The notes below the pieces were generated by a model. That model saw only the letters and a list, made by a program, of their open reading frames with translations. It had not been told where the DNA came from and did not search any database. Positions 1 to 44,109 of a stretch of DNA of 44,109 nt are shown here, in pieces (positions within the stretch are counted from its first letter, which is position 1; each line of letters opens with the position of its first letter). Origin of the DNA: Deltaproteobacteria bacterium (lineage in GTDB: Bacteria; Desulfobacterota; GWC2-55-46); NCBI GenBank assembly GCA_016212705.1, contig JACREU010000079.1:1-44109 (forward strand), in the 5' to 3' direction. The position numbers and the translations under genes were made by a program.

Positions 1-1149
1 ACTCCCGACTATCGCGATGACCTCGCCCTTCCTGACCTTGAGGTCGATGGACTTAAGCACCTCCTCGCCGCCGTAGTTGAAGGCGACGGACTTGAACTCG
101 ATTGCGTCGCTGACGCCGGAAAGCTCCCTGCCCCCTCTGTCACCGGCCTCTCCCTTCATGTCCAGTATCTCGAATATGCGTTGCGCGGCGGCGAGCCCCT
201 GCTGGATGCTTAAATTAACCCCGTTAAGGGCCTTTATCGGCTGATAGAACATGATGACGGAGGCGAAGAACGAAATGAAGGTCTCGGGCTTGAGTGTCCC
301 CTGGCTTATCCTGTACGCGGCGAACCAGATGGTGACGGCGAACCCCACGGCCCCGACGGTCTCCATCAAGGGGGACGATATGGCGCGGACCCTTATAGCC
401 TTCACCTGGTTATGCGTGTAGCGCTCGTTCTCCTTCTGGAAGCGGGCTGATTCGTACCCCTCCATGCAGAAGGCCTTCACTATCCTTATCCCGGCTATCG
501 CCTCATGGAGGAGCGCGTTCAGCATCCCCATCGAGACCTGCCCCTGGGTCGAGACCTTCTTCATCCTTTTCCCGAGCTTCCTCATCGGATAAACGGAGAG
601 CGGGAGCGCTATTCCCGCCGCGAGCGCGAGCTTCCAATCGAGGCTTATTACGACGATTGCGAGGACGATTATGGTCAGCGACTGCTTGAGCGTCGTCGCC
701 ATCGCCTCGGCGGTAGTCGTCTGGAGGAGGTTTACGTCGTTCGTGAGGCGCGACACAAGCGTGCCCGTCGGAGTCGAGGTAAAAAACCCCACCGGGAGCG
801 AGAGCATCCTGTCGTAGAGGCTCTTCCTTATGTCCCTTATGACCCCCTGCCCCACGTAGCCCATGAAGAACGACTGCCCGTATGAGCTGAGTCCCTTGAC
901 CACCGCGACGACGATTATCGCGAGCGGTATCGCCAGCAACATCTTCTCTCTCGGTATGACGAGGAGGTCGAAGGGGATGAAGTTCACCTGAGACCCCGTC
1001 TCGTTGGCGAAGAGGAACTTCATGACTGGGCCTATGAGGTAGGCAAACGCGCCGTTGGAAAGGGCGAAGCCCGCCATGCAGACGAAGGCCATGACGAGCT
1101 GGAGCTTGTACGGAGGCAGGAGCTTGAGTAGCCGGAGATATATCTGCAT
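1..1149 (-). CDS. msbA: Lipid A export ABC transporter MsbA (3' end outside window)
   Basis: This is a fused membrane and ATPase half-transporter that flips lipid A-core across the inner membrane. The reading frame runs from ATG at 1149 (start MQIYLRLLKLLPPYKLQLV) without a stop to base 1. The 383 visible residues cover the six-helix exporter domain, with landmarks FFTSTPTGTLVSRLTNDV and HEAIAGIRIVKAF. They reach the start of the nucleotide-binding domain and end at VIAIVGS, the beginning of the Walker A loop, so the ATPase core lies outside the window. It starts two bases after the lpxB stop codon, so it is very likely co-transcribed and translationally coupled. MsbA is favoured over other exporters of this fold because it follows lpxB at the end of a lipid A operon. 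Confidence 0.9.
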   Translation of the reverse strand, partial: MQIYLRLLKLLPPYKLQLVMAFVCMAGFALSNGAFAYLIGPVMKFLFANETGSQVNFIPFDLLVIPREKMLLAIPLAIIVVAVVKGLSSYGQSFFMGYVGQGVIRDIRKSLYDRMLSLPVGFFTSTPTGTLVSRLTNDVNLLQTTTAEAMATTLKQSLTIIVLAIVVISLDWKLALAAGIALPLSVYPMRKLGKRMKKVSTQGQVSMGMLNALLHEAIAGIRIVKAFCMEGYESARFQKENERYTHNQVKAIRVRAISSPLMETVGAVGFAVTIWFAAYRISQGTLKPETFISFFASVIMFYQPIKALNGVNLSIQQGLAAAQRIFEILDMKGEAGDRGGRELSGVSDAIEFKSVAFNYGGEEVLKSIDLKVRKGEVIAIVGS

Positions 1150-1151
1150 GT

Positions 1152-2288
1152 CTACGCCCTTATCGCGGCCAATACGGCCTTCGCGGCCCGCTCGGCCGCG
1201 CCCTTGCCGCCGAGGGCCTTTCTTACGTCGTTGTACGCCGCCTCGATCGAGGCGCTCCGCCCCTTGTCATTGAGCATGGCGAGAGACTCTTGCGCCATCC
1301 TCTCCGGCGTCGCCTCGTCCTGGATGAGCTCCGCTACGATCCTTTTCCCGGCGACGATGTTCGGCAGTCCGACGTCCGCAACGCCGACGAGCGCCCTGGC
1401 TATGGCGTAGGAGACCGGGGCCATCCTGTATATTATGACCATCGGAGCGCCTATGAGCGCGGCCTCGAGGGTCGCGGTCCCGGAGGCGACTATCGCAGAG
1501 TCGGCGGCACGGAGCGCCTTGTGCATGGAGTTGCGGACGACCCTGACGTCTATCGGCGCGGACTTGATGAATTTAAGAAAGAGCCCGTCGTCTATGCTGT
1601 TAGCGGCGGGGATGACGAAAAATGGCGCCTCTTTAAGCCCCTTCGCTATTATCTCGCCGGCCTTGAGCATGGGGGGCAGGAGCCTCTCTATCTCAGCGGT
1701 CCTCGACCCGGGAAGGAGCGCGACTACCGTGGACTTTGCCGGGAGCCCGAGCGCCTTTCTCGAAGCGGCCTTGTCTACGCCGGATTCGACCACGTCGAGG
1801 AGCGGGTGTCCCACATACTCGACGTCGACCCCGGCGTCCCTGTAAATCTTCTCCTCGAACGGGAAGACGACGAGCATCTTGTCCACAAGCGAGGCTATCG
1901 TCTTTATCCGGCCCTTCCGCCAGGCCCAGACCTGCGGGCTTATGTAGTAGATGACCGGGACGCCGAGCCTCCTGGCCTCTTTCGCAAACTTCAGATTGAA
2001 GTCCGGAAAATCTATCAATACCACGCAGTCGAAGCGCCCTTCGGCGAGCATGCCCTTGAGCGTCTTGAAGGTCTTCCAAATCCGCGGGAGCTTCCCCAGG
2101 ACCTCGATTGCGCCGACGACCGATACCTCTTTCGAGTCCGGGCCGACGAGCCCGAGCTTGCGCATCCTCTCTCCGCCCATGCCCGCGAACTCGATCCCCG
2201 GGGACATGGCCTTCAGCGCGGACATGAGGGAACTGCCGTGGAGGTCGCCGGACTCTTCCCCGCAGACTATGAAAATCCTCTCACCCAT
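1152..2288 (-). CDS. lpxB: Lipid-A-disaccharide synthase LpxB
   Basis: This glycosyltransferase joins UDP-2,3-diacylglucosamine and lipid X into the lipid A disaccharide at the inner membrane. The 378-residue length is normal for LpxB. The N-terminus has the family signature GEESGDLHG (near residues 10-18). LLPGSRTAEIERLLP begins the second half, and ASGTATLEAALIGAPMVIIY is the C-terminal sugar-nucleotide-binding segment. The ATG at 2288 is the natural start because the signature follows immediately. It lies between the Gfo/Idh oxidoreductase gene (37-base gap upstream) and msbA (stop and start nearly touching). The UDP-diacylglucosamine hydrolase that makes lipid X (LpxH or LpxI) is not in this window, although lpxI often occupies this part of the cluster in other bacteria. 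Confidence 0.97.
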   Translation of the reverse strand: MGERIFIVCGEESGDLHGSSLMSALKAMSPGIEFAGMGGERMRKLGLVGPDSKEVSVVGAIEVLGKLPRIWKTFKTLKGMLAEGRFDCVVLIDFPDFNLKFAKEARRLGVPVIYYISPQVWAWRKGRIKTIASLVDKMLVVFPFEEKIYRDAGVDVEYVGHPLLDVVESGVDKAASRKALGLPAKSTVVALLPGSRTAEIERLLPPMLKAGEIIAKGLKEAPFFVIPAANSIDDGLFLKFIKSAPIDVRVVRNSMHKALRAADSAIVASGTATLEAALIGAPMVIIYRMAPVSYAIARALVGVADVGLPNIVAGKRIVAELIQDEATPERMAQESLAMLNDKGRSASIEAAYNDVRKALGGKGAAERAAKAVLAAIRA

Positions 2289-2325
2289 TTGTGGAAACCG
2301 GTATCCGCTCCGACGTTGGTTGCCG

Positions 2326-3279
2326 TTAAAGCCCGGCGCGCGCGGCTATCGCGCCCTGTATCAGCTCGGCTATGTGGAGCGCGGCCCTGCCGTCCTCGCC
2401 TGAAACGACGGGTCTCCCGCCGGAGGCGGCGCAGGCTACAAAGGCCTTCAACTCTTCGAGTATCGCGTCCATCTTCGCCACCTCCACCTGGACCTCGGTC
2501 AGAGTCCCCACTCCGCCGTCCGCACCCGGCGCGAGGGTGGCGACGAAGAGGTGCTGGTTCATGAAATCCACGGTGGCCGAGGAGTCCCGCGCCGCAATCT
2601 CCATCTTCCTTACGCGTCCGCGTGCGACCCTGCTTGCGGTAATGGAGGCGACGCAACCGTTTTCGAACGCGAGCCTCGCGTTAGCGATATCCGTCCTGGC
2701 GGAGACGACCGGGGTTCCGACTGCCTCAATGGATTTAACACCCGACCTTACGACGTCGAGGACGAGGTCTATATCGTGTATCATGACGTCGAGCACTACG
2801 TCGACGTCCGTCGACCTGTTGGGAAAGGGCGAAAGCCTGTGCGCCTCCACGTAAAGAGGCGGGGACTTCAGCCTCCCGGCGAGCGCCGTATACGCGCCGT
2901 TGAACCTCTCGAGGTGGCCGACCTGGAGGACGACGCCCTTCTTCTTGGCCTCGGCTATCAGTCGGTCTGCCTGAGCGGTCGTGTTCGTGACGGGCTTTTC
3001 CATCATCACGTGGACGCCCCTGGACAGGAACTCAAGGCCGATATTGAAGTGGCTCTCCGTCGGTGTGACGATGCTTACGGCGTCGACCTTGCCGAAAAAA
3101 TCCTCGTAAGAGGCAAAGGCCTTTGTAGAGGCGAGCGCGGCTATCTCCTTTGCGCGAGCGGCGTTCGCGTCCGTCACGCCGACGAGCTCGGCTCCCTTTA
3201 TGAGGGCGTACTTTTCGGCGTGGAGCTTGCCGAGATAGCCGACGCCGACGACGCCGACCCTAATCTTCTTCCTGGACAT
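2326..3279 (-). CDS. Gfo/Idh/MocA-family NAD(P)-dependent oxidoreductase in the lpx cluster
   Basis: This predicted sugar or sugar-nucleotide dehydrogenase has 317 residues. The N-terminal Rossmann fold shows the dinucleotide loop VGVVGVGYLGKLHAEKY (residues 8-24), and the family EKP motif is visible in MEKPVTNTTAQADRLI. A VGHLERFN segment opens the C-terminal substrate domain. It overlaps the 3' end of lpxA by 20 bp and precedes lpxB, so it belongs to the lipid A operon. The best-studied lipid A enzyme of this family is GnnA, which oxidises UDP-GlcNAc at C3 before GnnB transaminates it to give amide-linked acyl chains. No aminotransferase is present here, so a GnnA role is only a possibility. 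An equivalent gene occurs at this position in Geobacter-type clusters, as I recall. The substrate is unknown. Confidence 0.85.
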   Translation of the reverse strand: MSRKKIRVGVVGVGYLGKLHAEKYALIKGAELVGVTDANAARAKEIAALASTKAFASYEDFFGKVDAVSIVTPTESHFNIGLEFLSRGVHVMMEKPVTNTTAQADRLIAEAKKKGVVLQVGHLERFNGAYTALAGRLKSPPLYVEAHRLSPFPNRSTDVDVVLDVMIHDIDLVLDVVRSGVKSIEAVGTPVVSARTDIANARLAFENGCVASITASRVARGRVRKMEIAARDSSATVDFMNQHLFVATLAPGADGGVGTLTEVQVEVAKMDAILEELKAFVACAASGGRPVVSGEDGRAALHIAELIQGAIAARAGL

Positions 3280-4102
3280 CGCTCTTCCTCTTCATCCTTT
3301 CGCGCGCCATACCCCGCTTTGAGCCCCTTATGAAGTCTACGAACCTTTTGGCGTGTCTGGAATCCGGCAGTTCGCGCTCGATCTTCTCAAGCGCGTCCGA
3401 GAGCCGGAGCGAGGACCTGAATATAATGTTATAAGAGAGCTTTATCTCTTCTAACTCCTCTTTAGTCAGCCCCTGCCTCCTCAAGCCCACGGAATTCAAT
3501 CCGAAGAGCCGGGCCCTGTTGCCGACGGCCTTGACATAAGGCGGTACGTCCTTGGAAACGGCGGAGGCCCCGCCGATGATGCAGTACGCGCCGATCCTCA
3601 CGTGCTGGTGTATGGCCACGAGGCCGCCTACGATGGCGTTGTTGTCTATGGTGACGTGGCCGCCGAGTGTAGCCGAGTTCGCCATGACGATGTTGTCCCC
3701 GAGGTTGCAGTCATGGGCGATGTGGACATAGTTCATAAGGAGGTTATTGGACCCGCAGACCGTCTTCCACTTGTCCTTGGTCGTGGCCCTGTGTATGGTG
3801 ACGAACTCCCTTATCGTGTTCCCGTCGCCTATTATTATCTCCGTCTTCTCGCCCTTATATCCGAGGTCCTGGGGCGCGGCGCCTATGGAGACGAACTGGT
3901 AGACGCTGTTACGCGCGCCCATTGTGGTCCACTTCTCTATGACGACGTGTGGGCCTATCTTCGTCTCTTTGCCTATCGAGACCCCTTCTCCTATGACGGA
4001 ATAGGGTCCCACCTCTACGCCAGCGTCGAGCTCCGCTGTCGGGTGCACGAACGCCGTCGGGTCAATCTTGACTTCCTTGTACTTCCTGGCGGTCCTTGCC
4101 AT
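3260..4102 (-). CDS. lpxA: Acyl-ACP--UDP-N-acetylglucosamine O-acyltransferase LpxA
   Basis: This cytoplasmic enzyme performs the first step of lipid A synthesis, placing an R-3-hydroxyacyl chain on the 3-position of UDP-GlcNAc. Hexapeptide repeats of the left-handed beta helix fill residues 16-185 (for example VGPYSVIGEGVSIG). The catalytic histidine is His130 in NYVHIAHDCNLGDN, matching E. coli His125. The C-terminal helical part follows DVPPYVKAVGNRARLFGLN. Gly178 aligns with E. coli Gly173, the chain-length ruler, which favours long (C14-like) acyl donors. The 280 residues exceed the roughly 262 of E. coli because of a short N-terminal extension and a charged tail. That tail (ending KSDVQEED) lies in the overlap with the downstream oxidoreductase gene. 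Confidence 0.97.
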   Translation of the reverse strand: MARTARKYKEVKIDPTAFVHPTAELDAGVEVGPYSVIGEGVSIGKETKIGPHVVIEKWTTMGARNSVYQFVSIGAAPQDLGYKGEKTEIIIGDGNTIREFVTIHRATTKDKWKTVCGSNNLLMNYVHIAHDCNLGDNIVMANSATLGGHVTIDNNAIVGGLVAIHQHVRIGAYCIIGGASAVSKDVPPYVKAVGNRARLFGLNSVGLRRQGLTKEELEEIKLSYNIIFRSSLRLSDALEKIERELPDSRHAKRFVDFIRGSKRGMARERMKRKSDVQEED

Positions 4103-4132
4103 CTCTTCCCTCTTTCCCGAAAGCGGAATTGT

Positions 4133-4561
4133 TTACTTCTCCATTATCGTGGCCATCAGCTCGGCCTCTGCAACGAGCGCGTCGGCTACATACGCCTGCG
4201 CCTTGAAGGCCCAGATGGAACCCCTGCATTTTGTCACATTGACGGTTATCGTGAGCGTGTCCCCGGGGGTAACGGGTTTACGGAACCTGGCCTTGTCTAT
4301 GCCCATGAAGTAGACGACCTTGTTGTTCACGGACGCGGACCTGAAGGCCAAAACCGCCCCTACCTGGGCCATCGCCTCTATTATGAGGACGCCGGGCATT
4401 ATCGGATAGCCCGGGAAGTGCCCTTGGAAGAACGGCTCGTTTATCGTGACGTTTTTTAGCCCCTTCGCCGATTTCCCCGGGTCGAGCTCGAGTATCCTGT
4501 CTATCAGGAGGAACGGGTAACGGTGAGGCAGTATGGTCTGTATCTCCTTCACGTCTATCAT
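4133..4561 (-). CDS. fabZ: 3-hydroxyacyl-ACP dehydratase FabZ
   Basis: This hot-dog-fold dehydratase of type II fatty acid synthesis competes with LpxA and LpxD for R-3-hydroxyacyl-ACP. Its 142 residues contain [13 protein letters not shown] near the N-terminus, the catalytic His48 in [13 protein letters not shown] and the catalytic Glu62 in IEAMAQVGA. The ATG at 4561 is preceded by a GA-rich GAGGGGG ribosome-binding site four to five bases upstream. It sits between lpxD and lpxA, the classic arrangement that couples phospholipid and lipid A acyl supply. The gaps are about 60 bases to lpxD and 30 bases to lpxA, all within one operon. Confidence 0.97.
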
Positions 4562-4621
4562 TGGGCCCCCTCTGAGAAATAATCGCTTCCGCCTCTCCGT
4601 GTGATCGCGGAAAACCGTATT

Positions 4622-5656
4622 TTATCCCTTATCTTTTCCCTCTAACTCCCTTACCCTTGTTTCGAGCTCCACAAGCCTTTTCTTGAGCTCCGGGAGCCTT
4701 CCGAATACGGATGCGGCCTTCAGCCAGTCCGAGTGGTTTATGGCCGGCATGCCTGAGACGACAGAGCGGGGGGCGACGTCGTTTGTTACCCCCGACTTCG
4801 CGCCTACCATGACGTCTGAGCCGACCTCTATGTGGCCGGTGACGCCGACCTGTCCGCCGAACTGGACCCTCGAACCTATGCGTGTCGAGCCGGCTATCCC
4901 GGTCTGCGCCGCTATGACCGCGTCTTCCCCGATCTTCACGTTATGCGCGACCTGGACGAGGTTGTCTATCTTGGTGCCGCGTCCTATGACCGTCTCGCCG
5001 ACAGTCGCCCGGTCTATGGTAGCCGACGCGCCTATCTCAACGTCGTCGCCTATACGCGCTATCCCCCTCTGGGGTATCTTTTTATAAGCCGGGCCTTCTT
5101 TCGAGTAGCCGAAGCCGTCGCTCCCGACTACCGCGTTGCAGTGGAGTATCGCCCTTTTCCCGATTACGCACCCCTCCCTGACAGCGGCCCCGGAATAGAG
5201 TATTGCCCCTTCGCCTATCACCGCGCCCGCCCCTACATAAACGCCGGGGTACAATACTGCGTCATCGCCGATTTCCGCGCCCTCCCCGACATAGGCGAAA
5301 GGCTGGATGGAGACGCCTTTTCCCAGACGCGCCTTCGGGTGGACAAAGGCGCGCGGGTCTATGCCGGGAGGAGGCGGTACGGCAGGCCTGAATATCTCAA
5401 TCGCCTTGGCAAAGGCCGCTACCGGGTCCTCGACGAGGAGGAGGTTAAGGCCAACGGGCGCGTCTTTCGCGCGCGCGATCACGGCTGACGCGCGCGTGGT
5501 CTTAAGGAGCCGCGCGTATTTTTTGTCCGATACGAAAGTGATGTCGCCCGGCCCGGCGTCTTCGATAGAGGCGACGGAGCGGATAATTTCGGATCCGTTA
5601 CCGGCCACTCGCCCCCCGAGCAGGGAGGCGAGCTCGTCAAGGGTCTTTTCCATCAT
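4622..5656 (-). CDS. lpxD: UDP-3-O-(3-hydroxyacyl)glucosamine N-acyltransferase LpxD
   Basis: This enzyme adds the amide-linked R-3-hydroxyacyl chain in the third step of lipid A synthesis. Its 344 residues have the usual three parts. An N-terminal uridine-binding domain (residues 1-100) includes [18 protein letters not shown] long hexapeptide-repeat beta helix (about 105-310) follows, then a short C-terminal helix. The catalytic histidine is His238 in [20 protein letters not shown], equivalent to E. coli His239. Two consecutive ATG codons (5656 and 5653) could start it. The first lies two bases after the skp stop codon, which suggests translational coupling. The presence of both LpxA and LpxD indicates a standard acylated lipid A. 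Confidence 0.97.
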
Positions 5657-5658
5657 GA

Positions 5659-6180
5659 TTACTTTTTCTTCGCGTTGAAGGCCTTTATGACCTCAGGGGT
5701 CAAGTCCGCGTCCGCGGGGGCGTAGAGGAGGCCGCCGACGGACTTCTCGAACACATAGTTGTAGCCTTTCTTCTTGGCTATCTCCTCGACCGTATCGCGC
5801 AGGCCCTGTATTATCTTCGACTCTATCTCCTGCTTCCTTTTGTTCAAGTCCTCGCCGTACTGCATGAACCTCTTCTGGAACTCCTGGGACCTGGTCTTGA
5901 AGTCCTTCTCCTTCGCCTCTCTCGTCTCCGCGTTCCAGACCTTACCCTTCTTGTCTATCTCGTCCTTCATTTTCTTGAGCTCTTCCTGCTTGGAGTTGAG
6001 CTCCTCTTCGAGCTTCTTCGCCTCGTCCGCGAGCGTCTCCTTCGCCTTTTTGCCGGCGTCGCACTCGTTCAGCGCCTTCTGCAGGTTCGCGTGGGCTATC
6101 TTCACCTCCGCCGCGGAAACGGGCATCGCGAAAAGCATGAAGGCCAGCACAGCCAGACCGATTATCTTTATACTCTTCAT
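5659..6180 (-). CDS. skp: Periplasmic chaperone Skp/OmpH
   Basis: Skp is the soluble trimeric chaperone that carries unfolded outer-membrane proteins to the Bam complex. The protein has 173 residues from ATG at 6180. It begins with a signal peptide ([20 protein letters not shown], cleavage probable after VSA). A long charged coiled coil covers about residues 40-130 ([20 protein letters not shown] onward). A C-terminal Skp body includes [18 protein letters not shown]. The ATG at 6180 is chosen because AAGGAG lies at the right distance upstream and the signal peptide starts there. A longer open frame to 6495 runs through palindromic repeats and is not coding. The gene lies between bamA and lpxD, as in many Gram-negatives. 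Confidence 0.95.
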
Positions 6181-6272
6181 CTTTTTCTCCTTTTTCTCGT
6201 TTGCCAGGCAGGAGAAACGCCTGAGAAACCTTTGTAAAAAGGCTTCCACAGACTCTCTCCGAGGCCTTGTAT

Positions 6273-6369
6273 TTCCCGGAAGGCACCCCGTTTTTTTGGG
6301 GGGCCTTCCGGGAACTAAAAGTCTTTGAAGGGGGTCTGGGGGAAACTTTCTACAGAAAGTTTCCCCCAG
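6273..6369. repeat. Two strong palindromes between bamA and skp
   Basis: Two near-perfect inverted repeats lie side by side. The first has 12-bp arms at 6273-6284 and 6303-6314 (TTCCCGGAAGGC and its complement) with an inner CCCC/GGGG pair and a T7 loop. The second has perfect 15-bp arms at 6336-6350 and 6355-6369 (CTGGGGGAAACTTTC) with a TACA loop. Neither is followed by a T-run in the direction of transcription, so they do not look like terminators. A related half-copy (GGAAGTTTCCCCCA) recurs at 13907-13920. They are probably members of a dispersed REP-like family and may stabilise or tune expression between bamA and skp. Confidence 0.85.
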
Positions 6370-6386
6370 GTATTTCTCCTGACTCG

Positions 6387-9059
6387 TTAAAACACCGTGC
6401 CGAGGGCGAAGTCCCATTGCTGGGGGCTTTCGCCCTCGCGCGGGTCGAGGTTGAAGCCGAGCTCGAGGCGCAAGGGGCCGAGTGGCGAGTACCATCGGAC
6501 ACCCACGCCCGCGCCCGTCCGTATGTCCCCGAAGTCTATGCCCTGCTCGTACGAGTTGCCCGCGTCGAAGAATACGAGGCCGCGCAGGCTCTGCTCCGAG
6601 AAGAGCGGAAAGAGGTACTCGATGTTAGCTACCATCATCGTCGAGCCGCCTATGACGTCTCCTGTCTCGGCGTCCTTGGGGCCTATGGACCTCGTCTCGA
6701 AACCCCTTATGGAGTTGATGCCTCCGAGGAAGTACTTCTCGTATATCGGGACCTCCCTGCCGTCGTAGCTGTGGACGTATCCGAGCGAGCCGTGCACCGA
6801 GAAGGTCGTACCCCACGGGAGCGAAAAGTACTTTACCGCCTCGCCCTCGTATTTTACGAAGTAGCTCGTGCCGCCGAGCGGGCCGCCGGCGAACTCGGTC
6901 GAGAGGGAGACAACCGAGCCCTCGGTCGGGAAAAAGGCGTCGTCGCGGTCGTCTCTCCGGAAAGAAAACTTGACGCTTGATTCCGTGGACTCGCCTTCCT
7001 GTTCCTTTATGTAGGTGGACGCCCCTTCATCGACTTCCGAGATGGTGACGTCCTCGAGCTTGTAGGTGACATAGCCCTTCGAGTACCTCTCCGTTATCGG
7101 GAAGCCGAACCTTATGTCAAAGCCCTTCTTTTCGAGGCTGAAGTCCGGGTACTGCTTGTCCGTGTTGTAGATATCGAAGCCGGCGGATATGGGCTTGTCA
7201 AAGAGCCACGGCTCGGTGAAGCCGATGATGAACTTCGAAGACGAGCCGCTGACCGTCCCGGAGACGTCGAGCTTAAGCCCCGAGCCCATGAAGTTCGACT
7301 GCGATATGGACGCAGTGCCTATGAGCTTGTCAACCGAGCTGTAGCCGAAGCCGAGCGAGATGGAGCCGGTGGGGCGCTCCTTCACCTCGACGTCGAGCTT
7401 CATCTTGTCGGACGCCGAGCCCTGCCCCTGGCCTATCCGCACGTCCTCGAAGTAGCCGAGCCTCTTGAGGTTGTTCCTGCTCTTCTTGAGTTCGGTCGAT
7501 GAGAAGAGGTCCCCTTCACCGAGCTCGACCTCCCTCCTTATGACCTTGTCCCTCGTCCTCGTGTTGCCGGATATGTCCACGCGCTCTATGTAGACGAGCT
7601 CGTTCTTCTTCAGGTCTATCGTTATGTCGACGGTCTTTTTCTCGTTGTCGACCTTCGTTACGGGCCTTATGTCCGCGTACGCGTATCCCTCGTCGCCATA
7701 GACGTCGACGAGCGTTTCAATCCCTTTGGAGAGCTTCGACCTGCTGAATATCTCGCCGGGCTTGAGCTTGAGCTTCGCGATCAGCTCCTCGCTCGTCTTA
7801 AGGAGCTCGCCTCTCACGTCGACGCCGCCGACGCTGAACTGCTCGCCCTCCGTGACCGCTATCGTGATATAGAACCACTTCTTGTCCTCCGAGAGGAGGA
7901 CCCTCTGGTCGAGGATGTCGGCCTGGATGAAACCCTTGTCGAAGTACTGGCTCATGATGACGGCAAGGTCGTTCTGAAATACGAATTCGTTGAACTTGCC
8001 CGAGCCGGAGACGACCGAGAAGAACCCCTTCTCGGACGTCGTCATGAAGCCCTTTATCTCCTTGTCCGTGAAGAACTTGTTCCCTATTACGGCGATCCTC
8101 TTAACCTTGACCGCCGGGCCTTCCTCTATCTTGAAGACGACCCTGGCGCCCTCGCCCTCTGTCTCGACCTTCGCAGCGACCCTGGCGAGGTAATACCCCT
8201 CTTCGGAGTAGAGGGCCTTTATCTTCTCGGCGTTCTCGTTCAGGATGACCCTGTCGAGGACGGTGTTCTCCTTTATGGTTATCGCCTCCCTGACGCGCTC
8301 GTCCTTTATCTCGCTGTTCCCGTTGAACTCGACCTTCTTTATGAAGGGCATCTCGCGGACGTTGAAGATGAGGAGCTTTCCTGAGGCGGTGTCGGTCAGC
8401 ACCGCGGTTACGTCGTCAAAGAACCCGGTGCCGTAGACGGCCCGGAGGTCGTCTTTTACGTCGTCCGGGGAAAAGGGCTCTTTGGCCCTGGACGTGACCT
8501 TCTTGAGTATCGCTTCGGAGTCGACCCTGTTGTTGCCGTAGACGAGTATCTCGTCTATCACGCCGGAGCGGGACGCCGGGCGGGTTTCAAGCGCCGAGAC
8601 CATCTTCTTGAGCATCTCGCCCCCGCTCTCGGCGATCCTCTTCAACACATCTTGCTCGGACTCCGAGGACTTGTAGAAGAACGCCACCGGGGCGTTCGCC
8701 TTAAGGTCTATTATGCGCCAGTCCACGTCGGTCGTGGAGCCGAGGCGCGCGATCGAGCCGAGGAGCGCAAAGTCCGCGCCTTCCTTCTCCGCTATCGAGT
8801 GCGCGTCCTTTTCGCCGAACCTCTTTACGCCCTTTTTAAGGACCATCTCCTTGACGGTATCGAGCCCGGTTATCACGGCCCCGCTCGCGTCCAGCGCGGA
8901 GGCGATGGCCTCCATCGCTTCCCTGCGGAACGCGGAAATATCCGTCGAAGAGTGCGTCTCGAACGGGAGCACTATGACCTTCGGCCCCTTTGCCAGGGCG
9001 CTTAACGGGAGTAAAAGGATGATGAAAAAAACTATGCCGAAATACTTTAAGAGCCTCAA
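6387..9059 (-). CDS. bamA: Outer membrane protein assembly factor BamA with extra N-terminal domain
   Basis: BamA is the Omp85-family core of the machine that folds and inserts outer-membrane barrels. The 890-residue protein has a signal peptide (residues 1-23), then an additional domain at about 25-160 that starts GPKVIVLPFE and resembles TolB/FlgT-like N-domains. Five POTRA repeats begin near residue 167 (IDEILVYGNN), and the barrel occupies about 555-890. The loop-6 motif appears as NSIRGFE, and the C-terminal beta signal ends in WDFALGTVF with the terminal aromatic residue. E. coli BamA is about 810 residues, so the extra length is the N-terminal domain. The start is TTG at 9059, supported by AAAGGAA nine bases upstream and an in-frame stop just before that. 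Confidence 0.95.
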   Translation of the reverse strand: MRLLKYFGIVFFIILLLPLSALAKGPKVIVLPFETHSSTDISAFRREAMEAIASALDASGAVITGLDTVKEMVLKKGVKRFGEKDAHSIAEKEGADFALLGSIARLGSTTDVDWRIIDLKANAPVAFFYKSSESEQDVLKRIAESGGEMLKKMVSALETRPASRSGVIDEILVYGNNRVDSEAILKKVTSRAKEPFSPDDVKDDLRAVYGTGFFDDVTAVLTDTASGKLLIFNVREMPFIKKVEFNGNSEIKDERVREAITIKENTVLDRVILNENAEKIKALYSEEGYYLARVAAKVETEGEGARVVFKIEEGPAVKVKRIAVIGNKFFTDKEIKGFMTTSEKGFFSVVSGSGKFNEFVFQNDLAVIMSQYFDKGFIQADILDQRVLLSEDKKWFYITIAVTEGEQFSVGGVDVRGELLKTSEELIAKLKLKPGEIFSRSKLSKGIETLVDVYGDEGYAYADIRPVTKVDNEKKTVDITIDLKKNELVYIERVDISGNTRTRDKVIRREVELGEGDLFSSTELKKSRNNLKRLGYFEDVRIGQGQGSASDKMKLDVEVKERPTGSISLGFGYSSVDKLIGTASISQSNFMGSGLKLDVSGTVSGSSSKFIIGFTEPWLFDKPISAGFDIYNTDKQYPDFSLEKKGFDIRFGFPITERYSKGYVTYKLEDVTISEVDEGASTYIKEQEGESTESSVKFSFRRDDRDDAFFPTEGSVVSLSTEFAGGPLGGTSYFVKYEGEAVKYFSLPWGTTFSVHGSLGYVHSYDGREVPIYEKYFLGGINSIRGFETRSIGPKDAETGDVIGGSTMMVANIEYLFPLFSEQSLRGLVFFDAGNSYEQGIDFGDIRTGAGVGVRWYSPLGPLRLELGFNLDPREGESPQQWDFALGTVF

Positions 9060-9104
9060 CGACGATGATTCCTTTCAATGCACCGGGCCTGAACGCGCGC
9101 CCTG

Positions 9105-9779
9105 TTATTCTTCCCTGATGTTGCCGTCCACCATCTTGAGCCTCCGGGTGAGCCTCCCGGCGAGCCTCTCGTTATGCGTGACTATTACCATCGTAGTGGA
9201 GCGCGAGGCGTTAAGCGCGAGGAGGAGCTCGAATACCTCCTCGCCGGTCCTCGTATCCAGGTTCCCGGTCGGCTCGTCGGCGAGCAGGACGTCCGGCCCC
9301 TGCACGAGCGCGCGGACCATGGCCGTCCTCTGCTGTTCGCCGCCGGAGAGCTCTCCAGGCTTGTGGCTGAGCCTTTGGCCGAGCCCGACTTCTTTCAGCA
9401 GGGCCTCCGCCTTCGAACGCGCCTCTACGGGAGAGGCCCCTCCGATGAGCGCCGGGAGCATGACGTTCTCAAGCGCCGTGAACTCCGGCAGGAGGTGGTG
9501 GAACTGAAATACGAACCCGATAGACCTGTTCCTGAAGGCCGCGAGCTTTTTGTCGTCGTACTTGAACAACGGCTCATTCTTGTAAAGGACCTCCCCGGAT
9601 GACGGCCTGTCGAGCGCGCCCATGATATTCAAGAGCGTGGATTTCCCCACGCCCGAGGCGCCGACTATGGCGACGGTCTCGCCCTTTTTTATCGAGAGGT
9701 CTATGGACTTGAGTACCTCCACCCTCTTTGCGTCGCCGCCGTAGGTCTTTGAGAGACCCTTTATGGTTATAAGGTCCAT
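9105..9779 (-). CDS. lolD: Lipoprotein-releasing ABC transporter ATPase LolD
   Basis: LolD powers extraction of outer-membrane lipoproteins from the inner membrane together with the LolC/E membrane subunit. The 224 residues contain Walker A ([12 protein letters not shown], about residues 39-50), the signature LSGGEQQR, Walker B ([12 protein letters not shown]) and the switch histidine in VIVTHNE. Length and motif order are typical of the LolD/MacB/FtsE subfamily. LolD is preferred because a LolC/E permease gene lies two genes upstream and bamA follows directly. The cyclic-nucleotide-binding protein gene that separates the ATPase from its permease is unusual; in many relatives the two are adjacent. 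Confidence 0.92.
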
Positions 9780-9792
9780 TAGTTATTCAACG

Positions 9793-11016
9793 CTAAAGCA
9801 GGGGGCCGCCATTCTCAGCGTCCCTCGCCCTTACGGCCCCTGTGACGCGCTCCCTTATCGCGCGCTCAAGCACGCCTTTTATCTCCGGGTGTCTTCCGAG
9901 CACGTCCTTTATGTCATCCCTTCCGAACTCGACGAGTTCGGCGTCCTGCAAGGCCGTAACGGTGGCGACCCTGGGCCGCAGGGTCGCAAGCGCTATCTCT
10001 CCGAAGAAGTCGCCCTCCGAGAGGGTCGCCACCGGCTTCTGAGAACCCTTTCTGTCCTTTACCCAGACCTGCACCGCGCCGGACTTTATGAGGTACATCG
10101 TCTCCCCGCGCTCGCCTTCCTTCGCAATCGACGCCCCCTTCTCGAACCTTTTTAGGGTGAGCCTCCCGAGCATCTCTTTCCTCTCCCCGGCCGAGAGCGG
10201 TTTGAATATCTCGGATAAGGCCATGAGCCTGTCGACGACCCGCTCTTTGTAAAAGTCGAAGAGGATGGATGAGACCCTCTCGTGCGTCTTGATTATCTCT
10301 TCTATCTCAGCCTTTGTTATCTCGAGTATGACGGAATCTTTGACCGCCCTTACGTCCGAAGCCCTCTTCGAGCCGGAAAAAAAACCGAACTCGCCGAATA
10401 TCGAGCCCTCCTTGAGAGTCGCTAATCTCACCCTTGAGGAGTCCTTGGCGCTCCCCTCGACCGCGACCTCGCCCTCAGCAACGAGAAAGATGGAGTCCCC
10501 TGGGTCGCCTTCGCGAAAGAGGCATTCGCCCTCTTTAAGCGCCCTGGACCTGACCTTCCTGACGACATCGAGGAACTCCGCCTCGTTAAAGTCGGAGAAG
10601 AGCGGGGTCTTCGGGACTTTTATAGACAGCGTCTCTTTTGCCGGCGGTTGAGTAGCCGGCCCTGACTTCGGGGCCGGCTGGGCCTCTCCCTGTCCGGCGC
10701 AGAACTCGGCGAGCTTCTTCTGAACCGCCTCTTCCGACGGGTCTATGCTTATTATCATCTTGCACACGGCTATGGCCTTGATGACGAACCCGAGCCTGCC
10801 GAAGGCGCTTGCCGCGCCCTTGTAGTGGACTATCGCGGCATTGTCGTCGTTGTCCTTCCGCGCGATGTCCCCCATGCGGAGATAGATCCGCGGGTCCTTT
10901 TCACCGTATGCCTTTATCTTCTCGTAGGTGGAGAGCGCCTCCCTGTACATCCCCCTGGCGAAGAGGGCCTCGGCCCTCTCCTTTGCCGCAGAGACTATCC
11001 CAGGGTCGAGCGCCAT
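9793..11016 (-). CDS. TPR-like protein with two cyclic-nucleotide-binding domains
   Basis: This 407-residue soluble protein has no DNA-binding or catalytic domain that I recognise. Residues 1-105 form TPR-like helical repeats (AEALFARGMYREALSTYEKI, then IYLRMGDIARKD). A Pro/Ala-rich linker follows, then two cNMP-binding domains. In the second, FGEIALATLRPRVATV keeps the Glu and Arg of the phosphate-binding cassette. The first has FGEFGFFSGSKRASDV, which is less canonical. The ATG at 11016 overlaps the lolC/E stop codon as TGATG, so translation is probably coupled, and lolD follows after 13 bases. Its place inside the lipoprotein-export genes suggests that a cyclic nucleotide may adjust envelope biogenesis, but this is inference. 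A longer frame starting at 11064 would overlap lolC/E and is not preferred. Confidence 0.85.
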   Translation of the reverse strand: MALDPGIVSAAKERAEALFARGMYREALSTYEKIKAYGEKDPRIYLRMGDIARKDNDDNAAIVHYKGAASAFGRLGFVIKAIAVCKMIISIDPSEEAVQKKLAEFCAGQGEAQPAPKSGPATQPPAKETLSIKVPKTPLFSDFNEAEFLDVVRKVRSRALKEGECLFREGDPGDSIFLVAEGEVAVEGSAKDSSRVRLATLKEGSIFGEFGFFSGSKRASDVRAVKDSVILEITKAEIEEIIKTHERVSSILFDFYKERVVDRLMALSEIFKPLSAGERKEMLGRLTLKRFEKGASIAKEGERGETMYLIKSGAVQVWVKDRKGSQKPVATLSEGDFFGEIALATLRPRVATVTALQDAELVEFGRDDIKDVLGRHPEIKGVLERAIRERVTGAVRARDAENGGPLL

Positions 11017-12278
11017 CACTCGTACCGGAGCCCCTCGACGGGGTCGAAGCGCGAGGCCTGCCACGAGGGATAGACCGTCGCGAGAAAGCTTATTCCTATG
11101 GAGATGAGCGCGACTGTCACGACGACGCCAGGGTCGACCTTCGAGGGGAACTTGTCGATGTAGTAGACCGAGGGGGGGAGCACCTTGAAGTGGAACGAGC
11201 GCTCTACGAACCCGATTATCCCTTCGAGGTTAAGGGCCGTTACTACGCCGAGCGAGGTCCCGAGCGCGGTGCCGACGACGCCTATTATCACCCCCTCGAT
11301 CATGAATATCTTCATGATGGAGGCGGAAGACGCGCCGAGGCTCTTGAGTATGGCTATGTCCTTGGACTTCTCCATGACGACCATGATGAGCGTGCTGATG
11401 ATGTTCAGCGCCGCTACGAGTATTATGAGCGTGAGTATGATGAACATCGCGACCTTCTCGAGCTTCAGGGCGGAGAAGAGGTTCCTGTTCATCTCCATCC
11501 AGGTCCGCGTCCAGTACGGCCCCTTGATATGCGTCATTATGTCGTCGGCTATCTTTTCAGCCGCGTAGATGTCGGCTATCTTCACCTCGACCCCAGTCGC
11601 GGCGTCGCCCATCCTGAAAAACCTCTGCGAGTCGGGTAGCGATATGAAGGCGAGCGATGAATCGTACTCGTACATCCCGACCTCGAATATCCCCGTCACC
11701 TTGAACGCGGCCATCCTCGGCACCGGACCGGCCGGCGTCATCGTCCCCATCGGGGAGATGACGTTTATCCTGTCGCCTAACGCCGCGCCTATGTTTCTGG
11801 CGAGCTCTATGCCGAGGACGATGCCCGGGACATGTTCGGCGCCTTCGCGCGCGGGCTCGGAGAGAGAGCCCAGAGACCCCTTCTTGATCTTCTCCGGGAG
11901 CACCGTCACTTCCCCGGCGGTCTTCGGGTCGACCCCGCGAATGACCGCGCCTATGACCCCGCCCGTTGCCGAGATCATCGCCTGGTTGTAAGTGAAGGGG
12001 GTCGCCCCTGTGACGCCGGGGACCTTTTTGACATCCTCGGCGACGGCGCCGTACCCCTTCATCGGTTGCCCGAGCTCGGTGACGATTATGTTCGCGTTAA
12101 TGCCGAGTATCTTTTCCCTGAGGTTCACCTCGAACCCGTTCATAACCGAGAGGACTATGATGAGCGCGGTGACCCCGACCGTTATCCCGAGTATGGAGAT
12201 GAAGGTTATGACCGAGATGAAGGTCTGCTTCCTCTTGGCCTTCAGGTATCTGAGCCCTATGAACAGTTCGTAAGACAT
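11016..12278 (-). CDS. lolC: Lipoprotein-releasing ABC transporter permease LolC/LolE
   Basis: This is the inner-membrane subunit that receives mature outer-membrane lipoproteins for transfer to LolA. The 420 residues show the family plan. An N-terminal cytoplasmic stretch (MSYELFIGLRYLKAKRKQTF) precedes the first membrane helix (ISILGITVGVTALIIVLSVM). A large periplasmic MacB-like domain spans about residues 45-265. Three C-terminal helices follow, the first being FIILTLIILVAALNIISTLI, and the protein ends SRFDPVEGLRYE. Only one such gene is present, so the complex probably uses two copies of this subunit rather than separate LolC and LolE proteins. It is downstream of lysS and overlaps the next gene by one base. 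Confidence 0.92.
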   Translation of the reverse strand: MSYELFIGLRYLKAKRKQTFISVITFISILGITVGVTALIIVLSVMNGFEVNLREKILGINANIIVTELGQPMKGYGAVAEDVKKVPGVTGATPFTYNQAMISATGGVIGAVIRGVDPKTAGEVTVLPEKIKKGSLGSLSEPAREGAEHVPGIVLGIELARNIGAALGDRINVISPMGTMTPAGPVPRMAAFKVTGIFEVGMYEYDSSLAFISLPDSQRFFRMGDAATGVEVKIADIYAAEKIADDIMTHIKGPYWTRTWMEMNRNLFSALKLEKVAMFIILTLIILVAALNIISTLIMVVMEKSKDIAILKSLGASSASIMKIFMIEGVIIGVVGTALGTSLGVVTALNLEGIIGFVERSFHFKVLPPSVYYIDKFPSKVDPGVVVTVALISIGISFLATVYPSWQASRFDPVEGLRYE

Positions 12279-12348
12279 AGTCGCTTGCCTTAAGATAACC
12301 CGCCCCCGTTAAGGGCAGATTTCGTTTTGATTAAAAACCGCGCCGCGC

Positions 12349-13824
<1,476 letters not shown>

Positions 13825-13863
13825 TATTATAGAGACCCTTTCAATGTTCTTGCCCCTTAGATA

Positions 13864-13896
13864 TTGAGAGGACTTTTTTTGCAAAAATTCTCTCAA
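13864..13896 (-). repeat. Hairpin in the lysS leader
   Basis: The 5' leader of the lysS operon contains an inverted repeat with 7-bp outer arms (TTGAGAG at 13864-13870 and CTCTCAA at 13890-13896, plus-strand reading). An A/T-rich interior can extend the pairing. It lies about 40 bases before the GTG start. I see no T-box features such as a conserved AGGGUGG-type loop. The hairpin could affect mRNA stability or be a repeat remnant, since a fragment of the bamA-skp palindrome family lies right beside it at 13907-13920. Confidence 0.6.
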
Positions 13897-13967
13897 ACCC
13901 GCTCAAGGAAGTTTCCCCCAAATATCCTCAAGGGGCGGCCTCCAAAGGCCGGAATGCAATATTTAAA

Positions 13968-13995
13968 AGTATCTTATTTAAAAGGACAAAGTCAA
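13968..13995 (-). promoter_or_regulatory. Sigma70-type promoter of the lysS-to-msbA operon
   Basis: On the minus strand the sequence reads TTGACT, a 16-base spacer, then GATACT. The -35 (13990-13995) matches five of six consensus bases and the -10 (13968-13973) four of six. It lies between the ald stop codon and the lysS start, leaving a leader of about 140 bases. No other promoter as good was noticed further down the operon, which fits a single long transcript. Confidence 0.6.
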
Positions 13996-14058
13996 GAAAA
14001 AACACGGATTTTCTGAGGGTTTGGGGCGGGCAAAGAGGGGGTGAGGCGCGGGCGTTTT

Positions 14059-15153
14059 TCAGGGCTGGCAGAAGTCTTTTGAGAGGGCGATGGCGACCCC
14101 CGGGTGCGTGACCCTGCCTTTGTGGATGTTTACGGCCTTTCTTATCGCGGCGTCCTCTGATATGGCCTTTTCTACCCCGAAGTTCGCAAGCGTCAGGAGG
14201 TACGGGAGTGTTGCGTTGGTGAGCGCGAAGGTAGAGGTCCTCGGGACCGCGCCCGGCATGTTGGCGACGCCATAGTGGATGACGCCGTCTATCTCGTAGA
14301 CCGGGTCCGAGTGTGTCGTAGGCCTTATCGTCTCGATGCACCCGCCCTGGTCTACGGATACGTCGACGATGACCGCCCCCTGTTTCATGGTCTTTAGCAT
14401 TTCCCTGCGGATGAGCCTCGGGGTCCTGTTCCCGGGGACATGGACCGCGCCTATGACGAGGTCCGCGTCCTTTATTGAGAGCTCGACATTGTGGGCGCTT
14501 GAAGATAAGGTCGCAACGGTTGAGCCGAATATCTCCTCTACACGCCTGAGCCTCTCGGAGCGGGTATCGAGCATCGTCACACGGGCGTTAAGGCCTACGG
14601 CTATGCGCGCGGCGTTCACGCCGACTACACCCGCGCCGAGTATGGCGACGTGTCCGCGCTCTACACCCGGCACTCCGCTTAATAGCACGCCGCGCCCGCC
14701 GCAGGTCTTCATGAGGTAGTGCGCGCCGACCTGGACCGAGAGCCTTCCGGCGACCTCGCTCATGGGCGTGAGCACGGGCAGAGAGCCGTCCTGGGCCTCG
14801 AGCGTCTCATACGCTATGGCGGTGACATTCTTTTTTATGAGCTCTTCGCCTAGCGCGGGGTCAACGGCGAGGTGGAAGAACGTGAATACGGAAAGACCTT
14901 CTCTGAAATAGGCGTATTCAGAGGGCCTCGGCTCCTTTACCTTTACGACGAGGTCGGCCCCCCAGGCGTCTTTGGCGGATACTATTTCGGCCCCGGCCTC
15001 CGCGTATTCGGCGTCCGTTATGGCGGACCCGGAGCCTGCGCCTTTTTCGACGAGGACGCTCTGCCCCGCGTCCTTAAGCGCCCTCGCGCCGGAAGGGACG
15101 AGCGCGACCCTGAACTCGTTGTCTTTTATCTCTTTAGGTACGCCTATGATCAT
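14059..15153 (-). CDS. ald: Alanine dehydrogenase
   Basis: This enzyme reversibly converts L-alanine and NAD+ to pyruvate, ammonium and NADH. The 364-residue length fits the family. Substrate residues are visible as Arg15 (NEFRVALVP), Lys73 ([11 protein letters not shown]) and the catalytic His94 ([10 protein letters not shown]). The NAD-binding loop is [14 protein letters not shown]. The catalytic aspartate lies in [11 protein letters not shown]. The N-terminus [18 protein letters not shown] is the standard alanine dehydrogenase/transhydrogenase start, and AAGG lies five bases before the ATG. It has its own promoter-like sequence between it and the upstream acuC-like gene. It may help balance nitrogen or pyruvate. 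Confidence 0.96.
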
Positions 15154-15167
15154 ATTCGCCTTATTTC

Positions 15168-15196
15168 AAATTATCAGTTTTGGGATTCCCAGTCAA
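15168..15196 (-). promoter_or_regulatory. Probable promoter of ald
   Basis: On the minus strand, TTGACT (15191-15196) is followed after 17 bases by TAATTT (15168-15173). An overlapping GATAAT at 15170-15175 is a better -10 but with a 15-base spacer. It lies directly upstream of the ald ribosome-binding site, in the 53-base gap after the acuC-like gene. Confidence 0.45.
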
Positions 15197-15206
15197 CAGA
15201 CGGCCT

Positions 15207-16337
15207 TCAGCCCTTACCGGCCTTGACGAAAGGCAGGACTTCGTTTATCAGAAAGGCGATGTCATCGTCGACCTGCTTCAATTCCTCGTCCCTCATGGGG
15301 AACAAGGCAAGCGGGAGGTCCCGGAGCGCCTTTGACCTGAATATGTCGTTGTTCTTCCGGAGAAACTCCTCCGGGATGTTTACAGGCGGCTCTATGTTAT
15401 TCATTATCGCCCACGCGAGCGTCCATCCGCGCGCGACGTTGCTTAAGTCATAACCGCCTCCGCCGAGCGCGACCCAGGGGATATCGAACGAGCGGAAGAC
15501 AGAGACCATCTTCTCGAAGGAGTTCGTCGTAAGGCTTAAGTGCGTCAGCGGGTCTGTCTCGAAGGAATCGACGCCGAGCTGTGTGACTATCACGTCAGGC
15601 GCAAAGGCCTCGATGAATGGAGGGACTATGGCGTTGAAGGCCTTCAGATACAGCCCGTCCTGTGTAGAAGGCGGCAGGGGCACGTTCACGGAATACCCCT
15701 TTCCTGCGCCCACCCCTATGTCCGTCACGAACCCCGTGCCGGGGAAGAGCCACTGGCCGCTCTCGTGGAGCGAGACGGTAAGCACCCGGTCGGTGTCGTA
15801 GAACGCGTACTCCACCCCGTCGCCGTGGTGCGCGTCTATGTCTATGTAGGCGACGCGCTTGCCGAGTTTTAACAGGTACTGGACAGCGACAGCCGCGTCG
15901 TTTATGTAGCAGAACCCCGAGGCCCTGTTCGGCATCGCATGGTGGAGGCCTCCGGCGATGTTAAAGGCTGTTTTCGCCTTGCCGCTCGCGACGAGCTCGG
16001 CGGCCTGTATGGACGCCCCCGCGGACCACGCGGACCACTCATAGACGCCGTTGAATACCGGGTTGTCTCCGAAGCCGAGCCCGTGGACAGAGCCCTCGAC
16101 GGGGATTATCCCGGTATTCGCCTCTTTAAGGACCCTCACATACTCCCGCGTATGGAATAGCTCAAGCTCGGAGTCCGTCGCCTGCCGCGCCGGGACTATC
16201 CCGGAGTCCGGCAGTTTCGTCAATTTCAGCTCCTCCATCAGCTCATAGGCGAGCTTCAACCTCACCGGCCTCATCGGGTGGTCAGGGCCGTAGTGGAACG
16301 AGCCGAATTTTTCAGAGTAGATGAAGGCCGTCTTCAT
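15207..16337 (-). CDS. acuC: AcuC-type histone-deacetylase-fold protein
   Basis: This is a zinc-dependent deacetylase of the arginase/HDAC fold, 376 residues. Bacterial AcuC removes acetyl groups from lysines of metabolic enzymes such as acetyl-CoA synthetase. The catalytic elements are complete: the His pair in GGLHHAMPNRASGFCYINDA, the zinc ligands in YIDIDAHHGDGVEYAF, the third ligand in QLGVDSFETDPLTHL, and the active-site tyrosine in GGGGYDLSNVAR. The tyrosine and general organisation point to a real deacylase. No acuA acetyltransferase or acetyl-CoA synthetase gene is adjacent, so the substrate is unknown. It lies upstream of ald in the same direction. Confidence 0.88.
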   Translation of the reverse strand: MKTAFIYSEKFGSFHYGPDHPMRPVRLKLAYELMEELKLTKLPDSGIVPARQATDSELELFHTREYVRVLKEANTGIIPVEGSVHGLGFGDNPVFNGVYEWSAWSAGASIQAAELVASGKAKTAFNIAGGLHHAMPNRASGFCYINDAAVAVQYLLKLGKRVAYIDIDAHHGDGVEYAFYDTDRVLTVSLHESGQWLFPGTGFVTDIGVGAGKGYSVNVPLPPSTQDGLYLKAFNAIVPPFIEAFAPDVIVTQLGVDSFETDPLTHLSLTTNSFEKMVSVFRSFDIPWVALGGGGYDLSNVARGWTLAWAIMNNIEPPVNIPEEFLRKNNDIFRSKALRDLPLALFPMRDEELKQVDDDIAFLINEVLPFVKAGKG

Positions 16338-16402
16338 TTATTTCCCACGGGTCGTTGCGCGCAAATATCCGGCTTTACTATTTTGAAAATAACAATTTTT
16401 AG

Positions 16403-17611
16403 CTATTCATACCTCAAGGCCTCTATCGGGTCAAGGAGAGAGGCCTTCCTCGCCGGGTATATGCCGAATATGAGCCCGATGAGGACCGAAAAGAAGAACC
16501 CGAGCGCTATCGACGACGGGGTTATGACGGTCTCCCAGTCCCCGAAATAGGATATCGACGCGCCGAGCCCCACGCCGAGCGCGATGCCTATGAGCCCGCC
16601 GGAAACGGTTATGACGAGCGCTTCAATGAGGAACTGCCGGAGTATGTCGCTTCTGCGCGCGCCGACGGCCATACGGATGCCTATCTCCCTCGTCCGCTCC
16701 GTGACGGAAACGAGCATGATGTTCATGACCCCGATGCCGCCGACCAATAGAGAGACGGCGGCTATGCCGGATAAAAGTATGGAAAATGTCTGGGAGGTCT
16801 TCTGCATCGTCGCTATCATCTCGGAAAAGTCCCTTATCGAGAAGTCGCTTTCCACGCCCTCGGGTATCCTGTGGCGGGCGCGGAGCACACGCTCTATGCC
16901 CTTCTTCACATCCGGGATATCCTCGTAGCTCTCGACCTGGATGTTTATGTCGTTAAGGAAGTCCTGGTTATATAACCTCCTCATGTACGTGGAGACAGGG
17001 ATGAAGACCTGGTCGTCGGGGTCGAACCACGAGGTCTGCCCCTTCATCGACATGATCCCTATGACCGTGAAGGTCTGCCCCTCTATCTTTATCTCCTCCC
17101 CTATGGCGGGGCCGTCCCCGAAGAGGTCTTTCCTTACCGTAGTGCCGATAGCGGCGACCTTCTTCATGAGCTTTATGTCCGTCTCGTCGAAGAACCTGCC
17201 TTCCGCGACCGGGAAGTTGTTTATCTCCATGAAGAGCGGGGTCGTGCCGGTTATCAGGGAAGTCGCGTTCCTGTTCTCGTACTTAAGCTGGCCCGTGGAG
17301 CCGACAGACGGGCTTATATTTTTAATGCCGGGGACCTCTCTTTTTATCGCCTCGGCGTCGTCCATGGTGAGGTTCTCCACCGACCCTGTCCGGACGTGCC
17401 CGAGGCGCGCGGCGCCCGGCCTTACCTTCAACTGATTCGTCCCGAACCTCGAGATCGACTCCATCACCTGCTTCTTCGCCCCCTCGCCGAGCGACAACAT
17501 GGCGATTATCGCGGCTACCCCTATGATGATGCCGAGCATGGTAAGGGCAGTCCTCATCTTGTTGGCGAGGATGGACCTCCACGCGACCTTTATAACCTGC
17601 CAGAGTAACAT
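16403..17611 (-). CDS. MacB-like ABC transporter permease
   Basis: This is the membrane subunit of a tripartite efflux pump, 402 residues. It has an N-terminal helix after SILANKMRTALTMLGIIIGV, a periplasmic MacB_PCD domain (about residues 45-235) and a C-terminal FtsX-type domain. That domain has three helices (SGIAAVSLLVGGIGVMNIML, then ALVITVSGGLIGIALGVGLG and following). The segment VTERTREIGIRMAVGARRSD is the hallmark of MacB/FtsX permeases. Unlike E. coli MacB the ATPase is a separate protein. The start ATG overlaps the upstream ATPase stop as TGATG. It is the last gene of the tolC-MFP-ATPase-permease operon. The exported substrate (macrolide, peptide, siderophore or lipid) cannot be told from sequence. 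Confidence 0.92.
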   Translation of the reverse strand: MLLWQVIKVAWRSILANKMRTALTMLGIIIGVAAIIAMLSLGEGAKKQVMESISRFGTNQLKVRPGAARLGHVRTGSVENLTMDDAEAIKREVPGIKNISPSVGSTGQLKYENRNATSLITGTTPLFMEINNFPVAEGRFFDETDIKLMKKVAAIGTTVRKDLFGDGPAIGEEIKIEGQTFTVIGIMSMKGQTSWFDPDDQVFIPVSTYMRRLYNQDFLNDINIQVESYEDIPDVKKGIERVLRARHRIPEGVESDFSIRDFSEMIATMQKTSQTFSILLSGIAAVSLLVGGIGVMNIMLVSVTERTREIGIRMAVGARRSDILRQFLIEALVITVSGGLIGIALGVGLGASISYFGDWETVITPSSIALGFFFSVLIGLIFGIYPARKASLLDPIEALRYE

Positions 17612-18276
17612 CAGCCGGCCCGGCCCGTTACGGCGCCGTCCCTTATGTTTATGACCCTTTGCGAGTGCGCCGCAATAGCCGGGTCGTGCGTGACTATTAC
17701 GAGGGTCGTCCCCTTGGCGTTCAGGTCCTTGAGTATGGCCATTATCTCGGCGCCTGTCCTGGAGTCGAGGTTCCCTGTAGGCTCGTCCCCGAGTATTATC
17801 GAGGGGTTAAGGACTATCGCCCGCGCTATCGCGACCCTCTGCCTCTCCCCGCCGGAGAGCTCGTTCGGCCTGTGGCCGAGCCTGTGGCTTAAGCCCACCT
17901 CTTTTAACGCCTCGACGGCAAGCGCCCTCGGCTCCTTTACGCCGGAATATAATAACGGGAGCTCGACATTCTCCGTCGCGCTCTCCCTCGCAAGGAGGTT
18001 GAAGGTCTGGAAGACGAACCCGATGTTCCTGTTCCTCACCTTCGCCAGCTCCTCTTCGTCCATCTCGTCGACCCTCGTCCCGTTCAAGATGTACGAGCCT
18101 CCGGTCGGCCTGTCGAGGCACCCGATTATGTTCATGAGAGTGGATTTGCCTGAGCCTGAAGGGCCCATTATGGAGACGAACTCGCCGGACTCTATCTTCA
18201 AGTCGACGCCCTTAAGGACGTCGACCTCCGAGGAGCCCATCATGTACTTCTTTGTTATGGAAGTGAGTTCTATCAA
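17611..18276 (-). CDS. MacB-like ABC transporter ATPase
   Basis: This is the cytoplasmic ATPase partner of the downstream permease, 221 residues. It shows Walker A ([12 protein letters not shown]), signature LSGGERQR, Walker B ([13 protein letters not shown]) and the switch histidine in VIVTHDP. The start is TTG at 18276 ([11 protein letters not shown]). The family N-terminus begins exactly there, and the next ATG codons would remove the first strand. No strong ribosome-binding site is visible upstream. It belongs to the same LolD/MacB subfamily as the lolD gene at 9105 but sits in an efflux operon with a periplasmic adaptor and a TolC homologue. Confidence 0.93.
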
Positions 18277-18300
18277 GGTCTGTCTGAGTTTATGGCGTAT

Positions 18301-19449
18301 TTAGAAGAAGAATCTTTTCTTCTTGGACGTTTGGCCGTTGGCGTTTATCACCGAGGTGACGACCTCGGCCCCGTCCCCTATGCCCTCTGAGACGACCGTA
18401 TGGACGCCGTTCGTCTCGGCGGTCTTGACAGGCGTCCACCTCGGCGACCCGTTCTCCATCACATAGACGCCCGTGGCGCCGTCTTTGGTCTTAACAGCCT
18501 CTTTGGGGACGAGGAGCGCGCCTGTTATGAACTTTGTCAGGACCTTTACGTCGGCGGTCATGCCTGGCTTAAGGAGCGCCTTGTCCTTGTCGGTTATGGC
18601 GACGACTACTTCAAAGACCGTCACGGTCCTCGCGACCTTTCCCTTCGGCGCTATCCTCTCTATCGTCCCCGCAAAGGCCTTATCAGGCATGGAGTCTATC
18701 TTTATCGAGGCCTCCTGGCCGCGGACTATCCTCGCGATGTCCACCTCGTCGACCTCTGCTACGACGCGGATCTTATCGAGGTCGGCGATGCTGAATATCT
18801 GGGTGCCTTCGGAGGCCGAAGAAACGGTAGAAGATATCACCTGCCCGCGGTCTACGAATTTTTTCAATATCGTCCCGGCGAAGGGGGCCTTTATCTCCGT
18901 ATCCGAGAGCCTGTCGTTCGCCTCTTTCAGGGCCTCCCGGGACTGCAGGAGCTCGGCCTCGGAGAGGGCGAGGTCGGTCCGCGCCTTTTCTATCGAGACC
19001 TCCGCGTCGTCGAGCTCCTGCCTCGATATTATCCCCTCCTGATAGAGCTTCCTCTGGCGGGAGAGTTTCACGGAGACGTCCTTCAGGGATATCCGCGCCT
19101 TATCAAGCCGCGCCTTTGCCATCAGTTGGTTCGCCTCGGCCTGGTTCGCTCGCGCCCTTTCGGTCTTGGGGTCGAGTTTTACTATCGTCTGCCCCTTTTT
19201 GACCGTGTCTCCCTCGTTAAAAGGAAACTCCGTTATCTCGCCGCCGGCCTTGCTTTTGACGACGACCTCGACGTCGGGTGAGACGACCCCGGCTGAGACG
19301 ACCTCAATTCTTAAGTCCCCCCGGAGGGCCTTCGCGGTCTTTATCGGGGCAGAGTCGTTCACGGGTTTGCCCGCGCCTGTAAAGAAAAATACCGCAACCG
19401 CGATGACGACGAGCGCGGGTATCGCGTAGAATAGCGCCTTCTTCTTCAA
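18301..19449 (-). CDS. Periplasmic adaptor (membrane fusion) protein, MacA/HlyD family
   Basis: This 382-residue adaptor links the inner-membrane ABC pump to the outer-membrane channel. A signal anchor (LFYAIPALVVIAVAVFFFTG) starts the protein. A lipoyl half follows (VVSAGVVSPDVEVVVKSKAG, then ITEFPFNEGDTVKKGQTIVK). A helical hairpin (about residues 90-190, ARANQAEANQLMAKARLDKA onward) leads to the second lipoyl half (IKAPFAGTILKKFVDRGQVI) and beta-barrel domains. This is the MacA plan. The gene follows the tolC-like gene by 14 bases and precedes the ATPase by 24 bases. The protein ends in a basic tail, TSKKKRFFF, of unknown meaning. Confidence 0.92.
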   Translation of the reverse strand: MKKKALFYAIPALVVIAVAVFFFTGAGKPVNDSAPIKTAKALRGDLRIEVVSAGVVSPDVEVVVKSKAGGEITEFPFNEGDTVKKGQTIVKLDPKTERARANQAEANQLMAKARLDKARISLKDVSVKLSRQRKLYQEGIISRQELDDAEVSIEKARTDLALSEAELLQSREALKEANDRLSDTEIKAPFAGTILKKFVDRGQVISSTVSSASEGTQIFSIADLDKIRVVAEVDEVDIARIVRGQEASIKIDSMPDKAFAGTIERIAPKGKVARTVTVFEVVVAITDKDKALLKPGMTADVKVLTKFITGALLVPKEAVKTKDGATGVYVMENGSPRWTPVKTAETNGVHTVVSEGIGDGAEVVTSVINANGQTSKKKRFFF

Positions 19450-19463
19450 GAGACCCCTTGTCT

Positions 19464-20945
19464 TCAGTCCATCTTTATGGAGAGCTCGTCCAGGAGCGTC
19501 CCCTTTTCCCTGTAATAGGTGATTATCGCCTTGTTGAGGTCTGAGAACGCGGCTATCTCGTTCAGGCGCGCCTTCGCGAGGTCCTCCTGTATGCGGAGCA
19601 CATTGAAGGTAGTGGACCTGCCTGCCGAGAGCTTCTTCTCTTCGGCCACGAGCGACTCCCTTGTAAGGTTTGCCGCTATGCGCGCGGCCTCCAGCCGGGC
19701 CCTCCCGGACCCTATGTCCTTAAGCGCGTTGTCGATGTTAAGTATTATCTGCTGTTCGAGCCTCCGGAGCCTCAAGACCGCCTGGTCCGTCTCGAGCCTG
19801 GCGGCAGTTAGCGCCCCCACTGCGGCCCTGTTGCCTATGGGGTAGCTGAATGAGAGCCCTATCGTCCACTCGGGGGAGTCGAGATCGAAGGATGAACTAA
19901 ATCTGTCCCCTATGCCGTTATATCCGTAGCTCGCCTCAAGGTCGACCTCTGGGCGGGTCTGATCTTCAGAAAAGGCCGTCTGTATGCGCCCCTTGTCTAT
20001 TACCGCGATCGTCTCGCGGTAGTCGGGGCGCGTTGCGACCGCCTTTTTCACGCTCTCCTCGTACCCCTCGGCCTCGGCCTTCAGGGGGGAGTCGGGCGAG
20101 GGGATGATTTCGGTGTCCTTTATGGCGTGGAGGTCGGAGGCGATGAGCATCTTTATCGCGTTCTCCGTGTCCTTGACGGATTTGAGCGCGACTATGACGT
20201 CGTCCTTCCTCGCCGCCGCGGCGGCCTCGGTCTGCACGACCTCGAGCGCGGAAATCGCCCCTGCGTCGAGCTTCTTCCTGTTTATCTCGAAGAGCGTCCC
20301 GGCGAGGTTCTGCGATTCCACCCTTACTTTAAGCTCCTCGCGTACCCTGACGAGGTCCCAGAACTTAAGGCCGAACTCGGCGACGATGTCGAGTATCTTC
20401 TGCTTGAGCCTGTGGACGGATATGTCCCTGTCCTTCCGCGCAATTTTAAGCTCCGCTATGTTGGAGTCCCCTCCGAAGCCCTTAAGTAAAGGCTGTGTTA
20501 CGGTAAGGCCGGTGAAGGACTGGTACTCGTAGTCGAAGGCGTTCAGCGTCTCCGAGGTCCAGTCGTTCCTCACTTCAAGCGTGTACTCGGTCCCGTACCT
20601 GGATTTGCCGGTTACGCCGGTCTCAAGGCTGTAGGTAGTCGAGTCAAGCGCGGAGAGCCCGCCGAGTGAGACGCTTTCTCGCGCGCTCAAGGGGGTCATG
20701 ACGTCCTGCCTCTTCATCGACCCGAAGAGGCTTAAGTCAAAGGCCCCTTCCTCGGCCAATATCCCTGCCTCGGCTATCTCGGGGGAGACCCGCTCTATCG
20801 TTATGTCCAGGTTGTTCCCGAGGACCAAAACGGCCCCGTCCTTAAGGGAAAGAAACATCTCTTTCCCTTGCCCCTGGGCGTTCGCGCCTGTTGATAAAAG
20901 GGCGAGGCAGGCGACTGTTATGGCGGTTTTCGCGTAATTGCGCAT
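19464..20945 (-). CDS. TolC-family outer membrane efflux protein
   Basis: This is an outer-membrane channel of the OEP family and the first gene of the efflux operon. From ATG at 20945 the protein has 493 residues. It starts with a signal peptide (MRNYAKTAITVACLALLSTG, cleavage probably after ANA). The paired OEP repeats consist of long helical stretches (KILDIVAEFGLKFWDLVRVR; ALEVVQTEAAAAARKDDVIV) and beta segments such as WTIGLSFSYPIGNRAAVGAL. The ATG at 20945 has AAAGG upstream and a good promoter beyond that. A much longer open frame to 21623 runs through the promoter and into metV on another frame and is rejected. Three TolC-type protomers would form the channel for the MacAB-like pump. 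Confidence 0.92.
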   Translation of the reverse strand: MRNYAKTAITVACLALLSTGANAQGQGKEMFLSLKDGAVLVLGNNLDITIERVSPEIAEAGILAEEGAFDLSLFGSMKRQDVMTPLSARESVSLGGLSALDSTTYSLETGVTGKSRYGTEYTLEVRNDWTSETLNAFDYEYQSFTGLTVTQPLLKGFGGDSNIAELKIARKDRDISVHRLKQKILDIVAEFGLKFWDLVRVREELKVRVESQNLAGTLFEINRKKLDAGAISALEVVQTEAAAAARKDDVIVALKSVKDTENAIKMLIASDLHAIKDTEIIPSPDSPLKAEAEGYEESVKKAVATRPDYRETIAVIDKGRIQTAFSEDQTRPEVDLEASYGYNGIGDRFSSSFDLDSPEWTIGLSFSYPIGNRAAVGALTAARLETDQAVLRLRRLEQQIILNIDNALKDIGSGRARLEAARIAANLTRESLVAEEKKLSAGRSTTFNVLRIQEDLAKARLNEIAAFSDLNKAIITYYREKGTLLDELSIKMD

Positions 20946-20979
20946 CAGGCAAAGACCTTTAGGTAGGTGAGATAAGGGG

Positions 20980-21008
20980 ATGATAATAGCCGCGCCCTTC
21001 GCTGTCAA
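20980..21008 (-). promoter_or_regulatory. Sigma70 promoter of the tolC-adaptor-ABC operon
   Basis: The minus strand has a perfect -35 TTGACA (21003-21008), a 17-base spacer and a five-of-six -10 TATCAT (20980-20985). The promoter lies between the metV stop and the tolC-like start and gives a leader of about 30 bases. This is one of the clearest promoters in the window. The same TTGACA/TATCAT pair recurs at 22701. Confidence 0.8.
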
Positions 21009-21022
21009 GTGAAAGACGCTGG

Positions 21023-21700
21023 TCAGCGCTTCTTCTGGATGGGGCGGGCGGCCTCGCGGAGCAAGACGTTCCTGGGTCTCACACCGATGGAATTGTCCTT
21101 GGGGGGCGCGATCTTTTTCATGAGGTGAAGCCTGCCCTGCTCCTTGAGCCTCTTGTATATCCTTACCCAGGCGCATTCGTTGTCCGGGCTTACCTCGCAC
21201 ATGCCGTCCACTACCCCTCCGCACGGGCCGTTCAAGAGCCCCTTCGGGCACTCTGTGTGCGGGCATATTCCGCCCGTCTCGATGAGCACGCACTCGCCGC
21301 AAAGAGAGCACCCCTCGTAGAACCTGCCGACCCTCTCGACCGTCGCAAGGAATATGGAGTCGAGAGCCGGGAGCACTGGCTGGGTCTCTTCGGCGACGTC
21401 CGCGATTGTGCGCACGCCCGCGCCGCAGGCAAGGACAAGGACCGCGTCCGCCTTTGGCAGGGCCTCGTTTGTCCTGTACTCGCGCATGGCCAACTGCCTG
21501 TAGCAGGTCTCCTCGGGAAGAGACGACCCGACGACCTCGAAGCCGCGCTCCGTCAAGACCTTCGACATATCCTCGAGCTCTTTCCCGCCGCCTGTCTTGC
21601 ACTGCTCGGCGCAGGAGTCGCACCCGAAGAGCCAGACGGTCTTCTTGCCCTTGAGCGCCTCTACTATCTTCTCTATATCTTTTTTCTTCGTGATTATCAT
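21023..21700 (-). CDS. metV: MetV-like zinc/iron-sulfur subunit of methylenetetrahydrofolate reductase
   Basis: This is a 225-residue cysteine-rich protein of the MTHFR C-terminal (MetV) family. In acetogens and some Desulfobacterota MetV forms a complex with MetF and passes electrons for reducing methylene-THF to methyl-THF. Visible clusters are FGCDSCAEQCKTGGG (near residue 25), then CSLCGECVLIETGGICPHTE, GPCGGVVDGMCEV and NECAW in the C-terminal third, enough for iron-sulfur or zinc sites. It starts 11 bases after folD, so it is in a one-carbon operon. No metF is adjacent, so its catalytic partner must be elsewhere. The ATG at 21700 opens MIITKKKDIEKIVEALKGKK. Confidence 0.85.
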   Translation of the reverse strand: MIITKKKDIEKIVEALKGKKTVWLFGCDSCAEQCKTGGGKELEDMSKVLTERGFEVVGSSLPEETCYRQLAMREYRTNEALPKADAVLVLACGAGVRTIADVAEETQPVLPALDSIFLATVERVGRFYEGCSLCGECVLIETGGICPHTECPKGLLNGPCGGVVDGMCEVSPDNECAWVRIYKRLKEQGRLHLMKKIAPPKDNSIGVRPRNVLLREAARPIQKKR

Positions 21701-21711
21701 GGATGGTATGG

Positions 21712-22572
21712 TTAGAGGCCGGAGGCCTTCCTTGCGGCCGCGACCGTGTTTTTAAGGAGCATGGCTATTGTCATGGGTCCGACCCCGCCTGGGACCGGGG
21801 TTATGTGCGAGGCCCTTAAAGATGCGGCCTCGAAGTCTACGTCGCCTGTGAGCCTTCCGTCCGGCGCCCTGTTCATGCCGACGTCTATCACGATTGCGCC
21901 TTCCTTTATCCAGTCGCCCTTGACGAACCTGTCCCTGCCTATGGCCGCTACGAGGATGTCAGCCTCCCTCACCTTTTCCGGGAGGTCCTTTGTCTTCGAG
22001 TGGCAGATGGTAACGGTAGCGTTCCTCTTAAGGAGCATCATGGCCATGGGCTTGCCGACGATGTTCGACCTGCCTATGATGACGGCGTTCTTGCCCGATG
22101 CGTCGGTGCCTGTGGAATCGAGCAACCTCATTATGCCGTACGGCGTGCACGGCTGGAGGAGCGCGTTACCTATCATGAGCCTGCCCATGTTGTACGGGTG
22201 GAAGCCGTCGACGTCCTTGGAAGGCGATATGAGGTCGAGTACGGAGTCCGAATCCATGTGGGCGGGGAGCGGCAACTGGACGAGTATGCCGTGGACACCG
22301 CTATCGGCGTTAAGGGCCCTTATGAGGGAGATGAGCTCCTCCTCTTTCGCGGTGCCTGGGAGCGTGTGCTGTAAGGACTTTATCCCCACCTCCTCGCAGG
22401 CCTTTGTCTTGTTCCTGACGTATATCTGGGAGGCGGGGTTCTCGCCGACGAGGACTACCGCGAGGCCTGGAATCAGCCCCTTTGCCTTAATGGCCGCGAC
22501 CTCTGCCTTCAGCTCCGCCCTTACCTCGGCGGATATCTTTTTCCCGTCTATTATCTGCGCTTTCCTCGCCAT
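21712..22572 (-). CDS. folD: Bifunctional methylenetetrahydrofolate dehydrogenase/cyclohydrolase FolD
   Basis: FolD interconverts methylene-THF, methenyl-THF and formyl-THF in the cytoplasm. The 286 residues contain the family motifs: Tyr51 and Lys55 in [13 protein letters not shown] (the catalytic lysine motif), [16 protein letters not shown], the cofactor loop [12 protein letters not shown] and the C-terminal [17 protein letters not shown]. The ATG at 22572 has AAGGGA close upstream. It is the first gene of a two-gene operon with metV and supplies its substrate, which supports a one-carbon role for both. The operon diverges from the small coiled-coil gene at 22753. Confidence 0.97.
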
Positions 22573-22605
22573 TGTCCCTTAATCCCGAACCTTGATTTTC
22601 CTCAC

Positions 22606-22635
22606 AGTATACTTTAAAACAGACGGACCTTGCAA
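22606..22635 (-). promoter_or_regulatory. Probable promoter of folD-metV
   Basis: On the minus strand, TTGCAA (22630-22635) and a good -10 TATACT (22606-22611) are separated by 18 bases. The -10 is 33 bases before the folD start codon. The -35 matches four of six consensus bases. Confidence 0.5.
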
Positions 22636-22700
22636 AGGAATTCAGAGTTCCCGGCCCTGTTATTCCCTTAAAATCCCTTTCCTTATAAACCCGATTGGGC

Positions 22701-22730
22701 TTGACAGCGGCGTTAACCGGCTATTATCAT
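22701..22730 (+). promoter_or_regulatory. Sigma70 promoter of the 104-residue coiled-coil gene
   Basis: TTGACA (22701-22706) is followed after 18 bases by TATCAT (22725-22730). A very strong ribosome-binding site, AAAGGAGG, lies between 22740 and 22747 ahead of the ATG at 22753. The pair suggests a well-expressed small protein. Confidence 0.7.
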
Positions 22731-22752
22731 GTGGGTATAAAAGGAGGCCTCC

Positions 22753-23067
22753 ATGGGATTCTGGGACAATGTGAACGACGAGCTCAAAAAAGCGGTGGAA
22801 GAGGGCTGGAGTGCCGTAAAGGAGAACGCGAAGATCGGCAAGTTGCGTCTTCGGACACACACCCTCCACAAGAAGGCCGAGAAACACTTCGCCGAGATAG
22901 GCGGCATAGTCTATGAATCCTCCAGGGTCCCCTGGGAGAACCCCCTATCAAGGACAGAGGTCCAGAAGCTCATAGAGGAGATAAGAAAGATAGAGGCTGA
23001 GACAGATGCGCTTGAAAAGGAGATCGCGGCGCTCAAGCAGAAGGAGAAGCCCGGCGCGGGAAAATAA
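22753..23067 (+). CDS. Small coiled-coil protein of unknown function
   Basis: This 104-residue soluble protein starts MGFWDNVNDELKKAVEEGWS. The first half is amphipathic and basic (VKENAKIGKLRLRTHTLHKK). The second half is a predicted coiled coil (VQKLIEEIRKIEAETDALEK and on), ending in a Lys/Pro/Gly-rich tail. No signal peptide, membrane segment or cysteine is present. Similar short proteins occur in related genomes, as far as I recall, with no assigned role. It is a monocistronic unit with its own strong promoter and ribosome-binding site, divergent from folD. High expression and a coiled coil would fit a structural or stress-associated role, but nothing in the sequence proves it. Confidence 0.85.
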   Translation: MGFWDNVNDELKKAVEEGWSAVKENAKIGKLRLRTHTLHKKAEKHFAEIGGIVYESSRVPWENPLSRTEVQKLIEEIRKIEAETDALEKEIAALKQKEKPGAGK

Positions 23068-23097
23068 ATCCCGGCGTCAAGCCTTGAGAGGTTCCCT

Positions 23098-23140
23098 GTC
23101 CCCCCTCACCCTCCGCCCTCTCCCACAAGGGGAGAGGGGA
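23098..23140. repeat. Dispersed C-rich/G-rich inverted repeat
   Basis: The stretch reads CCCTCTCCCACAAGGGGAGAGGGG, an imperfect palindrome preceded by more CCCTC-type sequence. Related copies are at 25208-25300 and 32842-32870. It lies between the coiled-coil gene and the antiporter gene and may serve as a weak terminator, though no T-run follows. It is probably a genome-wide repeat family. Confidence 0.6.
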
Positions 23141-23233
23141 CTATAAAAGAACACCCTCGTTTAAGACACATGCCCTTCGCATCCCGTCTTGCAACCCTCC
23201 TCGAAAAAATGCTATTTTGATTTAAGGCTATAC

Positions 23234-25207
23234 ATGGAGAACATACCTCTTCTCACAGACATAGTAATACTCATGGCGATCTCCGTCCCCATCTCCATCC
23301 TCCTTACGAGAATGGGGCTCCCGACGGTCATCGGCTTCCTTGTGACCGGCGTCATCATCGGCCCTTACGGCTTCGGGCTTGTGACCGAGATCGGCACGGT
23401 CGAGACCCTCTCGCAGATAGGCATAGTCCTCCTCCTCTTCACCATCGGACTCGAGTTCTCGATAACGAGGATGCTGTCTCTTCGTAGGGAAGGGATACTC
23501 GGCGGCGGCTTTCAGGTGGGGGCGACGGTCCTTGCCGTCTTCGCGCTCGGCGTCCTCCTCGGCTACCCGATGCAGGTCTCTCTCCTTTTAGGCTTCATCA
23601 TCTCTCTGTCATCCACGGCAATAGTATTGAAACTCCTCCTGGACAAGGGCGAGGTCAACTCCCCCCACGGGAACCTATCGCTCGGCATACTCATCTTTCA
23701 GGACCTTTGCGTCGTTTTGATGGTCATGGTGATACAGTCGATCGGGGGCAAGGGCGCCTCCTCGACGATCGAGATAGCGCGCGGGCTCGGCCTCTCCATA
23801 ATAGCCTTTTTCATAATAGTCATCGCGGTCACATACCTCATCCCCAGGCTATTCAACCAGGTAGTGAAGCTCCGGAACCGCGAGGTCTTCATACTCACCA
23901 TAGTCCTCGTCTGCCTCGGGACCGCGCTTATCACATCCCTTTTCGGCCTCTCGCTCGCTCTGGGCGCGTTCATCGCAGGGCTCGCGATATCCGAGTCCGA
24001 GTACTCCGACCAGATAGTCGCCGACGTAATACCGTTCCGCGACACGTTCTCGTCCCTATTTTTTATCTCCATCGGGATGCTCCTCGATTTCCATTATCTC
24101 TTCTCCAACCTCCCGGTCATCGTCGGGGTCGTAATAGCCATCATGGCGATAAAGTCCCTCGCGCTCGTGGGCGTCGGGCAGATATTGAAATACCCCTTGA
24201 GGCTCTCGATAGCGGCGGGGCTGAACCTCGCGCAAATCGGCGAGTTCTCTTTCATACTCATAAAGATGGGCGAGGACTTCGGGCTCCTCGGCGAAAGTCT
24301 CTACCAGGGGCTCCTCGCCTCCGCGATAATAACGATGGCCGCGACCCCGTTCATCTTCCAGAGGTCGTCGAAGATAGCCCTCGGCGTCGGCAGGCACCTC
24401 GGCAGACACGCGCGAGAGTCCGTGAAAAAGTCCTCCCTTTCCAACCACGTGATCATCGTCGGCTACGGCGTAAACGGCCGTAACCTCGCGCGGGTGTTGA
24501 AGGAGACCGGCATCACACACGTCATAATGGACATGAACATGGAGCGGGTCCGCGAGGCCAAGTCCGGCGGACACAAGGCGGTCTTCGGCGACGCCGCACA
24601 CCCGGAGGTGGTAAAGGCGCTCGGCGTCGATACCGCGAAGATGGTAGTCGTCGCCATATCCGACCCGATAAGCACGAGGAGGATAGTAAAGACCGCGCGC
24701 GACCAGAACCCGGCGGTCTCGATACTCGTCCGGACCCGCTATTTAAAGGAAGTAGAGGACCTTTACAGGCTCGGCGCGAACCAGGTGATACCAGAGGAGT
24801 TCGAGACCTCTGTCGAGATATTCGCGCGCGTCCTCCGCGATTACCGCATCCCCGGGAACATCATCCAGAACCAGATAGACCTTATAAGGCAGGAAGGGTA
24901 CGCGATGCTCCGGAACCCGTCTATTGCCGGAGAGAGGCTCACAAAGCTGACGGCGATACTTGAGAAGACCGTGATGGACACGTTCTATGTGGACAAGGGG
25001 TGCATGGTCGCGGGCAAGACGCTCGCCACGCTCGACTTAAGAAAGAAGGCCGGGGCGACTATCATAGCGATTGTCAGGAAAGGCGAGGCGCGGACGAACC
25101 CCCCGGCGGATTACTTAATAGAGGACGGCGACATACTCGTAATCCTCGGGAGCCACGCGCAGTTGAACCAGGCGTTTGAGATGTTGAATGAAAAGTGTCC
25201 GGCCTGA
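23234..25207 (+). CDS. CPA2-family monovalent cation:proton antiporter with RCK domains (Kef-like)
   Basis: This 657-residue membrane protein probably exchanges K+ or Na+ for protons. Residues 1-385 hold about twelve membrane helices of the Na_H_Exchanger family, with the motif LLFTIGLEFS early and LALGAFIAGLAISESEY in the middle. A TrkA_N/RCK domain begins near residue 402 (HVIIVGYGVNGRNLARVLKE) with a GxGxxG nucleotide loop. A TrkA_C domain covers about 570-655 (AGATIIAIVRKGEARTNPPA). I use ATG at 23234 because the first hydrophobic helix follows directly; a longer frame begins at 23189. KefB/KefC, YbaL and GerN-type proteins share this plan. Glutathione gating as in KefC cannot be assumed. 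Confidence 0.9.
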   Translation: MENIPLLTDIVILMAISVPISILLTRMGLPTVIGFLVTGVIIGPYGFGLVTEIGTVETLSQIGIVLLLFTIGLEFSITRMLSLRREGILGGGFQVGATVLAVFALGVLLGYPMQVSLLLGFIISLSSTAIVLKLLLDKGEVNSPHGNLSLGILIFQDLCVVLMVMVIQSIGGKGASSTIEIARGLGLSIIAFFIIVIAVTYLIPRLFNQVVKLRNREVFILTIVLVCLGTALITSLFGLSLALGAFIAGLAISESEYSDQIVADVIPFRDTFSSLFFISIGMLLDFHYLFSNLPVIVGVVIAIMAIKSLALVGVGQILKYPLRLSIAAGLNLAQIGEFSFILIKMGEDFGLLGESLYQGLLASAIITMAATPFIFQRSSKIALGVGRHLGRHARESVKKSSLSNHVIIVGYGVNGRNLARVLKETGITHVIMDMNMERVREAKSGGHKAVFGDAAHPEVVKALGVDTAKMVVVAISDPISTRRIVKTARDQNPAVSILVRTRYLKEVEDLYRLGANQVIPEEFETSVEIFARVLRDYRIPGNIIQNQIDLIRQEGYAMLRNPSIAGERLTKLTAILEKTVMDTFYVDKGCMVAGKTLATLDLRKKAGATIIAIVRKGEARTNPPADYLIEDGDILVILGSHAQLNQAFEMLNEKCPA

Positions 25208-25300
25208 ACCCTCCCTGCCTCCCCTTGTAAAAAAGGGAGGGGTTTAAGACTCCCCTCGTGACCGATTTCCCCCTCCCCCATCAAGGGGGAGGGGATTTCA
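25208..25300. repeat. C-rich/G-rich palindromes after the antiporter gene
   Basis: Two imperfect palindromes are visible: CCTCCC paired with GGGAGG around a TTGTAAAAAA loop, and CCCTCCCCC paired with GGGGGAGGG around ATCAA. Both belong to the same dispersed family as 23098-23140 and 32842-32870. Confidence 0.6.
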
Positions 25301-25302
25301 AC

Positions 25303-25340
25303 AAAAAAGCCCCCCTCCTTTCGGAGGGGGGCTTTTTTTT
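25303..25340. terminator. Bidirectional intrinsic terminator
   Basis: An 11-bp perfect stem (AGCCCCCCTCC at 25308-25318 with GGAGGGGGGCT at 25323-25333) closes a TTTC loop. It is flanked by A-runs on the left and T-runs on the right, so it can stop transcription in both directions. It separates the convergent antiporter (plus) and zinc-ribbon (minus) genes. Confidence 0.92.
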
Positions 25341-25375
25341 CGATTACAAAATACTACCTATAAAAATTAGGAATT

Positions 25376-25666
25376 TTACCTGTCTTCCGGGAGCTTGTAC
25401 CCCTTGCCCGCAAACTGGACATTCTCCGGGTCCTCGCACCTCGGGGGCGAGACCGCGTGGACTCCGCCGCACTTGGGACACTTTCCGACGAATGTCTTCA
25501 AGACAAAACCCTCGCCGCACCCCTGGCACTTTATCTTCAACCCTCCGTCCGGGATAGGCGCGTTCCGGACAGCCCCGCCGTGCGCCTGATTGACAAACTC
25601 TACAAGCTCAACACCCTCTGAAAACGGCCCGCCGCCGGACGGCCCGCAACTTCCGCAGTCACCCAT
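25376..25666 (-). CDS. Small zinc-ribbon protein
   Basis: This 96-residue cysteine-rich protein starts MGDCGSCGPSGGGPFSEGVE. Cysteine pairs occur as CGSC at residues 4-7, CQGC near residue 50 and CPKC near residue 63, with one more Cys later (PPRCEDPE). The last pairs fit a rubredoxin-like zinc ribbon or possibly a metal cluster. GAGGAGG eight bases before ATG 25666 fixes the start; the longer frame to 25744 runs through the promoter. There is no signal peptide. I do not recognise a named family. The N-terminal Cys-Gly pattern resembles those of small regulatory or metallocluster-associated proteins. It is transcribed alone, convergent with the antiporter gene. Confidence 0.85.
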   Translation of the reverse strand: MGDCGSCGPSGGGPFSEGVELVEFVNQAHGGAVRNAPIPDGGLKIKCQGCGEGFVLKTFVGKCPKCGGVHAVSPPRCEDPENVQFAGKGYKLPEDR

Positions 25667-25715
25667 ACGAAAAACCTCCTCGATATTGAAAATTTGCCCA
25701 AAAGCCAATTGTTTA

Positions 25716-25744
25716 AAGATACTACAAAAGGCCCTGGCATTCAA
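25716..25744 (-). promoter_or_regulatory. Probable promoter of the zinc-ribbon gene
   Basis: On the minus strand, TTGAAT (25739-25744) and TATCTT (25716-25721) are separated by 17 bases. It lies within the divergent gap 25667-25971, which otherwise contains only AT-rich sequence and the plus-strand promoter at 25885. Confidence 0.55.
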
Positions 25745-25884
25745 TCGGAAATATTAGCGCATTCCAGGTGCCTTGCATATGACATTTCTGAGGCTTACCC
25801 CTGAAAGGCGGCTAAGAGGCGTCGTCGTCTTTTTGCCGGTTTTTGTATTAATTTTCCATTCAGCTTTATTTTTGTAATCATTTT

Positions 25885-25913
25885 TTGACTAATTCAGCTT
25901 TTTGGGATAGGAT
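25885..25913 (+). promoter_or_regulatory. Probable promoter of the REC-PAS-GGDEF-EAL gene
   Basis: TTGACT (25885-25890), a 17-base spacer and TAGGAT (25908-25913) lie about 60 bases before the ATG. The surrounding sequence is AT-rich. No other reading frame is convincing in this gap. Confidence 0.5.
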
Positions 25914-25971
25914 ATGAAGGGTTTAGAAGAAAAAAATCCATGCCTCCAAGCCGTGCAAAAAAGGCCGTTAT

Positions 25972-28311
25972 ATGCTGGAAGAGACCAGGTCAGACGAAAT
26001 CCCGCCGAAGCTCGCATACCATCCCGGAGCAGAGATACTCATCATAGAGGACAGCGCGGTTCAGGCAGAGGTGCTTAAGAAGACCCTCACCATGGCCGGC
26101 TACGAGGCCGCCGTCGCCCGGGACGGCTTTCGCGCGCTTGAGATGATAAGACAGAGAAGGCCCGCGTTGGTGATAAGCGACATTGCGATGCCCTTGATCG
26201 ACGGGTACGAGGTATGCCGCGCCATAAAGAAGGACGAGCAACTCCGCGATATCCCGGTCATACTCCTCACCGCATTCATAGACAAAACCCATGTCATAAG
26301 GGGGCTCGACTCAGGGGCCGACGAGTATATAACCAAGCCCTATGACCCGGACCTCCTCCTCTCGACTATAAGCCGCCTCCTGTCCGGCACGGACGAGGGG
26401 AGGATAACTGAGACCTCACGGGGCCTCGAAGTAGAGATCGACGGCAACAGGCACATCATCTCCGCGGGGAGAGGGGCGATAATGGAGGCCCTCCTTTCGA
26501 CATACGAAAACGCGATGCGCCAGTACAAGAAGCTCTTCGTGGCCGAATCTGCGCTCCAGTCCCTGAACGAGACCCTGGAGGAAAAGGTCAGGCAAAGGAC
26601 AGCCGAGCTTGAGGCCGAGATAAACGAGAGGAAGATGGCGGAGCAGGAGGTAAGGAAGCTCTCGACGATAATCGGGCAGAGCGCGAACATAATATTCGTC
26701 ACGGACGGTCAAGGCATGATCCGGTTCGTGAACCCGATGTTCGAAAAAGTTAGCGGGTACAAGGGGCCTGAGGCGGTCGGCAGGACGCCCTGGGACCTTC
26801 AGGCCGACCCGGAGCTTCGGGAAGACATACGCCACATCTGGGAAGGGGTGCTCAAGGGCAAGCCCTGGAGCGGGGTCCTGAAAAAGGAAAAAAAGGACGG
26901 CCAGGAATACTGGGTGGAGAGCGTGATGACGCCTCTACGGAACGAGTCCGACGAGACGACCGGGTACCTTGCCATCCAGGAGGACGTCACTGAAAAGAGA
27001 CAGACCTCCGCGAGGATAAAGTACCTCGCCCAATACGACCCCGTGACCGGGCTCCTCAACAGGGCGAGGTTCCTGTCGCGCCTCGAAGAGGCGATATCCT
27101 TCAACCGAGTAGAAGGGCGCGCATACTCCCTTCTTGTTGCAAATATAGACAGCTTCAAGCTAATAAACGACGCCTACGGCCACAACACCGGCGACGAGGC
27201 CTTGAAAAGTGTGGCGCGGCTCCTGCTGACGCTCTCTGAAAACAATCCCCGGCTCCGGAGTGATTGCGCCGGGGAGGTCCTGCTCTCCCGCCTCGGCGCT
27301 GACGAGTTCGCGGTCTTTTTCGGATGCGCCGCAAGGGACGAGGCAGTCGCCGTTGCCGAGGCGATCCGCGCGGGCGCGGAGTCCATCTCCTCCGGAACGC
27401 CCGAGAGGATGACCCTCAGCATAGGAGGCGCGCTCTACCCGGAACACTCCGAGGACTCGACGGGCCTCCTTACCAAGGCGGACGCGGCCCTCTACAGGGC
27501 CAAGACCCTCGGCAGGAACAGGTGCCATATGTTCGAGCCCGAGGACCGGGACCTCGAGAACATGCAGAGCAGGCTCTCCTGGAAAAACCGCATAGTGAGC
27601 GCGATAGAGGACGGGAGATTCCAGCCCTGGTTCCAGCCCATCATGGACCTCAAAAGCAATTCGGTAAACCACTTCGAGGTGCTGGCGAGGATGCAGGACG
27701 AGACCGGCGAGATAGTCCTGCCGTCCAGGTTCATAGAGATCGCCGAGACGTTCGGCATAATAAACCATATCGACAGGATGATAATTGACAAGGCCTTCCG
27801 GTTCAGGGAGAGCAGGCCCCCGGACGGGATGACTTTCTCCATGAACATCTCGGGTAAGAACCTCGGTGACAGCGACTTCCTCTCGTTCCTGAAGGGCAGG
27901 ATAGCCGGGGCCGGGGAGATGGCAAAGCACTTCATATTCGAGATAACGGAGACGGCGGCGGTCAAGGACGTTGACAAGGCGGTGCGTTTCATAAATACGC
28001 TCAAAGAGATGGGTTGCCAGTTCTCGCTCGACGACTTCGGCGTGGGCTTCTCCTCTTTCACATACCTCAAGATGATGGACGTGGATTTTCTGAAGATCGA
28101 CGGGTCTTTCATAAAGAAGCTCGACACCGACCATAAGGACCGCTTGTTCGTCAAAACGATAGTGGACGTCGCAAGGGAATTGAAGATCAGAACCGTCGCC
28201 GAGTTCGTGGAGAGGGCCGAGACGCTCGAAGTCCTCCGGGAGTACGGGGTCGACTTCGCGCAGGGGTACTACATAGGGAGGCCGGGGCCGGGGCTGAATT
28301 ACCTGGCGTAG
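25972..28311 (+). CDS. Response regulator with REC, PAS, degenerate GGDEF and EAL domains
   Basis: This 779-residue protein is predicted to control cyclic-di-GMP. The REC domain (residues 20-138) has phosphoacceptor Asp70 (VISDIAMPLIDGYE), Thr100 and Lys122. A coiled coil (185-228) leads to a PAS domain (228-345, including FVTDGQGMIRFVN). The GGDEF domain (355-520) carries GADEF at 442-446 instead of GGDEF and lacks an obvious RxxD inhibitory site, so cyclase activity is doubtful. The EAL domain (545-779) has the variant EVLAR but keeps Glu569, Asn625, Glu657, Asp687-Asp688, Lys708, Glu744 and Gln764, so phosphodiesterase activity is likely. No histidine kinase gene is adjacent; the input kinase must be elsewhere. 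Confidence 0.93.
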   Translation: MLEETRSDEIPPKLAYHPGAEILIIEDSAVQAEVLKKTLTMAGYEAAVARDGFRALEMIRQRRPALVISDIAMPLIDGYEVCRAIKKDEQLRDIPVILLTAFIDKTHVIRGLDSGADEYITKPYDPDLLLSTISRLLSGTDEGRITETSRGLEVEIDGNRHIISAGRGAIMEALLSTYENAMRQYKKLFVAESALQSLNETLEEKVRQRTAELEAEINERKMAEQEVRKLSTIIGQSANIIFVTDGQGMIRFVNPMFEKVSGYKGPEAVGRTPWDLQADPELREDIRHIWEGVLKGKPWSGVLKKEKKDGQEYWVESVMTPLRNESDETTGYLAIQEDVTEKRQTSARIKYLAQYDPVTGLLNRARFLSRLEEAISFNRVEGRAYSLLVANIDSFKLINDAYGHNTGDEALKSVARLLLTLSENNPRLRSDCAGEVLLSRLGADEFAVFFGCAARDEAVAVAEAIRAGAESISSGTPERMTLSIGGALYPEHSEDSTGLLTKADAALYRAKTLGRNRCHMFEPEDRDLENMQSRLSWKNRIVSAIEDGRFQPWFQPIMDLKSNSVNHFEVLARMQDETGEIVLPSRFIEIAETFGIINHIDRMIIDKAFRFRESRPPDGMTFSMNISGKNLGDSDFLSFLKGRIAGAGEMAKHFIFEITETAAVKDVDKAVRFINTLKEMGCQFSLDDFGVGFSSFTYLKMMDVDFLKIDGSFIKKLDTDHKDRLFVKTIVDVARELKIRTVAEFVERAETLEVLREYGVDFAQGYYIGRPGPGLNYLA

Positions 28312-28401
28312 GGGGCCGGAAAAACGAAATCTTTTCAGGACGGCGCCTGAATATGCGGAATCCCCTGGAATAGATACAGGCGTCAGGATGATCCAGTTTG
28401 C

Positions 28402-28680
28402 TTATCTGGAGGCATGCAACTCTTCATCAACCTTCTCGGCAAGGAGTATTTTCAACAAGGACTGATAAGGGACATCCCGCTTGTTGGCCAGGGTCTTCAG
28501 ATGCTCAAGCAGGGATTCGGGAAGGCGGATAGAGATAGTCCTTGTGGAAGGTTTTAACTCGGGGAATATCGCCTTCTTGGCCCTGGAATAGTCGATATAC
28601 TCCGTAGAGTCGTGTGTTGCCCAAAAACCCCTTTCATCTTCCTCATTCTTGAATTTGGGGATTTTTTTCTGCTTCTTCAT
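28402..28680 (-). CDS. Ribbon-helix-helix (CopG/BrnA-like) antitoxin
   Basis: This 92-residue antitoxin is encoded directly after, and overlapping by 38 bp, the BrnT-like toxin gene. A Lys-rich N-terminal toxin-binding region (MKKQKKIPKFKNEEDERGFW) precedes a ribbon-helix-helix DNA-binding domain (about residues 46-85, RTISIRLPESLLEHLKTLAN). This fold typically neutralises the toxin and represses the shared promoter. It differs from classical BrnA in the sequence around FWATHDSTEYIDYSRAKKAI, which resembles the CopG-antitoxin family; either label is possible. The gene is AT-rich compared with its neighbours and convergent with the EAL gene, which suggests recent acquisition. Confidence 0.85.
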   Translation of the reverse strand: MKKQKKIPKFKNEEDERGFWATHDSTEYIDYSRAKKAIFPELKPSTRTISIRLPESLLEHLKTLANKRDVPYQSLLKILLAEKVDEELHASR

Positions 28681-28972
28681 AAACCTTCCTCTCTCGTTTG
28701 CTCATATCCCTTGCCGATATCACCCTTATTTTTTTCGCTCTAATCGTAATAACCATAAAAAGCAATCGGCCATTATCAGTTTTGCCTAAAAGATAGTAGC
28801 GGTCTTCTGTTTGTGAATGGGTCTCATCGCTTTTCACCAACAACGGCGCTCTAAAAAAGACCTCCTCGCATTCCATATGGCTTACGTTGTGTTTTTCCCA
28901 ATTCTTAAGTAAATTCCCCTTGTCCCATTCAAAACCTTGCAGATTCAGCAATATGTCATTTCGCCGCTTCAT
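28643..28972 (-). CDS. brnT: BrnT-family ribonuclease toxin
   Basis: This 109-residue type II toxin belongs to the RelE/BrnT fold, whose members cleave RNA and slow growth. The family signature appears as GFEWDKGNLLKNWEKHNVSH, followed by CEEVFFRAPLL, DRYYLLGKTDNGRLLFMVIT and a basic C-terminal region (IRAKKIRVISARDMSKRERK). The last three residues before the stop lie inside the antitoxin reading frame because the genes overlap. The toxin gene comes first, as in brnTA operons. ATG at 28972 lacks a ribosome-binding site and lies about 14 bases from the -10, so the message is almost leaderless. It diverges from a restriction-modification operon. Confidence 0.88.
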   Translation of the reverse strand: MKRRNDILLNLQGFEWDKGNLLKNWEKHNVSHMECEEVFFRAPLLVKSDETHSQTEDRYYLLGKTDNGRLLFMVITIRAKKIRVISARDMSKRERKVYEEAEKNPQIQE

Positions 28973-28986
28973 GAATGTATATTATG

Positions 28987-29015
28987 AATATATACAAAGA
29001 GGCTTTTTTTGTCAA
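28987..29015 (-). promoter_or_regulatory. Promoter and candidate operator of the brnT operon
   Basis: On the minus strand a perfect -35 TTGACA (29010-29015), 17-base spacer and -10 TATATT (28987-28992) precede the toxin gene. Directly over the -10 and the start codon lie two direct repeats, TATATTCAT and TACATTCAT (28971-28992), a plausible binding site for the RHH antitoxin. The rest of the 28973-29251 gap contains AT-rich sequence and the divergent promoter of the restriction-modification operon, but no convincing gene. Confidence 0.7.
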
Positions 29016-29215
29016 GGTCCCACCTGCGCGCTCCCATACGGGGGCAAAGCGCTTTTTGTACTGGATACGTAGTCTTCTCAAGTCTGACAGACGTGCCGAT
29101 TATACGTCCTATAATCTTTTGTTGGCAAAAACCATCAAATTTAATCCTGTTTACAGCCGCTTCCGCAAAACCTCCCTCTTGGTATGCGTCTTTTGAATTA
29201 TTACATATAGTCTCT

Positions 29216-29243
29216 TTAACATTCCCCCGTAAAAATCTATACT
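29216..29243 (+). promoter_or_regulatory. Promoter of the C-M-R operon with a possible C-box half site
   Basis: TTAACA (29216-29221), a 16-base spacer and TATACT (29238-29243) precede the controller gene. Only eight bases separate the -10 from ATG 29252, so the transcript would begin at or near the start codon. TATAGTC at 29206-29212, just upstream of the -35, equals a half site of known C-protein operators of the Esp1396I type; a clear second half site is not visible. Confidence 0.6.
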
Positions 29244-29251
29244 TTGCAGAC

Positions 29252-29479
29252 ATGAAAGCGCGCTCGAAGGACCAGAGGTGTGTCGCTCTCGGCCTTACAA
29301 TCAAAAAACTGAGAGAACAAAAGAAGCTTACTCAAGAGCAACTTGCCGAAAAAGCTGACATTCACACCAGCTACATAGGGCAGATTGAGAGAGGGATGAG
29401 ATATCCCTCTCTCAAAATTTTATTCAAGATTGCAGATGCGCTAAATGCAAAAATAATCGACCTTTTTAAAGAAGTGTAG
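29252..29479 (+). CDS. Controller (C) protein of restriction-modification system, HTH XRE
   Basis: This is a 75-residue helix-turn-helix regulator. C proteins bind as dimers upstream of their own gene and time expression of methyltransferase before endonuclease. The helix-turn-helix covers about residues 14-55 (TIKKLREQKKLTQEQLAEKA, then HTSYIGQIERGMRYPSLKIL), and the protein ends in a short dimer helix (IIDLFKEV). Length and lack of any other domain match C.AhdI/C.PvuII types. It lies 12 bases before the methyltransferase gene in the same direction. The ATG at 29252 lacks a ribosome-binding site and sits eight bases from the -10, consistent with leaderless translation known for several C genes. 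A longer frame from 29009 is rejected because it runs through the promoter. Confidence 0.88.
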   Translation: MKARSKDQRCVALGLTIKKLREQKKLTQEQLAEKADIHTSYIGQIERGMRYPSLKILFKIADALNAKIIDLFKEV

Positions 29480-29491
29480 CCGGAAGTTTTA

Positions 29492-30382
29492 ATGAATAAA
29501 AAGAAACCTAAGACCAAGGAATATCAACTCCCAGACGACTCACTTTCCTTTTATATTTCAGAGGAAACATCTGAATATGAAAAAAAGAGACCGTTCGCTG
29601 TCTATTATGACAACCCTGAACACTCCGTCCGTCTTCTAAAAGGTAATTGCATAGAAGTTTTAAATCAGGCACGAGAGAACAGCGTCGATCTTATCTTTGC
29701 CGACCCGCCTTACTTTCTCTCAAACGGGGGTATCACCTGTCACGCCGGGAAAATGGTCTCGGTAAATAAGGGCAAGTGGGACAAATCCAGGGGTGCTGAG
29801 GAAAACCATAAGTTCAATCTCGAATGGCTTAAAGCCTGCCAGCGTGTCTTAACACCAAACGGTACGATATGGGTATCCGGAACAACCCATATAATTTATT
29901 CGATTGGTTTCGCCATGCAGGAGCTTGGCTTTAAGATTCTAAACGACATCGTTTGGTATAAACGCAATGCTCCGCCTAATCTTTCCTGCAGATATTTTAC
30001 CCACTCTACTGAAATTGTCTTGTGGGCCGCCAAGGACAAAAAAAGTAAGCACTATTTTAATTACCCACTGATGAAATCTATTAACAATGGAAAGCAGATG
30101 CGTAATGTTTGGGAAATGCCAGCTCCCAGACGCGAAGAAAAAAAATTCGGGAAACACCCCACACAAAAGTCCTTGGAGCTTTTAGACAGAATAATTCTGT
30201 CTTCATCAAAAGAGGGCGATTTGGTGCTTGATCCGTTCTGTGGTAGCTCAACTACTGGTGTTGCGGCAGTATCGTTACAAAGAAAGTATGTCGGTATTGA
30301 TACAGAAGATGATTATCTTGAATTATCGAGAATGCGGCTTGAAGAGGCCATCAGTAAACCAAAAATATTTGCGGCTGTTTAG
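29492..30382 (+). CDS. DNA adenine methyltransferase, beta class (DpnA/GATC-like)
   Basis: This 296-residue SAM-dependent N6-adenine (or N4-cytosine) methyltransferase is the modification part of the C-M-R operon. The catalytic motif IV is DPPYFLSNGG (residues 71-80) and the SAM motif I is LDPFCGSSTTG (about 246-256). Catalytic-before-SAM order defines the beta class. The segment KMVSVNKGKWDKS just after motif IV resembles M.DpnA-type enzymes that methylate GATC, so GATC is the leading guess for the target. A GGAAG site precedes the start. The gene is strongly AT-rich, unlike the surrounding chromosome. It protects host DNA from the endonuclease encoded 10 bases downstream. Confidence 0.9.
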   Translation: MNKKKPKTKEYQLPDDSLSFYISEETSEYEKKRPFAVYYDNPEHSVRLLKGNCIEVLNQARENSVDLIFADPPYFLSNGGITCHAGKMVSVNKGKWDKSRGAEENHKFNLEWLKACQRVLTPNGTIWVSGTTHIIYSIGFAMQELGFKILNDIVWYKRNAPPNLSCRYFTHSTEIVLWAAKDKKSKHYFNYPLMKSINNGKQMRNVWEMPAPRREEKKFGKHPTQKSLELLDRIILSSSKEGDLVLDPFCGSSTTGVAAVSLQRKYVGIDTEDDYLELSRMRLEEAISKPKIFAAV

Positions 30383-30392
30383 ACGGTAGGCG

Positions 30393-31004
30393 ATGGAACG
30401 AGCAGAAGCTGTTAAAAAAATTTCACTACTTATAGGTAAAGACCTTAGAAAACTAGCCAATGATTATCAGGTTACAGTTTTTATAAATGGGAAAAAGAAC
30501 AAAGGATGGGCCGGGCATGTAATTGAACGGTATTTGGGGTTACCTATTAACAGCTCTCAATCACCTAATTTTGGCTCTTGGGAATTGAAGACAGTGTCAT
30601 TAAAGCATCTCGCAGACAAGAGCATTACGGTGAAAGAGACGATGGCAATAACAATGATAGATCCCTACAATATAGTAAGAACAGAATTTGAGGATAGCCA
30701 TTTATTGGCTAAATTAAAAAAAACTGTTATAGCCGCAAGAATTTGGGAAAATCAACTTGAGCAGTCATCTATTCTGCATTCCGTAAGAACATTTGATTTA
30801 GGGGATGCAGAGATTTATCAGCAAGTAAAAGCTGATTATAATTTAGTTAGAGAAACAATTATCAAAAAGGGGTTTTCTGCTTTGACTGGCAGAATGGGTG
30901 TTTATATTCAGCCTAGAACAAAAGGCGCCGGGCATGGCAGTATTACAAGAGCCTTTTACGCAAGAGTTCCTTTTCTAAAGAAAATAATCTTATCTACAAC
31001 ATAG
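30393..31004 (+). CDS. MutH/Sau3AI-like type II restriction endonuclease
   Basis: This 203-residue protein is predicted to cut unmethylated target DNA. KGWAGHVIERYLGLPINSSQ followed by SPNFGSWELKT resembles the E. coli MutH core (KGWIGVLLEIWLG and VELKT). Glu45, Glu64 and Lys66 match MutH Glu56, Glu77 and Lys79. The position of the metal-binding Asp70 is Asn59 here, with the same 14-residue spacing from Glu45; the gap to the ExK motif is two residues shorter. A C-terminal GVYIQPRTKGAGHGSITRAF segment resembles the MutH DNA-recognition part. MutH and Sau3AI act at GATC, which agrees with the DpnA-like methyltransferase. It is the last gene of the operon, nine bases from convergent dgt. Confidence 0.75.
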   Translation: MERAEAVKKISLLIGKDLRKLANDYQVTVFINGKKNKGWAGHVIERYLGLPINSSQSPNFGSWELKTVSLKHLADKSITVKETMAITMIDPYNIVRTEFEDSHLLAKLKKTVIAARIWENQLEQSSILHSVRTFDLGDAEIYQQVKADYNLVRETIIKKGFSALTGRMGVYIQPRTKGAGHGSITRAFYARVPFLKKIILSTT

Positions 31005-31013
31005 GCCTTCCCC

Positions 31014-32171
31014 CTACACCCTCTCGTACGGGTCAAACAACTTCTTATACTCGTCCAGCGCGAACCTGTCCGTCATCCCTGCGATGTAGTCGCAGACGAC
31101 CCGGTGCTTGTCCCTGCCGGACTTGTCAATCAGCGAATAGACATGCGGTGGCAGGAGCTTCGGGGCCCTAAGGTAAGCCTTGAAGAGCTCCTTTATTATC
31201 CGCTCGGCCTTGTCCGCCATGCGCACGACCCTGTGGTGCCTGTACAGGTTCTCTTTGAGGAATTTTTTCAACTGGCGGTTCTTCCTGTCCATCTCCGGGG
31301 AAAAACGCGCTACCACCCCCCCCGCCCTTACGTCGTCGAGCGACCTTATCCCTTCGGCCTCTATCGTCTTCAAGACCGTATCGACGAGGTCCGTCACCTG
31401 CGCGTTGATTATCTTTACGATGGTCTGGTACTTGAGCACCTTAAAATCCGCCTCCGGGTACAGGGCCTTCACCTCGTCGAAGAACCCGCTGTAGAGGCCG
31501 ACCGACTTAAGCGCCGAAGGGTCTATCATCTCGGATGACATCCCGTCGTCTATGTCGTGGTTGTTGTAGGCTATCTCGTCGGCGAGGTCTGCTATCTGGG
31601 CTTCGAGGCACGCGGACTTTTCTTTTTCATACTCGGAGTTTACGCCGGGCCTGTCGTGCTCCGAGGAGTGTTTCACTATCCCCTCCCTCACTTCATAGGT
31701 AAGGTTAAGGCCGGCAAACCCCGGATACCGTTTTTCAAGCTCCTCGACTATCCGGAGGCTGTGGGCGTTGTGCTCGAACCCTCCGTGGTCGGACATAAGC
31801 TCGTTCAGCACGTTTTCCCCGGAATGGCCGAACGGAGGGTGACCTAAGTCATGGGAAAGCGCGATGGCTTCTGATAAATCTTCATTAAGGGCAAGGGCCC
31901 TCGCTATGGTCCGGGATATCTGGGCGACCTCTATGGTGTGCGTGAGCCTCGTCCTGTAGTGGTCGCCCTCGTGGAATACGAAGACCTGGGTCTTGTACTC
32001 AAGACGCCTGAATGCGTGGCAGTGTATGATACGGTCGCGGTCCCTCTGGAAAGGGGTCCTGAAGGGATGCTCGGCCTCCGGGTGCCTGCGCCCCCTCGTC
32101 TCCGCGCTCTTTACGGCGTAGGCGGCGAGCCTCTGGGCTTCAAGCTCCGGGTAATTAGGCTCTTTTGACAT
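31014..32171 (-). CDS. dgt: Deoxyguanosinetriphosphate triphosphohydrolase-like protein
   Basis: This HD-domain enzyme hydrolyses dGTP or other dNTPs to deoxynucleosides and tripolyphosphate. From ATG at 32171 it has 385 residues. Motifs are RDRDRIIHCHAFRRLEYKTQ (substrate contact), the first metal histidine in RTRLTHTIEVAQ, the HD pair in ALSHDLGHPPFGHSGE and the last metal Asp in LADEIAYNNHDIDDG. The longer frame starts with TTG at 32189; the ATG is preferred and has GGGGA upstream. The shorter length compared with E. coli Dgt (505 residues) is typical of the dGTPase type found in many bacteria. It is convergent with the restriction operon and marks the return to GC-rich sequence. Confidence 0.92.
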   Translation of the reverse strand: MSKEPNYPELEAQRLAAYAVKSAETRGRRHPEAEHPFRTPFQRDRDRIIHCHAFRRLEYKTQVFVFHEGDHYRTRLTHTIEVAQISRTIARALALNEDLSEAIALSHDLGHPPFGHSGENVLNELMSDHGGFEHNAHSLRIVEELEKRYPGFAGLNLTYEVREGIVKHSSEHDRPGVNSEYEKEKSACLEAQIADLADEIAYNNHDIDDGMSSEMIDPSALKSVGLYSGFFDEVKALYPEADFKVLKYQTIVKIINAQVTDLVDTVLKTIEAEGIRSLDDVRAGGVVARFSPEMDRKNRQLKKFLKENLYRHHRVVRMADKAERIIKELFKAYLRAPKLLPPHVYSLIDKSGRDKHRVVCDYIAGMTDRFALDEYKKLFDPYERV

Positions 32172-32198
32172 TGACAAATCCCCAAACAACTATAAAAT
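32171..32198 (+). promoter_or_regulatory. Promoter of the Slp-like lipoprotein gene
   Basis: TTGACA (32171-32176), a 16-base spacer and TAAAAT (32193-32198) lie directly before ATG 32205, leaving six bases between the -10 and the start codon. No ribosome-binding site is present, so a leaderless message is likely. The element begins at the first base of the divergent dgt start codon. A minus-strand -10 for dgt (TATAGT, 32189-32194) overlaps it. Confidence 0.65.
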
Positions 32199-32204
32199 TA
32201 AACT

Positions 32205-32789
32205 ATGAAGAACCTTACGCTCATCCCGGTCCTGCTGATACTCGTCCTGTCTTACGGTTGCGGCTCTGTCCTTACAAAGGAAGTGGTCAAGGACATAGAC
32301 CGGAACATCTCGATTGAAAGCGTCCAGGCAACGCCCGACCGCTACATAGGCCAGAAGGTCGTCTGGGGCGGCATAATACTCGCCACCAATAACCTGGAGG
32401 CGGCGACCGAGGTCGAGGTCCTTGAATCGCCCCTCTCCTTTGACGACAGGCCCGAGCACGGGACTTCCAGAGGCAGGTTCATAATAGAGGCCAAAAAGTA
32501 CCTTGACGCCAACGTCTTCAAGGAAGAAAAAAGAGTAACAGTAGCCGGCGTCGTGAGCAGGGTGGAGACGAGGAAGATCGGGCAGATGGACTACCCGTTC
32601 CCAATCATAACCCCCATCGAGATGAAGATATTCGCCAAGATGGAGCCACCGGACTTCGCCCAGCCGTATTACCCGTATTACGGGCCATACAGCCCTTACT
32701 ACCCGTTCAACCCGTACGGGCCAAGCTACCCCTACGGACCATACCCGAACAGATACCCGTACCCGTATCCATACTACCCGTATCCTTGA
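32205..32789 (+). CDS. Slp-family outer-membrane lipoprotein with Tyr/Pro-rich tail
   Basis: This 194-residue lipoprotein has a type II signal peptide with lipobox LSYGC; Cys19 would be acylated. Residues 25-145 form the Slp domain (QATPDRYIGQKVVWGGIILA and VLESPLSFDDRP, then RVTVAGVVSRVETRKIGQMD). E. coli Slp is a starvation-induced outer-membrane lipoprotein of unclear function. The last 48 or so residues are almost entirely Tyr, Pro, Gly, Ser and Asn (for example YYPYYGPYSPYYPFNPYG), a low-complexity tail not seen in E. coli Slp, possibly surface or cell-wall interacting. The residue after Cys19 is Gly, so the Lol system should send it to the outer membrane. An intrinsic terminator follows. 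Confidence 0.88.
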   Translation: MKNLTLIPVLLILVLSYGCGSVLTKEVVKDIDRNISIESVQATPDRYIGQKVVWGGIILATNNLEAATEVEVLESPLSFDDRPEHGTSRGRFIIEAKKYLDANVFKEEKRVTVAGVVSRVETRKIGQMDYPFPIITPIEMKIFAKMEPPDFAQPYYPYYGPYSPYYPFNPYGPSYPYGPYPNRYPYPYPYYPYP

Positions 32790-32810
32790 TGCGTTTCTTA
32801 TGCTTGACCG

Positions 32811-32838
32811 AGGCGGGCCGAAAGGCCCGCCTTTTTTT
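32811..32838 (+). terminator. Intrinsic terminator after the Slp-like gene
   Basis: A perfect 9-bp stem, AGGCGGGCC with GGCCCGCCT, closes a GAAA tetraloop (32811-32832) and runs into seven T residues. It lies 21 bases after the stop codon. Confidence 0.95.
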
Positions 32839-32841
32839 ATA

Positions 32842-32996
32842 GCGCCCCCTCTCCCGCAAGGGGAGTGGGGGAAATACCCGCGGGACTGGAAAATCCGGCC
32901 TATCGGATTTCAGGACGCTGGATCCCCGCTTTAAGCATGCGGGGATGACAATTTGTTTTTGTCTGTCATTCCCGAGGTTTTAATCGGGAATCCAGT
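32842..32996. repeat. Cluster of dispersed palindromic repeats
   Basis: Three repeat units lie in the gap between the Slp-like gene and the 45-codon gene. CCCCTCTCCCGCAAGGGGAG (32844-32863) belongs to the family at 23098 and 25208. ATCCCCGC...GCGGGGAT (32922-32946) is a hairpin. TGTCATTCCCGAGG...ATCGGGAATCCAG (about 32963-32993) is a hairpin of the common proteobacterial ATTCCCG/CGGGAAT type. A further copy of the last type is at 38292-38317. They have no coding content. Confidence 0.75.
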
Positions 32997-33035
32997 TAAA
33001 ATGGAAAGAGCAGACATAATCTCCCCTACCCCCTC

Positions 33036-33173
33036 TTACTTCGGGCCGCAACCGTCCTTGACGCCCCTTAAATACAACAGGTACTCGTCATAGTAGTCGT
33101 CCATGAACTCGAACATCTGCTTGCCGTCCGTCTCTATGCCCTTCTTGATCTTCAGGAATTCAAGGAAAGTCAT
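33036..33173 (-). CDS. Unlisted small protein of 45 residues, coupled to queC
   Basis: A complete reading frame starts at ATG 33173 and ends with TAA at 33036-33038. It reads MTFLEFLKIKKGIETDGKQM then FEFMDDYYDEYLLYLRGVKD, ending GCGPK. GGAGG sits four bases upstream, immediately after the queC stop codon (33184), so it looks like the last gene of the hpt/kinase/queC operon. It has one Cys near the end and an acidic, aromatic stretch (FEFMDDYYDEYLLYL). GC content and codon choice match the surrounding core genes, and the frame stops just before repeat-rich sequence. I know no family for it. Alternatives are a chance frame, but the Shine-Dalgarno spacing and location make it credible. Confidence 0.7.
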   Translation of the reverse strand: MTFLEFLKIKKGIETDGKQMFEFMDDYYDEYLLYLRGVKDGCGPK

Positions 33174-33183
33174 CGCGCCTCCG

Positions 33184-33885
33184 TTAATGCTCAGAAATCA
33201 CCAGGTTATGCGTCCGTTGCTTTACCCTGTATGGTATGGGGTCTATCGCGCCCGCCTCTGTAAAGCCCCGGAGCCTTAAAAGGCACGAGTCGCACTCGCC
33301 GCAGGCGAGTCTCTCGTCCCTGTAACACGACCATGTGAGGGAAAGAGGCGCTTTAAGCCCTATCCCTTTCTTTACTATATCCCCCTTCCTCATGTGGATG
33401 AGGGGGGTCTCTATTTTTATGTCCGCCCCAGGCCTTTTTCCGAGGTTCGCCGCCTTCTCAAAGGCATTAAAAAACGCCTCTCTGCAGTCCGGATACCCGG
33501 AGCTGTCCTCCTCGACCGCGCCTATATAGATGTTTTTAGCGGATATGACCTCTGCCCATGAGACAGCGATGGACAAAAAATTCGCGTTCCTGAACGGGAC
33601 ATAGGTCAGCGGGACATCCTGCCTTCCGAGGTCGCCATCAGGCACATCGATTGAGGTATCCGTCAGCGCCGAGCCGCCTATCTTTTTAAGGTAGGTTATG
33701 TCTACGACGAGCCTTTCCCTGATGCAAAAGTAATCCGCGACCGCGTTAAAGGACTTAAGCTCCCTGGCTTCGGTCCTCTGGCCGTAATTTATGTGGAGAA
33801 AGGCGGCGGTCCCAACGGAAGCCGCTATGGCGGCGGTAACGGCGCTGTCCATGCCGCCGCTTACAAGTACGATGGAATCTGCCAT
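33184..33885 (-). CDS. queC: 7-cyano-7-deazaguanine synthase QueC
   Basis: QueC makes preQ0 from 7-carboxy-7-deazaguanine using ATP and ammonia in queuosine biosynthesis. The 233 residues start at ATG 33885 (MADSIVLVSGGMDSAVTAAI), where SGGMDS (9-14) is the PP-loop of the adenylating family. PLTYVPFRNANFLSIAVSWA is the substrate region. The C-terminal zinc ligands are in WSCYRDERLACGECDSCLLR. The longer frame to 33960 is not needed because family members begin just before the PP-loop. No other que genes are nearby. It follows the kinase-fusion gene by about 30 bases in the hpt operon and is followed by a 45-codon gene. Confidence 0.95.
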   Translation of the reverse strand: MADSIVLVSGGMDSAVTAAIAASVGTAAFLHINYGQRTEARELKSFNAVADYFCIRERLVVDITYLKKIGGSALTDTSIDVPDGDLGRQDVPLTYVPFRNANFLSIAVSWAEVISAKNIYIGAVEEDSSGYPDCREAFFNAFEKAANLGKRPGADIKIETPLIHMRKGDIVKKGIGLKAPLSLTWSCYRDERLACGECDSCLLRLRGFTEAGAIDPIPYRVKQRTHNLVISEH

Positions 33886-33916
33886 TAAATTATTAAAACA
33901 TATCCCCCCGGAACCC

Positions 33917-35473
33917 TCAACCAAAAACTTCCTCGAACAAGCGCGGGAGGGACTCCTCAAAAGGCCTCTCGGAGTTGACCATTATATCAATACGCACCGC
34001 CTCGCAGGCCTCCTTCTGCTTGAGATACACCTCCCAACCCGCGTCAGATACGGGTATGCCTTTGACGGCGCATTCGGCGTCCCTTTTAAGGAGCCGTCCC
34101 TTTACCACATCATCCTTGGCCGCACATTCGATAATATACGCTCGCGCGCCCGCCTTTAGCGCGGCCATCCGCGCCGCATCCACGTGCCGGGCCTTTGAAA
34201 ACGTCGCGTCGAGTATGACTGAGCGGCCTTCCTCAAGGAGAGAGGCCGCCCTCGCTATCATCTCTTTGTAAGTCCTCTCCGTGAACTCGGTTGAGTATAT
34301 CCCCCCTCCGAATCGGGACGGGGCCTTTTCCGTTGTTTTGAGCCCCGCAAGCTCTTTTCTGATGTTATCTGTCGAAAGGATTACAAGGTTCGTCACATCC
34401 GCTATCTCGCGAGCCAGCGTCGATTTGCCTGCGCCTGAGAGCCCCCTGAGTATCACGACCGTTGGCCTCCACTCCGAGGCATAGAGCCCTGCGAGATGAA
34501 AATGGTAGCGCGCCGAGAGAGCGGATGAGAGCCTCTCGTCTTTTGGCACCTCTTGCTCCGTTGACTTGAACCCCTCGACCTTGCCGCGTACGCAGGCGCG
34601 GTAGCATTTGTAAAAATCGAGGAGGCGTCTGCCTTCGGCGTCTTCTGTCGCCCTGAAGTACTCGTCATCGAAGGCCCGGGATAAGTCCCTCCTGTTCAGG
34701 TAATCGAGGTCCATCGATAGAAAGGCCGCGTCCGCCACAATATCGGCGTACCTGAACCGCTCGTTGAACTCTATGCAGTCGATGATGTTTATGCCGTCGG
34801 CGATCGATATGTGATCGGTGTGTATGTCTCCGTGGCAGTCCCTGACGAACCCATTGCCGGCCCGCGCCCTTAAAAGGCCGCCGTTCGCTTCAATAAACCC
34901 CTCTGTCCAGGATTTGAGCCTCTCGTGGAGCGCGCCTGTTATTATCCTCCCGACGAACGGGCCCGTCTGGGTGAAGTTCTCGGAAGCGTTCTTTGAGACG
35001 AACTCCGGGAGGCCGAACGAGGCGATATGTCCGGTAGTTTCCGCGCCCGCGTGAAACGTTGCGACCCTTTGCGCGACCCTTCTTATGACCTCTTCCAGGA
35101 CCTCCCCTTTTTCAAGCGCGCGCTTCAGCATGGACCCTTCCGGGAGCCTCTTCATCTTTACCGCGTACTCGATCGCCTCGCCAACGCCCTCGATTTTTAT
35201 CTCCCCTTTGACAGAGACGATCTTCACGACCTTGAGGTAGACGCCAGGGGCGAGACGGGAGTTGAGCCGCACCTCCTCTTCGGAGAAGCAGCGCCTCTTC
35301 TCAAGCGTCGTAAAGTCCAGAAAGCCGAAGTCCACGGGCTTCTTTATCTTGTAAACGAATTTATCGGTAAATATCAGGTAAGAGACGTGGGTTTGAACGA
35401 GCGTGATTGTGCCGGAGGCTTCTGGAAATGCCGTTGGGAGGAGTAGAGCGTCGATTATCGGCGGGAGAAACAC
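33917..35473 (-). CDS. Fusion of phosphotransferase-like and AAA P-loop kinase domains
   Basis: This 518-residue protein has two enzyme-like halves. The N-terminal half (about 1-335) is an aminoglycoside phosphotransferase-like (COG2187) domain with KFVYKIKKPVDFGFLDF near the ATP site and a kinase-type loop VRDCHGDIHTDHISI followed by IIDCIEFN. The C-terminal half begins with Walker A RGLSGAGKSTLA and continues as a COG0645-type P-loop kinase (TDNIRKELAG, SVILDATFSKARHVDAARMA). The start is GTG at 35473 with GGGGG upstream. The same two-domain fusion is known in many Proteobacteria, but its substrate is not established. It starts 13 bases after hpt, so both are in one operon. Confidence 0.88.
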   Translation of the reverse strand: MFLPPIIDALLLPTAFPEASGTITLVQTHVSYLIFTDKFVYKIKKPVDFGFLDFTTLEKRRCFSEEEVRLNSRLAPGVYLKVVKIVSVKGEIKIEGVGEAIEYAVKMKRLPEGSMLKRALEKGEVLEEVIRRVAQRVATFHAGAETTGHIASFGLPEFVSKNASENFTQTGPFVGRIITGALHERLKSWTEGFIEANGGLLRARAGNGFVRDCHGDIHTDHISIADGINIIDCIEFNERFRYADIVADAAFLSMDLDYLNRRDLSRAFDDEYFRATEDAEGRRLLDFYKCYRACVRGKVEGFKSTEQEVPKDERLSSALSARYHFHLAGLYASEWRPTVVILRGLSGAGKSTLAREIADVTNLVILSTDNIRKELAGLKTTEKAPSRFGGGIYSTEFTERTYKEMIARAASLLEEGRSVILDATFSKARHVDAARMAALKAGARAYIIECAAKDDVVKGRLLKRDAECAVKGIPVSDAGWEVYLKQKEACEAVRIDIMVNSERPFEESLPRLFEEVFG

Positions 35474-35486
35474 TCTGCCCCCATGA

Positions 35487-36002
35487 TTATTCCACGATAT
35501 GGATGCCGGGAAGGTTCCTGTGGAGACCCATGTGGTCCATGCCGTAGCCGACGATGAACCCGGGCCCGATTCCGCGCCCCGCGTAGTCGATATTGAGCCC
35601 CGAATGAGAGTCCCGGACGAGTAGCGCGCAAAACTTTATCGAGGCTGGCCCTTTTGACGAGAGGTAATCGAAGACCGCGCGTGCAGTCGTCCCCCTGTCG
35701 ATTATCCCCTCGACTATTATTATATCCCGCCCCGACACGTCCGTCCCTATCTCTCCGGTTATGAGGACTTCAGTTGACGGGCTCTCCCTCTTGCCGTAAG
35801 AAGTTGCCTGGATAAAGTCTATCTCGACGTCGGTCTTGATTTCGCGCGCGAGGTCGGAAAGGAAGACGAACGCGCCTTTCAAGACGCCTACGAGCAAAGG
35901 GGTCTTTCCGGCGTAGTCCTCGTCTATCTTTTTGGCGAGGGAATCAACCGTCTCCCTTATATCAGAGGGAGACAGAAGGGGTTTGAATTGTCCAGACGGC
36001 AT
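35487..36002 (-). CDS. hpt: Hypoxanthine phosphoribosyltransferase-like protein
   Basis: Predicted to convert hypoxanthine (and guanine) with PRPP to IMP/GMP. From ATG at 36002 it has 171 residues, normal for bacterial Hpt. Landmarks are VGVLKGAFVFLSDLAR, DFIQATSYGKRES and the purine-binding tail VGYGMDHMGLHRNLPGI. The PRPP loop reads VEGIIDRGTTARAV (97-110), whereas the family has VEDIIDTGLT. The second acidic residue of the ED pair is Gly99, and Thr is Arg103, while catalytic Asp102 is retained. This is a notable change in the ribose-binding site and may reduce or alter activity. AAAGGA seven bases upstream supports the ATG; the frame from TTG 36026 would begin within the palindrome. Confidence 0.88.
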   Translation of the reverse strand: MPSGQFKPLLSPSDIRETVDSLAKKIDEDYAGKTPLLVGVLKGAFVFLSDLAREIKTDVEIDFIQATSYGKRESPSTEVLITGEIGTDVSGRDIIIVEGIIDRGTTARAVFDYLSSKGPASIKFCALLVRDSHSGLNIDYAGRGIGPGFIVGYGMDHMGLHRNLPGIHIVE

Positions 36003-36009
36003 AGTGGAG

Positions 36010-36030
36010 TCCTTTGGATTACCCAAAGGA
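36010..36030. promoter_or_regulatory. Palindrome over the hpt -10 and ribosome-binding site
   Basis: Perfect 8-bp arms, TCCTTTGG (36010-36017) and CCAAAGGA (36023-36030), flank a 5-base spacer. One arm overlaps the -10 of the hpt promoter and the other contains the AAAGGA Shine-Dalgarno sequence. It may be a repressor operator, or an RNA hairpin if transcription starts upstream. Confidence 0.55.
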
Positions 36031-36055
36031 TATAATCAGCGCCCCTGGCTGTCAA
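36027..36055 (-). promoter_or_regulatory. Sigma70 promoter of the hpt operon
   Basis: On the minus strand, perfect TTGACA (36050-36055), a 17-base spacer and TATCCT (36027-36032) lie 24 bases before the hpt ATG. The transcript would have a leader of roughly 20 bases. Confidence 0.7.
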
Positions 36056-36215
36056 GTGGGATTCGACGATTAAAACGCTAAACCTCCGGGCCTGTCCGTC
36101 CGAAATAATTGTCTAAGGGCCAATATCTATATTATCTTGAATTGCCGCCGCGCATATGCTAAATATCTCTTGTTGATAAGTGTCTCTTTCAGCGTCCCCA
36201 ACCAATACGGAACAG

Positions 36216-37511
36216 ATGATAATCCAGTGCGATAAGTGCTCTACGAAGTTCCGGCTCGATGATTCGAGGATCACGGCCAATGGCGTCAGGGTGCGTTGCA
36301 CCAAATGCCAGAACGTCTTTGTAGTCACCCCGCCGCCTCAGGCCGAAGAGGTCCAGGTCGAGGAGGTCTTCGGGGCCAAAGAGGGCGCGAAGGCCCCAGA
36401 GCCATCTTTTACAGGCGCGCCGAATATTCCAAGGCCCGAGTCAAGGCCCGACCTCAACCTGAAATTCGATTTTGAGAGGCCCCCTGACGAGGAGGACCTT
36501 GCCTCAAGCAGACGCCCCTCCGAAGCGTCCGATGAGGACGAGAGGGACCCGTTCGAGTTCAAGTTCTCCTCCAGCGAGACCGCCGAAAAAGAAACGCCTG
36601 AGGACCTTGCCGAGGGCAATGACGAAGGCTTCCGGTTCAAGCCGGAGGAGTCCGGCAAGGCCGCGCTCGACTTCGACTTCAACTTCGACGACGCGGGCAA
36701 GACAGCCGATGAGACAGCCCCTGGCGAAGAGCGCGCCCCTTCCGACGACTGGGGCTTAGGCTCCGGATCGGGGACCGAAGGCGAAAAAGATGAACGCGAT
36801 GACGCCCTTCAGGTAAAGGCCTCGCCCATCTCCGCCGCCGCTTATGCCAGGGACTCTATGGCATCAGCGCCGAAGGCCGAACCCTTGGCTGAAAAGGACG
36901 ACTACGGCGCCGGGGTGGAAAAAGAATTTTCCGACGTACTGACAAAGTCGATTGAAGAGGACGCCGACCTCGGCCTCGAAGAGGGCGAAGACGATGCCAA
37001 CCTGAAGGCCGCTGTGACCGCAACCAAATCCAAGCCCGGGAAAAAGGCTATCCTCATAGCCGTCCTCGTCTTCATCATAGGCGCGGTTTTCGTCTATTCA
37101 ACCGGCGTAATCGATTCCATCACCAAATCCATCCTCTCCGGCTCCGAGACCACGGCAAAGGTCGTTGAGATAGAGACGATAAACGGCTACTTCGCCGAGA
37201 ACGTCCTCTTCGGCAAGGTCTTCGTGGTAGAGGCGAAGATAAGGAACATATCCGACTCCCCCCAGGAGATAAAGTCGGTTACGGGCATACTCTACGACTC
37301 CAAAGGCGAGAAGCTCACGTCCAAATCGGTATCCCCCGGAAGGGTCGTCTCGCAGGACGATCTTAGGAACCTTTCGAAGGAAGACCTGCAAAAGCAGTTC
37401 AAGGACGCAACCGGCGGGACGATACCGTCCAAGGCCGAGGTCCCGGTCATGGTCCTCTTTACAGATGCCCCGGCAGAGACCGTCGAGTACGGCCTCGACA
37501 TAGTCCGCTAA
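36216..37511 (+). CDS. Zinc-ribbon (MJ0042-type) and DUF3426 membrane protein
   Basis: This 431-residue protein has a zinc-ribbon N-terminus with Cys5, Cys8, Cys28 and Cys31 (MIIQCDKCSTKFRLDDSRIT and VRCTKCQNVFVV). A very acidic, low-complexity cytoplasmic region (about 40-270, rich in Glu, Asp, Pro, Ala and Ser) precedes a single membrane helix near 275-297 (AILIAVLVFIIGAVFVYSTG). The C-terminal DUF3426/FxLYD-like domain (about 305-431) would face the periplasm (VFVVEAKIRNISDSPQEIKS). Such proteins are common in this lineage; their role is unknown. I use ATG at 36216, at the family N-terminus; a GTG frame from 36180 is the alternative. The next gene follows after 27 bases in the same direction. 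Confidence 0.88.
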   Translation: MIIQCDKCSTKFRLDDSRITANGVRVRCTKCQNVFVVTPPPQAEEVQVEEVFGAKEGAKAPEPSFTGAPNIPRPESRPDLNLKFDFERPPDEEDLASSRRPSEASDEDERDPFEFKFSSSETAEKETPEDLAEGNDEGFRFKPEESGKAALDFDFNFDDAGKTADETAPGEERAPSDDWGLGSGSGTEGEKDERDDALQVKASPISAAAYARDSMASAPKAEPLAEKDDYGAGVEKEFSDVLTKSIEEDADLGLEEGEDDANLKAAVTATKSKPGKKAILIAVLVFIIGAVFVYSTGVIDSITKSILSGSETTAKVVEIETINGYFAENVLFGKVFVVEAKIRNISDSPQEIKSVTGILYDSKGEKLTSKSVSPGRVVSQDDLRNLSKEDLQKQFKDATGGTIPSKAEVPVMVLFTDAPAETVEYGLDIVR

Positions 37512-37538
37512 GTCCCCGACCCATCCAACTTCTCAAAA

Positions 37539-38279
37539 ATGACAAACCTCGAAGAGTTCGTTCATACGCTCTTGAGCGACTTATCCGCCCTTCCGGAGGA
37601 GAAGATGAGGCTTGACCTCCTCTGCAGGAGGCTCTCTCACCTCTCCCCGGAAAACTCGGCAAGGGCCATCGACCTCATATACAGGATGGGGCCTCCAGCC
37701 GTGCACGCTAAAAAGGCCGCCTCCCTTCTCGTAGACCCCGAGGGGCTCAAAACCGCGCTCGGCCCCGAAAGATACAGGCTCATATACCTCGCCTCCCTGG
37801 AACTCGGCCTCAAAAAGGTCTCCAGGCTCTTTACCGATCTCCCGCCCCTCAAAAAAGGGCTCTCAGGATACGAGACCGAGGAGGAGGCGCCGATGGAGCA
37901 CCTGAGTCTCGGCGAGAGACGCGCCCTCTCAAAAAAACAGGCAAAGGATGTCATAGACCGCCTGCTTTCAGACCCGGACCCGATGGTCATCGGAAACATC
38001 CTCAACAACCCGAGGACGACTGAAAAGGAGGTCCTGAAGGTCGCGTCGAAAAGGCCCAACTCCCCGGCGATATTGAAGCTCGTCGTTGCCCACGGGAAGT
38101 GGTCGAAGAGGTATGGCGTGAAAAAGGCGGTCGCCCTGAACCCGTACACCCCGCCGAGGATAACGGTCGCGCTCCTCGAATCCCTCATGACGCAGGACCT
38201 CCGGGCAATCGCGGAGGACAAGACTATCCATCAGCAGGCCAGGGAAGCGGCAAAGGATATTGTGAAGGAGAGGGCGTAG
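37539..38279 (+). CDS. Uncharacterised helical-repeat protein
   Basis: This 246-residue soluble, all-helical protein has no recognised catalytic motif. Segments such as SARAIDLIYRMGPPAVHAKK, DVIDRLLSDPDPMVIGNILN and NPYTPPRITVALLESLMTQD look like HEAT/leucine-rich-variant repeats. The repeated NNPRTTEKEVLKVA and NPYTPPRITVAL stretches resemble DUF2336- or LRV-like repeats found in deltaproteobacterial proteins. No signal peptide, membrane segment or cysteine motif is seen. It follows the zinc-ribbon/DUF3426 gene by 27 bases and is probably co-transcribed. It could be a scaffold for protein-protein contacts in the same pathway, but no function can be assigned. Confidence 0.8.
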   Translation: MTNLEEFVHTLLSDLSALPEEKMRLDLLCRRLSHLSPENSARAIDLIYRMGPPAVHAKKAASLLVDPEGLKTALGPERYRLIYLASLELGLKKVSRLFTDLPPLKKGLSGYETEEEAPMEHLSLGERRALSKKQAKDVIDRLLSDPDPMVIGNILNNPRTTEKEVLKVASKRPNSPAILKLVVAHGKWSKRYGVKKAVALNPYTPPRITVALLESLMTQDLRAIAEDKTIHQQAREAAKDIVKERA

Positions 38280-38718
38280 GCTGAGTATCGTAATTCCCGC
38301 GTGCCTCAAGCGGGAATCCAGCGTCTTAATAACGGGCGGCTACAGTATTTTGGGGCGCAGGCGGTCGTACTAATTACGGGTTGAAGGTTGCAAACCTGAA
38401 CCCGCCTTAAATTAAGAACCCTTCAGTGAAGACTCAACATTGCCCCGGGCAAAGGCCTTTTTGCGCGTCCAGAGCTTTTGCGGCATGGGTTCGCTTGCTT
38501 TCTTCCTCCCCCTCCTCGTTCGCTCGGCCCCTGCGCGCTCATTTCCCTATCGTTTGTGCGCCGAGCGCAAGCGTCTATCCTCCCCGGCTCGCTCGCCCCA
38601 TCCTCCCTTATGCTACGCTCACCATGCCGCGGAATCTTTTCAGAAACAAAGGCAACGTGAGACCTTCCCTCCCCCAAATCCGATAGGGGCGAGGGCGACA
38701 GCTAACCCCACAAAATAA
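38280..38718. other. Intergenic stretch with repeat remnants, no convincing gene
   Basis: This gap holds an ATTCCCGC/GCGGGAAT hairpin (38292-38317). A C-rich region (about 38430-38690) follows, with GCGCCGAGCGCAAGCG at about 38557-38572. The same 16 bases recur inside the repeat at 42641-42815. Several short open frames cross it in both directions, but they lack ribosome-binding sites and normal composition. I read it as degenerate repeat DNA. Confidence 0.6.
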
Positions 38719-38741
38719 AAAACCCGCCAAAGGCGGGTTTT
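38719..38741 (-). terminator. Intrinsic terminator of tatA
   Basis: A perfect 10-bp stem, AAAACCCGCC with GGCGGGTTTT, closes an AAA loop. On the minus strand it is followed by TTATTTTG, completing a T-rich tract after the tatA stop at 38767. Confidence 0.88.
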
Positions 38742-38766
38742 GATATTATAAGGTTAGGTGAAGGCT

Positions 38767-38973
38767 TCAGGCGTTCTTGGTCTTTTCGTTCCTTTTAGCG
38801 TCGAGCCTTTCCTTTTCAGAGGTTACGTCTATCTCTGCGTCGCTTGAGGCCTTCTTGAAGTTCTTTATCGCCTTACCCATGCCGGAGCCGATATCCGGGA
38901 GCTTGCCGACACCGAAGACGATGAGGACTATGACGAGTATTACGATGAGCTCGGTCGTTCCTAATCCGAACAT
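38767..38973 (-). CDS. tatA: Twin-arginine translocase subunit TatA/TatE
   Basis: This is the 68-residue pore-forming subunit of the Tat export system for folded proteins. A single N-terminal membrane helix ([20 protein letters not shown]) is followed by the hinge LPDIGSG, then an amphipathic helix ([13 protein letters not shown]) and a charged tail. The FG-KLP hinge and the phenylalanine before it are family features. GGAGA lies seven bases before ATG 38973. The gene is isolated here; tatB and tatC are not in this window. Single tatA genes apart from tatBC are frequent in this lineage. Confidence 0.95.
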
Positions 38974-39109
38974 TGTTTCTCTCCGGGTTTAAATGTAAAA
39001 TAAGGAAGGGTACGGAACCTCAGGGGCGCGGCTTAATATACCCACCGGCCCCAAAACACAGGCCCTTGACCCTTGTACAATGTATCAATCTTGACAGAAT
39101 CGGGGTTGC

Positions 39110-40129
39110 ATGTCAACAAAAACTTTCCCTCCGCCTGACAACGGGAGCGAAAATCTCTTTAAATTCCTTGGGGTTTCGTTAGCCATACACCTGGCGGCGC
39201 TCCTGCTTTTCTACGCCTTCGCGCCTTTGCGCGATACCCTCCTTAAGGCCATGCCTGACAAGGAACCTATCGTCGTCGATGTCATAGACCTGCCGCCGGG
39301 TAGCGGTGTTTCCTCCCTGCCTAAGCGTCCCTCGTTCTTTACGGACAGGAACCAGAGTGTCCCAAAGGAGACCTTCCCTGATGCGCGGGAGGCGAAGGGC
39401 CTGCTGATAGTCCCCCGGAGCATGCCCAGACCCGCTTTACCTTCCGCGCCTCCTCAGAATGGGACAAAGGGTGGCGGCGTCGCTTTAAGCCCCTCGGGAG
39501 GCGCGCCGCCTAAGTCCGCCGAAAGAGAGCCCCCCGGCAAGACGCTACCCGGAGAGGATACGGTCGCGATAAAAGACACCGAGGCAGGGAAACCTTCTGA
39601 TAAGCAAGCGGCCTTATCCGGCTCGTCTGCGGCCTCCGGAGAAGGCGCGGGAGTCGGAGCGGGAACCGGCAGGGGCGCGTCCGCAACCACACATATACAG
39701 CCCCCGAGGCCGAATCTATTTCTGACCGACGACCGGATAGCCGAGCTTGCGAAGGAGTACGAGACCGACGCGCCGAAGGGCGAAAAGGGCAAGACCCTTC
39801 AGCTAAACACCTCAGAACTCAGGTATCAAAAGTACCTTATCAATATGAAGTCGCGGATAGAATCCAGATGGGACTACCCGGATTCTGCGGCCAGGAACGG
39901 CTGGCAGGGTGTATTAAGGCTCGACTTCTCAATCAATAAGGACGGGACATTGAGGGATGTGAAGCTTGTGAAATCCTCAAACTACCCGGCGCTCGACGAC
40001 GCGGCTGTGACGGCGCTCCGCCTCGCGTCCCCCTTCCCGCCCTTCCCCGACGACTTCGGCATAGAAGAGATAAACATCAAGGGTTCGTTCGAATATGTCA
40101 TCTACGGGCCTCCACCGGGGAGGAGATGA
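39110..40129 (+). CDS. TonB-like energy transducer or TolA-like protein
   Basis: This 339-residue inner-membrane-anchored protein reaches across the periplasm. A short cytoplasmic N-terminus leads to one helix (about 19-38, LGVSLAIHLAALLLFYAFAP). A long Pro/Gly/Ala/Ser-rich periplasmic linker covers about 60-230. The C-terminal TonB domain (about 250-339) includes NGWQGVLRLDFSINKDGTLR and SSNYPALDDAAVTALRLASP. Such proteins transmit proton-motive force to outer-membrane receptors. No exbB or exbD is adjacent, so it is an orphan transducer, or TolA-like. The N-terminus MSTKTFPPPDNGSENLFKFL is consistent with ATG at 39110. The TonB box receptor partner is unknown. Confidence 0.88.
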   Translation: MSTKTFPPPDNGSENLFKFLGVSLAIHLAALLLFYAFAPLRDTLLKAMPDKEPIVVDVIDLPPGSGVSSLPKRPSFFTDRNQSVPKETFPDAREAKGLLIVPRSMPRPALPSAPPQNGTKGGGVALSPSGGAPPKSAEREPPGKTLPGEDTVAIKDTEAGKPSDKQAALSGSSAASGEGAGVGAGTGRGASATTHIQPPRPNLFLTDDRIAELAKEYETDAPKGEKGKTLQLNTSELRYQKYLINMKSRIESRWDYPDSAARNGWQGVLRLDFSINKDGTLRDVKLVKSSNYPALDDAAVTALRLASPFPPFPDDFGIEEINIKGSFEYVIYGPPPGRR

Positions 40130-40250
40130 GGGAATAACTCTGATCGGCTTGATTACGCTACGCTAACCCAGCCTGCTGGACCTTGTTAAAAACCGGCTCA
40201 AAGGTGTCCACATTTTTTACACAAGTGGAACCAAAGTAAATGCTGTAAAA

Positions 40251-40279
40251 TCAGCAAGTTAGTAGTTTTAACTTGCTGA
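40251..40279. promoter_or_regulatory. Inverted repeat, candidate enhancer site for sigma54 activator
   Basis: Perfect 11-bp arms, TCAGCAAGTTA (40251-40261) and TAACTTGCTGA (40269-40279), flank a 7-base spacer. They lie about 130 bp upstream of the sigma54 promoter. A half site, CTTGCTGA, recurs at 40342-40349. Direct copies of TTTTTTACAC are at 40213-40222 and 40302-40311. This fits an upstream activating sequence for a PrsR-type enhancer-binding protein. Confidence 0.6.
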
Positions 40280-40407
40280 AGGGTCTGACCAGCTATCAAC
40301 TTTTTTTACACTTGGAATCCATCCGGCATTCCCCAAGAAGGCTTGCTGAAAAAAATAAGCTTATAAAAACAGTGAGTTACACCCTAATGTGGTTTTGCCT
40401 TGATTCA

Positions 40408-40423
40408 TGGCACTATTTTTGCA
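40408..40423 (+). promoter_or_regulatory. Sigma54 (-24/-12) promoter of the PEP-CTERM gene
   Basis: TGGCAC (40408-40413), five bases, then TTGCA (40419-40423) match the RpoN consensus perfectly with the fixed spacing. The site is about 47 bases ahead of the ATG at 40470, with a strong AAAGGAGGT ribosome-binding site at 40457-40465. PEP-CTERM genes in several proteobacteria are known to depend on RpoN and the PrsK/PrsR two-component system. Confidence 0.9.
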
Positions 40424-40469
40424 CTATTATTTAATTCACATTAATAAAACGCTTACAAAGGAGGTTAAA

Positions 40470-41105
40470 ATGAAGGGTAAATCTCTGAAAATAGGCTCCC
40501 TTGTTGTTGCAACTCTGCTGTCCGCCGGGTTGCCGGCGTATGTCGGCGCCGTGACTGTCGACTTTGAGGGCGGCGCATCCGGCACAGCCGTGGGAAGCGA
40601 CTACTCGGGCTCAGGGGTAGTTTTTACGAATGCTTACTACACAACGGATTATGTGTCTCAAAACGGCTCCCAGACATGGGCTACCGGCGAGAAGAGCGGG
40701 CTTTACAATGGCGTTGGGAATGTGGCCATGTCCGGCTACTTTACCGGCACGACGGATTATATAACTGCCCAGATTATATATGCCGACTGGGCGCAGACCA
40801 CATCGTACCTTGATGTCTACGATTCCAGTAGCAACCTGCTTGCATCGACATCGCTCGCCAGCGCGAGTACGCCTTACAGCCTTACGATTAACACCCCGGG
40901 CATAGCGTCCTTTGTCTTCAGTTGGACAGGCGGCGGGTCCCCTAACGGATCAGGGGGTTACATGGATGACGTTATAGGCATCGACAACCTGGCCTTTAAC
41001 ACTGTTTCAGCTTCATCGGTGCCTGAGCCATCTACATTGTTGCTCCTCGGCAGCGGCTTGGCCGGTTTTGCGGTAGTAAGGATGAAGAGGTTCAGGAAGG
41101 GCTAA
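40470..41105 (+). CDS. PEP-CTERM sorted extracellular protein
   Basis: This 211-residue secreted protein starts with a signal peptide (MKGKSLKIGSLVVATLLSAG, with cleavage expected near VGA). The body (about 28-180) is rich in Gly, Ser, Thr and Asn and low in Lys, typical of exopolysaccharide-associated proteins; segments such as TVDFEGGASGTAVGSDYSGS suggest a beta-rich domain. The C-terminus is a complete sorting signal: VPEPSTLLLLGSGLAGFAVV followed by basic RMKRFRKG. An exosortase (EpsH family) would cut it and attach or release the protein. No exosortase gene is in this window. The ATG at 40470 is preferred over 40407 because of its strong ribosome-binding site. Confidence 0.92.
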   Translation: MKGKSLKIGSLVVATLLSAGLPAYVGAVTVDFEGGASGTAVGSDYSGSGVVFTNAYYTTDYVSQNGSQTWATGEKSGLYNGVGNVAMSGYFTGTTDYITAQIIYADWAQTTSYLDVYDSSSNLLASTSLASASTPYSLTINTPGIASFVFSWTGGGSPNGSGGYMDDVIGIDNLAFNTVSASSVPEPSTLLLLGSGLAGFAVVRMKRFRKG

Positions 41106-41135
41106 GACTAAAAGAAGCCCTCCGGTTTACTTATA

Positions 41136-41177
41136 AAATAAACGCCCGCCGAATTTTCGGCGGGCGTTTATTTTTTT
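41136..41177. terminator. Intrinsic terminator, PEP-CTERM side
   Basis: AACGCCCGCCGAA (41141-41153) pairs perfectly with TTCGGCGGGCGTT (41156-41168), extended by flanking AT pairs and followed by T-runs. Outward A-rich sequence on the left may allow termination in both directions, which would also serve the convergent gene that ends at 41199. Its core is nearly identical to the terminator at 42573-42615. Confidence 0.93.
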
Positions 41178-41198
41178 GAAGAGAGGCTTTCGTCCGCG

Positions 41199-41945
41199 CT
41201 ACCCCTTGATCTCAACCGTTGCCCCGGGGTCGAACGGGTTTTTACGCGCGGCTATGGAGAAGAGGTACGGGTAGCTCTTCTTGAGGTACTTCATGTAAAG
41301 GACCCATTCCGTGATGAGGAACCCGTAAGCCCTCTTTAGGTCTCCCTCAAGGTGCTTAAGGTCCGCTTCACCCAGCCCCGTCAAACTCTTCCTCCCCTCA
41401 AGCTCGTCGAAGACATGGAAGACGGAGCGCAGTAACTCCGTGAAGGAATCGTGCTCCATGAGGTTCGGGTTCTGGAGGAGCGTAAGAAGAAAATCCTTTT
41501 TATCGTGGAGGAAGCCTTTAAGCCCTTCGAGCTCTGTTTCAAACCTCTCGATTGAAAAATCCGCCTTAGCGGATGAGCGCGCGGCGCGTTTGAAGTCCGC
41601 GCCGTTCCAGTCCTTGACGGACGAGAGCTCCTTGCGGTGAGAGTCTCCGAGGGCGCCGTGTTCGGCAAACGATTTCAAAAGTTCCGTCCCTATCTCGCTG
41701 AAAAAGACGCCTATGGCCATGTTCATCTTCTCCATCATGGCCCGCTTTTCCCTGACGCTCAGTATCCTCTCGATTATGACTGTCACGATGAGGAGCTGGA
41801 CAGGGACGAACGCGAGGTCCTGCAAGAGATAGAAGAAGGTGTCTCTCGGCGTGCGGAAAAGGTTTATCTGCAGGTAGTAGAGCGCCGCTGAAAGCGCGGT
41901 AAGCGCGACAGCGAGTGCTATCATGTATGTAGTGTGCTTTTTCAT
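41199..41945 (-). CDS. Membrane protein of unknown function
   Basis: From ATG at 41945 this is a 248-residue inner-membrane protein. Two hydrophobic helices open it (TYMIALAVALTALSAALYYL and DLAFVPVQLLIVTVIIERIL). A long cytoplasmic, mostly helical domain follows, with charged segments such as SVREKRAMMEKMNMAIGVFF and GLEGDLKRA-like stretches near the C-terminus. No catalytic motif or named domain is recognised. A longer frame from 42119 would add 58 residues without a ribosome-binding site and is not used. It is convergent with the PEP-CTERM gene across a shared terminator. Its helical body could be a coiled-coil sensor or scaffold, but nothing specific supports that. Confidence 0.8.
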   Translation of the reverse strand: MKKHTTYMIALAVALTALSAALYYLQINLFRTPRDTFFYLLQDLAFVPVQLLIVTVIIERILSVREKRAMMEKMNMAIGVFFSEIGTELLKSFAEHGALGDSHRKELSSVKDWNGADFKRAARSSAKADFSIERFETELEGLKGFLHDKKDFLLTLLQNPNLMEHDSFTELLRSVFHVFDELEGRKSLTGLGEADLKHLEGDLKRAYGFLITEWVLYMKYLKKSYPYLFSIAARKNPFDPGATVEIKG

Positions 41946-42162
41946 GCGCCCATAACCCCTCAGCCGTCGTCGAAACCGTAGAGACACGATACTAACATAA
42001 ATGGTTTGTCCGCGAAAAAGAAAATGGGGCTGTTGCTTTTGCCACTGCAAATCAGCTGCGATAAATTTATTTTTTGCCGGCAAAGTTGACGCGCCCGCCA
42101 TGCCCCATTGAAGCGCCAAAAAATATTCTTCAGAAATAAATATAAATCTTAAGCTAACAGTG

Positions 42163-42168
42163 TATAAT
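42163..42168 (+). promoter_or_regulatory. -10 element upstream of the Lys-rich protein gene
   Basis: A perfect TATAAT occurs at 42163-42168, 63 bases before the GTG start at 42232. No good -35 is visible at 17 bases. The remainder of the 41946-42231 gap is AT-rich and holds no convincing gene. Confidence 0.4.
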
Positions 42169-42231
42169 TAAGCATCATCGAACCCGTGAGTGCATAGGAC
42201 CGAGTTTACAAAAAATCAGAGGAGGCGATTT

Positions 42232-42549
42232 GTGAAAAACCCGCTCAACAAGGTAGTTAAAAAGCTGGTAAAAAAGCCTGACTTGAAGACGAGGGTCTAC
42301 ACCGAACTCGCAAAGGTGCAGAAGAATCTCGAGAAGGAACTCAAGGTCGTAAGCAATAGATTCAATAAAGAAGTACAGGCGCTAAAAAAGACCGGCAAGA
42401 AGATTGAGATCGAAAAAGAGCTTCAGGTCCTGAAGAAAAAGGGCGACAGCCTCCTTGCCGATATGAAGAAGACGACGGACAAGGTAATGGCCGAGGTGAA
42501 AAAGGATTATCACCTGGTGCTGGAGGATGTGAAAAAGAGACTCAAGTAA
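42232..42549 (+). CDS. Lysine-rich coiled-coil protein of unknown function
   Basis: This 105-residue protein starts at GTG 42232 with AGGAGG six bases upstream (VKNPLNKVVKKLVKKPDLKT). The rest is one long helix-forming, Lys/Glu/Val-rich stretch (KVQKNLEKELKVVSNRFNKE, VLKKKGDSLLADMKKTTDKV, HLVLEDVKKRLK). It is likely a coiled coil and quite basic, which could suit a DNA-, polyphosphate- or granule-associated protein, but no family is recognised. No signal peptide or cysteine is present. An upstream ATG at 42190 lacks a ribosome-binding site. It is followed by a strong terminator. Confidence 0.85.
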   Translation: MKNPLNKVVKKLVKKPDLKTRVYTELAKVQKNLEKELKVVSNRFNKEVQALKKTGKKIEIEKELQVLKKKGDSLLADMKKTTDKVMAEVKKDYHLVLEDVKKRLK

Positions 42550-42572
42550 GAAAAGTTTGTCCTGTTACTCAA

Positions 42573-42615
42573 AAACAAACGCCCGCCGGAACTCCGGCGG
42601 GCGTTTGTTTTTTTT
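42573..42615 (+). terminator. Intrinsic terminator after the Lys-rich protein gene
   Basis: AAACAAACGCCCGCCGGA (42573-42590) pairs perfectly with TCCGGCGGGCGTTTGTTT (42593-42610), followed by a T-run. Confidence 0.95.
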
Positions 42616-42640
42616 GAGGGGGATTCGCACAAATCCTTTT

Positions 42641-42815
42641 GTCATTGCGAGGAGCCGTCCTCGCCGGACCGGCAAAGCCATACCAAGCGGTTGTGCTTGG
42701 AAAAGTCTACTGGCGCCGATTTGGCTTTGGCAACGCGCCGAGCGCAAGCGACGAAGCAATCTCAAGGGATTGGGGTACCAAAAGATAAGATTGCCTCGCT
42801 TTGCTCGCAATGACA
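42641..42815. repeat. Dispersed repeat with perfect 11-bp terminal inverted repeats
   Basis: The element begins GTCATTGCGAG (42641-42651) and ends CTCGCAATGAC (42805-42815), exact complements. The interior contains GCGCCGAGCGCAAGCG and GAAGCAATCTC. This is the widespread GTCATTGCGAG-type repeat of proteobacterial genomes. It has no transposase and could be a MITE-like or BIME-like element. A tail copy of the motif GATGCTAACCCAG is at about 42850-42862, also seen as ACGCTAACCCAG at about 40159-40170. Confidence 0.75.
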
Positions 42816-42876
42816 ACCTTGAGCTTCTTATTGATTTGCCGAGTTATGCGATGCTAACCCAGATAGACTCTAATAA

Positions 42877-43929
42877 TTAGTCCCGATAAATTGCTTTCAC
42901 CTTAATTAATTGATTTTTTCCTAAAGGGGTTAATTCACACACACGAACATCTTTTTCTTTATCATCCGATAGGCGTTGCTCAGTATGGCACTTAATTAGA
43001 CCAAGAGCTAAAAATTGAACTCTGATCGTCTGGAAGTGTGTTTCTGAAATAGAAGAGCCTGTTGCAGAATAGTCAGGATATTTATCAGAAAATTCCGTCT
43101 CGCATTTTTCTCTAAGGAATCTTGCTATACCAGATTTCATTTTTGTATCTTGTGTAGGATCAAGAAATTCTGGAGCAACTGAACTAAAAAGTTCATCCCA
43201 ACTAACATTAGCCGTATGCGTAATTCTAAATGTACGATCTGGGTCGTTCCATTTAGCTTTGTCTTTAGTAAATGTAACCTTAAAATCTAGGGACAAAGAA
43301 TCACTTCCCTGTGCCAGCTTTTCTGCTCCTTCAGGGGGAGTGATTCTTAAATGTTCAATTTCTTCGCTTTGCTTTTCGATTTTTTGAAGCAGTTCAACAA
43401 TCTGGCGATTCGCTTCTTCGGAGGCAAGAGAGCCAGCTCTTACCCACCCTTGAGCCGGGGTATTCTTTATTGCCAATGTCAAACCTACAATAACCTTTGC
43501 TTTTAAATCTTCTGGAGACTCCCAATAGGCGCACATATGTTTTTTTTCAACTTTATTTCGAAATGTTGCCAACTTGGACCATGCGCCTTCATCCGTTTCT
43601 GTTTTTCCACGAGGGAGATTATCTGGATTTCTATGCAGAAGAACTAAGACTGGTTTTTTACTTTTAGTTGCGTATTCATACTCCTTTTCTGTAAAACTAA
43701 TACCCTCCTCATCGAGGGAACCATAACGGCCACCAATTACTAAAACATAATAATCAGATGTGTCGATCACATCACAAATGAGGCGCCAAGCACTATCGTC
43801 AGAAGCTGGAAATAATTCCATTCCTGCTGGCATATGATTCATCTCAAGAATAGCTTTGAGAACAGCTTGGCGCTCATTCTTGAGATCCTCAAAAGTCGAA
43901 CTGATGAAAATTTGATATTTTTTTCCCAA
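42877..43929 (-). CDS. DUF4062 (TIR-like) domain protein
   Basis: This 350-residue protein has the DUF4062 signature at its N-terminus: MGKKYQIFISSTFEDLKNER, GMELFPASDDSAW, DYYVLVIGGRYGS and FTEKEYEYATKSKKPVLVLL (Glu81/Glu83). DUF4062 is structurally related to TIR domains, which in bacteria often make NAD-derived signals or deplete NAD+ in antiphage defence. A coiled-coil linker (about 170-200, IVELLQKIEKQSEEIEHLRI) leads to a C-terminal region (200-350) I do not recognise, which may be the sensor. GC drops to 35% in a sampled 60-base line (43141-43200), unlike its neighbours, indicating horizontal transfer. The adjacent sequence to 44109 holds only a small palindrome (GAAACTCAGTTTC, 44061-44073) and no further gene. 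Confidence 0.85.
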   Translation of the reverse strand: MGKKYQIFISSTFEDLKNERQAVLKAILEMNHMPAGMELFPASDDSAWRLICDVIDTSDYYVLVIGGRYGSLDEEGISFTEKEYEYATKSKKPVLVLLHRNPDNLPRGKTETDEGAWSKLATFRNKVEKKHMCAYWESPEDLKAKVIVGLTLAIKNTPAQGWVRAGSLASEEANRQIVELLQKIEKQSEEIEHLRITPPEGAEKLAQGSDSLSLDFKVTFTKDKAKWNDPDRTFRITHTANVSWDELFSSVAPEFLDPTQDTKMKSGIARFLREKCETEFSDKYPDYSATGSSISETHFQTIRVQFLALGLIKCHTEQRLSDDKEKDVRVCELTPLGKNQLIKVKAIYRD

Positions 43930-44109
43930 TCAGGCCTGTCTTGCAGAGATGTAAAGCTACGCTATTCTATGGGTCTTAGGAAGCAAACAAGGTTATAAAG
44001 GGGTCTTGCGGAACATTTTTAACAGTTCCAAATATATGTTATCGCATCTGAGATTGAAACGAAACTCAGTTTCCTTCAGGTGCAGGTAGAAAGTATGTTT
44101 GTGGAGCCC

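Follow-up and report, generated by a model that had tools for sequence, protein, structure and literature searches.

Floc and biofilm formation have been linked to PEP-CTERM proteins, whose genes are switched on by means that are only partly known. The type of switch has been recognized since 2006, and since then its PrsR site has stood as a prediction. Haft et al. 2006 (PMC1569441) described motif 1, a 17-nt sequence that finishes with TTTACA on its 3' side, is repeated in some cases and lies 32-92 nt upstream of a motif 2 of the -24(GG)/-12(GC) type, and proposed motif 1 as the site of the response regulator PrsR. That paper mentions neither IHF nor helical phasing. In Desulfovibrio vulgaris, DAP-chip with the PrsR homologue DVUA0057 enriched its five predicted PEP-CTERM targets (PMC3333781). 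The pepA gene of Aquincola tertiaricarbonis is RpoN1-dependent and has TGGCAC at -24 (PMC9850573). IHF-assisted looping at sigma54 promoters is textbook knowledge (PMC7175178, PMC4641369).

The locus studied here lies in a 44,109-nt stretch of DNA (the window), from a deltaproteobacterial assembly (G000) of 1.98 Mb in 122 contigs that is 86% complete. The features of the gene and its control region are listed in Table 1. The encoded protein scored 35.3 bits with PF07589 and 24.5 bits with TIGR02595 (cut-off 16), both above cut-off. Its start was placed at the ATG at 40470, which is preceded by AGGAGG; a longer frame from 40407 was rejected as the gene start because it begins within the promoter and overlaps it. 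The gene was assigned to a single-gene unit because an intrinsic terminator follows at its 3' side. The control region had no match to an RNA element in Rfam. It reaches slightly 5' of the start given in an earlier, sequence-only reading of this DNA, with the first PrsR-type site beginning at 40205.

Table 1. Features of the PEP-CTERM gene and its control region (window positions; distances are from the TGG of the -24 element).
Feature	Position	Strand	Details
Non-coding control region	40130..40469	+	340 nt; separates the PEP-CTERM gene from a TonB-like gene (39110-40129)
UAS1, motif 1, predicted PrsR (enhancer-binding protein) site	40205..40221	+	TGTCCACATTTTTTACA; -203
IHF-like site at -159	40249..40261	+	AATCAGCAAGTTA, perfect IHF consensus WATCARNNNNTTR; between the two UAS; contains the left arm of the inverted repeat
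Inverted repeat	40251..40279		TCAGCAAGTTA-N7-TAACTTGCTGA; arms 40251-40261 and 40269-40279, perfect 11 bp, 7-nt loop
UAS2, motif 1	40294..40310	+	TATCAACTTTTTTTACA, one mismatch to TGTNNANNNTTTTTACA; -114
Further half site	40342..40350	+	CTTGCTGAA, 9 nt; CCTGCTGAG / CTCGCTGAA in orthologues
IHF-like site at -41	40367..40379	+	AAACAGTGAGTTA, one mismatch; weight-matrix score 11.9 (threshold 8.4), outside the training set
RpoN -24/-12 promoter	40408..40423	+	TGGCACTATTTTTGCA; perfect site
PEP-CTERM protein gene	40470..41105	+	211 aa; signal peptide and C-terminal VPEPSTLLLLGSGLAGFAVVRMKRFRKG
Intrinsic terminator	41138..41178	+	15-bp G+C-rich hairpin and T run

The G+C-rich hairpins at 41138-41171 and 42575-42600 have a common core, AAACGCCCGCCG, as if one terminator unit had been used twice. 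Elsewhere in the window, consecutive genes at 29009-31004 encode a helix-turn-helix (Xre-like) protein, a DNA methyltransferase and a probable restriction endonuclease, a series suggestive of a restriction-modification system that has its own controller protein. The protein encoded at 42877-43929, starting MGKKYQIFISSTFEDLKNERQAVLKAI, resembles DUF4062-type proteins, which are frequent in defence contexts.

The sequence-only reading had assigned the gene an RpoN promoter and a control region of the PrsR type, and this was supported. The perfect -24/-12 site that it reported was located as TGGCACN5TTGCA, a sequence with a single occurrence in the 44-kb window against 0.01 expected; when the intergenic region was shuffled 5000 times, TGGCAYN5TTGC appeared in 10 of the shuffles. 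Perfect TGGCACN5TTGC sites were found 12 times in the genome and not once in the backward control. Three of these lie directly 5' of the three PEP-CTERM genes of the 1.98-Mb assembly that exceed the Pfam cut-off, each gene having its own perfect -24/-12 site. The RpoN part of the claim is therefore well upheld, as all three PEP-CTERM genes stand behind perfect sites and an RpoN gene is present in the assembly. Haft et al. 2006 gave 23-221 nt as the distance from motif 2 to the start codon; the 46 nt from 40423 to the ATG are inside this range, and the transcript is expected to start near 40434.

Two TTTTTTACAC repeats, also reported in the sequence-only reading and given there as a side note, are both present (40213-40222 and 40302-40311) and are the real candidates for the activator site. 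They are parts of a longer 21-nt repeat, and their 17-nt form is confined to the control region within the window. The repeat common to all three PEP-CTERM promoters of the genome was TGTCCANTTTTTTTACA; allowing up to two mismatches it occurred at five places, four of them upstream of these three RpoN promoters. By contrast, the nine other perfect RpoN promoters of the genome lacked motif 1 and had no high-scoring IHF site. Footprinting against two congeneric orthologues, L131 (in G003) and L136 (in G004), showed UAS1 to be identical in L131 and TGTCAATATTTTTTACA in L136, and UAS2 to be identical in both. Spacing was kept as well, with 89, 89 and 88 nt between UAS1 and UAS2 and 97 nt from UAS2 to the -24 TGG in all three species. 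A set of 101 PEP-CTERM promoters with -24/-12 sites was collected from related genomes; motif 1 was found in 72 of the 95 that were non-redundant, while shuffles gave a mean of 1.6 and a maximum of 6. Spacing between paired UAS copies had weak periodicity (118 of 5000 jitters). The two repeats correspond to motif 1 as defined by Haft et al. 2006 and predicted there to bind PrsR, and are likely the activator site.

Between the two motif 1 copies, the left-arm positions of the inverted repeat that survive in all three species spell AATCARNNNNTTA, a perfect match to the IHF consensus. The weight-matrix score of this -159 site was 20.9 in the window and 20.2 and 13.4 in the orthologues. It stands outside the standard register, with a UAS1-IHF gap of 27 nt vs 33-34, 43-47 and 52-56 nt. 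The site at -41, between UAS2 and the promoter, sits where the canonical register would put it given a UAS at -114. An IHF beta gene is present in the assembly (130.7 bits; NF001222 cut-off 115). No IHF alpha gene was found in the 86% complete assembly, and candidates of 110-112 bits occur in three congeners. At four other promoters (L082, L225, L190 and L003), a minus-strand IHF consensus is flanked by two copies of motif 1 and lies 31-32 or 42-43 nt past the start of the upstream one; these few cases may parallel the -159 site.

Prompted by the perfect consensus in the conserved left arm, we scanned the promoter collection for IHF sites. A perfect plus-strand consensus at -45 to -15 from TGG occurred in 28 of the 95 non-redundant promoters, while dinucleotide shuffles gave a mean of 0.21 and a maximum of 2 in 300 runs; on the minus strand, one promoter had a consensus in this interval. 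IHF sites clustered at -19, -29 to -31 and -38 to -41, and the starts of the last motif 1 at -67 to -71, -89 to -94, -100 to -105 and -113 to -117. The ~11-bp periodicity of the UAS and IHF positions was reached in none of 5000 jittered sets. With a leave-one-out weight matrix and a threshold at the 95th percentile of reverse-strand maxima, 47 of the 95 promoters had an IHF-like site above threshold.

An independent scan of 84,980 species for TTTACA, the IHF consensus and TGGCAYN5TTGC with free gaps returned 73 loci in alpha-, beta-, gamma- and deltaproteobacteria and a few other groups. Part of these loci are chance matches or other sigma54 systems. Among the 45 loci with GT at motif 1 positions 2-3 (canonical UAS), at least 29 are followed by a PEP-CTERM gene, and UAS-IHF gaps were phased at 10.5 bp (R 0.79), falling at 33-34, 43-47 and 52-56 nt. 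Phasing was also seen in the 34 loci outside the relatives of the window (R 0.81), and 0 of 5000 uniform draws were phased to this degree, whereas non-PEP loci without the canonical motif, an internal negative control, were unphased (R 0.21). The phase was not built into the scan, since every gap from 32 to 60 was allowed. In Methylococcales, L259, L276 and L287 have a sigma54 promoter and an IHF site before similar transporter-like proteins (MTKASLPTLPKTGLAGFKQNWRSDLLSGFL). Their upstream motif is a different one, so that they may form a separate RpoN regulon assisted by IHF. The order motif 1, IHF, RpoN was also present in records labelled as non-proteobacterial, namely L294 (Verrucomicrobia), L285 (Hydrogenothermaceae) and L307 (Aminicenantes), whereas the 2006 study had found no such arrangement outside proteobacteria. 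The protein encoded downstream of L294 ends in a C terminus that resembles a sorting signal (VPDGG type). In a full-text search, mostly of literature outside subscription, the papers that combined PEP-CTERM and integration host factor were on other subjects by title and abstract. The helically phased IHF element predicted at PEP-CTERM promoters is apparently undescribed.

No PrsR above cut-off was found in the 86% complete assembly, the best enhancer-binding protein having 452 bits vs 502.6, and no exosortase (EpsH) was found there either. PrsR was above cut-off in all four congeners and an exosortase was present in three of them. At the one locus checked in G003, PrsR and PrsK are near neighbours, close to PEP-CTERM genes; the PrsR locus of G004 also has a PrsT-type TPR protein.

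In the sequence-only reading, the inverted repeat about 130 bp upstream was the possible operator through which this lineage's RpoN activator acts. The repeat is real, and 128 nt separate the end of its right arm from the -24 element. Shuffling the 341-nt region gave a perfect inverted repeat of 11 bp in only 2 of 3000 runs, and NtrC-family enhancer-binding proteins do bind dyads upstream of -24/-12 promoters, both of which would suit an operator. However, a genome-wide search returned this one occurrence, and the exact arm TCAGCAAGTTA was absent from the other 100 PEP-CTERM promoters of the collection, in which four scattered arms with one mismatch were seen. Pairing decayed from 11/11 in the window to 7/11 and 6/11 in the orthologues, whereas both motif 1 copies persist. 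The sequence-only reading had held that absence of the repeat upstream of other PEP-CTERM genes would contradict the operator; the repeat was found ahead of none of those with -24/-12 sites, refuting it as a shared operator and leaving an operator role for the activator very improbable. Alternatively, the dyad and the half site at 40342 would bind an additional regulator that is specific to this gene and supplements the PrsR module. Its perfect pairing, with single-stranded DNA folding at -10.1 kcal/mol (z -6.4), and the second 9-nt copy are consistent with such a regulator, but the dyad is not preserved in the two orthologues and the left-arm IHF consensus accounts for its conserved part. CTTGCTGAA is present as the sequence-only reading had said, but it is changed in the orthologues too and has no support as an operator element; a gene-specific regulator is unlikely. 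As the terminator of the upstream gene the repeat is also unlikely, because a T run is missing on the plus strand and the stem is A+T-rich. The repeat is best read as an overlay on the -159 IHF-like site that is private to this lineage, and not as an activator operator.

The IHF-like sites at -159 and -41 might themselves be A+T-rich look-alikes in a region where IHF has no role. The consensus is degenerate and its two occurrences in the 44-kb window compare with ~1.5 expected by chance, and no IHF alpha gene was seen in the assembly. Against this stand the enrichment on one strand and in a fixed register, the phasing in distant proteobacteria with its negative control, and the lack of motif 1 and of a high-scoring IHF site at the nine other perfect RpoN promoters of the genome, which together make look-alikes improbable. 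Doubt of another kind comes from the missing PrsR and exosortase. If both had truly been lost, the region would be vestigial, its promoter a relic or served by another enhancer-binding protein, for which several NtrC-family proteins in the assembly (350-452 bits) could be candidates. However, motif 1 copies and -24/-12 sites are intact at three separate genes, and every congener retains PrsR. Missing contigs are the simplest explanation for the gap, because the assembly is 86% complete and falls 0.4-0.9 Mb short of those of its congeners; a vestigial region is unlikely.

Very probably, the region is a PrsR/RpoN-type sigma54 control region of the known kind with a helically phased IHF element. 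From the sites, their recurrence, phasing and conservation in the sequence, we infer the identity of the binding proteins, looping and activation. Phosphorylated PrsR, an NtrC-family activator, would bind the two motif 1 copies. IHF would bend the DNA between activator and promoter via the degenerate -41 site, and the strong -159 site, between the two activator sites, could provide a second IHF bend. The loop would carry PrsR to the RNA polymerase-sigma54 at the -24/-12 element, and the contact would open the promoter of the one-gene PEP-CTERM unit. Distances in steps of ~10.5-11 bp would be expected in such a loop because activator site, IHF site and promoter must share a helix face.

We also lean, with less confidence, towards a wider reading in which PrsR-dependent PEP-CTERM promoters across Proteobacteria would be three-part modules, in helical phase throughout, with an IHF site in one orientation between the PrsR site and the RpoN promoter, and in which a second strong IHF site in the lineage of the window may fold the PrsR sites together. 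The three-part module is strongly supported by the sequence comparisons; the second IHF site is suggested by three orthologues. What is new is that the earlier operator is replaced by motif 1, and that a predicted phased IHF element, missing from the original description, is added. The analysis names the bases that can be tested as PrsR site, IHF site and promoter, and removes a misleading operator candidate. The spacing tracks the DNA helix in many proteobacteria and therefore offers a simple rule to find and test such promoters.

Compared with the region described by Haft et al. 2006, the window has the same repeated 17-nt motif ending in TTTACA (compared with the wording of that paper rather than its logo), a downstream -24/-12 element, a long non-coding leader, a single-gene PEP-CTERM unit and RpoN. 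It differs in its incomplete assembly, which lacks PrsR above cut-off and an exosortase, and in a spacer of 97 nt to TGG against a published maximum of 92, the exact borders of the 17-nt motif 2 being unspecified in the text of the paper; a spacer of 96-97 nt recurs in congeners. The DVUA0057 regulon (PMC3333781, PMC4641369) likewise has a PrsR-type response regulator that binds upstream of PEP-CTERM genes with sigma54 promoters; it belongs to a different genus, and the likeness is one of targets and regulator type. The psp system (PspF and IHF), as cited in PMC7175178, has the same order of activator site, IHF site and -24/-12 element, with IHF bending the DNA for looping. Its activator and genes are different, whereas the candidate IHF element of the PEP-CTERM promoters recurs regulon-wide in a fixed orientation and phase.
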